Source: Pseudobacteriovorax antillogorgiicola (lineage in GTDB: Bacteria > Bdellovibrionota_B > Oligoflexia > Oligoflexales > Oligoflexaceae). From it: a stretch of DNA of 64,000 nt. The translations under genes were made by a program, and so were the position numbers. The notes under the pieces were generated by a model. That model was not told the DNA's origin and did no database searches. It worked only from the letters and a program-made list of their open reading frames with translations. Position 1 is the stretch's first letter; each line of letters opens with the position of its first letter. The stretch covers positions 62,001 to 126,000 of the forward strand of contig NZ_FWZT01000022.1 of NCBI RefSeq assembly GCF_900177345.1. The letters are read 5' to 3'. Positions 1 to 64,000 of this stretch are shown one piece after another.

Positions 1-45
1 GTGGGTTATAGGGGCTAGTTGGTTAAAAGCAGACTTTAGCAATGA

Positions 46-63
46 GCCCTCTCGAAAGAGGGC
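46..63. terminator. hairpin terminator downstream of the serine protease
   Basis: A perfect 7-bp stem (GCCCTCT / AGAGGGC) with a CGAA tetraloop lies just past the stop of the minus-strand protease. No strong T-run follows on either strand, so intrinsic termination is plausible but unproven. Confidence 0.5.
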
Positions 64-72
64 CATATATCA

Positions 73-1188
73 TTAGTTGGAGAAGAACGTAAATTGACCA
101 GCGCCAGAATAGGATTTGATCACCCAGCGTAAAGCCTGAACACTATTGCCTGTGCTCACAGATATGGCTTCATTGGAGCTTTCACCTTCCGAACTAGCAA
201 CAGTTGACCATCCAAAGAAGCCTCGTCTCTGCAAGTAGAGATCGAAGTCTGTCCCTTCTGCACCAATAAGGAAACCTTTGATGACTCCCTGACCATAAAA
301 GGCATCACCGAGGACCCCGACCTGCCCATTGGCAAGATAACCAGATATCTTCTCACAGCCTTCTCCGCAGGGGTTTCTAGGATTTACTTCTGGCTCGTCA
401 TCAGGGGTATCTGGTTGCTCTGGCTGCTGTCCTGGGTTGGGAGCTGGATAGCTTGTACCTAGATCCGCAATTGCTTCATCGATAAAGTCACGAAAGTAGA
501 TAGAACTGGAGTAGACATTCCCAGCTCCACAGCCAGACCCTCCGGAAAGCGCGCCTGTCACGTACCAGTTGCCATCAATGCGAGTATACATGGGTCCGCC
601 GGAATCCCCTGGACACGCACCTTGACGATCGCCCTGACGAGATGTTTCGATGGTTCCTGCAAAGGTTCGGTTCACACTACTCGCTGTGACGTCAGCATAG
701 AGAAGGCGACCCGAGCCACCGGTCTCACGTTGACCATAGCCCGCAATCCACACGTCGCGGGAAATGGATTCGCTTGGATTCAAAGGCATCGGCACAGCCC
801 CATAGGGAACAGCGGACCGGCTTAGCTTTACCACTGCGATATCATTCGGCACTATGGTTCTAGTATTCTGACCTCTCCAACTGGGGTGGATCACCGCACT
901 CTGCACTGGTATCGCATCCCCAGTACCAAAGCTTTCGCCTACAGTCACAGACATCCGATTGCTAATACAGTGTGCTGCCGTCAGCACGATATCTTCTCTG
1001 ATCAAAGTTCCCGAACAGATTCCACCTCCCAGGCTGATTCCTACAGTTGACTTTTGAATCCCCATCGGAGCAAGGTTGGCTGGAACTCCATTCGAGATTT
1101 TTAGGCTAGAGTTTTCTTTCACACCACAGGATACGAGCGTCGACATCAGTCCAATTGAAACGCAACAATTCACAAACAGCTTCTTCAT
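73..1188 (-). CDS. secreted trypsin-fold (S1 family) serine protease, lipoprotein, with C-terminal PPC-like domain
   Basis: Chymotrypsin-fold endopeptidase, probably anchored in the envelope or released outside the cell. The ATG at 1188 is preferred over the GTG at 1197 because AGGTG lies 5 nt upstream and the protein then begins with a classic lipoprotein signal ending LVSC-G (Cys 21). The catalytic triad is visible: His in TAAHC (about residue 73), Asp in NDIAVV (about 116) and Ser in GDSGGP (about 196). The residue six before the catalytic Ser is Gly, not the Asp of true trypsins, so cleavage after Lys/Arg is not expected. A Pro/Asp/Glu-rich linker (about 250-275) leads to a beta-rich C-terminal domain resembling bacterial pre-peptidase C-terminal domains, ending near residue 371. 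It is apparently monocistronic. Confidence 0.9.
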   Translation of the reverse strand: MKKLFVNCCVSIGLMSTLVSCGVKENSSLKISNGVPANLAPMGIQKSTVGISLGGGICSGTLIREDIVLTAAHCISNRMSVTVGESFGTGDAIPVQSAVIHPSWRGQNTRTIVPNDIAVVKLSRSAVPYGAVPMPLNPSESISRDVWIAGYGQRETGGSGRLLYADVTASSVNRTFAGTIETSRQGDRQGACPGDSGGPMYTRIDGNWYVTGALSGGSGCGAGNVYSSSIYFRDFIDEAIADLGTSYPAPNPGQQPEQPDTPDDEPEVNPRNPCGEGCEKISGYLANGQVGVLGDAFYGQGVIKGFLIGAEGTDFDLYLQRRGFFGWSTVASSEGESSNEAISVSTGNSVQALRWVIKSYSGAGQFTFFSN

Positions 1189-1577
1189 CTTTTTCACCTA
1201 CAGAAATTACAACAACAAAAGGGAAAAACAAGATGCTCACCCGGATTCTCGCTGACTGAGAAATCTAAAATTTTTTACAATTGATTTAATTTTGAGGTCC
1301 CCATTCAGATCTATGCTCAGGATGAGCACAAACTTCCCACGGGTAAGAATTGCAGCTACTGTGCCGCACTTTTAGATCATAAGATAGACTATCTCATGAA
1401 GGAATTACTCTAAACCACTGTAATTACTCGAAAGCTATGTTTCAGGTGAAAACCAAGGGTTGTTAAGATTTTTGTCACTTGTCTATGATTGAGGCAAAAT
1501 GTCAGCGAGCTAGATAGCTCAAAGGCGTTAAGAGGAGCATTCGAGTGGCCCCGAACGAGCCCCCCGATGATGAATCC
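1189..1577. other. intergenic region upstream of the protease
   Basis: No gene seen. It should hold the protease promoter on the minus strand; the AT-rich stretch at about 1265-1300 is a candidate. A short palindrome GAGCTAGATAGCTC at 1507-1520 lies about 60 nt past the glycerophosphodiesterase stop and may be a weak terminator. Confidence 0.3.
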
Positions 1578-2681
1578 TTACTTGCTCAAAAACTGAGCCT
1601 TAGCCTTTACCCCAAGATCTGGATGATCTGTAAAAAATCCATCGATGCCGAGTGATAAGAACAGCTTCATTTCAGAAACCGCATCACCTAACTGATTAGG
1701 TTGGTTCTCTGCTGACTGCAAATCGCTTGGTAGATACCGATTCTCAGCCCTGAACGTGTATGGGTGAATCACGAGACCTGCGTCATGAGCTTTTTTAACA
1801 AAGCCAGTATCATTTTCCACATTGAGGCGCCCTTCCTCATCACGAGGCAAGATGAAATAATATTTCTCAGGACCAACGCCATCAGCATAGCGGGCGATCT
1901 CGCGAAGCCCCTTCGCTGTCGCCATCTTATCGTAAGTTAAGCCACTTTGCTCCAGCTCAGCATCGTAGGGCGAACCTTCGATCCAAAGTAGTTGCACCAA
2001 TGGGATCTCGGTCATCCGATTGAGATCTTTCAAGTTACTGACTTCAAAAGACTGAATGAACACTGGCGCCGTGGGGCCCTTGTAGCCATTGCTGTGGAGT
2101 AGCTTGACCAGTGGCTCTTCCATGGAAAGCCCAAGCCTATCGAAGTGGCTTGGATGCTTCGTCTCTGGATAAAGGCCAATCGTGCGCCCTGTTACCGTCG
2201 ACAGTGACTTGGCGAGTTTGATGATCTCTTCAAAGGTCGGAACTTCAAACATTCCGTCAAAGCGGGTGTTATCAGGGCGAATGTCAGGAATTCGCTCCAC
2301 GGCGCGAAGGGTCTTCATTTCTGCTAGAGTGAAATCTTCAGAAAACCAGCCAGTAAGCTCTATGCCATCAACGATTTTTGTAGTTTTTCGATCCGCAAAT
2401 TCAGGCCTTTGAGCCACGTCTGTGGATAGATCAAGCAAGTTGTCGTGGCGAGCCACCAAATGCCCGTCTTTGGTCATGACAAGATCTGGCTCGATAAAGT
2501 CAGCGCCCTGAAGAACCGCAATGGAATAGGCCGCCAGAGTATGCTCGGGCAGATAACCACTTGCTCCCCTGTGAGCAATTACCAGTGGCTTTTTAAAGTC
2601 TTCTACTTTTCCAGCATGTAAATGGGAGTTGGCACCGGTAAAGCCGAGAAGCAAGCACAGTAATTTCCATCTAAATTTCAT
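1578..2681 (-). CDS. glpQ: periplasmic glycerophosphodiester phosphodiesterase (GlpQ type)
   Basis: Hydrolyses glycerophosphodiesters to glycerol-3-phosphate plus the head-group alcohol, normally in the periplasm. An ATG further upstream at 2762 is in frame, but the start at 2681 has a strong AGGAAAGGA site and gives a clean signal peptide (MKFRWKLLCLLLGF...). Visible GDPD motifs are the N-terminal HRGASGYLPEHT (catalytic His-Arg and Glu) and EPDLVMTKDG followed by ARHDNLLD (metal-binding Glu/Asp and second His). The C-terminal GIDGFFTDHPD is typical of the TIM-barrel end. At about 367 residues it matches periplasmic GlpQ length. Neighbours on the same strand are not obviously related. Confidence 0.92.
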   Translation of the reverse strand: MKFRWKLLCLLLGFTGANSHLHAGKVEDFKKPLVIAHRGASGYLPEHTLAAYSIAVLQGADFIEPDLVMTKDGHLVARHDNLLDLSTDVAQRPEFADRKTTKIVDGIELTGWFSEDFTLAEMKTLRAVERIPDIRPDNTRFDGMFEVPTFEEIIKLAKSLSTVTGRTIGLYPETKHPSHFDRLGLSMEEPLVKLLHSNGYKGPTAPVFIQSFEVSNLKDLNRMTEIPLVQLLWIEGSPYDAELEQSGLTYDKMATAKGLREIARYADGVGPEKYYFILPRDEEGRLNVENDTGFVKKAHDAGLVIHPYTFRAENRYLPSDLQSAENQPNQLGDAVSEMKLFLSLGIDGFFTDHPDLGVKAKAQFLSK

Positions 2682-2828
2682 ATCGAGTCCTTTCCTAGAT
2701 GAGTTGAGGTTGCGCTGGGCAACCCTAGTAGACTGTTGTAAACGAGATATAAAATTTGCCAAGTAAAAACTGAATTGACCACCAAGTGCTTGGGAGTCAA
2801 CGCACGAAAAGGCGGAACTTTTTTGGGC

Positions 2829-3728
2829 CTAGGAACCAGGGTCCTGTTTTAAGTCTTGCTGTTTGGCAGTGGTGTAACCGCATGCCAAACGCGGAGTTTC
2901 AGCTAGAGTTTTAGCCCCTATACGACAGATGGCTTGGTTCAAATCCTTTGTAGCCAGGGATTGAGCCTTGTTTAACAAACGATCCACATCAAGTGTTGGC
3001 GTAGAGCCTTCCTTCTCTCCCTTGCAAAGCAGAGCCGCAGCAAGCATCAAATTTCCACAGGGACTCGGTCCATCCAAAGACAGGACTTTTTTATGAAGGT
3101 TGACGGCCTCATCAATATCACCACGAACATCGAAGACCCAATCAAGCAGGGTGGAATCAGGCACCAGTCGATGAAACAAACCTAGCGCATAGTGAACGCT
3201 GCCCTGTAGAGAAACCTCGGGGGTAAATTGGTAATTCACTTTAGACTTTTTGACATCAAGCCATAGATTCAAGACTGTGCTGCCATACCTCAAAGATGGA
3301 ATGACACCCCTAATTGCAGCAGCCGCTGCAATGTTGGTGGCAAGGAACATCTTACAGAGCGGATTGCGAGGTTCCAGGACAAGGCAGGATCGAGTTGCGT
3401 CTTCACCCTCAGAAAAAATTTTAAGAGCTAAATCGTGATCCTTTTCATCGACGTAGGTCGACCCCAACTGGAAGGCTTCGCTACCAAAGACCCAGTGGCC
3501 ATCGATCCACTTGGGGTACTTAACCAGCAGCTCTTTTATAATCTTATATCGTTCCTCGTAGATAGGACGATCTTTGTAGGTTATCACCGACTTATTAAGT
3601 AGCTCGTAATAGCGCTTGGCCTTAGGGCTGCTATTAAGAGCCTTCATATCAGGCTTGTACTGCTCAAAGGCTTCACTCCCCTGACTGTTCTGGCAAAGGA
3701 GTAGGATGAGGTAAAAGATGAATCTCAC
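2829..3728 (-). CDS. secreted helical-repeat (TPR-like) protein of unknown function
   Basis: About 299 residues with an N-terminal signal peptide (MRFIFYLILLLCQNSQG). The rest is helical, with TPR-like stretches such as ALKIFSEGEDATRSCLVLEP and EAVNLHKKVLSLDGPSP, and Cys pairs near the C terminus. Its general plan recalls TatT-type periplasmic TPR proteins of TRAP transporters, but no transporter genes are adjacent and I do not assign that function. It lies 147 bp upstream of the glycerophosphodiesterase gene on the same strand. It shares a 260-bp divergent control region with the glycosyltransferase operon. Confidence 0.7.
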   Translation of the reverse strand: MRFIFYLILLLCQNSQGSEAFEQYKPDMKALNSSPKAKRYYELLNKSVITYKDRPIYEERYKIIKELLVKYPKWIDGHWVFGSEAFQLGSTYVDEKDHDLALKIFSEGEDATRSCLVLEPRNPLCKMFLATNIAAAAAIRGVIPSLRYGSTVLNLWLDVKKSKVNYQFTPEVSLQGSVHYALGLFHRLVPDSTLLDWVFDVRGDIDEAVNLHKKVLSLDGPSPCGNLMLAAALLCKGEKEGSTPTLDVDRLLNKAQSLATKDLNQAICRIGAKTLAETPRLACGYTTAKQQDLKQDPGS

Positions 3729-3989
3729 AGAAGGCTCCTTGTGATTGGTCTTATGCCACTAACACTAGGCATCTCACTCCATGGCATCAAGCAAATCATG
3801 CAAGCTTCTTAGAAACTTTTTCATGCCTTTACACAGTCTTTTCCAAAGTCTTTTTTGCTATACAAACGTTTCATTCTCAGGTTCGTAATACTGACGTTAA
3901 GAAAAGAAAAAAATTCATCAAATTTTTATCTAAGCCATGAGGGGCCTGGGATAAAGTGGCCTCAATTCGATTCCCAAAAATGAGGCTCT

Positions 3990-5612
3990 ATGACTCTTCA
4001 ACACCAGCGAATGCTTGTTTTAATCATTCTCCTGTTGCCACTTGCCCTCCTCATCAACCTCGGAGAACATCATTTATTTGTCCATACAGACGAACCTCGG
4101 AGAGCACTCGTCAGCTTGGAAATGATGCTGAGTGGCAAATATATGACTCCTACGCTGAATGGTATTTACTATCTCAATAAGCCTGCACTCTATAGCTGGT
4201 GGGTCGCGTTTTTTTACTGGTTAGGAGGCGATTTTTCAGAGTGGAACCTAAGACTATCAACCATCGCTGCCCTCACTTGTTACCTTGGCCTAGCCTATCG
4301 ATTTGTTCGCTTGCAAACGGGCTCAGCAATAGCAATCATCACTACACTAGCTCTTGCTACCAACGCACGAACACTATACTACGACAGTTTTCTAGGGATG
4401 ATTGACTTCCCTTTTTCCTTCTTCGCCTTCATGTCAATGGCAGCTATTTTCCACTATGGAGAAAAGGATCGAGATCTCAAAGGCTATTTCATTGCCTATA
4501 GCTTAGCTGCTGTGGCTTTCCTTATCAAAGGCTTGCCTGGCGCCGCGTACGTTGGAATCACAATGCTCGTATATCACATGGCTTTGAAGAGACGATACGG
4601 CTTCCTATGGTCCAAACATCATATCCTTGGAGCTAGCGTTTTTCTGCTGATCCTAGCTGTCTACTATGGCTTCTTTTTCTTGATTAACGACGTCAGCCCC
4701 GAACTAATGTTCCAGACAATCCTCTCTGAATCCACGAAACGGACGGTGGTACGCTTTGGGCTTGGCCAAACTTTGTTACACATTGCGTATTTTCCAATTG
4801 ATATGTTCATTAATTTTCTACCATGGAATCTTCCCATCTTACTTCTGGCTTATAAGCCTATTCGAGATGCCATCTGGCAAAAATCGTTTTTTCGATTTTG
4901 CATCATCACCTTTCTTGCGAATGTTTCTGTTTACTGGACTTCACCTGAAGTTACCCCACGCTATTTGCATAGCTTAGCCCCTTTTTTCTTCGCTGTAAGT
5001 ACAGGGTGCTTGATGGAAGCCTATCGTTTGCAAGTAAGGGGACTTGGCTGGCTTTCAAGGGTCATGATCGGCTTAGGTACTATTCTTGTAGTGGCCATGG
5101 TGGCTGTTCCCCTATTTGAACAAGGTCGCAACGCACCTGAGGGGATTTTGTGGGCACCGTTGCTCTATGGCGGAGCTTCAGGAATCCTGCTTTATGGATT
5201 CTTTCGGCAGCCAGGCCCTGAGAAGTATCTATACTTCGCTGCACTCCTCTTAGTAGGCAGAGTCTGTTACAGTCACCTAATGCTGCCATCACGGGCTTAT
5301 GATCGCCAGCACTTCAAAGATCAAGCAATAGCCCTGGGTTCTCTCACCCAGGGATCACCCTTGTACTTATACGACGGCACCTGGCTTCAAGATGGTTCGA
5401 CATTCTACATTTCTCGGGAAAGACAGGAGATCTTGGCTCCCACGAATAAAATTTGCCAACAGTGCTACTTGATAGTCTACGATCACCACCTTGTAGAGAA
5501 GCCCGACTGGCACTCAATTACAACTATCGAAACCCTGTTCCAAGATAAACCGCTTCATCTCGTATGGACGGGTTCAAACACACCTCCCCATCAGCTCGGA
5601 GAGATACGATGA
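3990..5612 (+). CDS. GT39 family membrane glycosyltransferase (ArnT/PMT-like)
   Basis: Integral inner-membrane GT-C enzyme that transfers a sugar from a polyprenyl-phosphate donor to lipid A, protein or another acceptor on the periplasmic side. The 540 residues contain about a dozen hydrophobic segments. The first periplasmic loop carries HTDEPRRALVSLEMM, where the Asp-Glu pair is the catalytic signature of ArnT-like enzymes, followed by NKPALYSWW. A GAGG motif precedes the ATG. The gene ends in an ATGA overlap with the GT2 gene, so the two are translationally coupled. The acceptor cannot be read from sequence. ArnT is the best-known relative, but the rest of an arn operon is absent. Confidence 0.88.
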   Translation: MTLQHQRMLVLIILLLPLALLINLGEHHLFVHTDEPRRALVSLEMMLSGKYMTPTLNGIYYLNKPALYSWWVAFFYWLGGDFSEWNLRLSTIAALTCYLGLAYRFVRLQTGSAIAIITTLALATNARTLYYDSFLGMIDFPFSFFAFMSMAAIFHYGEKDRDLKGYFIAYSLAAVAFLIKGLPGAAYVGITMLVYHMALKRRYGFLWSKHHILGASVFLLILAVYYGFFFLINDVSPELMFQTILSESTKRTVVRFGLGQTLLHIAYFPIDMFINFLPWNLPILLLAYKPIRDAIWQKSFFRFCIITFLANVSVYWTSPEVTPRYLHSLAPFFFAVSTGCLMEAYRLQVRGLGWLSRVMIGLGTILVVAMVAVPLFEQGRNAPEGILWAPLLYGGASGILLYGFFRQPGPEKYLYFAALLLVGRVCYSHLMLPSRAYDRQHFKDQAIALGSLTQGSPLYLYDGTWLQDGSTFYISRERQEILAPTNKICQQCYLIVYDHHLVEKPDWHSITTIETLFQDKPLHLVWTGSNTPPHQLGEIR

Positions 5613-6649
5613 AGATATCTGTAGTGGCACCAATTTATAACGAGCGAGAAAACATAAAGGCCTTGATTGAATGTGTCCATCAAGCGATGAATCAAGGGGA
5701 CTATGAACTGATTCTCGTCGATGATGGCTCCTCAGATGGCACTCCTGAGCTGGTTCGCGAACTCGCACATGATCGGGTGAAGCTTGTTGAGCTAACGCGA
5801 AACTTTGGCCAAACAGCAGCTATGGCAGCGGGCATCGAGTTGGCATCTGGCCGATACATTGCAACAATCGATGGCGATCTACAAAATGACCCCAGCGATA
5901 TTCCGGCAATGATAGCTCATCTGGATAGTGGCCGCTGGGATATCGTTGCGGGGCGGCGGGCTAAGCGTAAAGATGGGTTTTTGATTCGCAAGCTGCCCAG
6001 CCGGATGGCTAACTATCTGATCCGCCGTCTGACGAACGTCACTGTTCATGACCTAGGGTGTACCCTAAAAGCATTTCGTCGAGAATTCGCCAAGAACCTT
6101 GGTCTTTATGGCGAACTTCACCGCTTTATTCCCGTACTAGCAGAGCAACAGGGAGCTAGAATCCTAGAGGTGGATGTCAAGCATCATCCCCGTCTCCACG
6201 GTCAATCAAAATATGGTTTGGGTCGCACCACCAAGGTCATGAGCGATTTGATTCTTATGGTGTTCATGCAGCGCTACCTCCGTCGCCCTATCCATCTATT
6301 CGGACCTCTTGGCATCTTATGTGCTGGAACAGGTACTTTGATTAATCTTTATCTACTTGTTATTCGGCTGATGGGACAAGATATTTGGGGTCGCCCCTTA
6401 CTCATACTGGGAGCCATACTATTCTTAGCAGGTTTGCATTTTCTATCTTTCGGAGTGCTCTTGGAAGTACAAATGAGAACCTACTTCGAATCTCAAAAAA
6501 AGCGTACCTATACGATCCGTGGAGTCTACTTTGGCAAGGAAAAAAGCTATCGCTACCAAACTCCTGAAACTAGTACTGACTGGTCTAGCATGCTGGCTTC
6601 TGCATCAGAAGTTGGACTGGCAAGAAATCCTAAACTTACTCCGAGCTAG
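5609..6649 (+). CDS. GT2 polyprenyl-phosphate glycosyltransferase (DPMS/GtrB/ArnC-like)
   Basis: Cytoplasmic-face enzyme that loads a sugar nucleotide onto undecaprenyl phosphate, making the lipid donor for the GT39 partner. The start at 5609 overlaps the upstream stop (ATGA) and has GGAGAG just before it. The GT-A domain shows VVAPIYNERENI, then DDGSSDGTPE and the metal-binding IDGDLQNDP, followed by DLGCTLKAFRRE. Two C-terminal transmembrane segments (about residues 230-300) match the GtrB/ArnC membrane anchor. At 346 residues the length is usual. The next gene starts inside its 3' end, which argues for one operon. Confidence 0.9.
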   Translation: MKISVVAPIYNERENIKALIECVHQAMNQGDYELILVDDGSSDGTPELVRELAHDRVKLVELTRNFGQTAAMAAGIELASGRYIATIDGDLQNDPSDIPAMIAHLDSGRWDIVAGRRAKRKDGFLIRKLPSRMANYLIRRLTNVTVHDLGCTLKAFRREFAKNLGLYGELHRFIPVLAEQQGARILEVDVKHHPRLHGQSKYGLGRTTKVMSDLILMVFMQRYLRRPIHLFGPLGILCAGTGTLINLYLLVIRLMGQDIWGRPLLILGAILFLAGLHFLSFGVLLEVQMRTYFESQKKRTYTIRGVYFGKEKSYRYQTPETSTDWSSMLASASEVGLARNPKLTPS

Positions 6650-7415
6650 CAACGCTTGGTTGCTAATCCTTGCCTTTGTGGTGTTCAATGCCTCGAAGGC
6701 TCTGAGCGCCATTCGCCTGAAGCGCATCGTAGACCAGCTAGAACTTAAACTTGATCTTCGTGAGCACCTCCGCCTTTGCTATGTAGGCATGCTCTATTCC
6801 AATCTCCTGCCTGGTAATATTGGAGGCGATGGCTACAAGGGCTTCACCTTGAAAAGATCGTCTCACCTTTCGACCCATCAGGTGATTGCCAGCCTAGCTT
6901 TAGATCGAGGCTCAGGCCTTTTAGCGCTAATACTCTTAGCTGCTGCATTCTTTCTTCTGTCTCCCATTTCACTGTTCCTCCACCAAGAGCTTTGGCTCAT
7001 TTTAGGAATACTAGTAATCATCGTCGCCTATGACTTAGCCATAAGAAAAATATTCCCAACCGTTTCCATGAGCCGCTATCAAGCTCTTCGTGATTCTATT
7101 GGTGTTCAAGGCTTGCAGGCTATAAGCGCCTACTTCGCGCTCCTGTCATTTCCAAACAGCCAAGATGTGACTTCGTATATCACTCTCTTCCTTATATCCT
7201 CAGTTGCCGCGACCTTGCCCCTGACTATAGGAGGTATCGGCATCCGTGAGCTTGTTTCTGGCAGCCTTGCCGCCTACCTTGGGATCAACGTGCAGACAGC
7301 CGTACTCATGGCCTTCGCTCTCTTTGTGATTGCTGGACTTAGTTCGCTGCTTGGTCTTTTTGGTGCAGCAGAATATAGAATCGGGCCTCAGCCTTTGAGC
7401 AACTCTAGCGGGTAG
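6531..7415 (+). CDS. lysylphosphatidylglycerol-synthase-TM / flippase-like integral membrane protein
   Basis: About 294 residues with roughly seven to eight membrane segments. The pattern LLPGNIGGDGYKG followed by LALDRGSGLLAL and, near the C terminus, PLTIGGIGIREL is characteristic of the UPF0104/LPG_synthase_TM family. Such proteins often sit beside polyprenyl-P-sugar enzymes and are proposed to move lipid-linked intermediates. A GTG at 6519 would also open this frame, but the TTG at 6531 has GGAG six nt upstream, so I prefer it. The gene overlaps the GT2 gene by about 119 bp, the third member of a tightly packed operon. The actual activity is not established by sequence. Confidence 0.78.
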   Translation: MARKKAIATKLLKLVLTGLACWLLHQKLDWQEILNLLRASNAWLLILAFVVFNASKALSAIRLKRIVDQLELKLDLREHLRLCYVGMLYSNLLPGNIGGDGYKGFTLKRSSHLSTHQVIASLALDRGSGLLALILLAAAFFLLSPISLFLHQELWLILGILVIIVAYDLAIRKIFPTVSMSRYQALRDSIGVQGLQAISAYFALLSFPNSQDVTSYITLFLISSVAATLPLTIGGIGIRELVSGSLAAYLGINVQTAVLMAFALFVIAGLSSLLGLFGAAEYRIGPQPLSNSSG

Positions 7416-7588
7416 GGCGAGCTTGGACTTAAGGTCTGCCTTTGGCCTTGTTTCGAACGAAAGCCACAAGCCGCTTAAACGCGAGATCCAGTGCTGCGAG
7501 AGCCGATACTACGCAGCGACATAGGCTTAGATTAACTTATGCACTCGAATTTTATCTGCTTCGTTGCTGAGATTGCCTTCCGAACACC

Positions 7589-9703
7589 CTATTTCGAGCA
7601 GAACGCCCAATCTTGCGGTCCGTGTGCATAACCATAGCCATCTGCTCCAGCATGGATCGAGCCAAGCCAAGCATTTCTATGATAGCCAGATGCACAATCA
7701 TTCGAAGCATGCTTAAGAGTTATCAGGGCTGTCCCCCCATAAGATAGTGAACAGAGAGCCCAATCCTGTCCGCCATTACTCCAGCTAAACCCGTCTGCAT
7801 TAGCTATAATCGATCCTAGCCAAGCTACCCGAGCGTAACCGTCTGAACAGTCTTTACTTGAGTGTTTTAAAAGTACAGCCGAGCGCCCACTTATGCTTCT
7901 CGAGCAGATTCTCCAATTTTGTGGTCCATGTGCATAACCATAGCCGTCTGCACCTGCATGAATGTTTGAAATACTTGCAACCTCAGAATACCCACTCGGA
8001 CACGATCGTGATATATGCTTGATCAAAGCTGCAGAAAATTTGCAACTACCATTGTCAGATGTAGCAAGAGGGTTATAGTTAGTTGCACTAGAGTTTGTAC
8101 AACCTGGAACGATGCAACTCTTATCGTCGACCTGTGCAAGTGAATTATAATTGCTTGCAGCTGGGTTGGTACACCCTGCAGTGAACTTCTCATTTAAGGT
8201 ACAAAGTGCCCAGTTTTGTGGACCAGATTCAAACGTGAAACCATCTGCCCCTGCGTGAACACCTCCAAGCCAAGCCACTCGATTATACCCTTTAGGGCAG
8301 TCTTTTGTACTATGCTTCAAAACTGTTAATGGGACTTTCTTTTCTACCTTGCTACAAAGGGCCCAGTTTTGATTTCCATCGAAATAGTCAAAGCCATCCG
8401 CACCAACTTTTACACTTCCTAACCATGCAACACGAGAATAACCACTTGGACAGTCATTACTTGCATGCTTCAGCATTGTTTTTGGTTGAGACCGTGTTCC
8501 CAGAGAACAAAATGCCCATGAGTCCTTGCCATGATCGAACCCATAACCCTCAGTACCAAAAACAACATCCATCCAAGCAACACGCTGATACGAAGATGGA
8601 CAGTCATTTCTATTATTCTTGATTACAACATTGGGAAGATCTCTAGACTCGCTCTCGACAATAAACTCATGGAAGTATAGACCTTTAGCAACATGTCTAA
8701 TATTCTCATAGGGGGAAGCTACATCCCCTTCAGCTCCTACAAATGTTATAGCCTTATGCCCAGTCCTATGATTTAAAATTAGATTCTTTTTTGGATCAGT
8801 GAGAGCAGAAATACCCTCTCCAAATGGAGTTTTCTCAGGAAACTCGAAGTTAAATAAGCCAATAATATTAAGTTCGTTATCCAATCGATATATTAGATTG
8901 CCGTCAGTATTGTTTACAATTATCAATATTTCCTTTGTTTCAGGATCAATTGCAGCGTCGATACTTACCCCTCCGAACTCATGACCTTGATACTTCCTCA
9001 ACAGCTCTTGATTACCTCGAGGAAAAGTTGGGTCTGACGACCGAATCACTTTAATGATGCTTTCTTTTGGAGGATCTACCAATGTGTAGAACATGTAGTA
9101 GAGCCCATCTTCCGGGTGTTTGATAACTGCTGGTTGCCCGAGCCCGTAGCCACCATCATACTTATCTTCGTTTTCACTAGAGCCAGCTTTTTTCTCTGTG
9201 TTTACTTCTAAGATTGATTGCCCATTGTGAACTCGTTTGAAAGATTTTCCTCTATCTGAGGAAACAGCTACACCTACTTGTGTATAGTCTCCGCCATAGA
9301 CCTGCACATTACTGTTTGTCAGCCCTCCATAGTAGAGATAAAACTTGCCATCTACCTCTAAAATATTAGGATCACAAGTATGCTCACGGTCATGAGAGTT
9401 ATCAATGCCAGAACCTCTGAAAACAACTTTTCTATTCTGCTCCCAGTTTTTATATAGAGTTTCTATAGTGTCGGCTTCTTGATATGATACATAGTCTCCT
9501 TCCATTCCTTCTCGAGCGTAGCAAGTCCACACTTTGTACTTCTTATCAACTGGGTCATAGAGAAAGCTTGGGGCGTAGGAGTACTCATAAGATTCAGTAT
9601 GCTCCAAAACAGGACCATTTGTAGAGTACTTAAATTGCTTGTCAGAAAGAGCATAGCCTCGCCCGACTATCATAAAAGTTAAGAAAGCAAGAATTCTAGT
9701 CAT
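7589..9703 (-). CDS. secreted beta-propeller (GH43/GH32-like) protein with six Cys/Trp repeats
   Basis: A 704-residue secreted protein with a signal peptide (MTRILAFLTFMIVGRGYAL). Residues about 20-350 resemble five-bladed-propeller glycosidases or sialidase-like proteins: DPNILEVDGKFYLYYGG, QPAVIKHPEDGLYYMFY and SIDAAIDPETKEIL are blade-type motifs. No catalytic triad is assigned. From about residue 359 come six ~48-residue repeats of the form LKH-x4-DC-P-x-GY-x-RVAWLG-x8-ADGF-x6-QNWALC. They are split after the third by two copies of a CTNPxAxNYNxxA motif. The repeats probably form small disulfide-stabilised adhesion or carbohydrate-binding units. An AGGAAA site precedes the ATG. The gene is monocistronic and convergent with the glycosyltransferase operon. 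Confidence 0.75.
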   Translation of the reverse strand: MTRILAFLTFMIVGRGYALSDKQFKYSTNGPVLEHTESYEYSYAPSFLYDPVDKKYKVWTCYAREGMEGDYVSYQEADTIETLYKNWEQNRKVVFRGSGIDNSHDREHTCDPNILEVDGKFYLYYGGLTNSNVQVYGGDYTQVGVAVSSDRGKSFKRVHNGQSILEVNTEKKAGSSENEDKYDGGYGLGQPAVIKHPEDGLYYMFYTLVDPPKESIIKVIRSSDPTFPRGNQELLRKYQGHEFGGVSIDAAIDPETKEILIIVNNTDGNLIYRLDNELNIIGLFNFEFPEKTPFGEGISALTDPKKNLILNHRTGHKAITFVGAEGDVASPYENIRHVAKGLYFHEFIVESESRDLPNVVIKNNRNDCPSSYQRVAWMDVVFGTEGYGFDHGKDSWAFCSLGTRSQPKTMLKHASNDCPSGYSRVAWLGSVKVGADGFDYFDGNQNWALCSKVEKKVPLTVLKHSTKDCPKGYNRVAWLGGVHAGADGFTFESGPQNWALCTLNEKFTAGCTNPAASNYNSLAQVDDKSCIVPGCTNSSATNYNPLATSDNGSCKFSAALIKHISRSCPSGYSEVASISNIHAGADGYGYAHGPQNWRICSRSISGRSAVLLKHSSKDCSDGYARVAWLGSIIANADGFSWSNGGQDWALCSLSYGGTALITLKHASNDCASGYHRNAWLGSIHAGADGYGYAHGPQDWAFCSK
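7592..8629 (-). repeat. protein-level tandem repeat array within the beta-propeller gene
   Basis: Encodes six copies of a ~48-residue module (residues about 359-510 and 559-704) and a 48-residue insert with two CTNP-type motifs. Each module keeps two Cys, the GY, the (V/N)AW and the W of NWALC. Copies three, four and six keep HAGADG, which suggests recent duplication. Confidence 0.85.
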
Positions 9704-10095
9704 ATAAGTTTCCTCAGTAAGTGCTTGTAGTAGCTATTGCGGGAAAGTTCGAAATCTTCGAATGAAAGACAAAGCAGTCTATAAACTATTGCAGCAGCTC
9801 CGACGTGTATTTAGAATGTGATATATTATCAAGAATTTACAGTATGAATATTTAAATTTGGCACACTATTTTTTCTGGAGGTCATAACCTCTTCGAGCAG
9901 CTATAAGCAATTCGCATTCCTGAACTAGTGGTCTCACCCACAGGTAATTGCTTCGAAGCAAACCGTCAAAACTTCGCGGTAATCGTGGGACTATGCAGTT
10001 CAATCCTTGGGGATCAAGGCGGTGTCGTGGGTTGTTTCCTTTAGAAGATCTAAGCCGCCGCCTTCAAAAACTTAACTTGGCTTGAACATCAGTAA
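9704..10095. other. intergenic region without a recognised gene
   Basis: Nothing coding is convincing here. A perfect 14-bp palindrome TTGCTTCGAAGCAA occurs at 9948-9961. The right part precedes the degraded CxxCH gene and may contain remnants of its lost 5' end in other frames. Confidence 0.3.
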
Positions 10096-11211
10096 CCAAG
10101 GCCCGATGTAGCGAGACTAAAGGTTTGTCAACAAAGGTCCAAAAAAACATCGCTCAGCGATCAAACTGGTGTCTCAACGCATCCGGAGGATCCTGCCATC
10201 GATGAGGTCGAAGTCGCTTTTTTCGATCAGAGTGATTACCGCTGGAAGTTCTTCCTAGGAAACTTCAAAGAGGAGTCTCCAACCTTCTTTGATACCACCA
10301 GCACCTGTAGCCGCTGCCATGGGAACCCTGCTCGACCGATTTGGGGAGCTTACCCGGAATGGCTTGGAGCCATAGGAGACGGGGCGAATGGAGAAGCTCA
10401 GGTTCTGCGAGAGGAATATGAAAGCCTGCAGAGTGTTTTGCGTAATCCTAAGAACAATCCTCGTCTATCAAAGTTTGATTTTGTCGTCGACTATGATGAT
10501 CGCTACGACACCTACTACTTTAATCAAAACAATAATCGCATTAGCGGCGATATGCTGGGCTTGACGATGGAAATTAGTGCTAGACATTCCTACTCCCTGT
10601 TCAAACGCCTCAATCCCGAGCAGGCTAATTATTCGAAGTATGAATCGGCTTATCTGTTCGATCAAATTTGCTCGAAAACTGCGTTTGAAAAACTGTGGAA
10701 AGGTTTTGCACAAGCTCAGGAGGATGCCTTAGCGGATGAAGTTGGGAAGACGCACCGGAACTTAGTTGGGCCCACTCTGGCTGGTACGCAGTACCACTAC
10801 CTGGCAGCTCAACTTCTCGAACTGCTCGGCTTCGATGCAGCAAATGAACTCATCCTTGAACTAAGGAAGGATGAAATTGATCGCTCTGGGGAGACCTACT
10901 ACTCGGCGCTGTCTCATCAAGGTTTTTTTGCTGGGGAAGAGTCACTTAATAGTTTACTCGGGTTCTTGATGCTTCATCAGCTTGCACATGGTGATTCTGA
11001 GGTTAAATCGGTTTTGCATCATTCGCAGATGGATAAGATGGACTCCCTTTATGAGCTGACTTGGGGCTTAACTGGAAAGGCAAAAGAGTCTGCCTTTTCT
11101 TCTATAAGGTCTGCGGAAGATTATGAATTCTATTACTTTTCGAGATTTCTTGAGGATTTGCGTTTGAACTCTGACATCTGTCCGCTACTGATTGAGCGCG
11201 CTCTTAAGTAG
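10096..11211 (+). pseudogene. 5'-degraded CxxCH-motif (heme-c-like) protein gene
   Basis: An open frame runs from just after a TAA at 10093-10095 to the TAG at 11209-11211 (about 371 codons), but its first ATG/GTG/TTG codon is the TTG at 10438. The coding signal clearly begins earlier: 10201-10437 reads as a normal protein containing TCSRCHGNPARPIWGAYP, a CxxCH heme-attachment-like site followed by an aromatic-rich segment that I associate with Bdellovibrio-type secreted proteins. The likely explanation is loss or frameshifting of the 5' end, including the signal peptide. A rare start codon such as CTG or ATT, or a sequencing error upstream, could also explain it. Downstream the protein is helical with no further motif recognised. 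Confidence 0.6.
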
Positions 11212-11239
11212 TTGACCTAGAAAAAATCGAATCTCGCCA

Positions 11240-11268
11240 CTGACGCCTTATGAGTTTCTTGGTGTCAG
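11240..11268 (+). terminator. hairpin after the degraded CxxCH gene
   Basis: Stem CTGACGCC / GGTGTCAG (8 bp with one G-U pair) begins about 29 nt after the stop. No T-run follows. Confidence 0.4.
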
Positions 11269-11477
11269 GTATCCTGATACAAATTATTTCGCTTCAGTCT
11301 GAACAGCTGATTGATTTGCAAGGGTATGATGGGTTCATGTCTATTTCTGAAAGTAGTTCTGCCTCGATGAAAGGGCGTCATTTAAGTAGTTATCAAATAT
11401 TTTTAGATACTTACATATATTGAATTCGCCAGTACTTTATGCTAAATTGTCGCCCTCACTGTCCCATGGAGTTTTGG

Positions 11478-13370
11478 ATGAAATCAAGCCCCTTTCTGAT
11501 ATGCCTATTACTAGCAATGTTTATCAGCCACTGTGGAGTAAAGAAGGCAAGTAATCAACTGAATCAGAAACAGTTGACCTGTAAGCTTCCTGATGGGGCT
11601 GAACCAACCCACTATACACCAACAAATCTCTTCGAAATTCTTGATATTTCTAAATTCAAATCAACTCAAATACTTATCGACGGTACACCTAAAAGAGTTT
11701 CCATTAGCCCTTCTGGTTGCATCAATACCTTCAGAATTAATCAGGTAAAGTTAGAAAATGAATCTCTACTGATTTTACCAGAGCAAAAAGCCTTTAGCAG
11801 ATATCGCTCTTCAAAAAAGGAAATCCTTTTTGAAGTTTATAATTCAGATGATCGCATAACTTTGAATTCTCCAAGACGACACTTTAAAGCTGGCGAAACC
11901 ATCCCATTTTTAAACGGCCCTTTTACCGTCGAAACTAGATATTGCCTCGAAAGACTTGGCTCTGACTCTTGTCAGGAAGAGCCACTTTGGCAAAACAGCG
12001 AACTTGAAGAATTTAGCAACAACGTGCAGGTGCAACCCGAATGGGAAGGCAGCTTTCGTATTCACATTTTGAGTCAAGATTCTTTTGGAATCGTAAAACA
12101 AGATAGCTTCGATGTTGACTTCAACAGCAGCATGCCATCCCTTGATGTCGACTTCAAGTACTTCTCTCCAAGTCTTACCTATAATGGAATTATGGTACGC
12201 GAAATCAACCCTAACTACAAAATTGGTTTTTCTACAAATCGCCCTCTTGAAACGATGAATATAGAATACTGCATCGAGGACTATTTAGTTCCTGAAGAAT
12301 TACGAACTTGTGAATGGCAAGATTTCGACCCCTTTGATCCTAAGACCATCGAGAACGGCTGGGGTCGCGTGAAGTATAGGGGGCAGGATATCTTTGGCAA
12401 TGAAAGCATTGAATCCTCGGAACACTATATTGTACGCAAAAAATGTACCTATGAAGAGTTAGAAGCCACTGACCAATATTGCACGGATATCAAAGGGCCA
12501 GTAAACTTGGGATCCTTCGGAGGTGGAAATCCAAGCTGGAAGCTTGAACAGGTCATATCGATTCAGGGGAAGCTATTTTTAACTGGAGTTTCCACCAGCA
12601 ACCGGGACCTATTCAAAAACCTCCGTTCCGTAACCAGCCTTGAGATCTTCTCATCATTCTATGGCGAGAAAGACTTGAGTATTTTTTCAAGCCTTGAAGA
12701 AGTTCTCAACAATGTCACGATTTCATCTAATTTTACTTTGGAGTCTTTGAAAGGACTGGACCAAATAAAGTCTATTGGTGGAAAAATTGAAGTAACTTAC
12801 AATATGGCTCTTAAAAGTTTAGAGGGAATCGAACAGCTCGAATCGATCGGTCAAGAGTTACATATCACGCAACATGATCAAGTTACGAACTTCAATTTCC
12901 CTAATTTAAAGAGTGTTCCGAAGATAAAAGTTTCTGGTAATGTAGGATTAGTTTCGGCAAAATTCCCTATACTCGACAAGTCCATTGAAATCGAGCTAGC
13001 GGACAACGAAAGCTTCAAAGATCTCAGTATTCCGAACCTTAAGGCGCTTGAAGTTCTACTGATATCAAGAAATTCATCGCTCACTCGATTTAGTGGTCTC
13101 GAATCACTCGAAACTATATTTAGAGATTTTATTGTTGCTGAAAACCAAAAATTAGTTTCACTTTCATTACCTAAGCTAAGCTATATCTTCAAACTCGAAG
13201 CACTAAACAATTCTAGACTAATTGAACTATTAGGAGACAATAGGTATAGCTCTTTAGGTATAATCACAGTCAAACAAAACCCCAAGCTATGTGGCCCCCA
13301 TCAAAAGTCTTACTGGCAAATTAATAGCGATTTTGTTTTTGATTCGGAAGACAACTGCACGCAACCATAG
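11478..13370 (+). CDS. lipoprotein with receptor-L-domain-like / LRR-like C-terminal region
   Basis: The ATG at 11478 has a GGAG site 6 nt upstream and gives a lipoprotein signal (MKSSPFLICLLLAMFISHC-G), so it is preferred over the ATG at 11439. Residues about 100-300 look beta-rich and extracellular. From about residue 370 short repeats appear, such as SLEEVLNNVTISSNFTLESL, GLDQIKSIGGKIEV and GIEQLESIGQELHI. These alternate a leucine-rich strand with 'gl..l.sigg.l.i', as in receptor L domains of EGFR-like and fungal Ecm33 proteins. It is probably surface-exposed and binding, with unknown ligand. Base composition is AT-richer than the neighbours. Confidence 0.65.
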   Translation: MKSSPFLICLLLAMFISHCGVKKASNQLNQKQLTCKLPDGAEPTHYTPTNLFEILDISKFKSTQILIDGTPKRVSISPSGCINTFRINQVKLENESLLILPEQKAFSRYRSSKKEILFEVYNSDDRITLNSPRRHFKAGETIPFLNGPFTVETRYCLERLGSDSCQEEPLWQNSELEEFSNNVQVQPEWEGSFRIHILSQDSFGIVKQDSFDVDFNSSMPSLDVDFKYFSPSLTYNGIMVREINPNYKIGFSTNRPLETMNIEYCIEDYLVPEELRTCEWQDFDPFDPKTIENGWGRVKYRGQDIFGNESIESSEHYIVRKKCTYEELEATDQYCTDIKGPVNLGSFGGGNPSWKLEQVISIQGKLFLTGVSTSNRDLFKNLRSVTSLEIFSSFYGEKDLSIFSSLEEVLNNVTISSNFTLESLKGLDQIKSIGGKIEVTYNMALKSLEGIEQLESIGQELHITQHDQVTNFNFPNLKSVPKIKVSGNVGLVSAKFPILDKSIEIELADNESFKDLSIPNLKALEVLLISRNSSLTRFSGLESLETIFRDFIVAENQKLVSLSLPKLSYIFKLEALNNSRLIELLGDNRYSSLGIITVKQNPKLCGPHQKSYWQINSDFVFDSEDNCTQP

Positions 13371-13432
13371 ACTTTGCTTAAGAGGGTTTGCAGAAAACGG
13401 CATGGACTGGCTCAAAGAGCGAATAGTGCAGA

Positions 13433-14497
13433 CTAACGATTCTGTATAGACTCTAGCTTCTCCCTTTGAGTTGGTGTAAGAGCCAAGCCTTCAAGAGCCT
13501 TAGAAGCTTGCTGACGAACGAATCGCGCTGGGTCAGTCTCTGCTATTCGAAAAAGCTTTTCGATCGCCTCTGAGTCGAGCCATTCGCCATGGCCTAAAAC
13601 ACCGTTCACAGCTGCAAGACGAACAATCGCCCAATCAGCATCCAAGTTTTCTAGCACCAACAGGAAGCGCTGGTGATCCTGGACCCAGCGGCCAAGGGTT
13701 TCCACAGCCCTCCTCCTTAGCCTAACATCACGATCCATGGCATAGTTTGCCGAAACTTGTACCAGCCTTTCACGGTCTCGTCCCACGATTTCCCTTTGAG
13801 GAAGTGCATAAAAGCCTTGTCTGAGAACCTCCTTATCGCCAGAATTCTCAAGGACAGATAAGACCGTTTCTAGATGCTCATCGCTACCAGTGCCGACTCT
13901 AGTTAGCAGTTCTAAACCTAAAACTGCTTCATCGCCTGCTCCAACCTCTACCTGCTTGATCGCAAAGCTTTCTACCTGTGGGTTGCTAGCACGTCCCACA
14001 AGGGGAATCAACACATCAGCTTCTGAAGATCCTAGCTGCTCTACTAGGTAATTCAGCACTTCGGAGAGCTTGGTATCATCGTGCTGAATGTTGTCTAAAA
14101 ATAGACTTTCGAAGCGTTCATACAAATCGCTGCTTGCAGGCCGCTCCAGCTCGGACAAAGATGCAATGATTCCCTTAAAATTAGCCATATCTTGATCGTT
14201 ATCTGGAATCCTAGAAGCGCTATTAGGCGCAGAGTCAAGCTGACGATTCCTCCTGAGCGTCTTCTGAGAGTCTAGCTTTTGATGGAACGACTTACCCTGT
14301 GGCTTCTCTGAGCTCTCAGGACTTGCGGACTTATTATCACTGGAGGTTTGATCAGGCTCATTCGTGAGAGTCATAGGCATAAGGATATCATTGTGAAGCC
14401 TTGGCAATGCTTCCAACAGATCTCCGTAGAGCCATAAGAAGATCAACCCACAGGTCAATAGTAAACTGAAACCAATGATCAGTACCCGCTTAGTCAT
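13433..14497 (-). CDS. single-span membrane protein with HEAT-like repeats
   Basis: About 354 residues. The start at 14497 is chosen because AGGAT lies upstream and the protein then begins with an N-terminal anchor (VLIIGFSLLLTCGLIFLWLY). A low-complexity Ser/Pro/Lys region (about 45-95) precedes a helical domain with HEAT-repeat character, clearest in RDVRLRRRAVETLGRWVQD and ARFVRQQASKALEGLAL. HEAT domains are protein-interaction scaffolds; the partner is unknown. Its start lies 14 nt downstream of the stop of the MepA-like gene on the same strand, so the two probably share a transcript and perhaps a role at the cell wall (inference). Confidence 0.7.
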   Translation of the reverse strand: MTKRVLIIGFSLLLTCGLIFLWLYGDLLEALPRLHNDILMPMTLTNEPDQTSSDNKSASPESSEKPQGKSFHQKLDSQKTLRRNRQLDSAPNSASRIPDNDQDMANFKGIIASLSELERPASSDLYERFESLFLDNIQHDDTKLSEVLNYLVEQLGSSEADVLIPLVGRASNPQVESFAIKQVEVGAGDEAVLGLELLTRVGTGSDEHLETVLSVLENSGDKEVLRQGFYALPQREIVGRDRERLVQVSANYAMDRDVRLRRRAVETLGRWVQDHQRFLLVLENLDADWAIVRLAAVNGVLGHGEWLDSEAIEKLFRIAETDPARFVRQQASKALEGLALTPTQREKLESIQNR

Positions 14498-14511
14498 AGC
14501 CGAATCCTGTT

Positions 14512-15093
14512 TTAGCGCACAGAGACATGCAAATGGTTGTGATGCCCAACCCAGCACTTGACATAGTTAAGCTGTAGGCCAGAGCGGTAAGGAAATGGGC
14601 ACGATGTAGTGTTCTGTCGACTGCCAAAGATCTCAGGATCGTTGAACAGAATGATACGAACTCCCAAGTTTGGATCAAGATATCGACGAATTAAAGTTGC
14701 ATTAAGTCTTGAAGAATATGCTGCTGAATCTACTGTAACAGCACGCTCTTGACCATCACCCCGCACAGGGCGCATATCCACATCTTTACCGGTTCGATGT
14801 GATGAATGACCTGGAACAGGGGATCCGTCGAAGTAAGAGATATCGTTGATTCCCATGCGACCGAAAGATCTGGCATTACCAGAGGAGTGCCATCTCTGGC
14901 CCGCTTGTTGAAGACCCATGATAAGGCTCGGATCGCCGTAGAGCTTGTCAGATGTGGTCATCGTGTAGTAACCCAAACCAGCACTCGGAAGTTGGATAAA
15001 GGAATAATACTGATCATCTGTGGAATCGCTCTCTGACGAGCCGCAGGAAACATTGAGTATCAAAAGAATCATGCCTAATAGTTTAAGCTTCAT
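14512..15093 (-). CDS. MepA-like penicillin-insensitive murein endopeptidase, lipoprotein
   Basis: Putative zinc peptidase acting on peptidoglycan cross-links. The lipoprotein signal MKLKLLGMILLILNVSC-G is preceded by GAGGAG at good spacing. The Zn-binding signature of the MepA/LAS group is visible: HSSHRTGKDVDMRP (His and Asp ligands, about residues 95-110) and near the C terminus GHHNHLHVSV with the final HxH. At 193 residues it is shorter than E. coli MepA (about 270), so it is a minimal catalytic domain. It is co-oriented with the HEAT-repeat gene 14 nt downstream. Confidence 0.82.
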   Translation of the reverse strand: MKLKLLGMILLILNVSCGSSESDSTDDQYYSFIQLPSAGLGYYTMTTSDKLYGDPSLIMGLQQAGQRWHSSGNARSFGRMGINDISYFDGSPVPGHSSHRTGKDVDMRPVRGDGQERAVTVDSAAYSSRLNATLIRRYLDPNLGVRIILFNDPEIFGSRQNTTSCPFPYRSGLQLNYVKCWVGHHNHLHVSVR

Positions 15094-15332
15094 AGGTAGC
15101 TCCTCATTTGTGCTTTAATTTTTAGATTTATCTGCGGGCAAAGAGAGGGCGCAAAAAACGAAGAATCAACGGGCCGATCTACTGAAGACCCCACCTGTAC
15201 TACATCTGGATACTACCGGTCAAGAAGAACCTGTAACAACAGCATTGTGAGAAGACTAAAACTCCACAGAGTTCCAGCCCCTGGATGTGATAAGCTAAAA
15301 TCTTCGGATAGATAGTAAGAGAATCGATATTT
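15094..15332. other. intergenic region, no gene seen
   Basis: Upstream region of the MepA-like gene. No convincing coding frame. The decayed mobile-element copy begins at its right edge. Confidence 0.3.
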
Positions 15333-15490
15333 AGAGACTATTGATGTTTCGACAGATAGCTGGTCTGTCTGGATGAAAGCCAGCCTAGGAGCGAGGAAGA
15401 GACATATCGGCAATAGGGTGACGACGAGCGATATCGGATTGTACCTATCAAGGCATATCTGATGCTTTATTCAAAACGTCAACAGCCCCA
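15333..15490. mobile_element. decayed copy of the MITE-like element found intact at 41396-41557
   Basis: About 158 bp that aligns along its length with the 41.4-kb element. Shared internal blocks are CTGGTCTG, CTGGATGAA, CTAGGAGC, CATATCGGCAAT, CGAGCGA and TATCAAGGCATAT. The right end still reads GTCAACAGCCCC; the left end is eroded (GAGACTATTGATG against GGGGCTGTTGACC). It carries no gene and lies 16 bp past the response-regulator stop. Its inverted ends have diverged, so it is an old insertion. Confidence 0.8.
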
Positions 15491-15505
15491 AGTATCTGGC
15501 GAAAA

Positions 15506-15955
15506 TCAATCCAAGCTCTTGAAAAAATCCACATATTCCACCAGAGACATGGGCTTTGGCCAGAAAGCATCGGCGCCAAGATCAAGAGATTTTTCGATAT
15601 CTTCCTTGGAATTTGAGGTGCTGAGCATGACAATAGTTGGAATTTCACAAAGGATATCCCGTTGCTTCAACTCATTTAAGACATCGAAGCCATCTAAACC
15701 TGGCATATTAATGTCCAGCAGGACCATTTTTGGAGACCGCCCTTCTGCTCCAGGGGAGCAAAGCCAGGCTATAAATTCCTCTCCACTTCTAAAGAATTCA
15801 AGGTCTACCTTGCTCTTTGATTTTTTGTAGCAGTTCTCCACAATTTTTTGTTGGGCTAGATCATCGTCCACCACAACTAAAGGTCCAGTTCTATGAAACG
15901 ATTGCTGAATTGTTTCAGTTTCATTCCCTGCGAAGACGATATTATCATGATACAT
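15506..15955 (-). CDS. CheY-like single-domain response regulator
   Basis: A 149-residue stand-alone receiver domain. The acidic pocket is VVVDDD (30-32), the phosphoacceptor is Asp81 in VLLDINMPG, the switch Ser is 112 in MLSTSN, and the conserved Lys is 134 in WPKP. No output domain follows, so it should act by protein-protein contact, as in phosphorelays. The spacing between pocket and acceptor is longer than in CheY, like the Rcp1 subgroup. AGGGAG precedes the ATG. The Hpt-containing kinase at 19489-21777 is a candidate partner because no closer kinase exists, but this is only proximity. Confidence 0.9.
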   Translation of the reverse strand: MYHDNIVFAGNETETIQQSFHRTGPLVVVDDDLAQQKIVENCYKKSKSKVDLEFFRSGEEFIAWLCSPGAEGRSPKMVLLDINMPGLDGFDVLNELKQRDILCEIPTIVMLSTSNSKEDIEKSLDLGADAFWPKPMSLVEYVDFFKSLD

Positions 15956-16043
15956 AAGGCACTCCCTCTAGGTTCGCTTGTCTCTCTTCGTCAACCTTAG
16001 GAAGAAAGATCAATACAAATCCAGGATAAGTTTTAGGCTCCCC

Positions 16044-17381
16044 TTAATGTGTGGTGAGTCGATTGGTTTCCCAGCCTCGCTGGCGCCATCGTCTCATCAT
16101 AACAAGCCCTCGAATCCACTCGTCCATGGAAAAGGCAATCCAAACGCCTAGGATCCCAATTCCAGCAACGATTCCTAGAAGGTAAGAATTAACTACTGCG
16201 ATCCCCCACATGCAAAGGATGCCGATTTTCACTGGAAACTGAACGTCTCCAGCTCCCCGTAGCCCATTGATGAAAATCAAGTTCAGTGTTCTTCCTGGTT
16301 CTAAGACAATGGCCCAGATCAGAAGCACGCTAGTCATATGCGCCGTTTCTGGATCTTCCGTAAATATCGCGATAATCGGATCTCTCAGCAAGGCAACAAT
16401 CCCAGCCAAGGCTAAGGACACTCCAAAAGAAAGCCCAAAGCAACGATTTACACTATGATATGCTTCCTTTGTACGACCAGCGCCTACATGATAGCCAACT
16501 AGAATCACCAGAGCCTGGCCAATGGAGACTGCGGTAAGAAAAATCAATCTCATCACGCCAATGGCATAGGAGTATGCAGAAAGACTTGCAGTACCCATCT
16601 GCGAGATGAAATAGAGAATCACAATTTGGGTGAGGTTGTAAGATAGGACCTCCCCTGCAGAGGGAATACCGATCGCCAGGATTCGCCGGCTGTGCTCACG
16701 ACTCCATGAAGTTATGTCGCGTAGCTCCCAAGGGAGATCCTTTTTGCGCAACACTAAGGTCAGCAACATAACCCCTGCCAAACTTTGGCTAATAACAGTG
16801 GAATAGGCAACTCCTTGCACTCCCAAAACAGGCAAACCAAAAGGCCCGAACAAGGTCAGATAATTACCCAGCACGTTAAGCCCATTGGCAAAAAGATTCA
16901 CATACATCGCTTCCTTAGTGAAGCCATAGGATTTTAAAATTGCCCCAAAACAAACATTGAGTCCCAGCCCAAAGGTAAACAGGGCATAGATTTCAAGGTA
17001 CTCTACCGCATAAGCCATCACTTCTGCTTCAAGCTGATATAGCCCAACAACAGGCCTCGCTAGAAAGTAAGTACCTAGACTGATGAGAAGCGAGAAACCT
17101 AAAATCATCTGTACAGCAGAGCTGATCACTTTTCGACCGGAGGCGGTTTCGCCAGCACCATGATGCTGGGCAATCAACACGCTAGCGCCGTTTGATACCA
17201 TAGACAGGAGGATAATAATGAAAAACCCAACCTGATTGATCAACCCAACAGCTGCGACCGCTTGGTCTGAATAGCTACTGAGCATTAAGACATCAACATT
17301 CATAAACAGCATGCGAAGCAAAGTTTCCAAGAATATCGGCCAAGTCAGGCTTAGGATTTTCATTCGAGCAGCAGATTCCAT
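16044..17381 (-). CDS. MATE family efflux transporter
   Basis: Inner-membrane multidrug/cation antiporter of about 445 residues with twelve hydrophobic segments in two homologous halves. The N-terminal LTWPIFLETLLRMLFMNVDV and the segment VGLINQVGFFI followed by NGASVLIAQHHGAG are MATE-typical; the second half shows IGIPSAGEVLSYNL and VGYHVGAG. AAGGA lies 8 nt before the ATG at 17381. An in-frame ATG at 17363 is less well placed. It is monocistronic, and the substrate is not predictable. Confidence 0.92.
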   Translation of the reverse strand: MESAARMKILSLTWPIFLETLLRMLFMNVDVLMLSSYSDQAVAAVGLINQVGFFIIILLSMVSNGASVLIAQHHGAGETASGRKVISSAVQMILGFSLLISLGTYFLARPVVGLYQLEAEVMAYAVEYLEIYALFTFGLGLNVCFGAILKSYGFTKEAMYVNLFANGLNVLGNYLTLFGPFGLPVLGVQGVAYSTVISQSLAGVMLLTLVLRKKDLPWELRDITSWSREHSRRILAIGIPSAGEVLSYNLTQIVILYFISQMGTASLSAYSYAIGVMRLIFLTAVSIGQALVILVGYHVGAGRTKEAYHSVNRCFGLSFGVSLALAGIVALLRDPIIAIFTEDPETAHMTSVLLIWAIVLEPGRTLNLIFINGLRGAGDVQFPVKIGILCMWGIAVVNSYLLGIVAGIGILGVWIAFSMDEWIRGLVMMRRWRQRGWETNRLTTH

Positions 17382-17671
17382 TCTCTAGGTCCTTCGTTAG
17401 TCTCAGCTGCAAGATGAAGCTGAATCGTCGTATGCGGACTTTAGTTGAACTAAACAAGAAGTCAAGTTCCTGTCGGCTCAAAACCCAAAACTCTTAGTGC
17501 CAATGAACTAATTTTGTCTAAAAATTACAACGAGTTCTGTAAGTTCTACTGGCTGGCAGCAAGGCGTCACCCAGCGGCTTTCGCTAAAACGCGAGCTTTA
17601 ACATTCATTTATGAAACCTTTGCCAAGCCCCCTTAAAAATCATGGCCATTCCAAAAATAAGGAGTTACATG

Positions 17672-18526
17672 ATGAAAACAATGGGATTATGGATTGGTAT
17701 TCTGATGATCGGCCCCGTGCCAAGCGCTTTTTCAGCGTCAACCCAAGAAGCGCGGTATGCCCCCTCGTATGCGGGGATGACTGTCGACTATGTGAAACAT
17801 GAGCAATGGGTAGGCAACCCTTATGGTGCAGGCTACTGGGAAACTACCTGGTACGAGCCATTCGACGGCGAAAAAATAAATCGTCAGGTCTGGAATGTTG
17901 TAGTTGGAACAGATGCCGAGGTCAATAACGAACAACAGTGGTATGTAGATGAAGAAGGCGTCGAAGACAATCTTTGGGTAGCCGATGGTTTTTTGAATCT
18001 GAAGGTCCAAAAAGAGAATCGTACCTTCAATGGCAGGACCAAACCATTTAGCTCAGCGCGCCTAAGCTCCCATAATAAAATTGATCGGGTAAACGGCGCT
18101 TGGGAGGCAAGATTAGTTTTTTGGAGCGGTGGCGGTGCTCGTGGGGTTTGGCCGGCATTTTGGGTTCTTGGATCACGACTCTACAGTTCCACTCAATTTA
18201 GCTGTTGGCCCACTTACGGAGCCAGAGAAATGGATATTTTTGAATTTGTCGCCAATGAAAGCCGCGTAGCATCCAATAGAATTGTTACCAACTTCATTGA
18301 TGGCGATGGCTGTGGTCGCCCTCGATACAACCGCTATGACCCCTTTGTATCCGCCTATGAATGGCACACTTACCGGCTAGAGTTTTATGGTGGCGAAGTT
18401 AAAATCTTCATCGATGGTAAGTTTATCAGAGCCGTGAGCTGGAACTCATTTGTGGATCAAAGCTATCATACGATCTTAAATGTAGCTATCGGAGGAGACT
18501 TCGGTGGCCCCATCGTATGGAACTAG
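17672..18526 (+). CDS. secreted GH16 family beta-glucanase (laminarinase-like)
   Basis: Endo-acting glycoside hydrolase of the jelly-roll GH16 family. AAGGAG stands 7 nt before the second of two adjacent ATGs, giving a signal peptide (MKTMGLWIGILMIGPVPSAFSA). The catalytic ExDxxE motif with its beta-bulge is REMDIFEF (nucleophile about Glu186, acid/base about Glu191), the form typical of laminarinase/beta-1,3-glucanase branches. Upstream GVWPAFWVLG and downstream EWHTYRLEF and IDGKFI are family hallmarks. At 284 residues it is a single catalytic domain without a binding module. It is convergent with the EEP-fold gene, only 26 bp apart. Confidence 0.92.
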   Translation: MKTMGLWIGILMIGPVPSAFSASTQEARYAPSYAGMTVDYVKHEQWVGNPYGAGYWETTWYEPFDGEKINRQVWNVVVGTDAEVNNEQQWYVDEEGVEDNLWVADGFLNLKVQKENRTFNGRTKPFSSARLSSHNKIDRVNGAWEARLVFWSGGGARGVWPAFWVLGSRLYSSTQFSCWPTYGAREMDIFEFVANESRVASNRIVTNFIDGDGCGRPRYNRYDPFVSAYEWHTYRLEFYGGEVKIFIDGKFIRAVSWNSFVDQSYHTILNVAIGGDFGGPIVWN

Positions 18527-18552
18527 TTGATTCTAGGTAAGATTCACTGTGC

Positions 18553-19323
18553 TTATCCTTCTCGATCGTCAAGAGCCATGTCCTTCGCCAAACGATCTTG
18601 CATGGGGAGCAGGCAAACCTCGACCCTAAGGGGGAAGCGATTTGATGGATAGCGACCAGAAACTTTCTCAGTAATCACCTGACTCTCTTGAACTAGACCT
18701 GGGTGATTACTGAGAACAAAGTCAAGCACACGGGATTGGTGACGCTTCAGGCCCCACCATTGGTTGACAGTCGAATCAGGCTGGCGCTTGCCCAAAATTT
18801 TCCAACTTGGTAGCAAGCCAGCCTCTTCCCAAGCTTTTAGGGCATGATGAACACTGTCTGAATGGAGGTTCCCCGCAAGACTACTAAGCACTAGCGTGTG
18901 AGGTGCTTGCTGAGCAAAGCTTGTATCGAACGTTACATAAAGGGGCGTGTAATGATCTTTTCGAACTGCTAAAGAAACTTGATCTTCAAGAATCTTTATC
19001 ACAGAACGCTCCACTGTTTTTACCAAAAACGACGATTGTTCTGAGATTCGTGCATACTCCGGCAGAGCATCAGCGAGATAGGCGAGTTGCTCCGCACTTG
19101 CATCATGAAGGCCCACCACATCAGCAGAAGTGCGTGAGATAAGACTCGCAACATCAGCTCGACGAAACCGCCAGTGATTGGTAAGATCAGACCAGTGCTC
19201 GTCATGGCGAATATTGTACGACAAAAGAGTGATTCTACCTTCTTTGGCACATCGACTCTCAGCATTGAGTTCGTTTGGATGCTGAGCTATTATAGCGAGC
19301 ATGATTAAGAAAAAACTTTTCAT
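18553..19323 (-). CDS. EEP-fold (endonuclease/exonuclease/phosphatase) protein with altered active site
   Basis: A secreted ~256-residue protein. The start at 19323 has GGGAGGGC upstream and yields a signal peptide (MKSFFLIMLAIIAQHPNELNA). The fold is recognisable: SYNIRHD at the start, RADVASLISRTSADVVGLHD, a central LVLSSLAGNLHSDS and a final YPSNRFPLRVEV. In active relatives these positions read LQE, GDFN and SDHxP. Here Glu is Asp, the GDFN Asp is absent, and the terminal Asp-His is Asn-Arg. It is therefore probably a pseudoenzyme or binding protein, not a phosphodiesterase. The mid-region between the two sheets is also short. Confidence 0.75.
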   Translation of the reverse strand: MKSFFLIMLAIIAQHPNELNAESRCAKEGRITLLSYNIRHDEHWSDLTNHWRFRRADVASLISRTSADVVGLHDASAEQLAYLADALPEYARISEQSSFLVKTVERSVIKILEDQVSLAVRKDHYTPLYVTFDTSFAQQAPHTLVLSSLAGNLHSDSVHHALKAWEEAGLLPSWKILGKRQPDSTVNQWWGLKRHQSRVLDFVLSNHPGLVQESQVITEKVSGRYPSNRFPLRVEVCLLPMQDRLAKDMALDDREG

Positions 19324-19488
19324 AAGCCCTCCCACGATAACCATAAATATCAATCATCAAATCAACATGATCTTAGTGTTAAGATCTCTTGAAGATCCCA
19401 AGGAATCATTCGCCTAAGTAAGAAACTGGAGCGGAACACCATCCGAAACGTTCCCCAGTGGCATAATCAAACGAAAGGCGAAGCACAC

Positions 19489-21777
19489 ATGAAATCCATC
19501 CGCGCAGTTTGGGAAGGAGTCATAGTTGCAGAAACTAATGACCCTATAGTCGTTGAGGGCAATTATTACTTTCCTGCAAAGGCCATTCAGACCGAATACC
19601 TCCAGCCTAGTGAAACAAGAACTCATTGTCCCTGGAAAGGGGAGGCTGCCTATTTTTCCTTAAAAGTCGGAGATAAGACTCTAGAAGATTGTGCTTGGAC
19701 GTATCCCACTCCCACAGAAGAAGCTAGCCGGATCAAGAATTACTATGCCTTCTGGAAAGGCGTTGATATTGTCAAGGAAACGGAAGAAGAGCGTAGCCAA
19801 CGTATCGCGATTGTAACCAAACAATTCTCAGAAAGCCTCGCAAACGATGGTGACCATAGAGCCATTTTCGATAAAGTCCGCACCTTTCTATCCAATTTAG
19901 GGGGTGATGCGCTATTTTCCACCTTACCACTAGACTTCGTGGAAGAGCTAAGTTTCTTCAATTTCCAAAACTCGAACAACCTTTGTTTCCACGCCAACCA
20001 TAAAGGTGAGATTAATGCCATCAACCCTACTTTTGAGTGGGCACTCAATCATCTACCCGATTTTCAAGGGCAAACCCTCGCCCAATTCCTGGATGCCTTT
20101 GAGATCATCGATGGACCGAAGCACGAAGAATTTTTTGAAACTCTAAAGTCTCATGGTTGGGTTCGGATTCCCAAAATCCGCACAAAAAAGGATAGTCAAT
20201 GGACCTACTACACTCTTGATGTTGCCATCACCAAGCATGGTGACTTGGAATCTCTTCAGGGTGTTCAAGGAGAATTAGTCAACATCACACATGAAGTCGA
20301 GCTTTCCCAGTCACTCGCTGCTGCTGAGGCCAACCGTAAGAGCTTGCTCGATGGTTTGAAAACAGGACTTTTCTTCTTTGACTCCAAGGGTCAAGTAGCA
20401 CCAGAACGATCGCAAATTTTAGAGACTATTCTTCCAAACAGCAAGTCCTATAAAAGTATCCATGACTTTGCCAGTCGCTACAGTAAAGTCAAAGCCGAAA
20501 ACGTCTCCACTTGCTTGCAACTTCTATGGCAAGATGAAGATGATGGCTTCTTTAGCGACTTCTCGTCGACGATTTCCATGCTACCGAGCAAGTCTGTCAT
20601 AACAGTGGATGGTCGGCAGCGAGACATCACCTTTGAATACCGCCCGGTCTATAGCATGGCCGAAAAACTCGATAAAGTTATTGTGCTGGTTTCAGATGTC
20701 ACAGAGCAGCTTCGCAACGAGAGAGAGGTTCGATACCAAGCAGAGAGAATCAAGAAAATATCGAAAGCAGCTGCCAACCAGGAAGCGTTCCAAGGGTTTT
20801 ATAGAGAATCATCAGCTTTTTTTGAACGGGCAGATCAGCAGATCAAGGATACCAGTGATCTTTCCCAACTCAAACGAGATCTGCATACTCTCAAAGGCTC
20901 GGTGGGAACATATGAATTTTCTGCTGTTGCCGCTCAAATTCACAGTCTAGAAGATAAAATTGAAGATGGAGAGTTGCAATCAGCCCCCACAGAAGTGAGT
21001 GATCATTGGCAAAAGATTTATGCCATGTGGTCTGATCAAATATGCGATATTCTCGCAGTTTTAGGTCTTAACCAAGGCCAGGACCATGTGGCGATCGAAA
21101 GAAGCAAGCTAGCAAAGATTGAGGCCTATAGTGAGTCTTTGCAGGACCAACAACTTCAGAATTTAGTGAGCAGCCTTTTCCAATATTCACCTGCTGAAGT
21201 GTTTGCCAAATATGTGGATTATATGGAGCAGCTTAACAAGCGTTTTCCTGAGAAATCGGTAAGGGTCAATTTCAGCCCCGAAAGTTGCGAACTTACTTAC
21301 GAAGAGATTCAAAAACTTGATGGTGCTCTCATCCACATGTTCCGCAACGGCTTTGACCACGGAATAGAAGAGCAGGCAATCCGCCTGGAGCGGGGTAAGC
21401 CTGCCCAAGGGGTGATTCACATTTCTACGAAGCGAAGCTCAACAGATAATAGTCTCACTCTGACGATCTCGGATGATGGCGCAGGCATCAACGGCCAAAA
21501 GCTAGCAGAAAAAGCCCTTAGAAGTGGCTACTGGAGCCAAGAACGATTTGATCAGGCTCAAGACAAGGATCGTTTTCAGCTCATCTTCGCTGCGAATCTT
21601 TCTGCTAAGGATGAGGTCTCTGATGTTTCAGGGAGAGGTGTGGGCATGGATGCGGTCAAGACCTTTATTGAGGAACTTGGCGGTCGTATCGAACTCGACT
21701 CAAAGACAGGAAAAGGAACCCGCTTTACGATCACGATCCCTGGAGGAGCGGATCGCAAGCTTGGAAAAGTAGCCTAG
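19489..21777 (+). CDS. DUF427-PAS-Hpt-HATPase CheA-like sensor histidine kinase
   Basis: A 762-residue soluble kinase. Residues 1 to about 92 form a DUF427 domain (VAETNDPIVVEGNYYFP, THCPWKGEAAYFS, CAWTYPTP, YYAFWKG). About 160-280 and 290-420 look like two PAS-type sensor domains. An Hpt/CheA P1-type domain follows with phospho-His466 in LHTLKGSVG, then an HATPase with N-box FRNGFDHGIE (Asn620), G1 ISDDGAGING and G2 GRGVGMDAV. There are no membrane segments, so the signal is cytoplasmic. No CheW-like domain follows the HATPase, unlike CheA. The stop TAG lies inside a dispersed inverted-repeat end. The partner regulator is unknown; 15506-15955 is a candidate. Confidence 0.88.
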   Translation: MKSIRAVWEGVIVAETNDPIVVEGNYYFPAKAIQTEYLQPSETRTHCPWKGEAAYFSLKVGDKTLEDCAWTYPTPTEEASRIKNYYAFWKGVDIVKETEEERSQRIAIVTKQFSESLANDGDHRAIFDKVRTFLSNLGGDALFSTLPLDFVEELSFFNFQNSNNLCFHANHKGEINAINPTFEWALNHLPDFQGQTLAQFLDAFEIIDGPKHEEFFETLKSHGWVRIPKIRTKKDSQWTYYTLDVAITKHGDLESLQGVQGELVNITHEVELSQSLAAAEANRKSLLDGLKTGLFFFDSKGQVAPERSQILETILPNSKSYKSIHDFASRYSKVKAENVSTCLQLLWQDEDDGFFSDFSSTISMLPSKSVITVDGRQRDITFEYRPVYSMAEKLDKVIVLVSDVTEQLRNEREVRYQAERIKKISKAAANQEAFQGFYRESSAFFERADQQIKDTSDLSQLKRDLHTLKGSVGTYEFSAVAAQIHSLEDKIEDGELQSAPTEVSDHWQKIYAMWSDQICDILAVLGLNQGQDHVAIERSKLAKIEAYSESLQDQQLQNLVSSLFQYSPAEVFAKYVDYMEQLNKRFPEKSVRVNFSPESCELTYEEIQKLDGALIHMFRNGFDHGIEEQAIRLERGKPAQGVIHISTKRSSTDNSLTLTISDDGAGINGQKLAEKALRSGYWSQERFDQAQDKDRFQLIFAANLSAKDEVSDVSGRGVGMDAVKTFIEELGGRIELDSKTGKGTRFTITIPGGADRKLGKVA

Positions 21778-21800
21778 GGGCTGTTGACGCTTCGAACACA
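21775..21800. repeat. solo terminal-repeat end of the MITE-like family
   Basis: TAGGGGCTGTTGAC followed by a 12-bp tail matches the inverted repeat of the 41.4-kb element at 23 of 26 positions. It fills the gap between two convergent genes, and its first three bases are the kinase stop codon. No second end is seen nearby. Confidence 0.7.
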
Positions 21801-21809
21801 AGCATCGAT

Positions 21810-22247
21810 CTATTTCATTTTATTGAGTGTAATTGTCACATTCTTAGCACCCACTGCGACTTTACTCACTTCGCCATAGATGTCTCCAGGCTGATCACGA
21901 CCGGCAGAGCCATCCTTATCCAAGCGAGCCTTGATCCGCATGGTCTGGAGCTTGCCTCCCATCTTTGCCGCAGGCATCAGGCTGATACTACCCATGTCTA
22001 ATTGAAAGTTATGAAACTTACCCTTGGCATCGGACTTTAGCGCAACTTTCTTTGCCCCGTAGGGCATGGGCATCTTACTTTCCGGATTATAAATTACAAG
22101 AAACAGGGTTCTGATACCCTTTGCCTTCGCTTCTAAGCTTTTATCGAGAACAACAGTGCCAGAGGCTAGAGGCTGGTTTCCAAAGGCAGGGCTGACAATA
22201 CAGAAGGTGCTGATAAGTACAGATAGCGCACGCAATGTAGTTTTCAC
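21810..22247 (-). CDS. periplasmic protein resembling the C-terminal domain of cytochrome c biogenesis CcmI/CycH
   Basis: About 145 residues. The GTG at 22247 has GGAGA upstream and opens a signal peptide (MKTTLRALSVLISTFCIVSPAFG). The mature part matches the periplasmic C-terminal domain of CcmI: SGTVVLDKSLEAKA, FLVIYNPESKMPMPYGAKKV, LDMGSISLMPAAKM and a late ARLDKDGSAGRDQPGDIYGE. In CcmI this domain follows TPR repeats and contacts apocytochrome. Here it stands alone with no other ccm genes in the window, so a role as a free-standing chaperone-like or adhesion domain is inferred. It is convergent with the kinase gene. Confidence 0.7.
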   Translation of the reverse strand: MKTTLRALSVLISTFCIVSPAFGNQPLASGTVVLDKSLEAKAKGIRTLFLVIYNPESKMPMPYGAKKVALKSDAKGKFHNFQLDMGSISLMPAAKMGGKLQTMRIKARLDKDGSAGRDQPGDIYGEVSKVAVGAKNVTITLNKMK

Positions 22248-22369
22248 TGACTCTCCATCTTCGTTGAAAATCTGATGGCTTATTCTAAAAGATGAGAGGT
22301 CGCGGTTCAAATGAAATTAAGCGTGGCCGATCGGAGGCTAGAGGCCTCCAAATCACGCAGGGTTCAACA

Positions 22370-22927
22370 TTAAAACGCAACCCCAAGGCCCAAAGTCCCC
22401 TGGCTAGGCTGACCTTTTTTATTATCTGTGAAAATCTGCAAGTACCGAGCAGTGATATGCATTTGAACGCTGGAAGTACGGAACAATGCGACACCAACAG
22501 TGGCACCACCAGCCCAACCTGAAACATTGTCGATGCCTTCCACGTCGGTGGCGGCTGCACCGTATCCAAGGTCAAAACCAACATAGGGAGAAACTTCAGT
22601 AGGAGTGAGATAGAAGTTTGCACCTAAGGTTCCAGCTGCAATCGATGCATTCTCATCACCAAAGTAGAAAGCACCTTCTGCACCTAACTTAATGGCTGCA
22701 TAGGGAGTCGTTTCCCAGATGTGACCATAAGTCACGCTAACACCACCATCGTCGACTCCCATGTTGTTCATGGCGTTGGGTCCGAAAGAGAAGAAGCTAT
22801 AGTTTCGCGCTTCAACACGGCGTTGGATACGATCAGTATCCCAGATTTCGCCAACTTTCTCTTTACTTAATGAGGGGCTTGCACTAACCGCAAGTCCGCC
22901 GAGTAGGATCCATGCTTGTAATTTCAT
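22370..22927 (-). CDS. small outer-membrane beta-barrel protein
   Basis: A 185-residue protein with signal peptide (MKLQAWILLGGLAVSASPSLS) and alternating-pattern strands rich in Gly and aromatics (SVTYGHIWETTPYAAIKLG, VSPYVGFDLGYG, VQMHITARYLQIF), ending in VAF, the terminal aromatic of outer-membrane barrels. The length suits an eight-stranded barrel of the OmpA/OmpW type. AGGTGA precedes the ATG. It lies 122 bp upstream of the CcmI-like gene on the same strand. Function is unknown. Confidence 0.75.
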   Translation of the reverse strand: MKLQAWILLGGLAVSASPSLSKEKVGEIWDTDRIQRRVEARNYSFFSFGPNAMNNMGVDDGGVSVTYGHIWETTPYAAIKLGAEGAFYFGDENASIAAGTLGANFYLTPTEVSPYVGFDLGYGAAATDVEGIDNVSGWAGGATVGVALFRTSSVQMHITARYLQIFTDNKKGQPSQGTLGLGVAF

Positions 22928-23044
22928 TTAGTCACCTGTTCAAAAAGTTATTGCAACAATTTGTCATACGCAAATTGGCAAGGAAAAGCTACTACGTTTC
23001 AACCAGTCGTTACGGCATAACTAGCTATCAACGCATTCATCTCG

Positions 23045-23935
23045 CTAACATACAGCTCTAGGGCGCAAAAATCTTGTGGTAGGAGCCACATACAGCACTA
23101 GGCTGAACCAAATAAAGATAAACCCTAGCAGTTGAACCACGCCAAAAGGTTCGTTAAATACCAAAACACCTAATAGAAACTTAATGGTCGGGGCTAAAAA
23201 CTGTAGCATACCGATAAGCCCTAAGGGGATCAATTGCACGCCAATATTATACATAAGCATAGGAATCACGGTAACCAAACCAGTGCTGGCCAAAGCTAGA
23301 TATAAGGGTATGCTGGATCCCGCTTCCTGCCAGGCATAAGCACCCAAATCTAGCCATAAGGTCGCTAGGAGCACCCAGCTCAACATGCCAACGCTTTCAA
23401 CCGTAAAGGCAGATATAGGTTCGATCTTTAGGGTCTTCTTTAAGAGTCCGTAAACCCCAAAGCTCCCAGCTAAGACAAGAGACACCCAAGGTAGGGTTCC
23501 CACACCGATTGAGAAGATTCCCACACCCATCATGGCGAGAGCAACAGCACTCTTTTGAAGAACATGCAAGCGTTCCTTAAGTACGATGGCCCCGAGAAAC
23601 ACATTGACCAGAGGATTGATATAATACCCGAGCGAACACTCTAATACTCGCCCATCAAGTATCGCCCAGACATAAACCAACCAGTTGATACTGAGCATGG
23701 TGCCCGAGAGCCATAATTTAGCAAATACCTTAACATTCATTTGAGATATGAAACGGCGCTTCTTTGTCCAGAACATGAGGATAAGTGCCATGATGCCAGC
23801 GGTAGATAGCATACGAAACCAGACGAGATCGAAAGGTGGGTAGTAGCCCAGGTGTTTCCAATAGATTGGCAGAACTCCCCAAGATACAAAACTACCTACC
23901 GAAAAAAGAAAACCCTTTTGAAAATCAGAGGTCAT
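23045..23935 (-). CDS. rarD: RarD-type EamA/DMT family permease
   Basis: Inner-membrane transporter with ten hydrophobic segments in 296 residues. The N-terminal GFLFSVGSFVSWGVLPIYWK and PFDLVWFRMLSTAG match the RarD subgroup; LGYYINPLVNVFLG and the second-half LIGMLQFLAPTIKFLLGV are further hallmarks. AGGAG lies before the ATG. Substrates of RarD proteins are poorly known; E. coli RarD is linked to chloramphenicol sensitivity. It is monocistronic. Confidence 0.88.
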   Translation of the reverse strand: MTSDFQKGFLFSVGSFVSWGVLPIYWKHLGYYPPFDLVWFRMLSTAGIMALILMFWTKKRRFISQMNVKVFAKLWLSGTMLSINWLVYVWAILDGRVLECSLGYYINPLVNVFLGAIVLKERLHVLQKSAVALAMMGVGIFSIGVGTLPWVSLVLAGSFGVYGLLKKTLKIEPISAFTVESVGMLSWVLLATLWLDLGAYAWQEAGSSIPLYLALASTGLVTVIPMLMYNIGVQLIPLGLIGMLQFLAPTIKFLLGVLVFNEPFGVVQLLGFIFIWFSLVLYVAPTTRFLRPRAVC

Positions 23936-24057
23936 GGCTTACTCCTATTGAAACCATAGATCGGGATGCCAAGACCAAGACTCAAATGTTAGGCACCACC
24001 AAGACCTGAGCTTCTATCAGGCCCCATTCTAAGAAACAAGAATTTCATGAATTTCGT

Positions 24058-24714
24058 CTAGGCTTCGATCTTGGCGACGGGTTTGCTTTTGTAAAGTGTC
24101 ACGACCACGGCCGGAGGAAAGTTAACCGGTACTAGCGTGGTTTCGATGTGAGGAAACAACTCCTGGGCATAGGCTCGCCAAAGCCTCATTTTGCGAGAGC
24201 TATAGGTCGGGAGATACATGAATGTTCGGAAGAAGCCGTCATGTGCAAGCACCCCGTGGGTTTCTTCCAAAACTTTGTGACCAAAGCTGCTAGGTAAGTT
24301 AAAAAATGGCAAGCCAGAAATCACTACATCCGCTTGCGGAACAAGTGCTTTGACATTCTCTGCAGAACCAAGAATGGTGTCAATCTGAGGATATTTTCGC
24401 CCCATCGACTCTACAAAGCCCGGATTGATTTCAATCGCGGTATAAGTGCTATGGCTCGGCATGCCATGAACAATACGCTTGGTAAGAGCCCCCGTGCCTG
24501 GTCCGTACTCGACTAAATGTCGCCCAGTTTCATAGTGCCAAAGACCAGCAGACATGGCCTTCGCCAAAAGCCCTGATGAGGGAGCGATGGAGCCGGTTTG
24601 CATGGGGCTTGAAAGAAACTGCTGCAGGAACTGCCAGCTGTCAGTTTTATGAGGTAATACCTTTTGGTATCGGCCAGCGAAGTCATTATAATATCTAAGA
24701 ATTCTTGATCTCAT
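24058..24714 (-). CDS. class I SAM-dependent methyltransferase (PmtA / rRNA-dimethylase-like)
   Basis: About 218 residues. The ATG at 24714 is chosen over a TTG at 24786 because the added N-terminal segment is unlike the family and has no site in front. Motif I is VEYGPGTGALTKRI, motif II AIEINPGF, and motif IV VVISGLPFFNLP, close to the N/D-P-P-Y/F-type motif of KsgA/Erm and PmtA-like lipid methyltransferases. The N-terminal FLSSPMQTGSIAPSS is typical of the phospholipid N-methyltransferase branch (known for 'GSI.PSS'), so phosphatidylethanolamine methylation is the best guess. Confidence 0.8.
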   Translation of the reverse strand: MRSRILRYYNDFAGRYQKVLPHKTDSWQFLQQFLSSPMQTGSIAPSSGLLAKAMSAGLWHYETGRHLVEYGPGTGALTKRIVHGMPSHSTYTAIEINPGFVESMGRKYPQIDTILGSAENVKALVPQADVVISGLPFFNLPSSFGHKVLEETHGVLAHDGFFRTFMYLPTYSSRKMRLWRAYAQELFPHIETTLVPVNFPPAVVVTLYKSKPVAKIEA

Positions 24715-25301
24715 GAATCTGTCTTTCTCAGCAAAAGCTTGTTCTCTAAGAAAAATGCCATTTCTATGCCAAATTAACTCCACCAACCTCGCTGTCTCTT
24801 CGTTTTTTGGCCGGAGACATCTGAGGCCGGACGATATTCGATGTCACGGGCTCATCTCATGTCGGCTGACGAGATAAAGCACTTAAGTATATATACTTAG
24901 CCACGGGTAGATGAGCGACTGGTAAGATTTCGCAGCGTTTGGGTAGGAATTCCACAAACTTTTAGGCGTCATTTTAGGCTGTTACAATACCGCCCTGGCG
25001 TAATTGGAGTGACTGTGGCAAAGGCCGAGTCCAATTTCGCCCAGATGGTGGATCAAGATTAAGAAACATAACCCCAATGGACCAATAAGGCATTCTCGGG
25101 ACCAACCGCCGATTGTCTCATCTTTCATACGAGCCTGTATGAGCAACGCAACTCCCCACAGGTCATAGATACGTATTTTTAACCTACTCAGCCTCCCCCG
25201 AGGCCAAAAGCATACCTTTTTGGCGCCAAAAAGTATGGAACCGATTCTGCAATAGGATCTAGTGAAAATTGGAAATTGCAAACCTTCAGGGAGGAAAGGA
25301 C
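24715..25301. other. 587-bp non-coding region with palindromes
   Basis: No gene is convincing here. It holds a perfect 16-bp palindrome TAAGTATATATACTTA at 24884-24899 and a 27-bp near-perfect palindrome at 25211-25237 close to the next gene. The length exceeds what two divergent promoters need. Confidence 0.4.
25211..25237. promoter_or_regulatory. 27-bp near-perfect palindrome, candidate operator
   Basis: The core TTTTTGGCGCCAAAAA is flanked by CATAC(C) on the left and GTATG on the right, palindromic throughout apart from one unpaired base. It ends 64 bp before the ATG at 25302. Its dyad fits a dimeric regulator, although a hairpin is also possible. Confidence 0.45.
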
Positions 25302-25706
25302 ATGAGCACTTTCAGTACACCCCACCGTTCTAGCTTTCGCAGGGCCTCCATGGAACATGGCTTTCCAAGTGGAGCACCTTGGATGATCAAAAACCCAAGG
25401 ACCGAAAGTGTTCGGGAGAGGCGATGTACTGCCATTGATAAAAGTGTTGCTAGAGCTTCGATTGCAAAATTTGGTGCTCCAGTCGCGGTGGCAATCACCT
25501 CTTTCGCTACAGCTGTATATATGACCTTAGCTTACATTGCACCGGATCAAAGAGACAAGGAAAGGTTGAGAGCTTTGAATCAAGAATACAATACCGTTCA
25601 AATGCAAGCTATTGATTGGACCAGCGCACGGCTTACGAACCATGCAGTTTTAGACTTTGGTACTAAAACTGCAGAGAAGGGCCTACCCACTGAAAAGGTC
25701 CTATAG
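25302..25706 (+). CDS. small single-span membrane protein of unknown function
   Basis: A 134-residue protein. The ATG at 25302 follows GAGGAAAGG. A basic, Ser-rich N-terminal half (about 1-60) leads to one hydrophobic segment, APVAVAITSFATAVYMTLAY, then a charged helix (QRDKERLRALNQEYNTVQ). No family recognised. It is 21 nt upstream of the AI-2E-type permease gene, so it is very likely co-transcribed with it. A palindrome upstream may regulate both. Confidence 0.6.
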   Translation: MSTFSTPHRSSFRRASMEHGFPSGAPWMIKNPRTESVRERRCTAIDKSVARASIAKFGAPVAVAITSFATAVYMTLAYIAPDQRDKERLRALNQEYNTVQMQAIDWTSARLTNHAVLDFGTKTAEKGLPTEKVL

Positions 25707-25727
25707 TCGAGATTGGAAGTAAATCTT

Positions 25728-26834
25728 ATGATCACAACAAAAAGAACCGCAAAGCATTCGGTATATCAAGGTAAGAGTAAGGAGCACTCAGTTCAGAAAC
25801 CCAACTTCTATTGGCAGATCAATGTTCTTTGTGTACTTGCGTGCGTGTATACGATTTACTTCGCCCAAGCCCTCCTGCTACCGATATTTATGAGCCTTAT
25901 TCTATACTTTTTGCTGGCACCCTTTGTTAGGATCTGTCACCGTTGGTACATACCTAAGTTAGCCAGTGCAACGTTTATCATGGCATCGTTTCTATCGATT
26001 ATAGGTTTCGGAATATCATCACTGGTTGGCCCGGCCAATGAATGGCTCAAACGAGCGCCCAACGATATATCGCTCTTGGAAGGCAAATTAACAGCCATTA
26101 AGCAGCCATTCGAACAGATTACCACTGCTGCAAAAAAGGTCGAGGAAGTCACAGCAGTCGGGACCGGAACAGACCAATCGATCGAAGTAACTCAATATCC
26201 AGGTTTGGGAGACATGGTCTTCGATGTTACCAGTGAAGCTTTTATGACCATTGCGTCGACTCTCGTTTTACTCTTCTTTTTTCTAGTCTATGGCGAAGTG
26301 TTTTTAAGAAAGCTGGATCAGATATTTAGCCAAGATCGACGAGGGAAATTCGATGGGAGTATCGTTCGAAGTATCAAAGCAGGGATCTCTATTTATTTGC
26401 TGACCTATACCACAATTAATATATGCCTCGGTGCTATCGCATCATTTGTTTTTTGGATACTTGATATGCCGAACCCTGTCCTGTGGGGTGCCCTCGCCGG
26501 ATGCTTAAACTACATTCCCTATATTGGCCCCATGGTTGGAGTCGTTATTATCAGTATGGTGTCGTTGCTTAGCTTCGAATCCAACGTTCAAGCCATGCTA
26601 CCGCCAACAATATACTTTATCATCAATGCCATCGAGGGCCAGATCATTACTCCGATTCTCCTGGGTCAGCGACTGAGCCTCAATCCGCTTGTTGTCTTGC
26701 TATCGATTATCCTTTGGGGCTGGACCTGGGGAGCCGCTGGAGCCATTCTGTCAGCTCCACTCCTGGCTGTATTCAAGATCATTTGTGAGAATGTCCCTTC
26801 TTTAAGAAACTTCAGAAAGCTGATTGAGATCTAA
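25728..26834 (+). CDS. AI-2E family (TqsA/PerM-type) permease
   Basis: A 368-residue inner-membrane protein starting at an ATG preceded by TTGGAAG. It has about eight hydrophobic segments, a large soluble loop between about residues 95 and 150, and the family signature PVLWGALAGCLNYIPYIGP, followed by GQIITPILLGQRLSLNP. Members are exporters or antiporters (autoinducer-2 in TqsA; Na+/H+ in others), so the substrate is open. It follows the small membrane protein by 21 nt, and a hairpin closes the unit. Confidence 0.88.
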   Translation: MITTKRTAKHSVYQGKSKEHSVQKPNFYWQINVLCVLACVYTIYFAQALLLPIFMSLILYFLLAPFVRICHRWYIPKLASATFIMASFLSIIGFGISSLVGPANEWLKRAPNDISLLEGKLTAIKQPFEQITTAAKKVEEVTAVGTGTDQSIEVTQYPGLGDMVFDVTSEAFMTIASTLVLLFFFLVYGEVFLRKLDQIFSQDRRGKFDGSIVRSIKAGISIYLLTYTTINICLGAIASFVFWILDMPNPVLWGALAGCLNYIPYIGPMVGVVIISMVSLLSFESNVQAMLPPTIYFIINAIEGQIITPILLGQRLSLNPLVVLLSIILWGWTWGAAGAILSAPLLAVFKIICENVPSLRNFRKLIEI

Positions 26835-26842
26835 CGGAGCAC

Positions 26843-26874
26843 AAAGGATTGATGTCATATTGGCATCAATCTTT
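26843..26874 (+). terminator. hairpin after the AI-2E permease
   Basis: An 11-bp stem (AAAG-ATTGATG / CATCAATCTTT with one bulged G) starts 9 nt after the stop. No long T-run follows. Confidence 0.5.
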
Positions 26875-26918
26875 GAAATGGCCCTCCCCCTGAATTTCCC
26901 CTATCCTAGGAAGATTTG

Positions 26919-28487
26919 ATGACTAAGTCTTGGGGAACCAGAATACCAATGCCAATGAGACGTTTTAAGCTTCCAGATCTTATGGACTACGAGCTGAAGA
27001 TAAGTCAGGACCAAGAGTCTTCAATGGAAGAGCTGCAAGAGCGAGACCGACAGATTGCTGCCAGTATTAGCTTTGACGAGAAAACCGACCAGCGATCAAG
27101 ACTCCTTATCCAATGGCTCGATAAGATTCGCTCCCGAGAAAAACAAGATTGGCCTGGCCCTATCTATACTCATCTCTATAAGTACATACTTGTTGTTTCC
27201 GCCATCGTTGCATGTGTGCTCGGTAGCTCAAGTACTCGACTTTTGTTGAGCTATAACGGCACGACTCCGATAAACGTCATTCCAATTTTAGGCTTCTTTG
27301 TGATCTTTCAAACAGCGATGCTTACCATTGGACTAGGCTTCCGTTCTATTACAAGGTTACGCGGAGCAAGTGCACAGTCATCTATTCATCAGGGTGCTTA
27401 CCCCGGTTTAGTAGGAGCAGTAATGCTCTACCTTGAACGGGTTGTGAAACGAAAAATAAGGCGAAGTCCATCTTGGCGGACACTAGATCAAAGCCTGAGC
27501 AGGGTGCATCAACTATACTGCAACATCGAAGCTATGCTATCGCTGCAAGCCTTGCTATTCTTCTCACTGTTGTTCAACATTAGCGCTCTTGTTACGATGA
27601 TCTGCACGGGAGTGTTCTATGACTTAGCGTTCTCCTGGAGCACAAGCCTTCATATGGCATCGGGCGAGTTTCATCAGTTCATTCAAGTCCTCGGATCGCC
27701 GTTTGCTTGGCTGATTCCTGAAGCTGTTCCTAGCGAAAGCACTGTATTAGCGAGCCAGTTTATTCGTCTTGAAGATCGCTATTCCTATCAAGGCAGCATC
27801 CCCAACCTAGACCGGCAAACCTACCATCAAACCTGGTGGCTGTTCTTGTGCGTTTCCGTTTGTTTTTATAGTGTCCTACCCCGCTTCGTCCTCTTAATAG
27901 TACTTCGCTTGAGAATGTCGAGAGAACTTAGCAAGCTTAGCTTTGACGACTATGCCAGTGAAACTCTTTTCAAACGTTTGAAAGGCTTCCACCAAGGTTG
28001 GAGCAACGATGACCAACGGCCCATATCGCTACAAGACAAGAACACGGAAACCTTCTCCCCCCAAACCACAATGGTCTTCAATGAGAAAGACTATTATCTT
28101 GTGTTTTGGCGGGACGTACCCAGTGATGAAGTCGATCTAAAATCGAGTCTCGCTCAACCGTCGCTAAATATCGTGAAAAGCTATCACGCCAATGGAACCG
28201 CGACAGATCTAGATATAATTTCCCATGATCTCAAATCTCTAGTTACAAGTCATAGAACCGCATTGCTAATTCTGTGTGACTCGTGGGAGCTGCCAGGTGA
28301 AGCCATTCAAAAGCTGATCAATAGGCTTAGAGATGAAGGCCTAGAGTCTTTGCCCATTCTTTTCTACCCTATACAATGGAGCAAAGAAGATCCTTCAGGC
28401 GAAGAGCCTGAAGAGAGAAGACTATGGAAAACAAGTATTGCTGATTTGAAAGACCCCTACGTTGGTCTATTCAGTCTTGGAGAATAA
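26919..28487 (+). CDS. DUF2868 family membrane protein, partner of the DUF3482 GTPase
   Basis: A 522-residue protein. AGGAAG lies about 7 nt before the ATG at 26919. The N-terminal LPDLMDYELKISQDQESS and RDRQIAASI with LLIQWLDKIR matches DUF2868. There are four to five membrane segments (about 85-110, 120-145, 205-230, 305-335) and a C-terminal soluble part after about 380 with SHRTALLILCDSWE, which resembles an alpha/beta regulatory domain. In proteobacteria DUF2868 genes are commonly paired with DUF3482 GTPases, as here with a 2-nt gap. Function is unknown; membrane remodelling or stress sensing has been suggested only by analogy. Confidence 0.82.
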   Translation: MTKSWGTRIPMPMRRFKLPDLMDYELKISQDQESSMEELQERDRQIAASISFDEKTDQRSRLLIQWLDKIRSREKQDWPGPIYTHLYKYILVVSAIVACVLGSSSTRLLLSYNGTTPINVIPILGFFVIFQTAMLTIGLGFRSITRLRGASAQSSIHQGAYPGLVGAVMLYLERVVKRKIRRSPSWRTLDQSLSRVHQLYCNIEAMLSLQALLFFSLLFNISALVTMICTGVFYDLAFSWSTSLHMASGEFHQFIQVLGSPFAWLIPEAVPSESTVLASQFIRLEDRYSYQGSIPNLDRQTYHQTWWLFLCVSVCFYSVLPRFVLLIVLRLRMSRELSKLSFDDYASETLFKRLKGFHQGWSNDDQRPISLQDKNTETFSPQTTMVFNEKDYYLVFWRDVPSDEVDLKSSLAQPSLNIVKSYHANGTATDLDIISHDLKSLVTSHRTALLILCDSWELPGEAIQKLINRLRDEGLESLPILFYPIQWSKEDPSGEEPEERRLWKTSIADLKDPYVGLFSLGE

Positions 28488-28489
28488 GT

Positions 28490-29890
28490 ATGATTCCAAG
28501 TTTTGCCGTCGTTGGCCGTTCGAATAAGGGGAAGTCTAGTATCGTAGCAACCCTAACTGAAAACGATATGATCGAGATCGCTGCAACACCTAGAACAACT
28601 CAAACGTGTCAAGAATTCATCATGCGAGCTAGCGGTCAAGACCTTTTTCAAATCATTGACACCCCTGGATTCGAGGAAGCTCCAGCGGTACTCGAGTGGC
28701 TCCAGAAGAAACCGGTTGATGCTCATCAGAGGAGGCAACGAGTTGAAGAGTTTTTGAAAGAGTTTGAGGGCACAAACCAATTCAAGTACGAACGTGAACT
28801 TCTAAGCCCAATTATTGCAGGCGCAGCAATTCTGTACGTTGCCGACGCAAGTCGGCCATACCGGTCCAACTATGAAAGCGAGTTTGAAATTCTCCGTTGG
28901 ACCGGCCAGCACTCTATGGCACTGATTAATCTGATTGGCAAGCAAGAGTATATCGACGATTGGGAGGCTGCTCTAAATCAGTACTTCAGAAAGGTCAGGG
29001 TTTTTGATGCTCATAAATCCTATTTAGAAGATAGAGTCCAGCTGCTAGAGGAGCTAAAAGTCATTCACGACCAGCTTAGGCCCCAGATTAGCAAGGCAAT
29101 CGAGATCATGAAGAGCGAACACCAGAGTAGACTCTACTCATCGGCTCACGTGATTGCCAATTTTATTCTGAAAGCAATCAATCTAGAACACAAAGAAGAT
29201 ATTGTAGATACAGACTTTGGCCCTCCCAATAAGCAGGAACTTCAAAATGCCTATCTCGATACCGTACGGAACATGGAACAATCGTGTCGGGACAAACTAC
29301 TTCTATTATTTCAATATCAATGGCTAGAAACAGATGAAACCCAGCTTGAGGGGCGCTTTGAAGAGGATGATCTTTTTAGTCGACAAACGTGGGAGATCTT
29401 AGGTTTAAGTCGAACAAAACTAGTAACTCTAGGAACTGCTGTCGGTGCCTTGGCTGGGGGTGGCATCGATGTTATGGCTGGGGGAGCATCTTTACTAGTG
29501 GGAAGCGGATTAGGCGCATTTTTGGGAGGCGGTAGCTCCCTTTATCTCGCCTATTCAGATCCTACAATACTAGGCTTCAAAACGAAAAAGTCTCACTACG
29601 TTATCGGGCCCAATAAGAACCCGAACTTTCCCTGGGTGCTTCTCGATCGAGCCCTGCTCTTTGTCCAGTCCTTGCAACAACGCACCCACGCGGTGCAGGC
29701 AACTCTATCAGTGAACCATAAACCCGCTGGACTCGGTTTGAGCAGCCAACAAAACAGCAAAAGCCTAAAACGCTTAGCATGGATCTTTCGCAAATCGAAG
29801 TGGGGCCTCTCTAGAGACAGTCTCTGCGACGAACTAGCGGCTGAAATATTAACGATGATGAACTCCATAGGAAAACGAGAAAGTTCATGA
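28490..29890 (+). CDS. DUF3482 family membrane-associated GTPase
   Basis: A 466-residue P-loop GTPase of the Era/TrmE-like branch. G1 is GRSNKGKSS (residues 9-17), the switch Thr lies in TPRTTQTC, and G3 is DTPGF. The G4 motif is not canonical: the likely place, LINLIGKQEY, lacks NKxD. Behind a long helical region come two Gly-rich hydrophobic hairpins (TAVGALAGGGIDVMAGG and LLVGSGLGAFLGGGSS, about residues 310-350) suited to insert into membrane. GGAG lies 7 nt before the ATG and the upstream DUF2868 stop is 2 nt away, so the pair forms one translational unit. Confidence 0.85.
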   Translation: MIPSFAVVGRSNKGKSSIVATLTENDMIEIAATPRTTQTCQEFIMRASGQDLFQIIDTPGFEEAPAVLEWLQKKPVDAHQRRQRVEEFLKEFEGTNQFKYERELLSPIIAGAAILYVADASRPYRSNYESEFEILRWTGQHSMALINLIGKQEYIDDWEAALNQYFRKVRVFDAHKSYLEDRVQLLEELKVIHDQLRPQISKAIEIMKSEHQSRLYSSAHVIANFILKAINLEHKEDIVDTDFGPPNKQELQNAYLDTVRNMEQSCRDKLLLLFQYQWLETDETQLEGRFEEDDLFSRQTWEILGLSRTKLVTLGTAVGALAGGGIDVMAGGASLLVGSGLGAFLGGGSSLYLAYSDPTILGFKTKKSHYVIGPNKNPNFPWVLLDRALLFVQSLQQRTHAVQATLSVNHKPAGLGLSSQQNSKSLKRLAWIFRKSKWGLSRDSLCDELAAEILTMMNSIGKRESS

Positions 29891-30248
29891 ATTTGTCTAC
29901 GAGATTGCAGAAGAGATACTGTGGTCTCAGTGCGCTAAGCTGAACACGGTTCCAAACTTTAAGTCCCGCCAAGACATGCCAAGAACATCAATAAAATCTT
30001 TGGAGCAGCAATCCCCGGAGACATCATTGTAGGCTTGACCCAACAATCATAGCACTAAATTGATACAGTTTATGGGATACATCCCTTCTGGAATACACTT
30101 CGACATTGGACTCACTTGTTACCGAAACTCTTATTACGACTGCATTTAGCTTAGTTTCCTCAATCTTGTCTGACTTGGCTCGATAATTGTATTGCTGTTC
30201 TTTGTTTGTGTCTCGCTAGGACTTTTATATTTTAGGAGTAAAAAAATA
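29891..30248. other. intergenic region upstream of a beta-barrel gene
   Basis: No gene seen. At 30176-30191 a sequence TGGCTCG-N4-TTGTA resembles a sigma-54 promoter but has GT instead of GC at -12, so it is not called. The barrel promoter must lie here. Confidence 0.3.
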
Positions 30249-30899
30249 ATGATGAAATTAGTTACCGCACCTCGAATTGCTGCTCTAATAATTGCTACCT
30301 CTCCTGCTCTAGCTTTCGGTCAAAATCTTGAGGAGGCTCCTAACCCACCTCGTATCGATGGTGGAAAAACAGTCAAGCTAAAGCGGCAAGCAGGTATTGG
30401 GAGTCGGTATGCCTATGCCGAAGCGGGAGTGCTAGAGATCGGAGGAGCGATCAACTTTTCCACTACGGATTCAAGAACCGATGCTGGATTTACGCCATCC
30501 ATTGGCTACTTCTTTTCAGATAATTTCCAAGTTTCAGCTCTAACAAATTTCACATATACAAGCCTGGATGATGTCGACGATGAAAATTCGAACATCGACG
30601 AAGATACCAGCTCGGGCAGCCTTGTGATCGAGCCTTCCTTGCACATGCCGCTTTCTCGACAGCAATTTGTTTTCGCAGGTATCGGTGCTGGGGCCTATTT
30701 TGCTGAAGGCGAAGATACTGGCTTTGCGGTTGCGCCACGTATTGGCTTTAAAAACCTAGTAGGACGTTCCGGGATGTTGAGTATTGCCCTCCAAGGTGTG
30801 TATGCAGCTCAATCCGAGGATGATGATAATAGCAATGGCACTGTTGTCACGGTTGAAGACGGCGCCAACCTCTCCTTCGGTTATTCCGTTTTACTCTAA
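30249..30899 (+). CDS. outer-membrane beta-barrel protein
   Basis: A 216-residue protein; AGGAG is 10 nt before the first of two adjacent ATGs (30249, 30252). The signal peptide ends ALAFGQ. The mature part has strands with alternating hydrophobics (LEIGGAINFSTTD, GFTPSIGYFFSDNFQVSAL, FVFAGIGAGAYF, MLSIALQGVYAA), acidic Asp-rich loops (DDVDDENSNIDED, SEDDDNSNG), and an ending GYSVLL. It is an eight-stranded barrel of the OmpW/OmpA-like type. The acidic loops could bind cations (inference). A hairpin follows. Confidence 0.75.
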   Translation: MMKLVTAPRIAALIIATSPALAFGQNLEEAPNPPRIDGGKTVKLKRQAGIGSRYAYAEAGVLEIGGAINFSTTDSRTDAGFTPSIGYFFSDNFQVSALTNFTYTSLDDVDDENSNIDEDTSSGSLVIEPSLHMPLSRQQFVFAGIGAGAYFAEGEDTGFAVAPRIGFKNLVGRSGMLSIALQGVYAAQSEDDDNSNGTVVTVEDGANLSFGYSVLL

Positions 30900-30950
30900 A
30901 AAGCGAAACAAGCTGTATTAGCATAGAACATAGATCTACATAGTTTAGCT

Positions 30951-30983
30951 AGTCTTGTCGGTATCTCATGCACCGGCAAGACT
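30951..30983 (+). terminator. hairpin after the barrel gene
   Basis: A stem of about 12 bp, AGTCTTGTCGGT / ACCGGCAAGACT (one G-U pair), starts about 50 nt after the stop; the loop is 8-9 nt. No T-run follows. Confidence 0.5.
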
Positions 30984-31101
30984 ACCGATCAATTCTAGTA
31001 AAAATTTATCAAGTTTTAGTGGCACGAAAGATGCTTGGGTACAGGCCAGAGCAGGTTTTTTCTTAAGCTCAATGCAGCATGATTCAATTGGAGTCCCTCT
31101 T

Positions 31102-31515
31102 ATGATGTTTGCTTACTTTAAGAACGTACTATCAGATCTAGCAAAAAAATCACTTGCCTCCGACCTTGATCGCAGCCAAGCGTTTCGTCCAAAATCTAAA
31201 ATTTCCATTCGAACCCAAGTCCAACCCCACTATAGTCCGGGCCAGAGATCCATCGTCGTAGAGTTTTCTTTGCTTAACAGCTCTGGAGTTCACCCTAATT
31301 CTTTCAGCCGATCGCCGGTTGCTATTGAGATCCACGATGGTTCAGTGAAGAGAATTCACGAAGCAACATGGATAGATCACAAGATCGCCTTAGAGCGTGC
31401 GTGCTCAGATTCATGCAATAGTTCCCATGGAGACCGAAGGCGTTCGATGCCGCCTAGTAAAAGTGCAAAATCTTCTCAAACTGCATTGAGACTTGTATCT
31501 ACAGCTCAGAGCTAA
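31102..31515 (+). CDS. hypothetical basic protein
   Basis: A 137-residue frame with GGAG 8 nt before an ATGATG. It has MFAYFKNVLSDLAKKS at the N terminus, a beta-like central part (SKISIRTQVQPHY, RSIVVEFSLLNSSG) and a basic, Ser-rich C terminus. No family recognised and no signal peptide. The frame stays open further upstream, but without a plausible start. A hairpin shortly after the stop supports real transcription. The central part loosely resembles PilZ domains (short beta strands) but the RxxxR and D/NxSxxG motifs are not clearly present. Confidence 0.45.
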   Translation: MMFAYFKNVLSDLAKKSLASDLDRSQAFRPKSKISIRTQVQPHYSPGQRSIVVEFSLLNSSGVHPNSFSRSPVAIEIHDGSVKRIHEATWIDHKIALERACSDSCNSSHGDRRRSMPPSKSAKSSQTALRLVSTAQS

Positions 31516-31534
31516 GGCACAGGCAGCTGGTCAT

Positions 31535-31557
31535 GCAGCAGTTCTAGCCACTGCTGC
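31535..31557 (+). terminator. hairpin after the hypothetical gene
   Basis: A perfect 8-bp stem GCAGCAGT / ACTGCTGC with a 7-nt loop, 20 nt past the stop. No T-run. Confidence 0.4.
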
Positions 31558-31910
31558 TAAATCAAAAGTGTAGGATTTGAAATACACAAGCAAGTATGAT
31601 TAATGAGACACAGCTGTAAACAACAGCACCGACGTAACATGCTTTCGTAATAAAACTACAAAAACAAACCAAATTTACTGTTAAGCCTACCGGTTTCTCC
31701 CCATCAATTAACTTTTTAGTGACGCAAGTGTAGGTATCAGTCCCAGAAGACCTGTATTTATTGATAAATTCATCCGTAGCTTATTTACAAAATCCCACCG
31801 TTTAGAATTTTGCGATTGTTTCATCCCAAGCCGCCCTGGTAAAAAAACCTAGCTTGATCGATCAAAAATTTATGTCTTGTTTATTTAGCAATCATATATG
31901 GAGTTCCTAC
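31558..31910. other. intergenic region upstream of the GH6 gene
   Basis: About 350 AT-rich bases with no coding frame. Should hold the GH6 promoter; no recognisable operator found. Confidence 0.3.
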
Positions 31911-33302
31911 ATGATGAAACTATCGATGCAGGCTATGGCTGGCATTACCCTTTGGATCGCGCAGCTTTCCCCAGATGCCATCGCTAAGGAAAGAATTCCT
32001 TTTCAAGGTGCCAACGCCTATTTGAATCCAGGTTATTCCGAGCAAATTGATAAATCTCTAGCCATCGAAACCGATGCCAGTCTTTACGCCAAGATGGAAT
32101 CGCTTAAACAGGTCCCTACAACGATCTGGCTCGAAAGCTTAGAGTCCATCGTTGGCAATAAAACACGAATGAGTTTGGAAGATCACCTTGTTGAGGCAGC
32201 TCGGCAGCAGGAAGCATTGGCGACCGACGGCAAAATAAAACCTATGACCGTGCAGGTTGCCATCTACAACCTTCCTGATCGCGACTGCTCCGCCTTAGCA
32301 TCGAATGGCAAACTTAAAGCTGATGAAGGTGGGCTTGAGATCTATAAGAGAGAATTTATCGATGTGATTGCCGATCACTTCGCAGACCCTCGTTTCGCAA
32401 ACCTACGAATTGTAGCCATCATTGAACCTGATTCCCTGCCCAACATGGTCACCAACTTAAGCATGGCTCCGTGCCAGAAAGTGAACCAAGACAAAACTTA
32501 TGAGAGCGGCATTCAGTACGCACTTCAAACTCTTTCACAACTACCAAACATGTATCTATACCTCGACATCGCCCATTCTGGGTGGCTTGGTTGGGATACC
32601 AACCTTGGGCCAGCTGTCACCTACTATAGCCAATTTTTAAGTGAAGTTGCCGGTGATCGCTTTCCATTGATCGACGGCTTTATCAGCAACGTTTCAGGTT
32701 ACACTCCGGTTGAGGAGGAGTTTTTGCCCGACTCGCGGTTTGCCATAAACTATCAGCAAATCCGATCAGCTGATTTCTACGAATGGAATCTGATCTTCGA
32801 TGAGCGTGACTTTGCCAGTGAATTAAAGAAAGAGTTTGTGAAAGCTGGATTCCCGGAGAGTACCCAATTCTTGATCGATACCTCCCGCAACGGCTGGGGC
32901 GGACCTAATCGACCATTGAAGAACGAGGGGCCTTACGCTACACCCAACGAGCATGTTGATGCACTCAGAATCGATAAGAGACCGCACCGAGGCAGTTGGT
33001 GCAATGCTGATGGTGCTGGTATCGGAGCTAGGCCGCAAGTTTTGCCTTACGGTGAAGATGATGCCGTGACAGCCTTTATCTGGGGCAAACCACCAGGAGA
33101 GTCCGATGGCACCAGCGATTCTTCCCAAACAGGCCCAGATTACGAAGGCAAGCAGTTCGATCCTATGTGTAGTCCCACCTATGTAACGGGCGCTGGCAAC
33201 CCCACGGGTGCGATGGACGATGCACCTTCTGCAGGAACCTGGTTTCCTAGGCAGTTTAAGATGCTCATTGAAAATGCCTACCCACCAATTGAAGTGAAAT
33301 AA
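31911..33302 (+). CDS. secreted GH6 family cellulase (cellobiohydrolase/endoglucanase)
   Basis: Inverting beta-1,4-glucanase acting on cellulose outside the cell. GGAG is 7 nt before the ATG at 31911, giving a signal peptide ending near DAIAKE. GH6 signatures in order are VAIYNLPDRDCSALAS (Asp near 125), IIEPDSLPN (catalytic acid Asp near 174), YLDIAHSGWLGW, FLIDTSRNGWGG, GSWCN and the C-terminal WGKPPGESDG. At about 463 residues it is a catalytic domain without a visible cellulose-binding module or linker. With the GH16 gene it points to plant or algal glucan use. A hairpin follows. Confidence 0.95.
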   Translation: MMKLSMQAMAGITLWIAQLSPDAIAKERIPFQGANAYLNPGYSEQIDKSLAIETDASLYAKMESLKQVPTTIWLESLESIVGNKTRMSLEDHLVEAARQQEALATDGKIKPMTVQVAIYNLPDRDCSALASNGKLKADEGGLEIYKREFIDVIADHFADPRFANLRIVAIIEPDSLPNMVTNLSMAPCQKVNQDKTYESGIQYALQTLSQLPNMYLYLDIAHSGWLGWDTNLGPAVTYYSQFLSEVAGDRFPLIDGFISNVSGYTPVEEEFLPDSRFAINYQQIRSADFYEWNLIFDERDFASELKKEFVKAGFPESTQFLIDTSRNGWGGPNRPLKNEGPYATPNEHVDALRIDKRPHRGSWCNADGAGIGARPQVLPYGEDDAVTAFIWGKPPGESDGTSDSSQTGPDYEGKQFDPMCSPTYVTGAGNPTGAMDDAPSAGTWFPRQFKMLIENAYPPIEVK

Positions 33303-33313
33303 AAAGTAATAGT

Positions 33314-33329
33314 GGCCCCACGAGGGGCC
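33314..33329. terminator. bidirectional hairpin between GH6 and vapC
   Basis: A perfect 6-bp GC-only stem, GGCCCC / GGGGCC, with loop ACGA between two convergent stops. Confidence 0.55.
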
Positions 33330-33343
33330 GTAGGATTTCAAAT

Positions 33344-33766
33344 CTATGCAATATTGATTTCGAAGGGGTTCACCAAAGAGACCCCGTAATGAAGAAATTC
33401 TTCTGTATTGCTGGTTGCGACCACGGAGCGATTGACCTTAGCGATAGCCGCAATCTGAAGATCCACCTTTCGAGGTTTGAGCCCCTTCGTTCGTAGCTTG
33501 CCATACATCTCTCCAAACAGGCTGGCACTTGCCCCATCATATGGGATGATAGCAATATCAGGGTTGAAGAGTAGCAACTGCTTAAACCAGACCAGATGGG
33601 CATCTTTTTCCTTCCCATCACTCATTTCGTGGATGGCAAAACTAATCTCTTCGATGGTGATCGCTGTAACTCCAAAGCCAATTTCCGTCGAAAGCCACCG
33701 CATCACCCCTTGGTTGGGCTCTGGCTTGATGGCCTCAAGGATAATATTGCTATCGAGTATGTACAC
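33344..33766 (-). CDS. vapC: PIN-domain VapC-type toxin
   Basis: A 140-residue RNase toxin of a type II toxin-antitoxin pair. The start is GTG (33766) with AGGAG 5-6 nt upstream. The PIN acidic residues are visible: Asp5 in MYILDSNII, Glu in TIEEISFAI, and Asp in KVDLQIAAIA. The final motif VATSNTEEF replaces the usual ATRNxxDF, so the last acidic residue may be Glu. It lies 9 nt downstream of the antitoxin stop. VapC toxins usually cleave initiator tRNA or rRNA. Confidence 0.88.
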   Translation of the reverse strand: MYILDSNIILEAIKPEPNQGVMRWLSTEIGFGVTAITIEEISFAIHEMSDGKEKDAHLVWFKQLLLFNPDIAIIPYDGASASLFGEMYGKLRTKGLKPRKVDLQIAAIAKVNRSVVATSNTEEFLHYGVSLVNPFEINIA

Positions 33767-33775
33767 GGGATCTCC

Positions 33776-34015
33776 TTATTCACCACCAACTTTGATCATT
33801 CCGCTGATTCCTGACTCTTCGAAATGTTTCCGCGTATCTTCCAGAAACTGCTCAAGATTTTTCTTTGGAAAGCTGACTTCATGCTTGCGATCGTCATAAC
33901 GGTACACGACGGCAACCTTTTGACCGTGGCTCGTGATAACCTGCGGCTCCTCGTTGGTCGCCTTGATCAGCTTAGAGAAGTCATTTTTAGCATCTTTTAC
34001 TGACCACGAACTCAT
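33776..34015 (-). CDS. Phd/YefM-type antitoxin
   Basis: A 79-residue antitoxin expected to neutralise the adjacent PIN toxin and repress the operon. The N-terminal SSWSVKDAKNDFSKLIKAT and PQVITSHGQKVAVV are the Phd/YefM DNA-binding domain. The acidic C terminus (LEQFLEDTRKHFEESG) should wrap the toxin. Pairing a Phd-family antitoxin with VapC is common. A pair of repeats in front of the gene is the likely operator. Confidence 0.88.
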   Translation of the reverse strand: MSSWSVKDAKNDFSKLIKATNEEPQVITSHGQKVAVVYRYDDRKHEVSFPKKNLEQFLEDTRKHFEESGISGMIKVGGE

Positions 34016-34018
34016 GGC

Positions 34019-34070
34019 AACCTGCCTCCTTCATCTGGCTACATTTGGCTACTTTTTGTGTCGGCAGGTT
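34019..34070 (-). promoter_or_regulatory. candidate toxin-antitoxin operator
   Basis: An 8-bp perfect inverted repeat, AACCTGCC (34019-34026) and GGCAGGTT (34063-34070), encloses two direct copies of TGGCTAC at 34036-34042 and 34046-34052, exactly 10 bp apart. It lies just upstream of the antitoxin ATG, as expected for autoregulation. Confidence 0.5.
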
Positions 34071-34174
34071 TTGTGAACACTTTAGATTTTTAGGCAAGCG
34101 TAACCCAAGACCTTAATGGAGCCAGGGCTGAAGTTCATATCTTTTCAATCTGGTAAGAAACAGCGAGCCTTAGA

Positions 34175-34789
34175 TTAGGATTTGACATATTTTTCAATGA
34201 CTCGACGAAATCCGGACCGGCCACGCAGACGCCTCACGTATTGCTCGATGCTGTCATGCACAAGTGGAAATTGAGACTCCACCGCCCAAAATAAGGTTTG
34301 ACCTATCATGATATCTGCCAAGGTAAAGTCACCAAGAAGATAGTCTTTATTGCTTAGACCTTGATCCAAAACACCCATGGAACGCTTAAATTCATAATGA
34401 AGCGACGGCACAACTTCGGCGATTCGTTTTTCCTCGGGATAAATGAAAGTGTGCCGTCGGTGCGCCCAGAGGTGGGCATCCACCTCGGCAATCGCAAACT
34501 GCATCCATTGCTCACAAAGTCCTTGCTTCTTTGAGTCTCTTGGTAGCAGGTCTTGCTCAGGTTGAAGCCGAGCAAGATAGGAGCAGATCGCACCTGACTC
34601 CCACAGGACAAAACTATCATCTTTGAGCACTGGTACCTTCCCATTGGGATTGAGTGCCAAAAACTCAGGTGAGCGAAGTCCCTTGAGGCTCATCTCGACA
34701 GGAATAAACTCAACTTCAAGATTCAGTTCTTCAGCAGCCCAAAGACAACGAATAGCTCGGGAAATCTTTGCACCATAGATTTGGATCAT
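34175..34789 (-). CDS. glutathione S-transferase family protein
   Basis: A 204-residue cytosolic GST. The start at 34789 (MIQIYGAKISRAIRC) is chosen because an upstream ATG would add residues before the first strand of the thioredoxin fold. Motifs: the N-terminal domain has NPNGKVPVLKDDSFVLWESGAICSYL, the glutathione-binding segment with conserved Pro and the Glu-Ser pair. The helical C-terminal domain carries YLLGDFTLADIMIG with the N-capping box. The start region IYGAKISRAIR has Ser where many GSTs have the catalytic Ser/Cys. Substrate unknown. It is separated from ManA by 88 bp on the same strand. Confidence 0.9.
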   Translation of the reverse strand: MIQIYGAKISRAIRCLWAAEELNLEVEFIPVEMSLKGLRSPEFLALNPNGKVPVLKDDSFVLWESGAICSYLARLQPEQDLLPRDSKKQGLCEQWMQFAIAEVDAHLWAHRRHTFIYPEEKRIAEVVPSLHYEFKRSMGVLDQGLSNKDYLLGDFTLADIMIGQTLFWAVESQFPLVHDSIEQYVRRLRGRSGFRRVIEKYVKS

Positions 34790-34877
34790 AAGATGCTCTC
34801 TTTGTATAAAGTTGACCTCACGGCATAAGGTACATGAGAATCGGAATCTCGACAAGCACGGCTAGAGCCGTTCTCAA

Positions 34878-35951
34878 TCAAGCCTTGGAGAATTTCACTT
34901 GCGACATGGCAGGCGTCACAAGTACCGCCTGCCCCCGCCCACTCATTGACAGTGGCATCGCCTGATGGGGTAAGAGCACCGGTTGCCCCACACCCACTGA
35001 AACGGCTTCTTTCAGCTTAAATCGGCCCTCACATGACAAAAACACACCGTAGCCATCGGCCACGGCCAAACGAATAGGCTCATCGTCTTCTTTGAATATA
35101 TGATGGACTTGATAATGGTCATTTTTGGGGTACTGATGGATGATTGATTCATCGAGGCCGATGGTATGAAAAGCTTCCATGGTTGAGCGAACAAACTTCA
35201 TCCCCACTTGATTTTCAGGGTCTATGATCCTCAAGGCCTCGTCAACATGCAGTGGCCGCGGCTCCCCATTAGGATCGAGCCGTCCTTGGTTATCGTATTT
35301 GCGTCCCCAATCCCACATCCGATAAGTTTTACCACTTTTCCCGGGGAAAATTCGCTGAGGCTCAAGAAGAGTCACCCCAGGCCCAATAGCGTGAGGAACT
35401 CCGGGCTTAATCTCAAAATAATCTCCTGGTTTGACCGGAACAAATTGAAGGACGTCTTTCGCTCGATCGCCGTCCAATAAAACTTTTCTAAGCTCGTCTT
35501 TATCTAATGAGCGAGAGAAGCCCACATAAATTCCAGCTCCCGGTTCCGCATGAAGGACAAGCCAAGACTCTGGCTTGCCGCACTCTTTGGGCCCCAAGTT
35601 AGGATCCCCATCTTCAGGATGAACCTGCAGCGATAGAGGGCTTGCAGCATTCAATAACTTGACTAGAATTTCACAGGCACCTTTTGACGAGGCGCTCAAT
35701 TTTGGTGATAAGACCTGATCACTGTGCTCACGGACAAAGTCCGCCAACAGTTGACCAGTGCTGAGAATCTTAGAAGGGTATGCTGGATCGCAAGAAAATT
35801 CCCAAGACTCGCCAATTGGCGTGTCAACTGCACTCGGGACCAAATCCGCCTTAAACATTTTACTGATGTTGGTCCCTGCCCAAGGGGTTCGCCTTAGGGG
35901 GGTGAACTGGTCAAACGAAAGCAACACAGGATCTGAAACCGACACGGTCAT
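34878..35951 (-). CDS. manA: class I mannose-6-phosphate isomerase
   Basis: Zinc enzyme interconverting mannose-6-P and fructose-6-P, feeding GDP-mannose for surface glycans. GAGGAG sits just before the ATG at 35951; ATGs up to 36020 are in frame but lack a site. Zn ligands are visible: SLQVHPEDG (Gln, His), KPESWLVL (Glu) and VPHAIGPGVTLLEPQ (His). The substrate-site region KTYRMWDWGRKYD is also present. At about 357 residues it is typical of the short form. It is divergent from the TonB receptor across about 200 bp. Confidence 0.9.
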   Translation of the reverse strand: MTVSVSDPVLLSFDQFTPLRRTPWAGTNISKMFKADLVPSAVDTPIGESWEFSCDPAYPSKILSTGQLLADFVREHSDQVLSPKLSASSKGACEILVKLLNAASPLSLQVHPEDGDPNLGPKECGKPESWLVLHAEPGAGIYVGFSRSLDKDELRKVLLDGDRAKDVLQFVPVKPGDYFEIKPGVPHAIGPGVTLLEPQRIFPGKSGKTYRMWDWGRKYDNQGRLDPNGEPRPLHVDEALRIIDPENQVGMKFVRSTMEAFHTIGLDESIIHQYPKNDHYQVHHIFKEDDEPIRLAVADGYGVFLSCEGRFKLKEAVSVGVGQPVLLPHQAMPLSMSGRGQAVLVTPAMSQVKFSKA

Positions 35952-36154
35952 GGGCTCCTCAAAAACAGCATTCATGTTCAAGGCCATTATCATACCCGCA
36001 GGCCTTGCTACTTTCAGCAATTTTATTTGGATGGTATGCAGGTCAAGCCTTTCGTTCCTTTCGACAGAATCAATTGTATTGTATTTTCTACAAAAACTTG
36101 ATTAACTGATTTTTAACAAAATAGAGAAAAATGGTTCAATTCAGGAGATTGCAG

Positions 36155-38803
36155 ATGCTGTATCGTAGAATAGCAAAATCCCTCATACTTGGAAGCCCTC
36201 TCGTCTTCTCCGGAACTCTCTTTGGTCAAGAAGGTGAGTCAGGGGAAAAAGCTGAAAGGATCCAAGTTACCGGGTCACGTATCAAACGGATGGATATGGA
36301 AGGGTCATCCCCAATCACTGTTATCGATAGACAGGCCATCGAAATATCCGGCTCGCAAACAGTAACCGACGTTCTAAAAACCCTCCCAGCAGTTGTCGGA
36401 AACTCGGTCACAACATCGACAACTAATGGTGGGGGTGGGGGTGCTGGAAACATCACCCTGCGAGGCTTACCCGCAACAGCAACCCTTGTACTTCTTAATG
36501 GAAGACGCTTGCCTAACGACGGGTTGGCTGGTGAAACTCCAGACTTAAATGCTATTCCGGTAGCAGCTATCGAGCGCATTGAGGTTCTTAAAGATGGTGC
36601 TTCAGCGGTATATGGCTCCGATGCAATTGCCGGGGTTGTCAACATCATCACTAAAAAAGACTTCACTGGCACCAGTGTTGATGTCTACGCCGGAGCGGCA
36701 TCGGAAGGTGACCTAGAGACCACAAGCGTGAGCGTCACCTACGGAGCAGCGAGTGACAAAGGCAACATCATGATCGGCGTGAATCACTATCGTCAGGGGA
36801 ACGTTCGCTCCGCTGATCGTGATGTATCGAGCTATCCGCTAGGTGGTGGCAGCTCTGCGATTCCTAATGGTAGTGCAGTTGTTACAACTGCTGGTAGCGG
36901 TTTTACCTGTGCTGATGGCGAGGAAAGCTGCCGTGTAACAGTTCGAGATGGGGTGACCGAAATTACTGGAGTCGGAGATTTCCGTGAGGTAAGTGGCGAC
37001 GAGTACAACTACTCAGAACTTACTGATGCAATTATGGCACAGGAACGGCGAAGCGTTTACCTTTATGGCAATTACGACATTTCCGATACTGTTCGTGCAA
37101 ACTTAACATCAACCTACACGAACACCTTAAGCAATTACCAATCAGCACCGACTCCAATCTTTACGGCCTTTGAAACTGGCAGTTTGACCATGGCTGCTGA
37201 CAACGAGTTCAACCCATTCGGAGAAGCCCTTACCGACGTCAGACGACGAATGACAGACTTCGGGCCTCGTCAAAGTACCTTCGACTCCAATGTAACGAAC
37301 CTAGTTCTTGGTTTGGAAGGCGACCTTCTCGATATTGGTTGGGGATGGAACTTCGACTACAACTATGGCAACACCAAAACCATTGAAACCGCTGAGAACC
37401 TAGTCAACAAGGCTAATTTTACAGCATCGATCAGCAGCCCCGCTGTGTGTGATGCACTTGAAGAGCTCGGTTGTGTGCCAGTCAATATGTTCGGCCCTGA
37501 CGGTTCACTTTCTGCGGAACAGATTGCTTGGCTTAAGACTGAAGCTAACATTCGCGGCGAAGCGGACACTGAGTCTTTCGTCTTCAATATCGGCGGAGAA
37601 ATTGGCTCACTTCCTGGAGGACCTATTTCGATTGCTGGCGGTTTAGAGTATCGCCGCGAAGCGATCAAGTTTAGACCGGATGGTCAGACATCCAGCTTCA
37701 ACTCAATCGGTAACACGAACTTTAAGCCAACCTCAGGTGATCGAGAAGTTAGTGAAGCCTATCTTGAAGCTTTACTTCCAGTGGTGAAGATGGTCGATGT
37801 AGAGTTAGCCGCACGCTACTCGAGCTACGATGACTTTGGCAACACCTTCAACCCAAAGGTCGGCTTGAAGTTCAAACCCGTTCAAGATTTCATCCTTCGA
37901 GGAACCTACTCTACTGGCTTCCGAGCGCCAAGTTTGAGAGAGCTTTACCAGGGTGAAGCTGAAAACTTTGCTTTCTTAAATGATCCCTGTGCCAGTGATG
38001 CCTCTAAGTGTAACGGTGGCCCGCAAAGTGACTCCTCTCTATTTCAGTTTCTAGCGCTAGAAGGTGGCAACGAAGACCTCGATCCTGAAGAGTCGACCAG
38101 CTATACATTTGGATTGGCCTACTCACCTAGTTGGGGGCTTAATGTAAAGGCGGATTACTTCTTTGTTGAAACGAAGAATGCTATCGACATCAACCCACAG
38201 TTTATCGTCGACCAGTACAGGAACAATGGCTTGTTCTCTGATAAGATCGTGCTCGATAGTAACAACAACATCCGAACTATTCAGGCCACCGCATTGAACT
38301 TAGCTGCTCGAAAGGTCAAGGGGGTCGACTTTGGAGTTGACTATACCACACGATTTGGAACCGACCGATTTGGAGTGGCTCTAACAGGTACCAAGTTTCT
38401 TGAGTATCTCAACCAGGCAGACAAGTCTTCAGACTTCGTCGACGTTGTAGGAAAATTCGTCGATGCAGCGTCTGAAGGAGTTGGATCGATTCCAGATCAT
38501 AAGCTCAACCTTGGCTTTTCTTATGGAGTCGGTGGGTTTACTCTAAACTTAACGAACAACTACACCAGCAAACTTGAGGCTGAAGGCTCCGATTTGGACA
38601 AAGATTTTGAAGCCTGGTTAACTCATGACGTCCAGGCAACCTACACGGTGACATCATGGGCGACCACATTCACCCTTGGAGCTGATAACATCACCAACAA
38701 GGAGCCCCCCTCCTCGGATGCAGCATTCAATGATAATATTGATGCCCGAACTCACAATCTCATAGGTTCGTTCTACTACGCTAGTGTGTCCACTGAATTG
38801 TAA
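36155..38803 (+). CDS. TonB-dependent outer-membrane receptor
   Basis: An 882-residue gated barrel importing siderophores, vitamins or oligosaccharides. AGGAG lies about 7 nt before the ATG at 36155. A signal peptide ends near SGTLFGQ, and QVTGSRIKR begins the mature part. The plug domain runs to about residue 180, with NITLRGLPATATLVLLNGRR and EVLKDGASAVYGSDAIAGVVNI (the latter shortened here to its conserved core VYGSDAIAGVV). A 22-strand barrel follows, with GFRAPSLRELYQG and VKADYFFVETKNAI. The chain ends STEL, not in the usual Phe. The 'VTGSRI' type is frequent in carbohydrate-linked receptors. The neighbouring GH6 gene suggests but does not prove a glucan ligand. Confidence 0.92.
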   Translation: MLYRRIAKSLILGSPLVFSGTLFGQEGESGEKAERIQVTGSRIKRMDMEGSSPITVIDRQAIEISGSQTVTDVLKTLPAVVGNSVTTSTTNGGGGGAGNITLRGLPATATLVLLNGRRLPNDGLAGETPDLNAIPVAAIERIEVLKDGASAVYGSDAIAGVVNIITKKDFTGTSVDVYAGAASEGDLETTSVSVTYGAASDKGNIMIGVNHYRQGNVRSADRDVSSYPLGGGSSAIPNGSAVVTTAGSGFTCADGEESCRVTVRDGVTEITGVGDFREVSGDEYNYSELTDAIMAQERRSVYLYGNYDISDTVRANLTSTYTNTLSNYQSAPTPIFTAFETGSLTMAADNEFNPFGEALTDVRRRMTDFGPRQSTFDSNVTNLVLGLEGDLLDIGWGWNFDYNYGNTKTIETAENLVNKANFTASISSPAVCDALEELGCVPVNMFGPDGSLSAEQIAWLKTEANIRGEADTESFVFNIGGEIGSLPGGPISIAGGLEYRREAIKFRPDGQTSSFNSIGNTNFKPTSGDREVSEAYLEALLPVVKMVDVELAARYSSYDDFGNTFNPKVGLKFKPVQDFILRGTYSTGFRAPSLRELYQGEAENFAFLNDPCASDASKCNGGPQSDSSLFQFLALEGGNEDLDPEESTSYTFGLAYSPSWGLNVKADYFFVETKNAIDINPQFIVDQYRNNGLFSDKIVLDSNNNIRTIQATALNLAARKVKGVDFGVDYTTRFGTDRFGVALTGTKFLEYLNQADKSSDFVDVVGKFVDAASEGVGSIPDHKLNLGFSYGVGGFTLNLTNNYTSKLEAEGSDLDKDFEAWLTHDVQATYTVTSWATTFTLGADNITNKEPPSSDAAFNDNIDARTHNLIGSFYYASVSTEL

Positions 38804-38810
38804 ATCACCT

Positions 38811-38838
38811 CAGGCCCAAAATATAAATTTTGGGCCTG
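38811..38838 (+). terminator. terminator of the TonB receptor gene
   Basis: A perfect 12-bp stem CAGGCCCAAAAT / ATTTTGGGCCTG with loop ATAA, followed by TCTAATTTT. Confidence 0.8.
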
Positions 38839-38881
38839 TCTAATTTTCCAGCATAATGAAGGAAATCAAGGACGACTTTTT

Positions 38882-39706
38882 TTACCAGGACCGAGGGCTG
38901 TTCTGCACTCGTGGGTATTTCTCGATGTTATGAAATAGCATTTGAAAGCCTTTGTTCTGACAATAATCCAATGCATCTTGATGATTCATTTTAGTTGCGG
39001 AAGCATGAAGAACCGATTTATCCCAGTTGCACTGGGTTAGATTGGTCACGTGGGTTGCACAGGGGGTCTCGCATATTACGGGATACTTTTTCTTGCAATT
39101 TCGCTCTACGACCGCAGTGCCTTCTACAAGAGTGATACAATCATCCACGTACTGATCCGAATTCCAGGACCAGATCCACGCTTCTTTGGGTAGGAAAAAC
39201 GGTGCTTCAGGAATATCGAGTTTTGCCATAAGTGTTTGTTTTAGATTCTTTTTCGACGTGGAGCTAGTCGTAATTCTAACAACCAACTGATTATCAAGCA
39301 CCGACTCAAGCTCGACCAAGGTATTGATTGCTAGGAGCGAGCTGCTTGCAACGTTCCCACTTTCGAAAATCGCATCGAAGCTTTTCGAACTGTTATCGAG
39401 GGAACTTTCATGTTGAATCGTAAGTGTTCCATCTCCATTAGCTTTCACATGGTCGGCTTTACTGGTAAGCTCGAATTGAGCTTTTAGTGGATCGACATTG
39501 ACCAGGGACTGGCCGTAGGCATCTGACTCTAACATGCCCTTGAGCAGGGCAAGTGCCGAAATGTTCGCTTCACCCGCTTTGCTCACATATTGCTTTACCT
39601 GACCTTCCTTGAGAAGACGTTTGTTTTCTTGGACATCATCCATGGTCTGAAACATCCCGACAGCCCCAATCACGGAAATGGCTTGTACAGTAAAAATCGA
39701 TTTCAT
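38882..39706 (-). CDS. envelope protein with C-terminal lectin-like Cys module (paralogue of 40194-40742)
   Basis: A 274-residue protein with an ideal AAGGAGG site. The N terminus has a hydrophobic stretch (IFTVQAISVIGAVGMF) that could be a signal or pilin-like anchor. Residues about 25-170 are helical then beta-rich, unrecognised. The last ~100 residues align with the neighbouring lipoprotein: WSWNSDQYVDDCITL, ERNCKKKYPVICE, then NHQDALDYCQNKG. The first two look like the C-terminal half of a C-type lectin fold (WN..C, ..C....P.ICE). The last looks like its N-terminal half (tweeA..yC...G), so the halves are in reversed order. It is preceded by a 54-codon gene. Confidence 0.65.
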   Translation of the reverse strand: MKSIFTVQAISVIGAVGMFQTMDDVQENKRLLKEGQVKQYVSKAGEANISALALLKGMLESDAYGQSLVNVDPLKAQFELTSKADHVKANGDGTLTIQHESSLDNSSKSFDAIFESGNVASSSLLAINTLVELESVLDNQLVVRITTSSTSKKNLKQTLMAKLDIPEAPFFLPKEAWIWSWNSDQYVDDCITLVEGTAVVERNCKKKYPVICETPCATHVTNLTQCNWDKSVLHASATKMNHQDALDYCQNKGFQMLFHNIEKYPRVQNSPRSW

Positions 39707-39715
39707 AAGTCCTCC

Positions 39716-39880
39716 TTAGGAAGCCATATTGGGAATCACTTGATCCGGCTCGTTTATGATAGACTGGTACAGCTCGTCAAACCGCTGCTGGGGAGAGGCT
39801 TTCTCGGGAAGACCAATATCAATTTCCGGCGGTAGGCAAAACGCTCTCTGACTTTTACAAGAATGGTATTCGAACTTCAA
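39716..39880 (-). CDS. small 54-residue protein upstream of the lectin-like gene
   Basis: An open frame starting with TTG (39880), preceded at 5 nt by a perfect AGGAGG, and ending 9 nt before the next gene's start. The product begins LKFEYHSCKSQRAFCLPPEI and ends VIPNMAS; it has two Cys near the N terminus, is otherwise acidic, and lacks a signal or membrane segment. The strong site and tight spacing suggest co-expression with 38882-39706. No family recognised. It could act as an accessory or leader peptide; its protein nature is inferred from translation signals only. Confidence 0.5.
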   Translation of the reverse strand: MKFEYHSCKSQRAFCLPPEIDIGLPEKASPQQRFDELYQSIINEPDQVIPNMAS

Positions 39881-40193
39881 AACGACCTCCTACCCATGTT
39901 TCCAGCAATGACAACGTTACGGCGGAAATCGTCCTAGTTTTGACGAAGATATCATAGCCCCGACGCAAACACTCCAGAGCCCCATCGCCGCGATTGGCCA
40001 TGGCCGACCTGTTTCTTACCAAAAGACAGAATCGGTCGCCCCTTGGATTCTTAAACCAAGTCTCAGATCGCTGAATCCAGGCGTTTCCTTAGTGATTTTA
40101 TAGTCATGTTCCAACTAGGGTATCTTCGTTGATCACATGCTCCGAAGCTCCGAAAGATTGCAAGCAAGTAGAACATCACACGAGTAGAGAAAT
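39881..40193. other. divergent control region between the two lectin-like genes
   Basis: No coding frame seen. It must hold promoters for both the small protein (minus) and the lipoprotein (plus). No clear operator was found. Confidence 0.3.
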
Positions 40194-40742
40194 ATGCAAC
40201 TTTCAAAGACCTTCGTGACCTTAGGCCTCTTTATTTTCACCTGCGCTTGTGGGCCGAGCAAGTTCAAAGCTGTTACGGACGAAAAAATGGAATCAAGTGA
40301 CCTTATTGTGGCTCAGACCACGGAACCGGAAGCTAAAGTGTCTCAAGTGGCCCACCCGGACCATCAAGATGTAAGTAATCAGCCTGAAGTGAACTCGCCA
40401 GAGATAGCTCGAACCGAGACTAAGAAAAGCCTGTTGGGTCAGACGGTTTGGGTTCAGTCTTGGAACACTGACGAATACCAAACAAGTGAATGTTTGCAAC
40501 TCACCCAAGGTATCGCTGTTACTGAACGAGACTGCCAGGAGACTCTACCTGTGGTTTGCGAAAGTATTTGCCAAGCAGACGCAACATCTCCAGAGGACTG
40601 CGACCAAGAGGTATTTGTATTCCAAGAAAAGAAGGACTCCCTTACATATGAAGAGGCTGCGCAATACTGCGAATCGCAGGGGATGGTGGTTCTGAAGTAC
40701 CATCACTCGAAAATTGAAACTTTCCGCTCAGCTCAAAATTAG
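40194..40742 (+). CDS. lipoprotein with lectin-like Cys module (paralogue of 38882-39706)
   Basis: A 182-residue lipoprotein (MQLSKTFVTLGLFIFTCAC-G). After a low-complexity, Glu/Ser-rich linker (about 25-80) comes a ~100-residue module shared with the divergent neighbour: WVQSWNTDEYQTSECLQL, VTERDCQETLPVVCE, and SLTYEEAAQYCESQG followed by KYHHSKIE. These resemble the two halves of a C-type lectin domain in permuted order. Eight Cys suggest disulfides outside the cytoplasm. Its TAG stop is formed by the first bases of a dispersed repeat end, but the module ends where its paralogue does, so the protein is probably not truncated. Confidence 0.65.
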   Translation: MQLSKTFVTLGLFIFTCACGPSKFKAVTDEKMESSDLIVAQTTEPEAKVSQVAHPDHQDVSNQPEVNSPEIARTETKKSLLGQTVWVQSWNTDEYQTSECLQLTQGIAVTERDCQETLPVVCESICQADATSPEDCDQEVFVFQEKKDSLTYEEAAQYCESQGMVVLKYHHSKIETFRSAQN

Positions 40743-40775
40743 GGGCTGTTGAGGTTTCGAAGAAGTGTAACAGCC
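40740..40775. repeat. short MITE-family end forming a hairpin
   Basis: TAGGGGCTGTTGA followed by a divergent tail matches the inverted repeat of the 41.4-kb element (about 20 of 25 positions). GGCTGTT (40744-40750) pairs with AACAGCC (40769-40775), so this could be an internally deleted element whose two ends now nearly touch. It lies between convergent genes and may terminate transcription. Confidence 0.55.
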
Positions 40776-40800
40776 GGGGGCGCAAGGCCCTTCGGCTGCA

Positions 40801-41214
40801 TTAGGCAAGCATCCGGCTGCGATTTTCCATGTGTATTTGGTTATTTAAAGTAAGGAAATCATAGACGATTCCGACTCCCAGCAGCCCGACGGTACACAGA
40901 TAGAGAAGCCCAGTAACCCACTTACCCATATAAAACCGATGCAGACCAAAAACCCCAAGGAAAGTTAGTAAAATCCAGCCAACGGTATAATCAAGCTCCC
41001 CTTTTGAGAACCTTCGATCAGCCTCAGAGTCCATTCCTGGAATAAGGAACAGATCGACGATCCAGCCAACAAGCAGCAGGCCTCCCGTAAAAAACCAGAT
41101 TAAACCTGAGATCGTTTTCCCGAAATAGAAACGATGGGCTCCCATAAAGCCAAAAATCCAAAGAATGTAGCCGACCAAAGTCGAATGGGTATCATTTTGT
41201 ACAGATTGTGTCAC
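40801..41214 (-). CDS. double TM2-domain membrane protein
   Basis: A 137-residue inner-membrane protein with two tandem TM2 domains. Each has the signature of a first helix, G-x-HRFY-x-GK, and a second helix followed by D: FGFMGAHRFYFGKTISG (about residues 20-36) and LGVFGLHRFYMGKWVTG (about 88-104), with WIVDLFLIPG and GIVYDFLTL after the second helices. The start is GTG with AGGAGG 4 nt upstream. Function of bacterial TM2 proteins is unknown. It is divergent from the bufferin operon, with the MITE-like element between. Confidence 0.85.
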   Translation of the reverse strand: MTQSVQNDTHSTLVGYILWIFGFMGAHRFYFGKTISGLIWFFTGGLLLVGWIVDLFLIPGMDSEADRRFSKGELDYTVGWILLTFLGVFGLHRFYMGKWVTGLLYLCTVGLLGVGIVYDFLTLNNQIHMENRSRMLA

Positions 41215-41395
41215 ATGTCCTCCTATAATTCCTACGTCATTAATGTTATATGACTGTGCTTTAGAAAATCATGAGAGCCTCTTTAAGTTTGCCAGCTCGC
41301 CTAGGTAAGTATCGTTCATCTGCATTAGAGTGTACCTTCTTAAAATTTTTGATAGATTTTTTCTGATGAATGCTATGAAATTGTAGAGTCTTGTT

Positions 41396-41557
41396 AGGGG
41401 CTGTTGACCTTTGGAACACACCTCGCTGGTCTGACTGGATGAAGACAAGGCTAGGAGCTAGGGGGAGGCATATCGGCAATATGTTAACCACGAGCGACAA
41501 CGGATTGCGTTTATCAAGGCATATCAAATGCTTGTGTTCCAAAGGTCAACAGCCCCT
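41396..41557. mobile_element. 162-bp MITE-like element with perfect 25-bp terminal inverted repeats
   Basis: Ends 41396-41420 and 41533-41557 are perfect reverse complements for 25 bp, beginning AGGGGCTGTTGAC. Taking GGGG as the tip, a TA dinucleotide flanks both sides, consistent with a 2-bp target duplication. The ~110-bp centre has no gene. The ends resemble those of some IS5-type elements, so a non-autonomous derivative is likely, but no transposase is in the window. Its right end is 43 bp before the bufA start codon. A decayed copy lies at 15333-15490. Confidence 0.85.
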
Positions 41558-41600
41558 ATCCAATGCAAGGTACATTAACGCTTCTCATAGGAATCTCAGT

Positions 41601-41876
41601 ATGAAAAAAGAATCGCTTCTCTTCGCATCAATGATCGGTCTAGGACTCAGTGGATTGGCACTTGCCGGCAGTAAGCCTGAATGGGCTAAAAAAGGTGATA
41701 CCATCGTCAAGTGCAAAGGAGTTGCCAAAAAAGGGAAAAATGATTGTGGTGCCAACGGCCATGCCTGCGCTGGCCAAGCTAAAGTTGATAACGACCCGAA
41801 TGAGTGGGTATATGTCCCTTCAGGTTTGTGTGAAAAAATTGGTGGATCGGTGGCCAAGAAAGTCAAGGTTAAATGA
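41601..41876 (+). CDS. bufA: bufferin precursor peptide, DUF2282 family (BufA1-like)
   Basis: A 91-residue RiPP precursor. AGGA is 7-8 nt before the ATG, and a signal peptide ends LALAG. The core has the four conserved Cys of DUF2282: KCKGVAKKGKNDCGANGHAC (Cys38, 49, 56) and SGLCEKIGGS (Cys77), with WVYVPSG before the last. In studied bufferins an MNIO enzyme (BufB) with its partner (BufC) converts Cys residues to thiooxazoles, and the exported peptide binds copper. The stop overlaps the bufB start (ATGA), so the genes are coupled. The MITE-like element lies in the promoter region. Confidence 0.9.
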   Translation: MKKESLLFASMIGLGLSGLALAGSKPEWAKKGDTIVKCKGVAKKGKNDCGANGHACAGQAKVDNDPNEWVYVPSGLCEKIGGSVAKKVKVK

Positions 41877-42703
41877 CCCTACCTACGGTGCATTCAGGTG
41901 TGGGCCTCAGCCTACACTTGGATCAAATAGACGAATTCTTAGCGAGTGGAGCAAATCTTCCCTATGTTGAAGTTGTTGCCGACAATTGGCTGAGTCCGGG
42001 ACCTCACCATAAAAAACTAGAACAGATTCGCCAAGACTACGACATACTTTTTCACTGTGTCAGCGGAAATTTGGGCGGACTGGATCCCATAGACCTTGAT
42101 TACTGGCAAGCGATTCAGAGCTTAAGAAAGCGGTACCAGCCCAAGCATGTTTCTGATCACCTATGCTTTTCTCGGGATGAAGGCACTTACTTTCATGACC
42201 TGCTGCCGATTCCATTTAACGAAGAATCTCTGAAGCGTTGCGAGGAGAGAGTCCTACTGGTGCAAGACATGATATCAGAAGCAATTCTAATCGAAAATCT
42301 ATCTTATTACTTTGAGTATCCTGAATCGACCATGGCAGAGGATCAATTTATTAATCAGCTTTGCCTAACATGTGACAGCTATATTCTCTTGGATCTCAAC
42401 AACATCTGGGTGAATGAACAAAATCTAAGTCATTCTGCTGCAAACTACCTTAAGAATATCAATCGCGACCGTGTCCGCGAAATTCACCTTGCTGGGCCAG
42501 AGAAGATTGATAACCGCTGGGTCGATACCCATGGTAGCTTTGTTCAAGATTCCGTTCTGGAATATCTTGAGACATTTCTGGCAAACCATTCAGTGCCTGT
42601 AATATACGAGCGGGATCGTCATCGACCATCATTTGGTAAGCTCCTGGAAGAGTGCTCACAAATCAATGCTAAAATAGGATACTATCCATGGACCACCCCT
42701 TGA
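41873..42703 (+). CDS. bufB: DUF692 multinuclear non-heme iron oxidative enzyme (BufB/MbnB-like)
   Basis: A 276-residue TIM-barrel enzyme that modifies Cys in the precursor peptide. Likely metal ligands are spread along the chain: HSGVGLSL at the N terminus, YVEVVADNW, FHCVSGNLGG, VSDHLCFS, LIENLSYYF (E-N-x-S of the family), LLDLNNIWVN, EIHLAGPE and WVDTHGS, with YERDRHRP near the end. Length agrees with DUF692. It starts inside the bufA stop and its own end overlaps bufC by 16 bp. BufC normally presents the precursor to this enzyme. Confidence 0.93.
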   Translation: MTLPTVHSGVGLSLHLDQIDEFLASGANLPYVEVVADNWLSPGPHHKKLEQIRQDYDILFHCVSGNLGGLDPIDLDYWQAIQSLRKRYQPKHVSDHLCFSRDEGTYFHDLLPIPFNEESLKRCEERVLLVQDMISEAILIENLSYYFEYPESTMAEDQFINQLCLTCDSYILLDLNNIWVNEQNLSHSAANYLKNINRDRVREIHLAGPEKIDNRWVDTHGSFVQDSVLEYLETFLANHSVPVIYERDRHRPSFGKLLEECSQINAKIGYYPWTTP

Positions 42704-43179
42704 GACGGATAGCTCGGCAAATACGGACCATGTCTACCAAACAGCTTGAGCTGCATCCATATATTCAGAATTATCTGTTCAATCACCTGGATGCTCTCAA
42801 GGAGGCATTTCCTGCCACCTACCGCTTCTTGGGGGAAAACAACTTTAAGTACTTCGGGAGGCTTTACCTTTTGGATAACCCTCCTGGTAAAGCCAATATC
42901 GATCTCTATGGCGAAGATTTTCCAGAATTTCTAGGAAAACAAGATGAATTCAGAGAGATGGTCTATCTAAAAGACATTGCCGCCATAGACTATCTTTGGT
43001 TTCTGCAAAACACAGAGGAGGCAACTGTTCGAGTTGCAGACGGTACCCTTAACTTGTGGCGAGGGCTTGTCGACGAAGTTGAGCTTGAAGAAATCGAGAT
43101 TGATACCAATCAGCCGGTGGATATTAGCTGCCACTGGCATCAGGGGGAGCTTGTACTGGCTGCCCAGTTAGTGACCTAG
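42688..43179 (+). CDS. bufC: short BufC-like partner protein (DUF2063)
   Basis: A 163-residue partner of the DUF692 enzyme. AGGA lies 8 nt before the ATG, which overlaps bufB. The DUF2063 domain is recognisable: QNYLFNHLDALKEAFPATYR, LGENNFKYFGRLYLL, DLYGEDFPEFLG and YLKDIAAIDYLWF. After it only a small ~60-residue tail follows, rich in acidic residues and ending HWHQGELVLAAQLV. Typical BufC proteins I know are about 250 residues with a larger C-terminal domain, so this one is shortened. No DoxX-type BufD gene follows. Confidence 0.82.
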   Translation: MDHPLRRIARQIRTMSTKQLELHPYIQNYLFNHLDALKEAFPATYRFLGENNFKYFGRLYLLDNPPGKANIDLYGEDFPEFLGKQDEFREMVYLKDIAAIDYLWFLQNTEEATVRVADGTLNLWRGLVDEVELEEIEIDTNQPVDISCHWHQGELVLAAQLVT

Positions 43180-43346
43180 CCCTGCCTTAAATCCTCAGTA
43201 GGTAAAGATTGCAAGCTGCACTTTTTTTTAGTCCGCTATCATAAAAATCAAAATAGCAAGAGCCAGCCCTGAGAATATTGAGCCTGGTTCCTCAGGTTGA
43301 GCGATAGCTAAATCGAATTTGATAATTTTATGAAGAGGACTAAATC

Positions 43347-44249
43347 ATGAAAACCTATCTCATCACGGGCATATTCTTGCTCTTACTATCACCCCCATTA
43401 CTTGCAGAGACTCTCACAGAATATGCTCTAAACTGCGAAACCCATGTAGGAGGTGAGATTCCCACATTTTCATGCCTAGATGGAGCTATAATTCCTATCC
43501 AAGGATCGGAACAAGGTCCATGCGAAAACCCTCAAATTCTGAACGGAGAATGCTGGAACTACTCACGGCTCGGAAAGCTGGAAAGTGGTGATCAAGATGT
43601 AGAAATTCGCTTTCTCTGCCGACATTACAATAAAGCTTCCGGTCCCGATGATTACATTTTTAATGATATTGCCTTGATTCAAAAGAATATGAAAACAGGT
43701 GCCACGTGTTTTTTTCAATCTCCGTCCGGATACCGCCCTCGTCACGACGGGCGGCGGATCCAAGCACCTCGTCGTGGTGATCTCACAGTTTGGCAAACCC
43801 CTGAGGTAACTGCCTCTCAGGAGTGTGTCGGATGCCATGATAATCGAGGCTTTTTAAAAACACCTTTTGTGCAAGGAGTCGAGGGCTACCATGCAGTGCC
43901 TCGCCCAACCCCCACGTTGCAATATTACTTTCCCGGTGATGTCACAGACTACTGGCGTGTATATGAAGTTCGCTCGACGACCCAACCAACTTGCTCTGGG
44001 TGTCATACTCTTGGCATGTCCAATGTGGATCGAAGCTTTCGAGGCACGGCTCGAACCATCGGTCTGCAAGCGGCTGGCTTGCGTCGCACCTATGGGCAAG
44101 TTTTAGGGGCAAGCCCTTGGATGCCTTATGGGGAAGTGTCTGCTCAGGCCCATGCACGGTGTGTTGCTAACCCTAGCCAAGAAGAGTGCCAAATTACAGC
44201 TTTCGATCACTATGAGTGGGATAACACCAGCTATGAAGCCGGTAATTAA
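43347..44249 (+). CDS. secreted protein with two CxxCH (heme-c-like) motifs
   Basis: A 300-residue secreted protein; AGAGGA precedes the ATG and the signal peptide ends LLAET. Heme-attachment-like motifs are ECVGCHDNRG (about residue 162) and TCSGCHTLGMS (about 215), with further Cys in the N-terminal half that may form disulfides. The tail has a Cys pair (RCVANPSQEECQ). The middle segment GYRPRHDGRR is basic. A periplasmic di-heme electron carrier is plausible, but the sites could also bind metal. It lies 167 bp after the bufferin operon and overlaps the next gene by 17 bp; a copper link is inference. Confidence 0.75.
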   Translation: MKTYLITGIFLLLLSPPLLAETLTEYALNCETHVGGEIPTFSCLDGAIIPIQGSEQGPCENPQILNGECWNYSRLGKLESGDQDVEIRFLCRHYNKASGPDDYIFNDIALIQKNMKTGATCFFQSPSGYRPRHDGRRIQAPRRGDLTVWQTPEVTASQECVGCHDNRGFLKTPFVQGVEGYHAVPRPTPTLQYYFPGDVTDYWRVYEVRSTTQPTCSGCHTLGMSNVDRSFRGTARTIGLQAAGLRRTYGQVLGASPWMPYGEVSAQAHARCVANPSQEECQITAFDHYEWDNTSYEAGN

Positions 44250-45126
44250 CTTCACTTTGGGCCTAGGAGGAAGTGCCTTGCTCCTTGCCCTTGTCTCTTG
44301 GCAAACCTTCATAGAACCTCCCCGTGACCATGAAGTGAAGTTGCAACAAAAGACTAGGGCCCCTCTTGGTGCACCACAAGAAGGCGGATCCATCTCGCCT
44401 TTAGCACTGCCTTCAACAAAATCGAGGTTTGAGCGTCACGATATGGGAAGCATTTTTCGCTTGATTGATAGCGGCAACTGGCAGGCGGCCGAGAAGGCTC
44501 TAACAAGCATGATATCTCACAACTCGCAAAACATAAAAGCCATCAACGAACTTATGATTCTTAAGCAGCACGATCGAAAAGATTTAGATGAAGCGTTGAA
44601 CTTGTGTATCAGGCTAGTCGCTACCGCACCCGACTACCCTTTCATATTTGATAAGCTACGAGAGCTAGCCCAGTTAGCGGAACGAGAGCGAGATGTAATA
44701 ACTTGGCTCCAGTCTCAATGGCAAGAGCTTCCTAAAGAGAGGGTGGCTACCACCATCGGCCGCCTTTGGCAGGCCCTGGATGATCACCGCGAAGCAAGTC
44801 TCTGGCTTAAGGAGGCTTTGCGGCACGAAGGTGATCAACAAGGCTATATTTGGGGTTACCTGGCAAGATCCTATCATCACTTAGACCAGAAAAGCGAGGA
44901 GAGTGCGGCCTTACATGAGGCCATTCGAGTCCACAAACAATATAACAATAACGTGGACCCTAGGGAACCCAAGAACTTTCGTGCAACCACTCCCTATAAA
45001 TATCAGCTTCTGGATTCCTATTGGTCGCAGCGAAAGCTAGTAGAAGCGAAACCCTTGCTTAACGAGCTTCTACGTCGTGATCCTGCAAATCCTAAACTTC
45101 TTGCTTATCAGGCTGAGCTTCTCTGA
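44233..45126 (+). CDS. membrane-anchored TPR protein
   Basis: A 297-residue protein with one N-terminal anchor (FTLGLGGSALLLALVSW), a Pro/Arg-rich stretch to about 60, then TPR-type helices: SGNWQAAEKALTSMIS, KDLDEALNLCIRLVATAP, DHREASLWLKEALRHEGD, and KLVEAKPLLNELLRRDPANP. The repeats should lie in the periplasm. The start at 44233 overlaps the upstream di-heme gene's last 17 bases, suggesting coupling. In cytochrome systems TPR proteins hold apocytochrome (CcmI type), which fits the partner gene but is not proven. Confidence 0.75.
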   Translation: MKPVINFTLGLGGSALLLALVSWQTFIEPPRDHEVKLQQKTRAPLGAPQEGGSISPLALPSTKSRFERHDMGSIFRLIDSGNWQAAEKALTSMISHNSQNIKAINELMILKQHDRKDLDEALNLCIRLVATAPDYPFIFDKLRELAQLAERERDVITWLQSQWQELPKERVATTIGRLWQALDDHREASLWLKEALRHEGDQQGYIWGYLARSYHHLDQKSEESAALHEAIRVHKQYNNNVDPREPKNFRATTPYKYQLLDSYWSQRKLVEAKPLLNELLRRDPANPKLLAYQAELL

Positions 45127-45152
45127 GCTAACCTTAGCTGATTTCATTGTTC

Positions 45153-45620
45153 CTAGAGACGATAGCGAACCGTCAGCAAACCACTATTGATCAGGATGCC
45201 TGTAGGTTCACTAAACCAACCATAGTGGTGCATGGAATCAAGACCAATGTAGATGTCTTTTGTTATTTTCTTTGTACAGCCAAAGCCAATTAGTGGCCCA
45301 AGCGCGGTAGATGATTCGGCCTGCGTTTCATAATTTAATAACCCAAAGCCAGCAGTTAGATGAAGGTCATAGCCTTTTTTTCGAATATGAGGCCTTAGAA
45401 ATCCGCCGACAGCGAGTCCACCTGGACCCGTATCACTACTCCCATAACTCAAGAGGTAGCCACCCCAGCCAGCAACTTTATCCCACTTCATTTCATAGTC
45501 AGCTCCAATAGCTATTCCACCTTGGCCATAGCCAAAGTATCCATTCACATATGATTTACTTTTCTTTGCGCTCGCAACAGCAGGCAACATGAGGCCTAAA
45601 AAAGCCAATACTTTCCACAT
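45153..45620 (-). CDS. small outer-membrane beta-barrel protein
   Basis: A 155-residue protein with signal MWKVLAFLGLMLPAVASA. Mature strands such as VNGYFGYGQGGIAIGADYEM, YDLHLTAGFGLLNYET and GLLTVRYRL alternate hydrophobic and polar residues and are Gly/Tyr-rich. It ends in RYRL. The length suits an eight-strand barrel. Function unknown. It is convergent with the TPR gene. Confidence 0.68.
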   Translation of the reverse strand: MWKVLAFLGLMLPAVASAKKSKSYVNGYFGYGQGGIAIGADYEMKWDKVAGWGGYLLSYGSSDTGPGGLAVGGFLRPHIRKKGYDLHLTAGFGLLNYETQAESSTALGPLIGFGCTKKITKDIYIGLDSMHHYGWFSEPTGILINSGLLTVRYRL

Positions 45621-45958
45621 GGTCGTACCTCTTTATAAAACTTGTCCTGCGTCACGTATCGGCTATATTCATTACTAAGTTGAATAGATCCCTCATTTAA
45701 TTGCATTTTAAAGGATATTTTTTACTATTTTAAAATCCTCCATGATCACTGTCACAGCAAAATCACAGATTCGAGCACCTTCTTACCCATTCGCGGAACA
45801 GTAGAATCTGCTTGGGAGGAAAATAATGCCACCTGATAGAGCTTCAGATTTGCTTACCAAATTTTTTTATTTTTTTGGTCTCTCAAGCCATCAACCTTAA
45901 AGATTTTCCCCAGATTCCGACGCCACCTGCAATGGACAGATCTTAGAGAGGGGACAAG
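45621..45958. other. divergent intergenic region between barrel and PA14 lipoprotein
   Basis: AT-rich, no coding frame. Presumed to hold promoters for both flanking genes; no operator recognised. Confidence 0.3.
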
Positions 45959-47005
45959 ATGAAGAAACTATCCATCATTATGCTTTTTTTAATCCAGTGT
46001 TCGAATAAATCGGGGTTTCATAATAAAGTCGATGAAATTAGCTCACTTCCTAGCCTCGACCGAGAAATCGAAGCCGCCGGGACAGCTACGGTGCCCGAGG
46101 CCATCGTCCCAGTCATTCCGCAAGCGGGCGAGCAGTCGCAAGTTGAGCTTCCGCCACTGACGCTCAAACCTTCACTTTTCTCGATGCGCGCCGGATCTGA
46201 AGGACTTCAGTTCCAAGTTTTGATGGGTCAAGCCCCTTTCCAAGGGGATGTCGAATTTACCGTTGTCGGTCAGGATCTAGGAGGAGACCTTGGCTCGATT
46301 GACGACCAAGGTATGTATGTACCTCCCGCTAACACCGTTCAAGCGATGGATATAGAAATCGAGGTCAAGGCCCTCGACGGTACTGATCGAAGCGCTGAGT
46401 CTAGCGGTTTGATCAGCCCCGAATCGAGTTTATTTATCGTTTGCAAAGAAGGGGATAACTTGCATCCCATGATAGCAAGGCTATACGCCTTGCCCGAGGA
46501 AACGGAACGATTACCAGAAAATTTCCTCCTGATGAAACCACAGGGCTATCTTTGTATGGATCAGCTCGATATCGCTCCCAGAGATTTTAGCCTGGGATTT
46601 CCTGGAGTGACAAATCGCTTTGAGTGGTTTGCCCTCGATGTGCAATCGCTACTTTGGATTGAAGAGCCCGGAGACTACTACATTGGGATACGCTCCGATG
46701 ATGGCAGTCGGGTGTTTTTGAATGATCAACTAATTATCGATAACGATGGCCAACACTCGCCCGAAGAGAAAGGGGTCTACATAACCTTAACTCCCGGCTA
46801 CTACCCTCTTCGGATTCATTATTTTCAGGGCCCTCGCTACACACTATCGTTAGAGTTGCTCTGGCAGCTGCCCGACTCGGATGATAAGGTGCACATACCC
46901 CAAAATAATTTACGTTACCCCTCCTTGATAAAACCTTGGAAACGTCACCAAAACTTACAGGAGTCCAGGATCAGTGCACCGCACAAGAAACAAAAGCCAT
47001 TTTGA
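45959..47005 (+). CDS. PA14-domain lipoprotein
   Basis: A 348-residue lipoprotein with a short signal (MKKLSIIMLFLIQC-S). Residues about 65-150 look like an Ig/fibronectin-like module (LFSMRAGSEGLQFQVLMGQA). The C-terminal half carries a PA14 carbohydrate-binding domain: GDYYIGIRSDDGSRVFLND, LIIDNDGQHSPEE and GYYPLRIHYFQGP. The Asp-Asp pair in the first of these is the calcium-binding motif of lectin-type PA14. The C terminus is basic. It is likely surface-exposed and sugar-binding. Monocistronic. Confidence 0.82.
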   Translation: MKKLSIIMLFLIQCSNKSGFHNKVDEISSLPSLDREIEAAGTATVPEAIVPVIPQAGEQSQVELPPLTLKPSLFSMRAGSEGLQFQVLMGQAPFQGDVEFTVVGQDLGGDLGSIDDQGMYVPPANTVQAMDIEIEVKALDGTDRSAESSGLISPESSLFIVCKEGDNLHPMIARLYALPEETERLPENFLLMKPQGYLCMDQLDIAPRDFSLGFPGVTNRFEWFALDVQSLLWIEEPGDYYIGIRSDDGSRVFLNDQLIIDNDGQHSPEEKGVYITLTPGYYPLRIHYFQGPRYTLSLELLWQLPDSDDKVHIPQNNLRYPSLIKPWKRHQNLQESRISAPHKKQKPF

Positions 47006-47136
47006 CGCCATTTGATTAACGCAATATTTTGCACTAAGACATTTGATCTTTCCTAGCCGTATGTTATACCCTCAAGTCACTCTGGGTTAGAGTCATGGGG
47101 CGGCACAACCGCTCCTTTTTGCAAGAAAGAGCGTTC

Positions 47137-47775
47137 ATGTCCCATCTGATCTTAAGCATTTGTATTCTTTGGATTGTTCCACTGGTTTGGCACGCACTTC
47201 ACCGTACCCCATTGTTGATTCGAGTTGAAAAGATTGCCATTCTTGTAATTCTAGCCATCATCATGTTTGGCTTTATGCCACATCATCTGGCCGAAGATGG
47301 TTGGTTGAGTCTGGTCTACCTTCTCGGCAGCGCTCTGTCCTTCACTGTAGTGGAGCGATTTGCCAAAACAGTTTCCATGAACAAGTCTCATCCCATTGCT
47401 TTTTTTGGCGTCTTCTTAGCACTTCATGCGCTTGCAGATGGGATCGGAATTGGGATTGCTGAGGCCCATACAGGTTCCCATCACCACCACCACGGGGAAG
47501 AGATGCTCGCGACTACAATTGCCCTCCACAGACTTCCTGCAGGTATTGGCATTTGGAGCTTTCTTTATCCGCTAAAAGGCTGGAAACACCCCACCGTGTT
47601 ATTCGCAATTATGACTTTTGCCACGGTTCTTGGATACGCTATGGCCCAGCAAGACTTGACTGGCTTTCATGGCCCCCACGAAACTCATATTCTTGAGTAC
47701 TTAATCGCGGGAGGCTTGATCCACTTCGGATTCCACGCTGTTTCCCATCCTCGTCAGCTACCTGTAACAACATGA
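47137..47775 (+). CDS. ZIP-like metal transporter family membrane protein
   Basis: About 212 residues with eight hydrophobic segments. The ATG at 47137 follows AAGAAAGAG; an ATG at 47095 in the same frame adds a basic leader. Signature motifs are HALADGIGIGIAEA (HxxxDG, as in ZIP helix IV) and ALHRLPAGIGIW (HRLPxG, as in helix V), with a His-rich loop HHHHHGEE between them that likely binds metal. Zinc or iron uptake is the family role. The stop overlaps the methyltransferase start (ATGA). ZIP members are usually longer (about 250-300). Confidence 0.75.
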   Translation: MSHLILSICILWIVPLVWHALHRTPLLIRVEKIAILVILAIIMFGFMPHHLAEDGWLSLVYLLGSALSFTVVERFAKTVSMNKSHPIAFFGVFLALHALADGIGIGIAEAHTGSHHHHHGEEMLATTIALHRLPAGIGIWSFLYPLKGWKHPTVLFAIMTFATVLGYAMAQQDLTGFHGPHETHILEYLIAGGLIHFGFHAVSHPRQLPVTT

Positions 47776-48773
47776 CTAGCGAGGAATTTAATCGCCTCAT
47801 CAGCAATGCCCCTCATTCACTAGAAAAGCAAAATCGCGACTTGGATTGCTTTTTTGGGATCGTCCCACAGTCTATCGAAGCATCATTGTCACCAAATTCT
47901 ACCAAGCCAGGTCTTTACCTAGAAAACATCGAACCCGATGCTCTCTCAAGCTCCTATAGAGACTTTCAGCAAATTTTTACTGCACTCGACTTGAAAGCAA
48001 GCGATCATGTGGTAGATTTAGGTGCTGCCTACGGAAGATCTATTCTTTTTCTGAGCCAAGCTTACCCCAATACTCCTGGAACGGCATTTGAGTATGTGGA
48101 GGAACGCATTGCAGAGGCACAGCGCTTTGCTGCCATGCACCTAACATCCAAGCACCAGTTTTTATGCCAAGACCTCTTAGCCCCTGGCTTTAAGATACCT
48201 TCCGCGAGTGTATACTTCCTATATCAGCCGGTTGGTGATCTTTGCGATCACCTTTTACGCCAACTCAGAGAGATCGCACAGCATCAATCTTTCACATTGG
48301 TAGCCATAGAATCTCACGGAGATTTTATCCAACGCTTAGCGTGCGAGCCTTGGCTAAGCGTAACGAGAAAGATTCGGGTCGCCTCCCCCCGCCACGATCC
48401 CTGGATATACTTTTTGGAGCCAGTGTCTCGCAGCGGTGCTGAAGAAGACCAACAATGCAGTAGCGAAGGGCTCACTAAAGCAAGATCGCAGAGCCATATC
48501 GAACTCACAGACGATTTGCGAGCCCTGCTTACCCGTAACTTAGACTGCTTTCGAGACTACATTGCCCATGTCCAAACTCGAACACCCAAAGGCACGCTAA
48601 CTCACTGGTGGGCCCCTCTTGCTGCCGCTAGCCTTTCATTCTATCAAGGCCGACCCTACATTGAATTTGGCTCTGAAGGCCCTCTCGCTGGAATCGACGA
48701 ACTGTGGGGCAAGACCATCATTGCAATGGTCCATCGCGAAAGCCCTGAAGCCACTGGTCTAGAGCTACGATAG
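47772..48773 (+). CDS. class I SAM-dependent methyltransferase
   Basis: A 333-residue soluble protein coupled by ATGA overlap to the ZIP-like gene. Motif I is VVDLGAAYGRSILFLS, motif II FEYVEERIAEAQRF, and the post-II acidic loop is LCQDLLAPGF. Further on, SVYFLYQPVGD fits motif IV. Weak resemblance to the DOT1-like group in the helical lead-in (SYRDFQQIF). Substrate unknown. The C-terminal ~120 residues are extra relative to a minimal fold. Confidence 0.75.
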   Translation: MTSEEFNRLISNAPHSLEKQNRDLDCFFGIVPQSIEASLSPNSTKPGLYLENIEPDALSSSYRDFQQIFTALDLKASDHVVDLGAAYGRSILFLSQAYPNTPGTAFEYVEERIAEAQRFAAMHLTSKHQFLCQDLLAPGFKIPSASVYFLYQPVGDLCDHLLRQLREIAQHQSFTLVAIESHGDFIQRLACEPWLSVTRKIRVASPRHDPWIYFLEPVSRSGAEEDQQCSSEGLTKARSQSHIELTDDLRALLTRNLDCFRDYIAHVQTRTPKGTLTHWWAPLAAASLSFYQGRPYIEFGSEGPLAGIDELWGKTIIAMVHRESPEATGLELR

Positions 48774-48953
48774 GTTTGAAGCTCGCTATGGTCAACGGAA
48801 AGCAAACCCGATGGTGAGGAACTTTTTAAGAGAGTTGAGCATTTTAAATTCACCTCTCATTTCAGTGATAAATGTCATTTTGTCTTCTAAGCGTGCTCCG
48901 CATCTGATAAAAAGGTGATAGGTCCCCATCAATCTTAAGCAGGCTGTTCAGGT

Positions 48954-51900
48954 ATGACATCCCTTTCCAAGTTCTTCGTCGACAAGCCCCTTGCTGCGAA
49001 TTTGGTCTCGATCCTGGTGATCGCGATTGGTCTATTCTCGTTTCTTCAGCTGAAACGCCAGGCCACCCCTCTCGTAGACATGCAGCAGATGAGAATCATG
49101 AGCGTCTTGCCTGCCGCATCACCCAAGGATGTTGAACTAAATGTAACGACCAAAATTGAAGAAGCCTTGGAAGGTGTTAGCGGCCTAAAAAAATATATTT
49201 CACATTCCTCTGAGGGGCGATCCACAATCGAGGTATTTATTGACCCCGACGCCCGCGATAAGGAAAAGGTCAAAGATGATGTAAGGCGGGCTGTTGAGTC
49301 TGTTCAAGATCTTCCAGACGAGATGCTTGACAAGCCCTATATTCAGGAAATCAAGGTCGATGACATGATCGTCTATGAATTGGCTATTGTCTTCGATCAA
49401 TACTCACCTCAGAAGATCAAAGAAGTCGGGCGCCAGCTTAAGCGAAAACTACTTGAAATTGGAGAGGTTGCTCGGGTCCGAGAGAATGCGATTCCAGAGC
49501 GAGAGATTAAGATACTGCTTAATAACAAGAAGCTGAATGCCAAACAAGTATCCGTTGAAGAAGTGCTAATGGCCATCAAAAACAATAAGATCCGCTTGGC
49601 CGGCGGCACATTGGAGTCCTTCACAGCAGAGAAGGGCATCATCACTGTGTCTGAGTTTGCTAACCCTCAGGACATGGGCAATATCGTCATCCGCTCGACG
49701 AGCAGTGGCCGACATATTTATGTAAAGGATGTTGCCACAATCTTGGATGACTTTGAAAAAGCAGAAAAGATTGTTCGGTTCAATGGCCGCCGCGGCGGCT
49801 CCTTGCTCATTGTCAAAAAAGCTTCTGCAGACCTGATTGAACTCGTGGATAAGGTGGAAGTTGTTAAAAAAGAGTTCCTTGAGACAGCTCCTGAAGACCT
49901 ATCTTTGCTGACAACTTGGGATTTCTCTGTCAATACCCGTACGCGTCTCAACATTGTTTCATCGAATTTCGCAGCGGGTTTTTTTCTTGTCTTGATCGTC
50001 CTGTTTATGTTCCTTGACCCTCGCATTGCCATGTGGGCCGCTCTGGGCATTCCTATCGCTATCGCGGGAGCCACCACCATTTTGCCCCTACTGGACGTTT
50101 CGATCAATAGTGTTTCGTTATGTGGCATGATCTTAGTTCTCGGTATGATCGTCGATGATGCCATCATTATCGCTGAAAGTATCTACCGCCACATGGAAGA
50201 TGGCTTAGCACCCAGGGAAGCTGCCAAGCAAGGCTTGCAGGCGGTGATTAAACCCGTTTTTGGAACCATCGTTACGTCAATTATTGCCTTTGTGCCACTC
50301 TACTTTCTTCCAGGCTCTATCGGCGACTTTGCCGTTGAAGTGCCAACGGTGGTCAATATTATGCTGGTGGCGTCTTTCTTAGAAGCCACACTTATTCTGC
50401 CGTCTCACCTAGGTCATCGAAAGAAGGCACCATCGGCGAGCCACAAACCCCCGGGAACACGATTTATCCTTCGGATGGAGCTGGTCTACGGTCGATTTTT
50501 GGGCCAGACACTGCGCTACAAGTGGCTCGCCTTTTTCGCAACAACAATTTTTTTATTGGGCGGCATCACCATTTGTTTAAAGATGTCTCGCTTTAGAATG
50601 TTCGATCTGGATCAGGCCTATCGCATCTATCTCATGGGTGATGTCAAGGAGGGGTCGCCACTTTCTTATACAGAAAGCCAGGTTGAGGTTCTTGAAAAAA
50701 TCATCGATTCGTTCCCGGGTCAAGGCGCGATCACTTCTGTGAAAACCACCGTGGGCCAAGAAGGTAGCTTCAAAGGTGCTCGCTTTGCATCGCACACGTC
50801 GTTCCTATCGGAAATTGTCATGAAGCCCTTTACAGAGCGTGATATTACAGCCCAGGAACTCAGTAATTGGCTCAAGAAGGCTGTAGAGACAAGTTCTGAT
50901 CTTAAACTGGTAAAATTCGATTTGGAGATCGACTCGGAGGGCCCTCCCGTGGGACGGCCTATTGAAATCAGAATTGTTGGTGATGACGATCGCATCCGCT
51001 ACGAGCTGGTGGCGAAACTTAAAGAGCTTCTTCAGCAGTATCCCGTAAGTGAAGTGATCTCTGACAACGTTCCCGGAAAACAGGAGCTGCAACTTAGGCC
51101 AGACTTTGAAGCCTTATCCCAGTCTGGGCTCACAGTATCAACAGTCGCCAATACCATTCGTACGATTTTTGACGGCTCCATAGTTGGTGATGTGCAGACA
51201 CCAGTGGAAAGTGCCGACTACCGACTTCTAATGGATGAACGCTTCCATGATTTTAATGACCCCCTCCAAGACATCTACGTTCGCAATCAATATGGCAACC
51301 TGATTCCCCTCAAAGGTTTGATGCTCGAGGAGCGTGGCCGTACCATGAAAAAAATTCTTCACTATAACGGTAATCCCTCAAACCTGATCACCGCCAATAT
51401 CGCGCCAACTGTTACAGCCGGAGATATTTATAAGAATTTGAGCCAGGAACTATCCGGGTTGGAGCAACAATTCCCTGGTTATTCCATTCTTTTGGGGGGA
51501 GAAGCGAAGGAGAGTGATAAATTTGTCAACCAGATTCTCATGCTTTTGGGGCTAGCAATTATGGGAATCTACTTTTGGTTGGCCTTTCAACTTGAGTCGC
51601 TAAGTCAACCCTTTATGGTGGTGCTGGCAATACCCTTCGGCTTGATCGGTATGCTAGCGGCCTTTATCGGCCATGGCTACGATCTTTCTCTACTGGCTTT
51701 GGTTGGTGTTGTTGGGGTTGGTGGCGTGCTTGTCAATGACTCTCTAATTATGGTGGAATTCATCAACCGCCTGCGAAGAGAAGGTCATCGTAATATCCAA
51801 GAAGCGATTATTCTAGGAGCCCAGCATCGATTCCGACCAATCGTCTTAACGACTCTCACAACAGTTACAGGCCTTCTACCAACGGCCTACGGCCTGATCG

Positions 51901-52052
51901 GTGGTACAGACTCGTTCATCTCACCCTTAGTTTTCGCAATGACCTGGGGATTGATGATTGGAACGCCATCGGTCTTGATCGTGATCCCCGTGTTATACTC
52001 GATTATCATAAGTACTTCTGAAACTATTGTACAAAGACTCAAAATAGACTAG
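48954..52052 (+). CDS. RND family efflux permease (AcrB/HAE1-like)
   Basis: A 1032-residue proton-driven inner-membrane pump with 12 membrane segments and two large periplasmic loops (about 35-330 and 555-860). Helix 4 carries the proton-relay pair, GMIVDDAIIIAES. The second half mirrors it with GVLVNDSLIMVEFINR (Asn-Asp). Motif TTVTGLLPTAYGLIGG near the end is typical. It is transcribed alone: there is no periplasmic adaptor or TolC-like gene in the window, so it must borrow them or act differently. The substrate cannot be called. A hairpin follows. Confidence 0.9.
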   Translation: MTSLSKFFVDKPLAANLVSILVIAIGLFSFLQLKRQATPLVDMQQMRIMSVLPAASPKDVELNVTTKIEEALEGVSGLKKYISHSSEGRSTIEVFIDPDARDKEKVKDDVRRAVESVQDLPDEMLDKPYIQEIKVDDMIVYELAIVFDQYSPQKIKEVGRQLKRKLLEIGEVARVRENAIPEREIKILLNNKKLNAKQVSVEEVLMAIKNNKIRLAGGTLESFTAEKGIITVSEFANPQDMGNIVIRSTSSGRHIYVKDVATILDDFEKAEKIVRFNGRRGGSLLIVKKASADLIELVDKVEVVKKEFLETAPEDLSLLTTWDFSVNTRTRLNIVSSNFAAGFFLVLIVLFMFLDPRIAMWAALGIPIAIAGATTILPLLDVSINSVSLCGMILVLGMIVDDAIIIAESIYRHMEDGLAPREAAKQGLQAVIKPVFGTIVTSIIAFVPLYFLPGSIGDFAVEVPTVVNIMLVASFLEATLILPSHLGHRKKAPSASHKPPGTRFILRMELVYGRFLGQTLRYKWLAFFATTIFLLGGITICLKMSRFRMFDLDQAYRIYLMGDVKEGSPLSYTESQVEVLEKIIDSFPGQGAITSVKTTVGQEGSFKGARFASHTSFLSEIVMKPFTERDITAQELSNWLKKAVETSSDLKLVKFDLEIDSEGPPVGRPIEIRIVGDDDRIRYELVAKLKELLQQYPVSEVISDNVPGKQELQLRPDFEALSQSGLTVSTVANTIRTIFDGSIVGDVQTPVESADYRLLMDERFHDFNDPLQDIYVRNQYGNLIPLKGLMLEERGRTMKKILHYNGNPSNLITANIAPTVTAGDIYKNLSQELSGLEQQFPGYSILLGGEAKESDKFVNQILMLLGLAIMGIYFWLAFQLESLSQPFMVVLAIPFGLIGMLAAFIGHGYDLSLLALVGVVGVGGVLVNDSLIMVEFINRLRREGHRNIQEAIILGAQHRFRPIVLTTLTTVTGLLPTAYGLIGGTDSFISPLVFAMTWGLMIGTPSVLIVIPVLYSIIISTSETIVQRLKID

Positions 52053-52082
52053 AAAATACGGATAAAGTTTTGCGCCAACCGC

Positions 52083-52104
52083 CGAAGAGAGGTCAAGCTC
52101 TTCG
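52083..52104 (+). terminator. hairpin after the RND permease
   Basis: Stem CGAAGAG / CTCTTCG with an 8-nt loop, 30 nt past the stop. It overlaps the leader of the next gene (ATG at 52116), so it could instead act on translation. No T-run. Confidence 0.35.
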
Positions 52105-52115
52105 CAAGGACACGG

Positions 52116-52565
52116 ATGTACATAGTTGGTACAATCATCTTTATCTGGATTGCAACAAAGCTTTTATTCTTGCTAGGACGGCGAGTTCACGCTTTGCTAG
52201 GCCCACCCTTCACCCAGGTTCGCATATATGACTTAAGACCCCCTAATTGGCGAACCCTAGGTCAAGACAAACGCTACTGGCTCTATCTCCTGCACCTTGA
52301 AAATAAAAAGTACTATGTAGGTATCACCAAGAACCTAAAGCGTCGCCGGCGAGAAGAATGGCAGCGCGGTAATCGCTGCCCCAAGTGGTTAAAAATCCAT
52401 CGTCCGAGGGGCTACGTTGGTGTATATCCACTTCGCACCAAGGACAAGCGCAAAGCAGAGCAAATCGAGTCAGCCTTTACCAAACACCTCTGGAAAGTTT
52501 ACGGCCGTTCCAATGTTCGGGGTGGTTATTATAGCTCTCCTAAGATTCGCTATAAAGATTCCTGA
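52116..52565 (+). CDS. GIY-YIG domain protein with N-terminal membrane segment
   Basis: A 149-residue protein. An N-terminal hydrophobic helix (IVGTIIFIWIATKLLFLL) precedes the GIY-YIG nuclease module from about residue 65: YWLYLLHLENKKYYVGIT stands for the two conserved strands, then KRRRREEWQRG with the conserved Arg, and QIESAFTKHL with the metal-binding Glu. Unlike SLX-type (YhbQ) members it is tethered to the membrane. AAGGA precedes the ATG. A DNA-cleaving role is presumed from the family, not shown. Confidence 0.78.
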   Translation: MYIVGTIIFIWIATKLLFLLGRRVHALLGPPFTQVRIYDLRPPNWRTLGQDKRYWLYLLHLENKKYYVGITKNLKRRRREEWQRGNRCPKWLKIHRPRGYVGVYPLRTKDKRKAEQIESAFTKHLWKVYGRSNVRGGYYSSPKIRYKDS

Positions 52566-52801
52566 TACCTAGCATCACAAGCAGCATGCCAATATAACCC
52601 ATACTCATTACAATATTGTCATAATCCTAAATCACTGTTAAGTAATCCCGGTTTAATTAAGCGTTCTATTTCGATCGCTATAGCTTCAAATCTTTTTTTA
52701 TATTAGCAGGTTATGTATTTGATCCGAACGAGCTATTGCAAGTGACGAACCGAACTCCGAAAAACACACCTGTTATAGGCATTCATAAAGGACCTGCATC
52801 G

Positions 52802-53500
52802 ATGAATCGATTGAGCATTTTGGGAACACTATTAAGTCTGGCGAGCTCTTGCGCAGCAACTCAAAAGTCTGAATTAAAGGCTAACCATACAATCAACTTG
52901 GATCGTCGACTCTACCAAGGCGAAACAGTGCCGTTCATCCCCCATCAAGGGAGCGGCCCCTTTAGCAACTATTTAGCGATGAACCTTCCGTTTGATGGTG
53001 TTCCTAGCATCAGCCACCAAATCAAACAAGACACTGGTGATCAGCTGAAAGATCGCGGGGAAGCTCATATCACCGTGTTGACCCCACCAGAGTACAAGGC
53101 AATCGAAGGCTTTCTGAAGCGACATGGAGGGAGTGATCCTGACTCAACTCTAATAGCGCGTATCAATGAAATTGCCCTAGAAAGCAATATCCAAAGCACA
53201 CGCTTTAATATTAACTGCGTGGGCCGGGCACAGAAATCGATTTCCGGGCGACTTGAGGCCACATATTTTCTTGTCGTGGATGCCCCCGCTCTTTTTGAGT
53301 TAAGAAAGAGCATCTTTAACCTTGTCGTTGAGGAGTTTCCCGACCGAGCATCCGATAAGGGTTTCTTTGAAGAATTGAGAGAAGGCTTCGACCCGAAGTC
53401 GTTTCACCCTCATATTACCATTGGCTTTACCAAGAGAGATCTCCACCTAAGCGATGGCGCTGTGAAGGATCAAAGCTCCTGTCTCTACAGCGTCCGCTGA
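52802..53500 (+). CDS. lipoprotein of the 2H phosphoesterase (LigT-like) superfamily
   Basis: A 232-residue lipoprotein (MNRLSILGTLLSLASSC-A) with AGGA 9 nt upstream of the ATG at 52802. The two HxTx motifs of 2H phosphoesterases are visible: EAHITVLTPPE (about residue 83) and HPHITIGFTKRD near the C terminus. These enzymes act on 2',3'-cyclic nucleotides or RNA ends and are usually cytoplasmic, so membrane attachment outside the cytoplasm is unusual. It overlaps the convergent DUF3089 gene by 16 bp. Confidence 0.8.
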   Translation: MNRLSILGTLLSLASSCAATQKSELKANHTINLDRRLYQGETVPFIPHQGSGPFSNYLAMNLPFDGVPSISHQIKQDTGDQLKDRGEAHITVLTPPEYKAIEGFLKRHGGSDPDSTLIARINEIALESNIQSTRFNINCVGRAQKSISGRLEATYFLVVDAPALFELRKSIFNLVVEEFPDRASDKGFFEELREGFDPKSFHPHITIGFTKRDLHLSDGAVKDQSSCLYSVR

Positions 53501-54543
53501 GCTTGGCTGGCAGCGTAGGCATCAACTCGGGTCTTCATGTTAGTCTTCAAGTTGCCCATGAATAGGCCCAAATCATATAGATGGTAATTACCGTCTAGCT
53601 CGAACTGGACAGCATCTTCGAGGCTGTCTACAAACAGCCCCTTGGGGCTGCATTGAGCAAAAGTTTTTGCTTCCCCATCATCAAGGTGACTTTGCAAATG
53701 AAAGCGAGGTTCAACCTTTTGCTCACCGTTTGCGCGCCAATTTAAAGGATTAACGCAGTGAAACTGGTCCTCATGGACGGTTTGATACCCATATCCGGGA
53801 AAATACCAATCTGCTCTTGAGAATACATCGTTCGTGCTTTTCCCTTCCATAAAGGTAGACCAAGCAAGGAGGCAGCCAGTCTGTTCTGGACCATCACAAA
53901 GCGGAAACTCTCCATGGGTTTTTTCATAGGCTGCCTTTGGAACGGGGATACCAGGAGCAAGGGCCACTATCAGATACTTCTCCAAGTCTTTGCCAATCAC
54001 CCGGTCATGAAGGAGGCGGAGAATATGCTCTGAACCCTGGCTATGCCCCGCTAAAATAAAGCCACTTTCTTGCTGCCACCGACTGGTGATAAAGCTATCA
54101 AAAGCCCTTAGCACGTCGCCATAAGCAAGATCTCGTGCTTGTCTTCCTGACTCGTTTCGCCAATAGGCCGCTAGGGTCGCTTGCCGATAGAATGGTGCAT
54201 AGATTCGGCAACAGGATTCAAATGCAGGAAGCTGCCAGGTACGTGCCCAATTAAACCTCTCTTTTGAATCTGGAGCTCCTGGCTCCTCATTCCAAGCAAA
54301 CCGCGATCGCAAGCTGGTGGGATGAACAAAAAACACTTGGGCCCGGTCTGTCATCAAAGCTTCCTGATCTGGAAGTTCAGCCCATGAGCTTTCAAGCTCG
54401 TAGTCTAATGGCTGAGGCGTGTCGTCAGGGTTGTAATTGCCAAATGGCGTGATGTACAAAAAATAAAGAGGACCACGCAGCATATAAAGAAATAGGGCTG
54501 CTACAATTACAACTGATATTTTAAAAACTAGTCTCGATGACAT
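53485..54543 (-). CDS. DUF3089 alpha/beta-hydrolase-like membrane-anchored protein
   Basis: A 352-residue protein. The N-terminal anchor (VFKISVVIVAALFLYML) is followed by the DUF3089 domain: QVFFVHPTSLRSRFAWN, QLPAFESCCRIYAPFYRQ, the nucleophile elbow ILAGHSQGSEH, and later VHEDQFHCVNPLNW. The Gly-His-Ser-Gln-Gly elbow and a downstream His fit a serine hydrolase, lipase or esterase type. It probably acts in the periplasm. Convergent 16-bp overlap with the 2H gene. Confidence 0.82.
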   Translation of the reverse strand: MSSRLVFKISVVIVAALFLYMLRGPLYFLYITPFGNYNPDDTPQPLDYELESSWAELPDQEALMTDRAQVFFVHPTSLRSRFAWNEEPGAPDSKERFNWARTWQLPAFESCCRIYAPFYRQATLAAYWRNESGRQARDLAYGDVLRAFDSFITSRWQQESGFILAGHSQGSEHILRLLHDRVIGKDLEKYLIVALAPGIPVPKAAYEKTHGEFPLCDGPEQTGCLLAWSTFMEGKSTNDVFSRADWYFPGYGYQTVHEDQFHCVNPLNWRANGEQKVEPRFHLQSHLDDGEAKTFAQCSPKGLFVDSLEDAVQFELDGNYHLYDLGLFMGNLKTNMKTRVDAYAASQAQRTL

Positions 54544-54801
54544 ATATATCCCTCACAGACAGCTGGCAATCATCCGATCTATATCCATTATCTACTATTA
54601 AGGCTTGGATTTCATTTGGAACTTCATTGGCAAAGGGAGTATCGTCAAAAATACTTCGGCCATTCAAACTATGGCCTTGGGGGTTCTTGATCCCATTGTC
54701 ACCAATTCCTCTGCAATTGAGCCTTAAACACTGGCCCTGGCCCTGCTAAGTTGAGATTGTGGTGTGAAATATCAAACTATGGATAACAGTAGGATGGAAC
54801 T

Positions 54802-56196
54802 ATGAGCATAAGCTGCGATTTTTTAGGGGCCTCGGATACTGTCACGGGCAGCCTGACCCTAGTAAAGATCCATCAGAAAAAATACCTTGTGGATTGCGGC
54901 CAATTTCAAGGCCCCAAGGATATTCGCGATCGTAACTGGAGTCGCTTTCCCTTTGACCCCAAGGAGATTGACGCAGTTTTTGTAACCCATGCCCACCTTG
55001 ATCATATTGGCCGGCTCCCGCTACTATGCAAGGAAGGGTTTCAAGGGCCAATCTACCTTTCCCCCGGTAGCGCTGATCTAGGCCGCATAATCCTTCTCGA
55101 CTCTGCACACCTGGAAGAAGAGTTTGCCCGTTATGCCAATGAAACTGGCTACTCCAATCATAAGCCTGCCCTCCCCTTGTTCACGATCAGCGATGCAGAA
55201 ACAGCTATCTCCCAATTCAAGATTTTGCCCCGCGACCGCTGGCATTTCGTTGACGATCGACTCAGTGTTAAGCTTAGGCGTGCTGGCCACATCGTAGGGT
55301 CTTCCCTCGTTCAACTACAGATGAAATGCGATGATAGCGGTAAGTCTAAAACGATGACTTTTTCAGGTGACCTAGGGCGGCCCGAATCGCTGACCCTCAA
55401 GCCTCCTCATCACTTAGAGCCATGCGACTTTCTGGTTTTGGAAGCGACCTACGGTAATCGTCTTCATCCTCGGAGCCCATTCCTCGATGAGCTGGCTACC
55501 ATCATCAATGACGTTGCAAAAAGTGGTGGGGTCCTTGTGATTCCGGCTTTTGCAGTAGGAAGGAGTCAAGATATTATCTATGCGATCAAACATCTTGAAG
55601 TAGAAAAAAAGATTCCACACTTACCGGTAACATTAGATTCCCCCATGGCGAACTCCGCCACAGAAATCTTTTTGCGCCATGACGAAGATCAGAAGGCATT
55701 GTCAGCATTTCAAGGACACAGCTCATTTTTCCCTAGCCGATTTGAAGCCACAACCAACGCCGATGAATCCATGCTCTTATGCATGCGCGACGGACCGATG
55801 ATTGTAATTTCCGCATCAGGAATGCTCAGTGGTGGACGGATCTTGCATCACCTCAAGGCTCGGCTACCCCACCCAGAAAATCACGTTCTATTCTGCGGCT
55901 ACCAGGCAGAAGGTACAAAGGGTCGATTCCTCCAAGAACATCAGCAAGAGCGGAGTATCCGTGTTCACCACAGGGAAGTTCCCATTGAGGCTAAGGTTTC
56001 AACTTTGGATGCTTTTTCTGCACACGCCGACTACGAAGAGATCCTCGCTTGGCTAAGACCAATGAAAAGTGAGAAGATAACAATCATCCTGAATCATGGG
56101 GCACCGGAAAGCCAATCCTCCCTTGCTGAAAGAATCCACTCTGAACTAGGATTTGATGTTATTTTGAGCTCCGAAAAAAGCCACTTAGACCTCTAA
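54802..56196 (+). CDS. metallo-beta-lactamase/beta-CASP ribonuclease-like hydrolase
   Basis: A 464-residue soluble RNase-like protein of the MBL beta-CASP group (YsH/KH-CPSF-type). The N-terminal VTGSLTLVKIHQKKYLVDCG is followed by Zn motif FVTHAHLDHIGRLP. Then FSGDLGRPE, LVLEATYGNRLH and the beta-CASP features VLVIPAFAVGRSQDIIY, SPMANSATEIFL and VISASGMLSGGRILHHL. The last His-containing motif is ILNHGAPESQ after FSAHADYEEIL. These define RNA endo/5'-exonuclease-type enzymes. Length matches. Monocistronic. Confidence 0.92.
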   Translation: MSISCDFLGASDTVTGSLTLVKIHQKKYLVDCGQFQGPKDIRDRNWSRFPFDPKEIDAVFVTHAHLDHIGRLPLLCKEGFQGPIYLSPGSADLGRIILLDSAHLEEEFARYANETGYSNHKPALPLFTISDAETAISQFKILPRDRWHFVDDRLSVKLRRAGHIVGSSLVQLQMKCDDSGKSKTMTFSGDLGRPESLTLKPPHHLEPCDFLVLEATYGNRLHPRSPFLDELATIINDVAKSGGVLVIPAFAVGRSQDIIYAIKHLEVEKKIPHLPVTLDSPMANSATEIFLRHDEDQKALSAFQGHSSFFPSRFEATTNADESMLLCMRDGPMIVISASGMLSGGRILHHLKARLPHPENHVLFCGYQAEGTKGRFLQEHQQERSIRVHHREVPIEAKVSTLDAFSAHADYEEILAWLRPMKSEKITIILNHGAPESQSSLAERIHSELGFDVILSSEKSHLDL

Positions 56197-56503
56197 AAAA
56201 GCTGTTTAAGAAATTGTTGAATCCTTAGACACTTTCCCCTTCAGATCGCAGTAAGCACCCAAAATTCTGTAAGATCTTACTGTGATCACATCGCAAAGCT
56301 CTGTTGCTAGCCGGATTCGAGTACAACTTTCCTTATAAGGTTTCAAAATAATAACAATTTTTTACAAAGCCTAGCTATAAATGGGGCCTTTTTGAGGGCC
56401 TAGGTTCAAACTAAGACACTGATATTCTATGCCTTGCCTCTATTGGTATGAACTCTGCAAGATTATCCATGCTCGACCAAATAAGACCAAGGAAAAAACA
56501 ACC
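56197..56503. other. intergenic region upstream of the YceI-like gene, with two adjacent palindromes
   Basis: No gene. GTAAGATCTTAC (56269-56280) directly abuts TGTGATCACA (56281-56290), both perfect palindromes. They are 214 bp from the next start codon. Confidence 0.35.
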
Positions 56504-57193
56504 ATGAGAACCGAATTACTAGCAAGCTTAGGGATGGTTTTGCTATGGGGGTGTAGTCAGGGGGTATCCACACCGGAACGGCTGTCGAACTCTGCGGGGG
56601 CTAGTTCAGCAAAAGCCGAATCTTTCGAGATCAATCTTCCGGCACAAGCTTGTGATAGTGGGGACCCTGTCTACTCTCTTCAAAATCAATCGGCCGCCTG
56701 GACGTCTTATAAAACAGAAGAACGAGTGCCCGTTGTGGGCCAGATACTTGCAGCAGGCTGGGTTAAAACAGGCGCTGAAGGCTCGTTCGAAATCAAGTTT
56801 AGTCCTGACTCCTTGAACTCACAGGATGAGCTTAGGGACGACCGAATCAAAGAATACATCTTGGGTCTCGGAATAAACGACGAACTTAGCTTTTCTGTAA
56901 CAAACGTTGACGAGGTAGCAAGCGCCATAGCCGACGGGAACGGTACGGTGGATATCAACGGCAGCCTAACAATCTATGGGCAAAGTATCGATGTTGTCGT
57001 TCCTACAGCTATCAAAACTAGCGGCACAAAACTTACTATGAAAAATTCCGGATTGGTTGCTATCGATCTGATGTCTACGAGCTTTCTTGTCGATCAGGTG
57101 ATCGAACTCCTAGACATTGCAGACGTAGATGAGATGCAAGACACAGTCGAGATCGATTTTAGCTTTGAATTCAAGGAGGAATGCCAAGACTAA
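56504..57193 (+). CDS. YceI-like lipoprotein
   Basis: A 229-residue lipoprotein (MRTELLASLGMVLLWGC-S). AAGGAAAA lies upstream of the ATG. The mature part shows YceI character: EGSFEIKFSPDSLNSQ, DDRIKEYILG (in place of the usual RDxHL), SFSVTNVDEV and VDINGSLTIYGQSIDVVVP (shortened core 'G.LTI.G...'). The C terminus has a Cys near the end. YceI proteins bind isoprenoid-type lipids in the periplasm. It is a divergent member. A strong terminator follows. Confidence 0.65.
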   Translation: MRTELLASLGMVLLWGCSQGVSTPERLSNSAGASSAKAESFEINLPAQACDSGDPVYSLQNQSAAWTSYKTEERVPVVGQILAAGWVKTGAEGSFEIKFSPDSLNSQDELRDDRIKEYILGLGINDELSFSVTNVDEVASAIADGNGTVDINGSLTIYGQSIDVVVPTAIKTSGTKLTMKNSGLVAIDLMSTSFLVDQVIELLDIADVDEMQDTVEIDFSFEFKEECQD

Positions 57194-57245
57194 TGATTTC
57201 TTATAGGATGTAATAATCTTCCCATATACTCTCACTCTCACTTCC

Positions 57246-57280
57246 GGCCATATACGCTAGTCGTATATGGCCATTTTTTT
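57246..57280 (+). terminator. strong Rho-independent terminator
   Basis: A perfect 11-bp stem GGCCATATACG / CGTATATGGCC with loop CTAGT, followed directly by ATTTTTTT. Confidence 0.9.
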
Positions 57281-57467
57281 CAATGCAATCTCCTGATATC
57301 AATTGCCTAATAAATTTTGCTCGAAAAGTAACAGCACCAGACCGAATATTGGGTTAGTGAAAGCATGGCACAAATCTTTACCAAAAGGCTAATTTGCTAG
57401 CAGCTTTGCAGTAGTCAGCTCGATCTATTGCAGCACTTTTTAAGAACTCTTGTGGGACGTTACCGGA

Positions 57468-58238
57468 ATGATGATCAAACTTTTTTTAGTGCTCCTCGCA
57501 ATCGCGCAAACAACCTGGATGAATGAGAGCTTTGCCGACTCACACATCAACGTATCCTATCCTCAGTGGCCCCCCTACTTCTATGGTAAGCAAGATAAGA
57601 AAGGCTTCGGACGCGATATCATTGAACAGTGCCTTGCTCAGATGAAACAAGATCATAGCTTCAAGTATATGCCGATCGCTCGGGCTAATAAAACAACTCA
57701 AATGGGCTTGATCGACCTCAATGTATACTCGAAGAAGAAAGGACGCGAGGAATGGCTTCATTACGGATCGGAGCCACTCTATGAGGTCACTTATAATCCC
57801 GTCACCCTAAAAAGCAAATCCATCCGTCTGTCTGGTTTAAAAGACTTTGACCCTTATCGCATCGGACATCAAATTGGGATGAAGTATTCTCTTGAATACC
57901 AAGACTACCTCAATTCAAGGCGTACTCAGAAAGGGGTTGATGAAGTGAGGAATCATGAGTCGAATATGCGAAAGCTCCTTCATGGCAGGATTGATGTCTA
58001 CGTGTCCACGCGCTCTGATATCGAAATCATGGCCAAGCAACTTAAGGTCAGTGATCAAATCCGGGTGCATGATCTAGAAATTCGCAAGGCCAAGTACTAC
58101 CTTACAGTGCCCAAGAATGCCAAAAATGTCAAAGAACCAAAAAAACTTCTTGGTGCATTAGATTCATGTCTTAAAAAGATGAAGGCTACCGGATCTTACT
58201 GCAATCTTGCAAAAGGTTATGGGGTTCCTTGTCCGTAG
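57468..58238 (+). CDS. secreted solute-binding protein (family 3-like)
   Basis: About 256 residues, starting at one of two adjacent ATGs (57468/57471), with a signal peptide ending ESFADS. The mature part follows the type-3 periplasmic binding fold: INVSYPQWPPYFY at strand 1, GFGRDIIEQC, SKSIRLSGLKDFDPYRIG, GRIDVYVSTRSDIE, and YYLTVPKN. No transporter gene is adjacent, so it may serve a distant permease or act as a sensor. A final Cys pair (DSCLKKM, GSYCNLAKG) may be disulfide-bonded. Ligand unknown. Confidence 0.75.
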   Translation: MMIKLFLVLLAIAQTTWMNESFADSHINVSYPQWPPYFYGKQDKKGFGRDIIEQCLAQMKQDHSFKYMPIARANKTTQMGLIDLNVYSKKKGREEWLHYGSEPLYEVTYNPVTLKSKSIRLSGLKDFDPYRIGHQIGMKYSLEYQDYLNSRRTQKGVDEVRNHESNMRKLLHGRIDVYVSTRSDIEIMAKQLKVSDQIRVHDLEIRKAKYYLTVPKNAKNVKEPKKLLGALDSCLKKMKATGSYCNLAKGYGVPCP

Positions 58239-58601
58239 AATAAGCAATTTAGGTGAGGTCTTAAAATCTTCAGTGCTTAGGAGCGAGCCCATATACCTAC
58301 CTCGATCCTAAGTCACCACTTGCCCCTACAACGAACAGCTTCGAACTGCATACCTGTCTGACGATCTATCTACATTCACTAGCTTCACTTTAGTTAAACT
58401 GTTCATCCAAGAAGTCAGAATAGAGTTGTGAACGCTAATTTCTAAAGTCAAGCTGACTGTATTTGAAAGCCTCCAAGGAACAACCTACTTCATACAGGTT
58501 CCAGTCAAAAAACCTCCTCCATAGCAACTAATAGACGAAGGCAAACCATTTATTTCAGAAGATCGTAGTTTATATAGTAGTAGTGATCATCTCAATTTCC
58601 T
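58239..58601. other. intergenic region, no gene seen
   Basis: About 360 bases without a convincing frame. A sigma-54-type promoter starts at its right edge. Confidence 0.3.
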
Positions 58602-58617
58602 TGGCATGAGCTTTGCT
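58602..58617 (+). promoter_or_regulatory. sigma-54 (-24/-12) promoter for the DUF1328 gene
   Basis: TGGCATG-AGCT-TTGCT matches the consensus TGGCACG-N4-TTGCA/T at every strongly conserved base, with GG and GC separated by exactly 10 bp. It lies 52 bp before the ATG of the DUF1328 gene. No activator gene is in the window. Confidence 0.8.
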
Positions 58618-58669
58618 TCAATAACGGTGATAGCATTTTTTTAGGTTAGGTTTACTTGGAGGTTTTTTT

Positions 58670-58834
58670 ATGTTGAGTTGGACGTTAGCATTTTTGATCC
58701 TTGCAGCCATTGCAGGAGTTTTTGGTTTCGGAGGAATAGCTGGTGCATCCGCTTCGATTGCACAGATCTTATTCTTTATTTTCCTAGTGGCACTTGTGAT
58801 TAGCTCCTTCACCGGAAGAAAGCCCAATATATAG
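58670..58834 (+). CDS. DUF1328 family small membrane protein
   Basis: A 54-residue protein with GGAGG 7 nt before the ATG. It starts [20 protein letters not shown], continues [20 protein letters not shown] and ends with a short basic tail (GRKPNI). The 'lGFGGIAG..[13 protein letters not shown]' pattern is the DUF1328 (YtjA) signature, two membrane helices. Members are small stress-associated envelope proteins of unknown mechanism. Expression is predicted to depend on sigma-54. The OmpA-type lipoprotein gene follows after 100 bp. Confidence 0.9.
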
Positions 58835-58934
58835 TGCATCATAGGAAATGGAGTGGGGCTGCCCTACCCTACGGCTACAAACTACATATTTATTTGCAAA
58901 GATTAGATGGGTAGAATCTTTCCAAGGAGGACGT

Positions 58935-59732
58935 ATGAAACTGAAGTTACCTTTATTTTTATTACTAGCAACTAGCGTTGGGTGTGCCAGTAATGATCCT
59001 GAGTCTTTAAAGAAGGCAGAGATCGCTGTTGAGAAGTCTGAAGAGAAAGACGCGGATGATCTCACACCTCGCATGATGGAGCTTGCTAATGAGCAACTTG
59101 ATCAAGCCCAAGATCTTTGGGATGACGCTGTCGACGCGAGAGAGGATCAAAACTACGCAAAATCTGAAAAGCTTGCCCAAAGAGCTCAAGAACTAGCTAT
59201 ATCAGCGAAAGCTCTAGCCGACCGAGCAAGAACGATTAACAAGAATGTTGAAAAGTGGGATAAAAACCCACGGCTCTATAATGCGGCATCCCAGGACAAA
59301 CTGCTGAAGAGGATCGAAATCCTTCAGGCTCAGCTCAAACGTAAACCTGCCGTCAATGTTGCTCCGGGCATGACCGCCGACGCAGCGGTGGCACTGGTCG
59401 ACCAGATGCCAATTGCATACTTTCCATACAAAGTCGCGGAGCCAAAAAATGAGTTCGTCCCTCACGCAAAAAATCTAGCCAAGGTTATGAATAATCACCC
59501 AGGACTAAAGCTCGAACTTTATGGCTATGCTGATCCCCGAGGGACCGAGGAGTATAACCAAGAACTAGCCAAAAAGCGTGCTTATAACATCTCACAAATC
59601 CTCATCAGAGAGGGTGTAGCTAAAAACCGAATCAAAATTGTAAGTTCTGGCGAGGTAAACAGTTCGTCGCGATCAGTTTCCGATATGCAACTTTATCGTA
59701 AAGTAGAGGCAACTCTTATCAATGCCCACTAG
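58935..59732 (+). CDS. OmpA-family lipoprotein with DUF4398-like N-terminal helices
   Basis: A 265-residue lipoprotein (MKLKLPLFLLLATSVGC-A) with AAGGAGG before the ATG at 58935. Residues about 25-115 form long Ala/Glu/Gln-rich helices (MMELANEQLDQAQDLWDDAV, SEKLAQRAQELAISAKAL), like DUF4398. The C-terminal 120 residues are an OmpA peptidoglycan-binding domain: KLELYGYADPRGTEEYNQ, LAKKRAYNISQIL and KIVSSGEV. It should tether the outer membrane to the wall. It could be expressed from the sigma-54 promoter upstream of the DUF1328 gene or its own. Confidence 0.9.
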   Translation: MKLKLPLFLLLATSVGCASNDPESLKKAEIAVEKSEEKDADDLTPRMMELANEQLDQAQDLWDDAVDAREDQNYAKSEKLAQRAQELAISAKALADRARTINKNVEKWDKNPRLYNAASQDKLLKRIEILQAQLKRKPAVNVAPGMTADAAVALVDQMPIAYFPYKVAEPKNEFVPHAKNLAKVMNNHPGLKLELYGYADPRGTEEYNQELAKKRAYNISQILIREGVAKNRIKIVSSGEVNSSSRSVSDMQLYRKVEATLINAH

Positions 59733-59802
59733 ACCTCCCAATCTACTGTGAGATCGAACGATTCAAGTAATAGTAGAATCACGTAATCAGGAAGGAAGAA
59801 AT

Positions 59803-60477
59803 ATGAAACTATATGAAATGAAAGCTGCAGTCGTATCATCTCTCTTATTCGCTGGTACCGGCTTTGGAGCTCAAAGCAATGAGATGATAAATACAGAAGA
59901 AATGCCCAAATTGCTATATAATTCCATCGAGATAAGCCCGATCGCAGCTGGCCTCTCTGCTGAAGGTGGGGTTCAAATTATTTCTGCTAGTTGGGAACAG
60001 TATATCGGGGACAAGTGGGCAGGCTATCTCAGAGCTGGATACGGTGATGTGGAAATGGACAATGACTTTATTCAAGAAGCTCAAGAAGAAACTGATGGGG
60101 CAGTTTTAGAAAGTGGGTATGGATCATCATTTGAACTCGGTACAAGATATTATGAGGATCCCATTGGCGACAGCTGGTTTGGTAGCGCAGGGGTATCCTA
60201 TTCTGAGAGCAAATCGAAATGGGTCTATGAAGAAAGTGAAGTTCAGAACGAACTTTATGCCGTGACTCCGAACATCGGCGCAGGCTACCGATGGGCATGG
60301 AACAGCGGCTTTCTCGTAAGAGCATCAGTGGGTGCTGGATTCCCATATGTTAGCAGCGAAAGCGTCAGCGCTACTATCTCGGGTGCGAAAGTCGAAGAGG
60401 CCATTGAAGATGTTGAAGACTATAACGATCAGGATGTAATTCCTAAGCTTGACGTTGGAATAGGCTACACATTCTAA
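59803..60477 (+). CDS. outer-membrane beta-barrel protein
   Basis: A 224-residue protein; GGAAGGAAG precedes the ATG. The signal region reads AAVVSSLLFAGTGFGAQ. Strands are Gly/Tyr-rich (DKWAGYLRAGYGDVEMD, SSFELGTRYYED, WFGSAGVSYSESKSKW, YAVTPNIGAGYRWAW) with acidic loops. The chain ends GIGYTF, the terminal Phe typical for the BAM complex. It is an eight-strand barrel, function unknown. Close to the OmpA lipoprotein (70 bp). A strong hairpin follows. Confidence 0.78.
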   Translation: MKLYEMKAAVVSSLLFAGTGFGAQSNEMINTEEMPKLLYNSIEISPIAAGLSAEGGVQIISASWEQYIGDKWAGYLRAGYGDVEMDNDFIQEAQEETDGAVLESGYGSSFELGTRYYEDPIGDSWFGSAGVSYSESKSKWVYEESEVQNELYAVTPNIGAGYRWAWNSGFLVRASVGAGFPYVSSESVSATISGAKVEEAIEDVEDYNDQDVIPKLDVGIGYTF

Positions 60478-60501
60478 TCTCTCTTTTCCTATTTCTGAAC
60501 T

Positions 60502-60534
60502 GTAAATGCAGGCTCGGCAAGTGCCTGCATTTAC
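60502..60534 (+). terminator. terminator after the barrel gene
   Basis: A perfect 12-bp stem GTAAATGCAGGC / GCCTGCATTTAC with a 9-nt loop, 25 nt past the stop. No T-run. Confidence 0.65.
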
Positions 60535-60714
60535 CCTCACCAAGCAATATCTCTCCAAATACCTCGTAGATATTCTTCTTTACTTTATTAGCGATCAAAG
60601 CGATGCAATGCTAAAGCAATACTTTAGGTATCAAACCTTGTTATGTGTGGAGGCGTTCATTCTATTGTTAGTTTGATCAGATATACGAGAGTGATGATGC
60701 AAGGTGAGGGATAT

Positions 60715-60733
60715 GGCCAAGATGTTCTTGGCC
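60715..60733 (-). terminator. hairpin after the csbD-like gene
   Basis: A perfect 8-bp stem GGCCAAGA / TCTTGGCC with a 3-nt loop, 6 nt past the minus-strand stop. Confidence 0.55.
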
Positions 60734-60738
60734 TCTGA

Positions 60739-60939
60739 CTATTGAAAGTTCTTCGAAAACTTATCTATTTCCTGTTCTGCTTCTTCCTTGCTATAGCCAT
60801 AGCGTTCCTGGAGACAACCCTTAAGCTCCTGAGATTTGCCTTGGATCCGTTGCATATCGTCATCCGTAAGCTTTCCCCACTTCTGGCGAATTTTACCTTT
60901 TGCTTGCTCCCACTTACCTTCAAAAATATCTCCATTCAT
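60739..60939 (-). CDS. CsbD-like stress protein
   Basis: A 66-residue protein with an ideal AAGGAGG. The start MNGDIFEGKWEQAKGKIRQK and KWGKLTDDDMQRIQGK match CsbD (GkWkqlkGkvKekwGkLTdDd...). It is helical and highly charged, with one Cys. CsbD proteins are general-stress induced with unknown mechanism. A sigma-54-type motif lies 70 bp upstream, an unusual control for the family (CsbD of Bacillus uses sigma-B). Confidence 0.92.
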   Translation of the reverse strand: MNGDIFEGKWEQAKGKIRQKWGKLTDDDMQRIQGKSQELKGCLQERYGYSKEEAEQEIDKFSKNFQ

Positions 60940-61008
60940 GAAGACCTCCTTGTATTACGTTTGTTACTGAAAAACTCCTAGAAGGCTTATCAGCCTCAAT
61001 AAGCCTAT

Positions 61009-61024
61009 TGCACGTTCCGAGCCA
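61009..61024 (-). promoter_or_regulatory. sigma-54 (-24/-12) promoter for the csbD-like gene
   Basis: On the minus strand TGGCTCG-GAAC-GTGCA lies 70 bp before the ATG. GG and GC are separated by exactly 10 bp; it differs from the consensus at one -24 position (T for A) and at the first T of the -12 box. Confidence 0.6.
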
Positions 61025-61173
61025 CCGAAAAGAAAATTGACTAGGGCCTTAAGTATACGTTTCGTAAGCTCTGAAGTCCTATTTAAAAGATGTACAAGGG
61101 TATGGAGGTGTATTTTCTAAACTACAGGCCGAAGTATGAAATTAGAGACATGTGCGGGACCTTCGAATTGAGC

Positions 61174-62275
61174 TTACACTCGATCCGGTGTAATCACTTG
61201 GTTAGGGCCATCCCATTCTTGTGCTTTCTGCTGATATCGTCGAGATTCATCTTTTAAGGAATCTGAGATTTCATTGGTTTCTCCTTCTTGATCTACATGA
61301 GCAAGGCGAAGATATATTGGAAGGTGATCAGATCCTACATCTCCAAGCCTCTCCATTCTTACCAAGCGGAAACCACTGGAGTGAAAAAAATGATCAAGAG
61401 GGAAACGAAGATAAGGCAGTGACTTGGGGAATGTTGCGTAGATTCCTCGACCTATTCTAGGGTCCCAAAGGCCGCTTACGCGCCTAAACATACGAGTGCT
61501 ATGAGACCAGGCAACATCATTGAGATCACCAGCGACAATGAAGTTACGTTTCGACTTACGTACGTAATTCGCTACTTGTATAAGCTCGCCATCTCGTTCA
61601 TGACTATGCCCTTCTACAGGCCGTGGAGGGCGAGGATGAAGACCAATAAATTCAAATAAGGAACCTTTATCGATTCTACATGTTGCAAATAGTGAGGGAA
61701 CTCGCTCATCTACCAAGTGTTTGACCTTAAAGTCCTCGATGGGATACTTCGAGAAAAATAGAAAACCGCATGAATTATCCTGTGGGTGGAGCACAGAATA
61801 TGGCCAATGTTCTTGAAGTGGTTCTAAGGAGGTTTTCCAACGATTATCTGTCTCAACTAAGAATATGAAGTCCGGCTGCCGCTCATAGATAAGCTTCAAG
61901 AGTTCATCAAAACTCCTATTTTTTTGATATACGTTCGCTGAAAGAAACGAAACTTGGTGATCCTCAACATGTTTGGACATTTGGTACCGAGGTGACTCTG
62001 GTTTGACAAAAGGGGTGTATCGGTGGATGCGATAGATATCTAGTGCGACGGTTACAGCAAAGAGCTAGCTGACAGATAATATCCAAGAGCGAGCTCAATG
62101 GTGAGATGATTAGATAGCTGGTCAATAAGATCGACTGTACCACGAGGATCTGGAATCGTGGAAAGTCCAAGCTACGTACCCACCAGTAGTGTGTTTTCCA
62201 TAGAGGGAGAAGACCTACGATAAGAAATACAATTGCCATCCCCCGAAAGACTACTATCTCCGTTGCGTCAGTCAT
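61174..62275 (-). pseudogene. frameshifted membrane-anchored EEP-family phosphodiesterase gene
   Basis: Two adjacent frames together make one family-sized protein (about 367 codons). The first (from 62275, with GAGGAG upstream) gives an N-terminal membrane region, starting MTDATEIVVFRGMAIVFLIV. The second (to 61174) gives a complete EEP domain: SFLSANVYQKNRSFDELLKL, FLVETDNRW, IGLHPRPPRP, VAGDLNDVAWS, FPLDHFFHS and GSDHLPI, with catalytic residues intact. The second frame already reads DIYRIHRYTPFVKPESP before its first ATG, which continues the family sequence. The switch, by +1, is near 62055-62065. A sequencing error, real inactivation or recoding are all possible. Confidence 0.75.
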
Positions 62276-62340
62276 TGTTTATCACTCCTCTTTTACTTAC
62301 ATCTAATGCACGTAGAAACGCACGGTGAATGACTATTAAC

Positions 62341-62448
62341 GGGAGCAAAACCTATGATACTCGTTACGCCTAAAAATACTCGCCAGTGTACGAATTGTAC
62401 TATCGCCTCATTTTTTTAACCAAGCCTTGTCTCATAGGTTTTGCTCCC
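62341..62448. repeat. 108-bp element with perfect 17-bp inverted ends
   Basis: GGGAGCAAAACCTATGA (62341-62357) and its exact reverse complement (62432-62448) enclose 74 bp without a gene. It could be a MITE-like insertion or a large hairpin at the RNA level. No clear target duplication. The ends differ from those of the 41.4-kb family. Confidence 0.7.
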
Positions 62449-62512
62449 CTTAGTAATGCTCGAATCGCATTCTTTCGCAAATTTGTAAACTTGTAAAGAA
62501 CCATAAAGGGGC

Positions 62513-62528
62513 TGGCCCTATCTTTGCA
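62513..62528 (+). promoter_or_regulatory. sigma-54 (-24/-12) promoter for the glycine-zipper gene
   Basis: TGGCCCT-ATCT-TTGCA, with GG and GC 10 bp apart and a perfect -12 box; two of seven -24 positions differ. It lies 41 bp before the ATG at 62570. Confidence 0.65.
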
Positions 62529-62569
62529 TACGTATGATTAACGACAATTTACATTAAGAGGAGATTTAC

Positions 62570-63067
62570 ATGACACAGAAAATTACAGCATTATACAGCA
62601 ACAAAGCCCAAGCTCAAGCCGTCATCAATGGTTTAGTTCTCCAAGGTGTCAGCCAAGACAACTTGAGTCTTCTAATGTCTAACGACACCCGTAAGAAAGA
62701 ATTTGATATAGAAGTTAATACCAAGGCTCCAGAGGGAATCGCGATCGGAGGTGTTACTGGAGGCGCTATCGGTGCAATCGCTGCTGGGTTGACTGCTGTA
62801 GGGACCCTCGCTGTTACTGGTGGTGCGGGACTAGTAGCAGCCGGCCCTATTGTGGCTGTACTTTCAGGAGCTGGATCTGGAGCGGCAGGTGGTGGGCTTA
62901 TTGGTGGCTTGGTGGGATTAGGCTTTGATGAAAATGAAGCTAAGTTGGTGGAGGCGGATATAGATAACGGCTCTATCTTACTTGCGGCTGAGGTCGAAGA
63001 CACCCAAAAGGACGAACTCAAAAATTACCTAAAGGAGAGTGGCGCCAGAAACGTTTCAGTCCACTAA
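62570..63067 (+). CDS. stress-associated glycine-zipper protein (DUF1269/YflT-like)
   Basis: A 165-residue protein; AAGAGGAG precedes the ATG. Residues 1-60 form a ferredoxin-like alpha/beta part (KITALYSNKAQAQAVINGLV), as in YflT/GSP17M heat-stress proteins. The middle (about 60-120) is a Gly/Ala zipper such as GGVTGGAIGAIAAGLTAVG, able to insert into membranes. The C-terminal part repeats a half-domain (FDENEAKLVEADIDNGSILL). Control by sigma-54 is predicted. Function beyond stress response unknown. Confidence 0.8.
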   Translation: MTQKITALYSNKAQAQAVINGLVLQGVSQDNLSLLMSNDTRKKEFDIEVNTKAPEGIAIGGVTGGAIGAIAAGLTAVGTLAVTGGAGLVAAGPIVAVLSGAGSGAAGGGLIGGLVGLGFDENEAKLVEADIDNGSILLAAEVEDTQKDELKNYLKESGARNVSVH

Positions 63068-63102
63068 CAATATAGAAGTCGAGATAGTGATCCCCCTCAC
63101 TT

Positions 63103-63142
63103 GCAATCTAGAGTAAAGATCAAAAAAACAACTCTAGATTGC
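63103..63142. terminator. bidirectional hairpin between convergent genes
   Basis: A perfect 12-bp stem GCAATCTAGAGT / ACTCTAGATTGC with a 16-nt A-rich loop, between the glycine-zipper gene and the convergent barrel gene. Confidence 0.65.
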
Positions 63143-63156
63143 GATTTGTACTCTGT

Positions 63157-64000
63157 CTAGAATATGAATTTCATCTCTAAGTTGAGCCCCACCTGTTTGC
63201 GAAACTCTTCAGATCGACTCCAATTTATAAATGGCTCAATGTCGTAGTGAAAAACATTTCTATAGATTTTATGTCGAAAGCTGCCACTTATTGTATATGA
63301 AGTTGCGTGATAGTTTGGTCGATTATCAGCTTCTATAATAAATCCATACTGAGTCGTGATAGAGTCTGAATGAACTATGGTATACTTCGGCCCATGATTC
63401 GTGAATAGGGTATTTTTACTTTCCGAGTACTGCTGCTCATTTACGATTTCCAGCTCTTGATCATATGAAATTAGGAACTTTAATTCCAGTGACGTAAATA
63501 TTCCTGTACCATCTTCTGGGTTCGCAAAGAAATGTAGTTCAGGCTTTACGTGAAGCCAGTTGGTTTTTGCAGTAGAATACAATTGCAAGCGGAACTTAGA
63601 CTCTAGTTCATCGGAATACTGGAGGCGAGGCTCAAACTTGGTTTGCAATGAACCAAACTCCTGCATAATCTCTAAGAAAGCACCGACTGAGTCTGGATTA
63701 TTTTCAGTTTGTTTTCGGCTTCTATTAATACCTTGATCTTGGCTTTCTTCATCATAAGTAGCAAATGCTAATTGCCACTTTCGCTCAGTATGGGGCAAGT
63801 GGACTCTAGCACTAAGATTAGGAACAAATCTGTGCTGAGCGCCTTCCCTAACATAAATTGAATTGCTAGCTGAGATTCTGGTCCCATTTCGATCACGAGA
63901 GTAGCTTTTTTCTGCTAGATAGAGATCTATGGCTTCGGCTTGCTCATCAATCCAATACGAAATATCGCGATTTTTCTGGATCAAGTACTCTTCAAGTGTC
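63157..64000 (-). CDS. outer-membrane beta-barrel protein, 5' end outside the window
   Basis: The frame stays open to the window edge (64000), so the start and signal peptide are missing. The visible ~281 residues begin with an alpha-helical, acidic piece (EEYLIQKNRDISYWIDEQAE) then become barrel-like: HRFVPNLSARVHLP, FGSLQTKFEPRLQYS, WLHVKPELHFFAN, and YTISGSFRHKIYRNVFHYDI. The C terminus, GLNLEMKFIF, ends in Phe as for BAM substrates. The strand count visible is about twelve. Similar proteins of unknown function occur in marine gammaproteobacteria (recollection, not checked). Confidence 0.7.
   Translation of the reverse strand, partial: TLEEYLIQKNRDISYWIDEQAEAIDLYLAEKSYSRDRNGTRISASNSIYVREGAQHRFVPNLSARVHLPHTERKWQLAFATYDEESQDQGINRSRKQTENNPDSVGAFLEIMQEFGSLQTKFEPRLQYSDELESKFRLQLYSTAKTNWLHVKPELHFFANPEDGTGIFTSLELKFLISYDQELEIVNEQQYSESKNTLFTNHGPKYTIVHSDSITTQYGFIIEADNRPNYHATSYTISGSFRHKIYRNVFHYDIEPFINWSRSEEFRKQVGLNLEMKFIF

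Follow-up and report, generated by a model that had tools for sequence, protein, structure and literature searches.

In the bufferin-1 (Buf1) operon of Caulobacter vibrioides, a DUF2282 precursor with four cysteines and a signal peptide is encoded together with an MNIO enzyme and a DUF2063 partner, in the order ABC and with tight coupling between the genes (PMC12452194). Bufferins are described as having their two central cysteines modified and a disulphide between the outer two (PMC12452194), and the signal peptide doubles as the leader, according to Junger 2026 as cited in PMC13419390. A survey of RREs could not identify a recognition motif in DUF2282 precursors (PMC12710340). The type 1 partners of MNIO enzymes (PME-type 1) are described with a narrow length distribution of ∼250-260 residues and a full RRE, and partial RREs are ascribed to PME-type 2 (PMC12452194).

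The captophorin clusters (fontiphorin FonABC, gonophorin, and oxazolin HvfABC) also combine an MNIO and a PME1 acting on a secreted Cys peptide (PMC13097082, PMC13419390), but their precursors are built of EGKCG repeats, and an RRE is present in their partners. The MNIO-PME1 systems that have been characterised introduce 5-thiooxazoles and also bind copper (PMC13097082). The active mixed-valent iron state requires HvfC, and fusing HvfB directly to HvfC gives an engineered protein of high activity (PMC13419390).

A bufferin-1-type operon in Pseudobacteriovorax

The window analysed here comprises 64,000 nucleotides of Pseudobacteriovorax antillogorgiicola, whose 7.28-Mb draft genome (G000) holds a single DUF2282 gene and two genes each for MNIO and DUF2063 proteins. 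Judged from sequence, three coupled genes of the window are a real bufferin-1-type operon, in which the short BufC, and not the missing DoxX gene, is the real finding. The features are as follows.

41397..41556, no strand: MITE-like repeat of 160 bp, bounded by perfect terminal inverted repeats of 24 bp and flanked on each side by TA
41601..41876, + strand: bufA, DUF2282 bufferin-1-type precursor, 91 aa (PF10048, 5.9e-22, above cut-off)
41601..41666, + strand: predicted Sec signal peptide of BufA, residues 1-22, cleavage after ALA (translation read by eye)
41873..42703, + strand: bufB, MNIO (DUF692) maturase, 276 aa (PF05114, 1.6e-76)
42688..43179, + strand: bufC, short type-1 partner of MNIO enzymes (PME1), 163 aa (PF09836, 2.9e-11)
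42718..42933, + strand: DUF2063 domain of BufC, residues 11-82 (Pfam match)
43024..43167, + strand: RRE remnant of BufC, residues 113-160 (strand, short helix, and two strands in the model)

The reading frames run from an ATG at 41601 to a TGA at 41874-41876 (bufA), from an ATG at 41873 to a stop at 42701-42703 (bufB), and from an ATG at 42688 to a TAG ending at 43179 (bufC), so that a 4-bp ATGA overlap joins bufA to bufB and a 16-bp overlap joins bufB to bufC. Pfam profile searches placed all three products above the curated cut-offs in DUF2282, MbnB_TglH_ChrH (formerly DUF692), and DUF2063, the families in which the initial annotation had placed them, and the gene order is that of bufferin operons. 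The initial proposal, a bufferin-type operon made of homologues of BufA1, BufB, and BufC with overlapping joints, is thereby borne out. The E-values, the order of the genes, and their recurrence in relatives leave no concern about a chance match.

BufA contains exactly four cysteines (C38, C49, C56, and C77) in the DUF2282 arrangement. Its N terminus, MKKESLLFASMIGLGLSGLALA with GS following the cleavage point, appears by eye to be of the Sec type with typical n-, h-, and c-regions. BufA is 64% identical to its homologue of the same family in G001. In BufB, residues H61, H96, E141, D174, N177, H205, D218, H220, E246, and D248 are invariant across seven aligned BufBs; following MbnB/HvfB, we take the first nine of these to be candidate metal ligands and D248 to be a candidate base. 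A PDB relative of BufB is 3bww (3.7e-36). Scanning the genome contigs with BufB alone gave no matches, and matches were obtained instead with a DUF2282 alignment.

A DoxX gene (BufD) is often present in bufferin operons but is not required. None adjoins bufABC, where the ORF after bufC starts at 43347, 167 bp on, and encodes a CxxCH protein; two DoxX genes are found at other places in the source genome. The absence of BufD after bufC had been put forward as a possible mark of a distinct variant. The absence itself holds, but we rejected it as a sign of a new variant because many DUF2282 clusters have no neighbouring DoxX, the DoxX count being a lower bound from a profile built from few sequences. 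FonABC, like the operon described here, has no DoxX, and the minimal ABC cluster from Fontimonas functions without it (PMC13097082). The operon is a variant of the bufferin-1 kind and not a separate kind; it differs from the Caulobacter Buf1 operon in that no DoxX follows and BufC has neither the RRE helices nor the full linker.

The MITE-like repeat ends 44 bp upstream of the bufA start, and the genome holds about 17 other substantial copies of the 160-bp repeat together with shorter pieces, at 73-85% identity. Because of its position, any bufA promoter must lie in the repeat, in the 44 bp, or upstream and reading through, and with a mobile-element-like repeat at the expected promoter the expression of bufABC is not assured. 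Promoter and terminator scans gave results at chance level.

The truncated partner

As had been noticed initially, BufC, with 163 aa, is without its usual C-terminal part, and both profile comparison and modelling place the RRE helices in the missing portion. The first description, that most of the C-terminal part is gone, can be sharpened: ∼60 C-terminal and ∼25 linker residues are missing, but the DUF2063 domain is still there, as are the RRE beta strands. BufC scores 43.9 bits against the DUF2063 cut-off of 27.2 and thus carries the Pfam signature of PME-type 1, whereas the full RRE typical of that type (∼250-260 residues) is not present in a protein of 163 aa. When a profile of nine short partners was aligned by hhalign with one of 35 full-length partners from DUF2282 clusters, the match covered positions 1-203 of 264 (E 1.9e-27), the short partners being without ∼25 linker residues and everything beyond the second RRE strand pair. 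Their end point maps ahead of the first winged-helix helix in the solved partner 3dee, to which the similarity is weak.

The AlphaFold2 model of BufC (pLDDT 80.7, pTM 0.73) shows the DUF2063 helices, followed by a strand at 113-116, a helix at 120-127, and strands at 144-151 and 154-160, after which the chain ends. The DUF2063 part is helical, with pLDDT of 84-97 for the ten-residue blocks between residues 21 and 100, and the last 16 residues fall below 50, making the hairpin uncertain. According to this model, BufC lacks the three C-terminal RRE helices with which the peptide-binding cleft would be complete. The only fold matches in the PDB with meaningful probability were to TglI of TglHI (8hci and 8hi7), at weak E values of 0.04 and 0.10. 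TglI is therefore the closest solved fold, but it is 268-269 aa long and has pearlin, a C-terminal Cys scaffold peptide, as substrate. A phmmer search of BufC against PDB sequences gave chance matches only.

Short BufC does not give the impression of a defective gene. When the six frames of 42601-44400 were searched with a profile of the RRE half, no remnant of the lost part came up, and we rejected a frameshift or pseudogene since no RRE remnant lies downstream in any frame. We also compared BufC with PME-type 2 partners, many of which are small proteins that have just a DUF2063-like domain or an RRE that is truncated (PMC12452194). Those partners have no Pfam DUF2063 signature and their precursors have no signal peptides, whereas BufC has the signature and is paired with a precursor that has a predicted signal peptide. 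Short bona fide PME-type 1 partners tied to DUF2282 precursors were not found in the article texts, and supplementary tables may list some.

Recurrence of short partners

Among 43 genomes of the order, short partners of 163-198 residues with a like architecture were found in G000, G001, G008 (two), G009, G016, G017, and G018, and in an Oligoflexales MAG (G023, locus L117) a short BufC is fused to BufB and adjoins a DUF2282 gene. The short form is thus seen in seven Oligoflexales-like genomes besides the source genome, once as a BufB fusion. Within the order, a DUF2282 gene is adjacent to six of nine short partners but to only 2 of 25 full-length ones (Fisher p 0.0014, with the counts tallied by hand). 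At 56 DUF2282 loci from other lineages, partners have a median length of 255 residues, and 3 of them are shorter than 200. Among these three, in the related Gammaproteobacteria Neptuniibacter (L154) and Oceanospirillaceae (L168), the partners end just past the RRE strands, and in a Myxococcota-like MAG (L092) the partner is the DUF2063 domain alone, at 115 aa.

In the MNIO tree, BufB of the window forms one clade with L019, L026, and L073 that contains short partners only (SH-aLRT 99%), and L027 and L029 are placed elsewhere on long or poorly placed branches. Parsimony on this tree gives five changes. Two of these are forced by well-supported branches, and the short partner is therefore likely to have arisen independently at least twice. 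The best reading of short BufC is a naturally occurring form in which the half that activates the enzyme is preserved while most of the recognition half is gone. Such natural partners, with the DUF2063 domain but without the RRE helices, amount to separation-of-function variants that need no engineering. With them, the tasks of the two halves of the partner can be tested directly in the largest class of MNIO peptides, and the recurring loss, in relatives, of most of the domain presumed to hold the peptide lets one ask whether maturation needs it.

In two relatives the bufferin genes are scattered. One contig of G009 (C1) carries the genes for DUF2282, MNIO, and short DUF2063 at three separate locations, and in G017 (L070 and L072) the MNIO and short DUF2063 genes are on different contigs. 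Natural BufB-BufC fusions are common (L069, L075, L077-L081, L083-L085, and L117), mostly with other Cys-rich precursors, and have the same domain order as the engineered HvfB-HvfC fusion. A Foldseek search with a model of the BufB-BufC fusion returned top matches to the MNIO half only.

The DUF2282 precursors at L025 and L026 carry a lipobox-like signal (LTGC and LGC), so that both may be lipoprotein bufferins. As a substitute recognition element we considered a PxWA(K)K motif that follows the signal peptide. It occurs in 5/12 precursors from loci with short partners versus 6/87 others, and looks lineage-linked because it is also found in L023, a cluster with a full-length partner.

Proposed maturation and alternative readings

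We consider it fairly likely that the operon makes a copper-binding peptide of the bufferin-1 type and that the short BufC is a functional, maintained partner without the three RRE helices. From the sequences, the product is probably a small copper-binding peptide located outside the inner membrane. The sequences directly show the gene families, their order and overlaps, how far BufC is truncated, that the truncation recurs, and that no remnant follows it; the chemistry and the role of copper we infer from the families, and the division of labour in BufC and the mode of substrate holding are likewise inferred. BufB, activated by BufC, would convert the central C49 and C56 of BufA to 5-thiooxazoles in the cytoplasm; the modified BufA would then be exported by Sec, a disulphide would link the outer pair C38 and C77, and copper buffering in the periplasm would be the task of the mature peptide. 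The expected mass shift of -4 Da per modified Cys, as first suggested for this peptide, agrees with the literature (PMC13097082). The DUF2063 domain of BufC would dock to BufB and, by analogy with HvfC, enable the mixed-valent iron cofactor. Since BufC has lost the three RRE helices, the substrate would be held mainly by BufB, perhaps with strand pairing to the remaining beta hairpin of BufC, and not in a complete RRE cleft.

A different activity for BufB and short BufC, whether another modification or a role in another metal or redox stress in place of copper thiooxazoles, is unlikely in our view. Among NCBIfam families the best for BufB is NCBIfam BufB, but its 244.9 bits fall under the 310-bit equivalog cut-off, and the preferred model for the precursor, BufA2, likewise scores under its own cut-off; both scores count against the bufferin-1-type reading. 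Several chemistries are also carried out by MNIOs, and for some bufferins metals other than copper have been proposed (PMC12452194). Every characterised MNIO-PME1 system nevertheless installs 5-thiooxazole (PMC13097082), and BufA keeps the DUF2282 core and the four cysteines.

The full-length DUF2063 protein encoded elsewhere in the genome, on contig C14, might act in trans on the operon of the window. It belongs to a second operon, MNIO-DUF2063-DUF427-like, at ∼149.4 kb of C14 (L001:1408-3375), that has no adjacent precursor, an arrangement that would suit a protein supplying recognition to BufA while short BufC is only an accessory. We regard this as quite improbable: the C14 MNIO groups with a different, well-separated enzyme set in the tree, a better candidate precursor for it is found on contig C27, and, of the remaining genomes with short partners, G008, G009, G016, G017, and G018 have no full-length DUF2063 match at the search sensitivity used. 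That BufC is a decaying gene, with a recently deleted RRE in a degenerate or inactive cluster, is very improbable despite the repeat insertion 44 bp ahead of bufA and a partner of 163 aa against the usual ∼255, because the same end point occurs in several genera and in at least one well-supported clade, all three reading frames are open, BufA and the metal-site residues of BufB are conserved, and no RRE remnant was found downstream of bufC.

With a functional short BufC as the preferred reading, a wider proposal can be made, which we hold tentatively and at somewhat less than even chances. The partner's RRE cleft may be dispensable in some bufferin systems, its essential job being MNIO docking and activation. 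The RRE helices would have been lost several times independently, in Oligoflexales-like and Oceanospirillaceae-type systems and with complete RRE loss in the Myxococcota-like MAG, and the signal peptide and core would be recognised in another way.

Upstream of the C14 MNIO operon we observed a 16-bp palindrome, GGTTGGTCGACCAACC. Contig C27 (L191:1495-1857) encodes an orphan 120-aa Cys-rich secreted peptide that follows a 449-aa ORF resembling a CheA/HPt-type kinase. This peptide shares 32% identity with the G002 precursor from a related MNIO cluster and may be the substrate of the C14 enzyme. Closer to bufABC, the window encodes two divergent secreted proteins (38882-39706 on the - strand and 40194-40742 on the + strand) that have in common a C-type-lectin-like Cys segment, running from WVQSWN../WIWSWN.. 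to VCE/ICE, with lectin matches in Pfam that are sub-threshold only.
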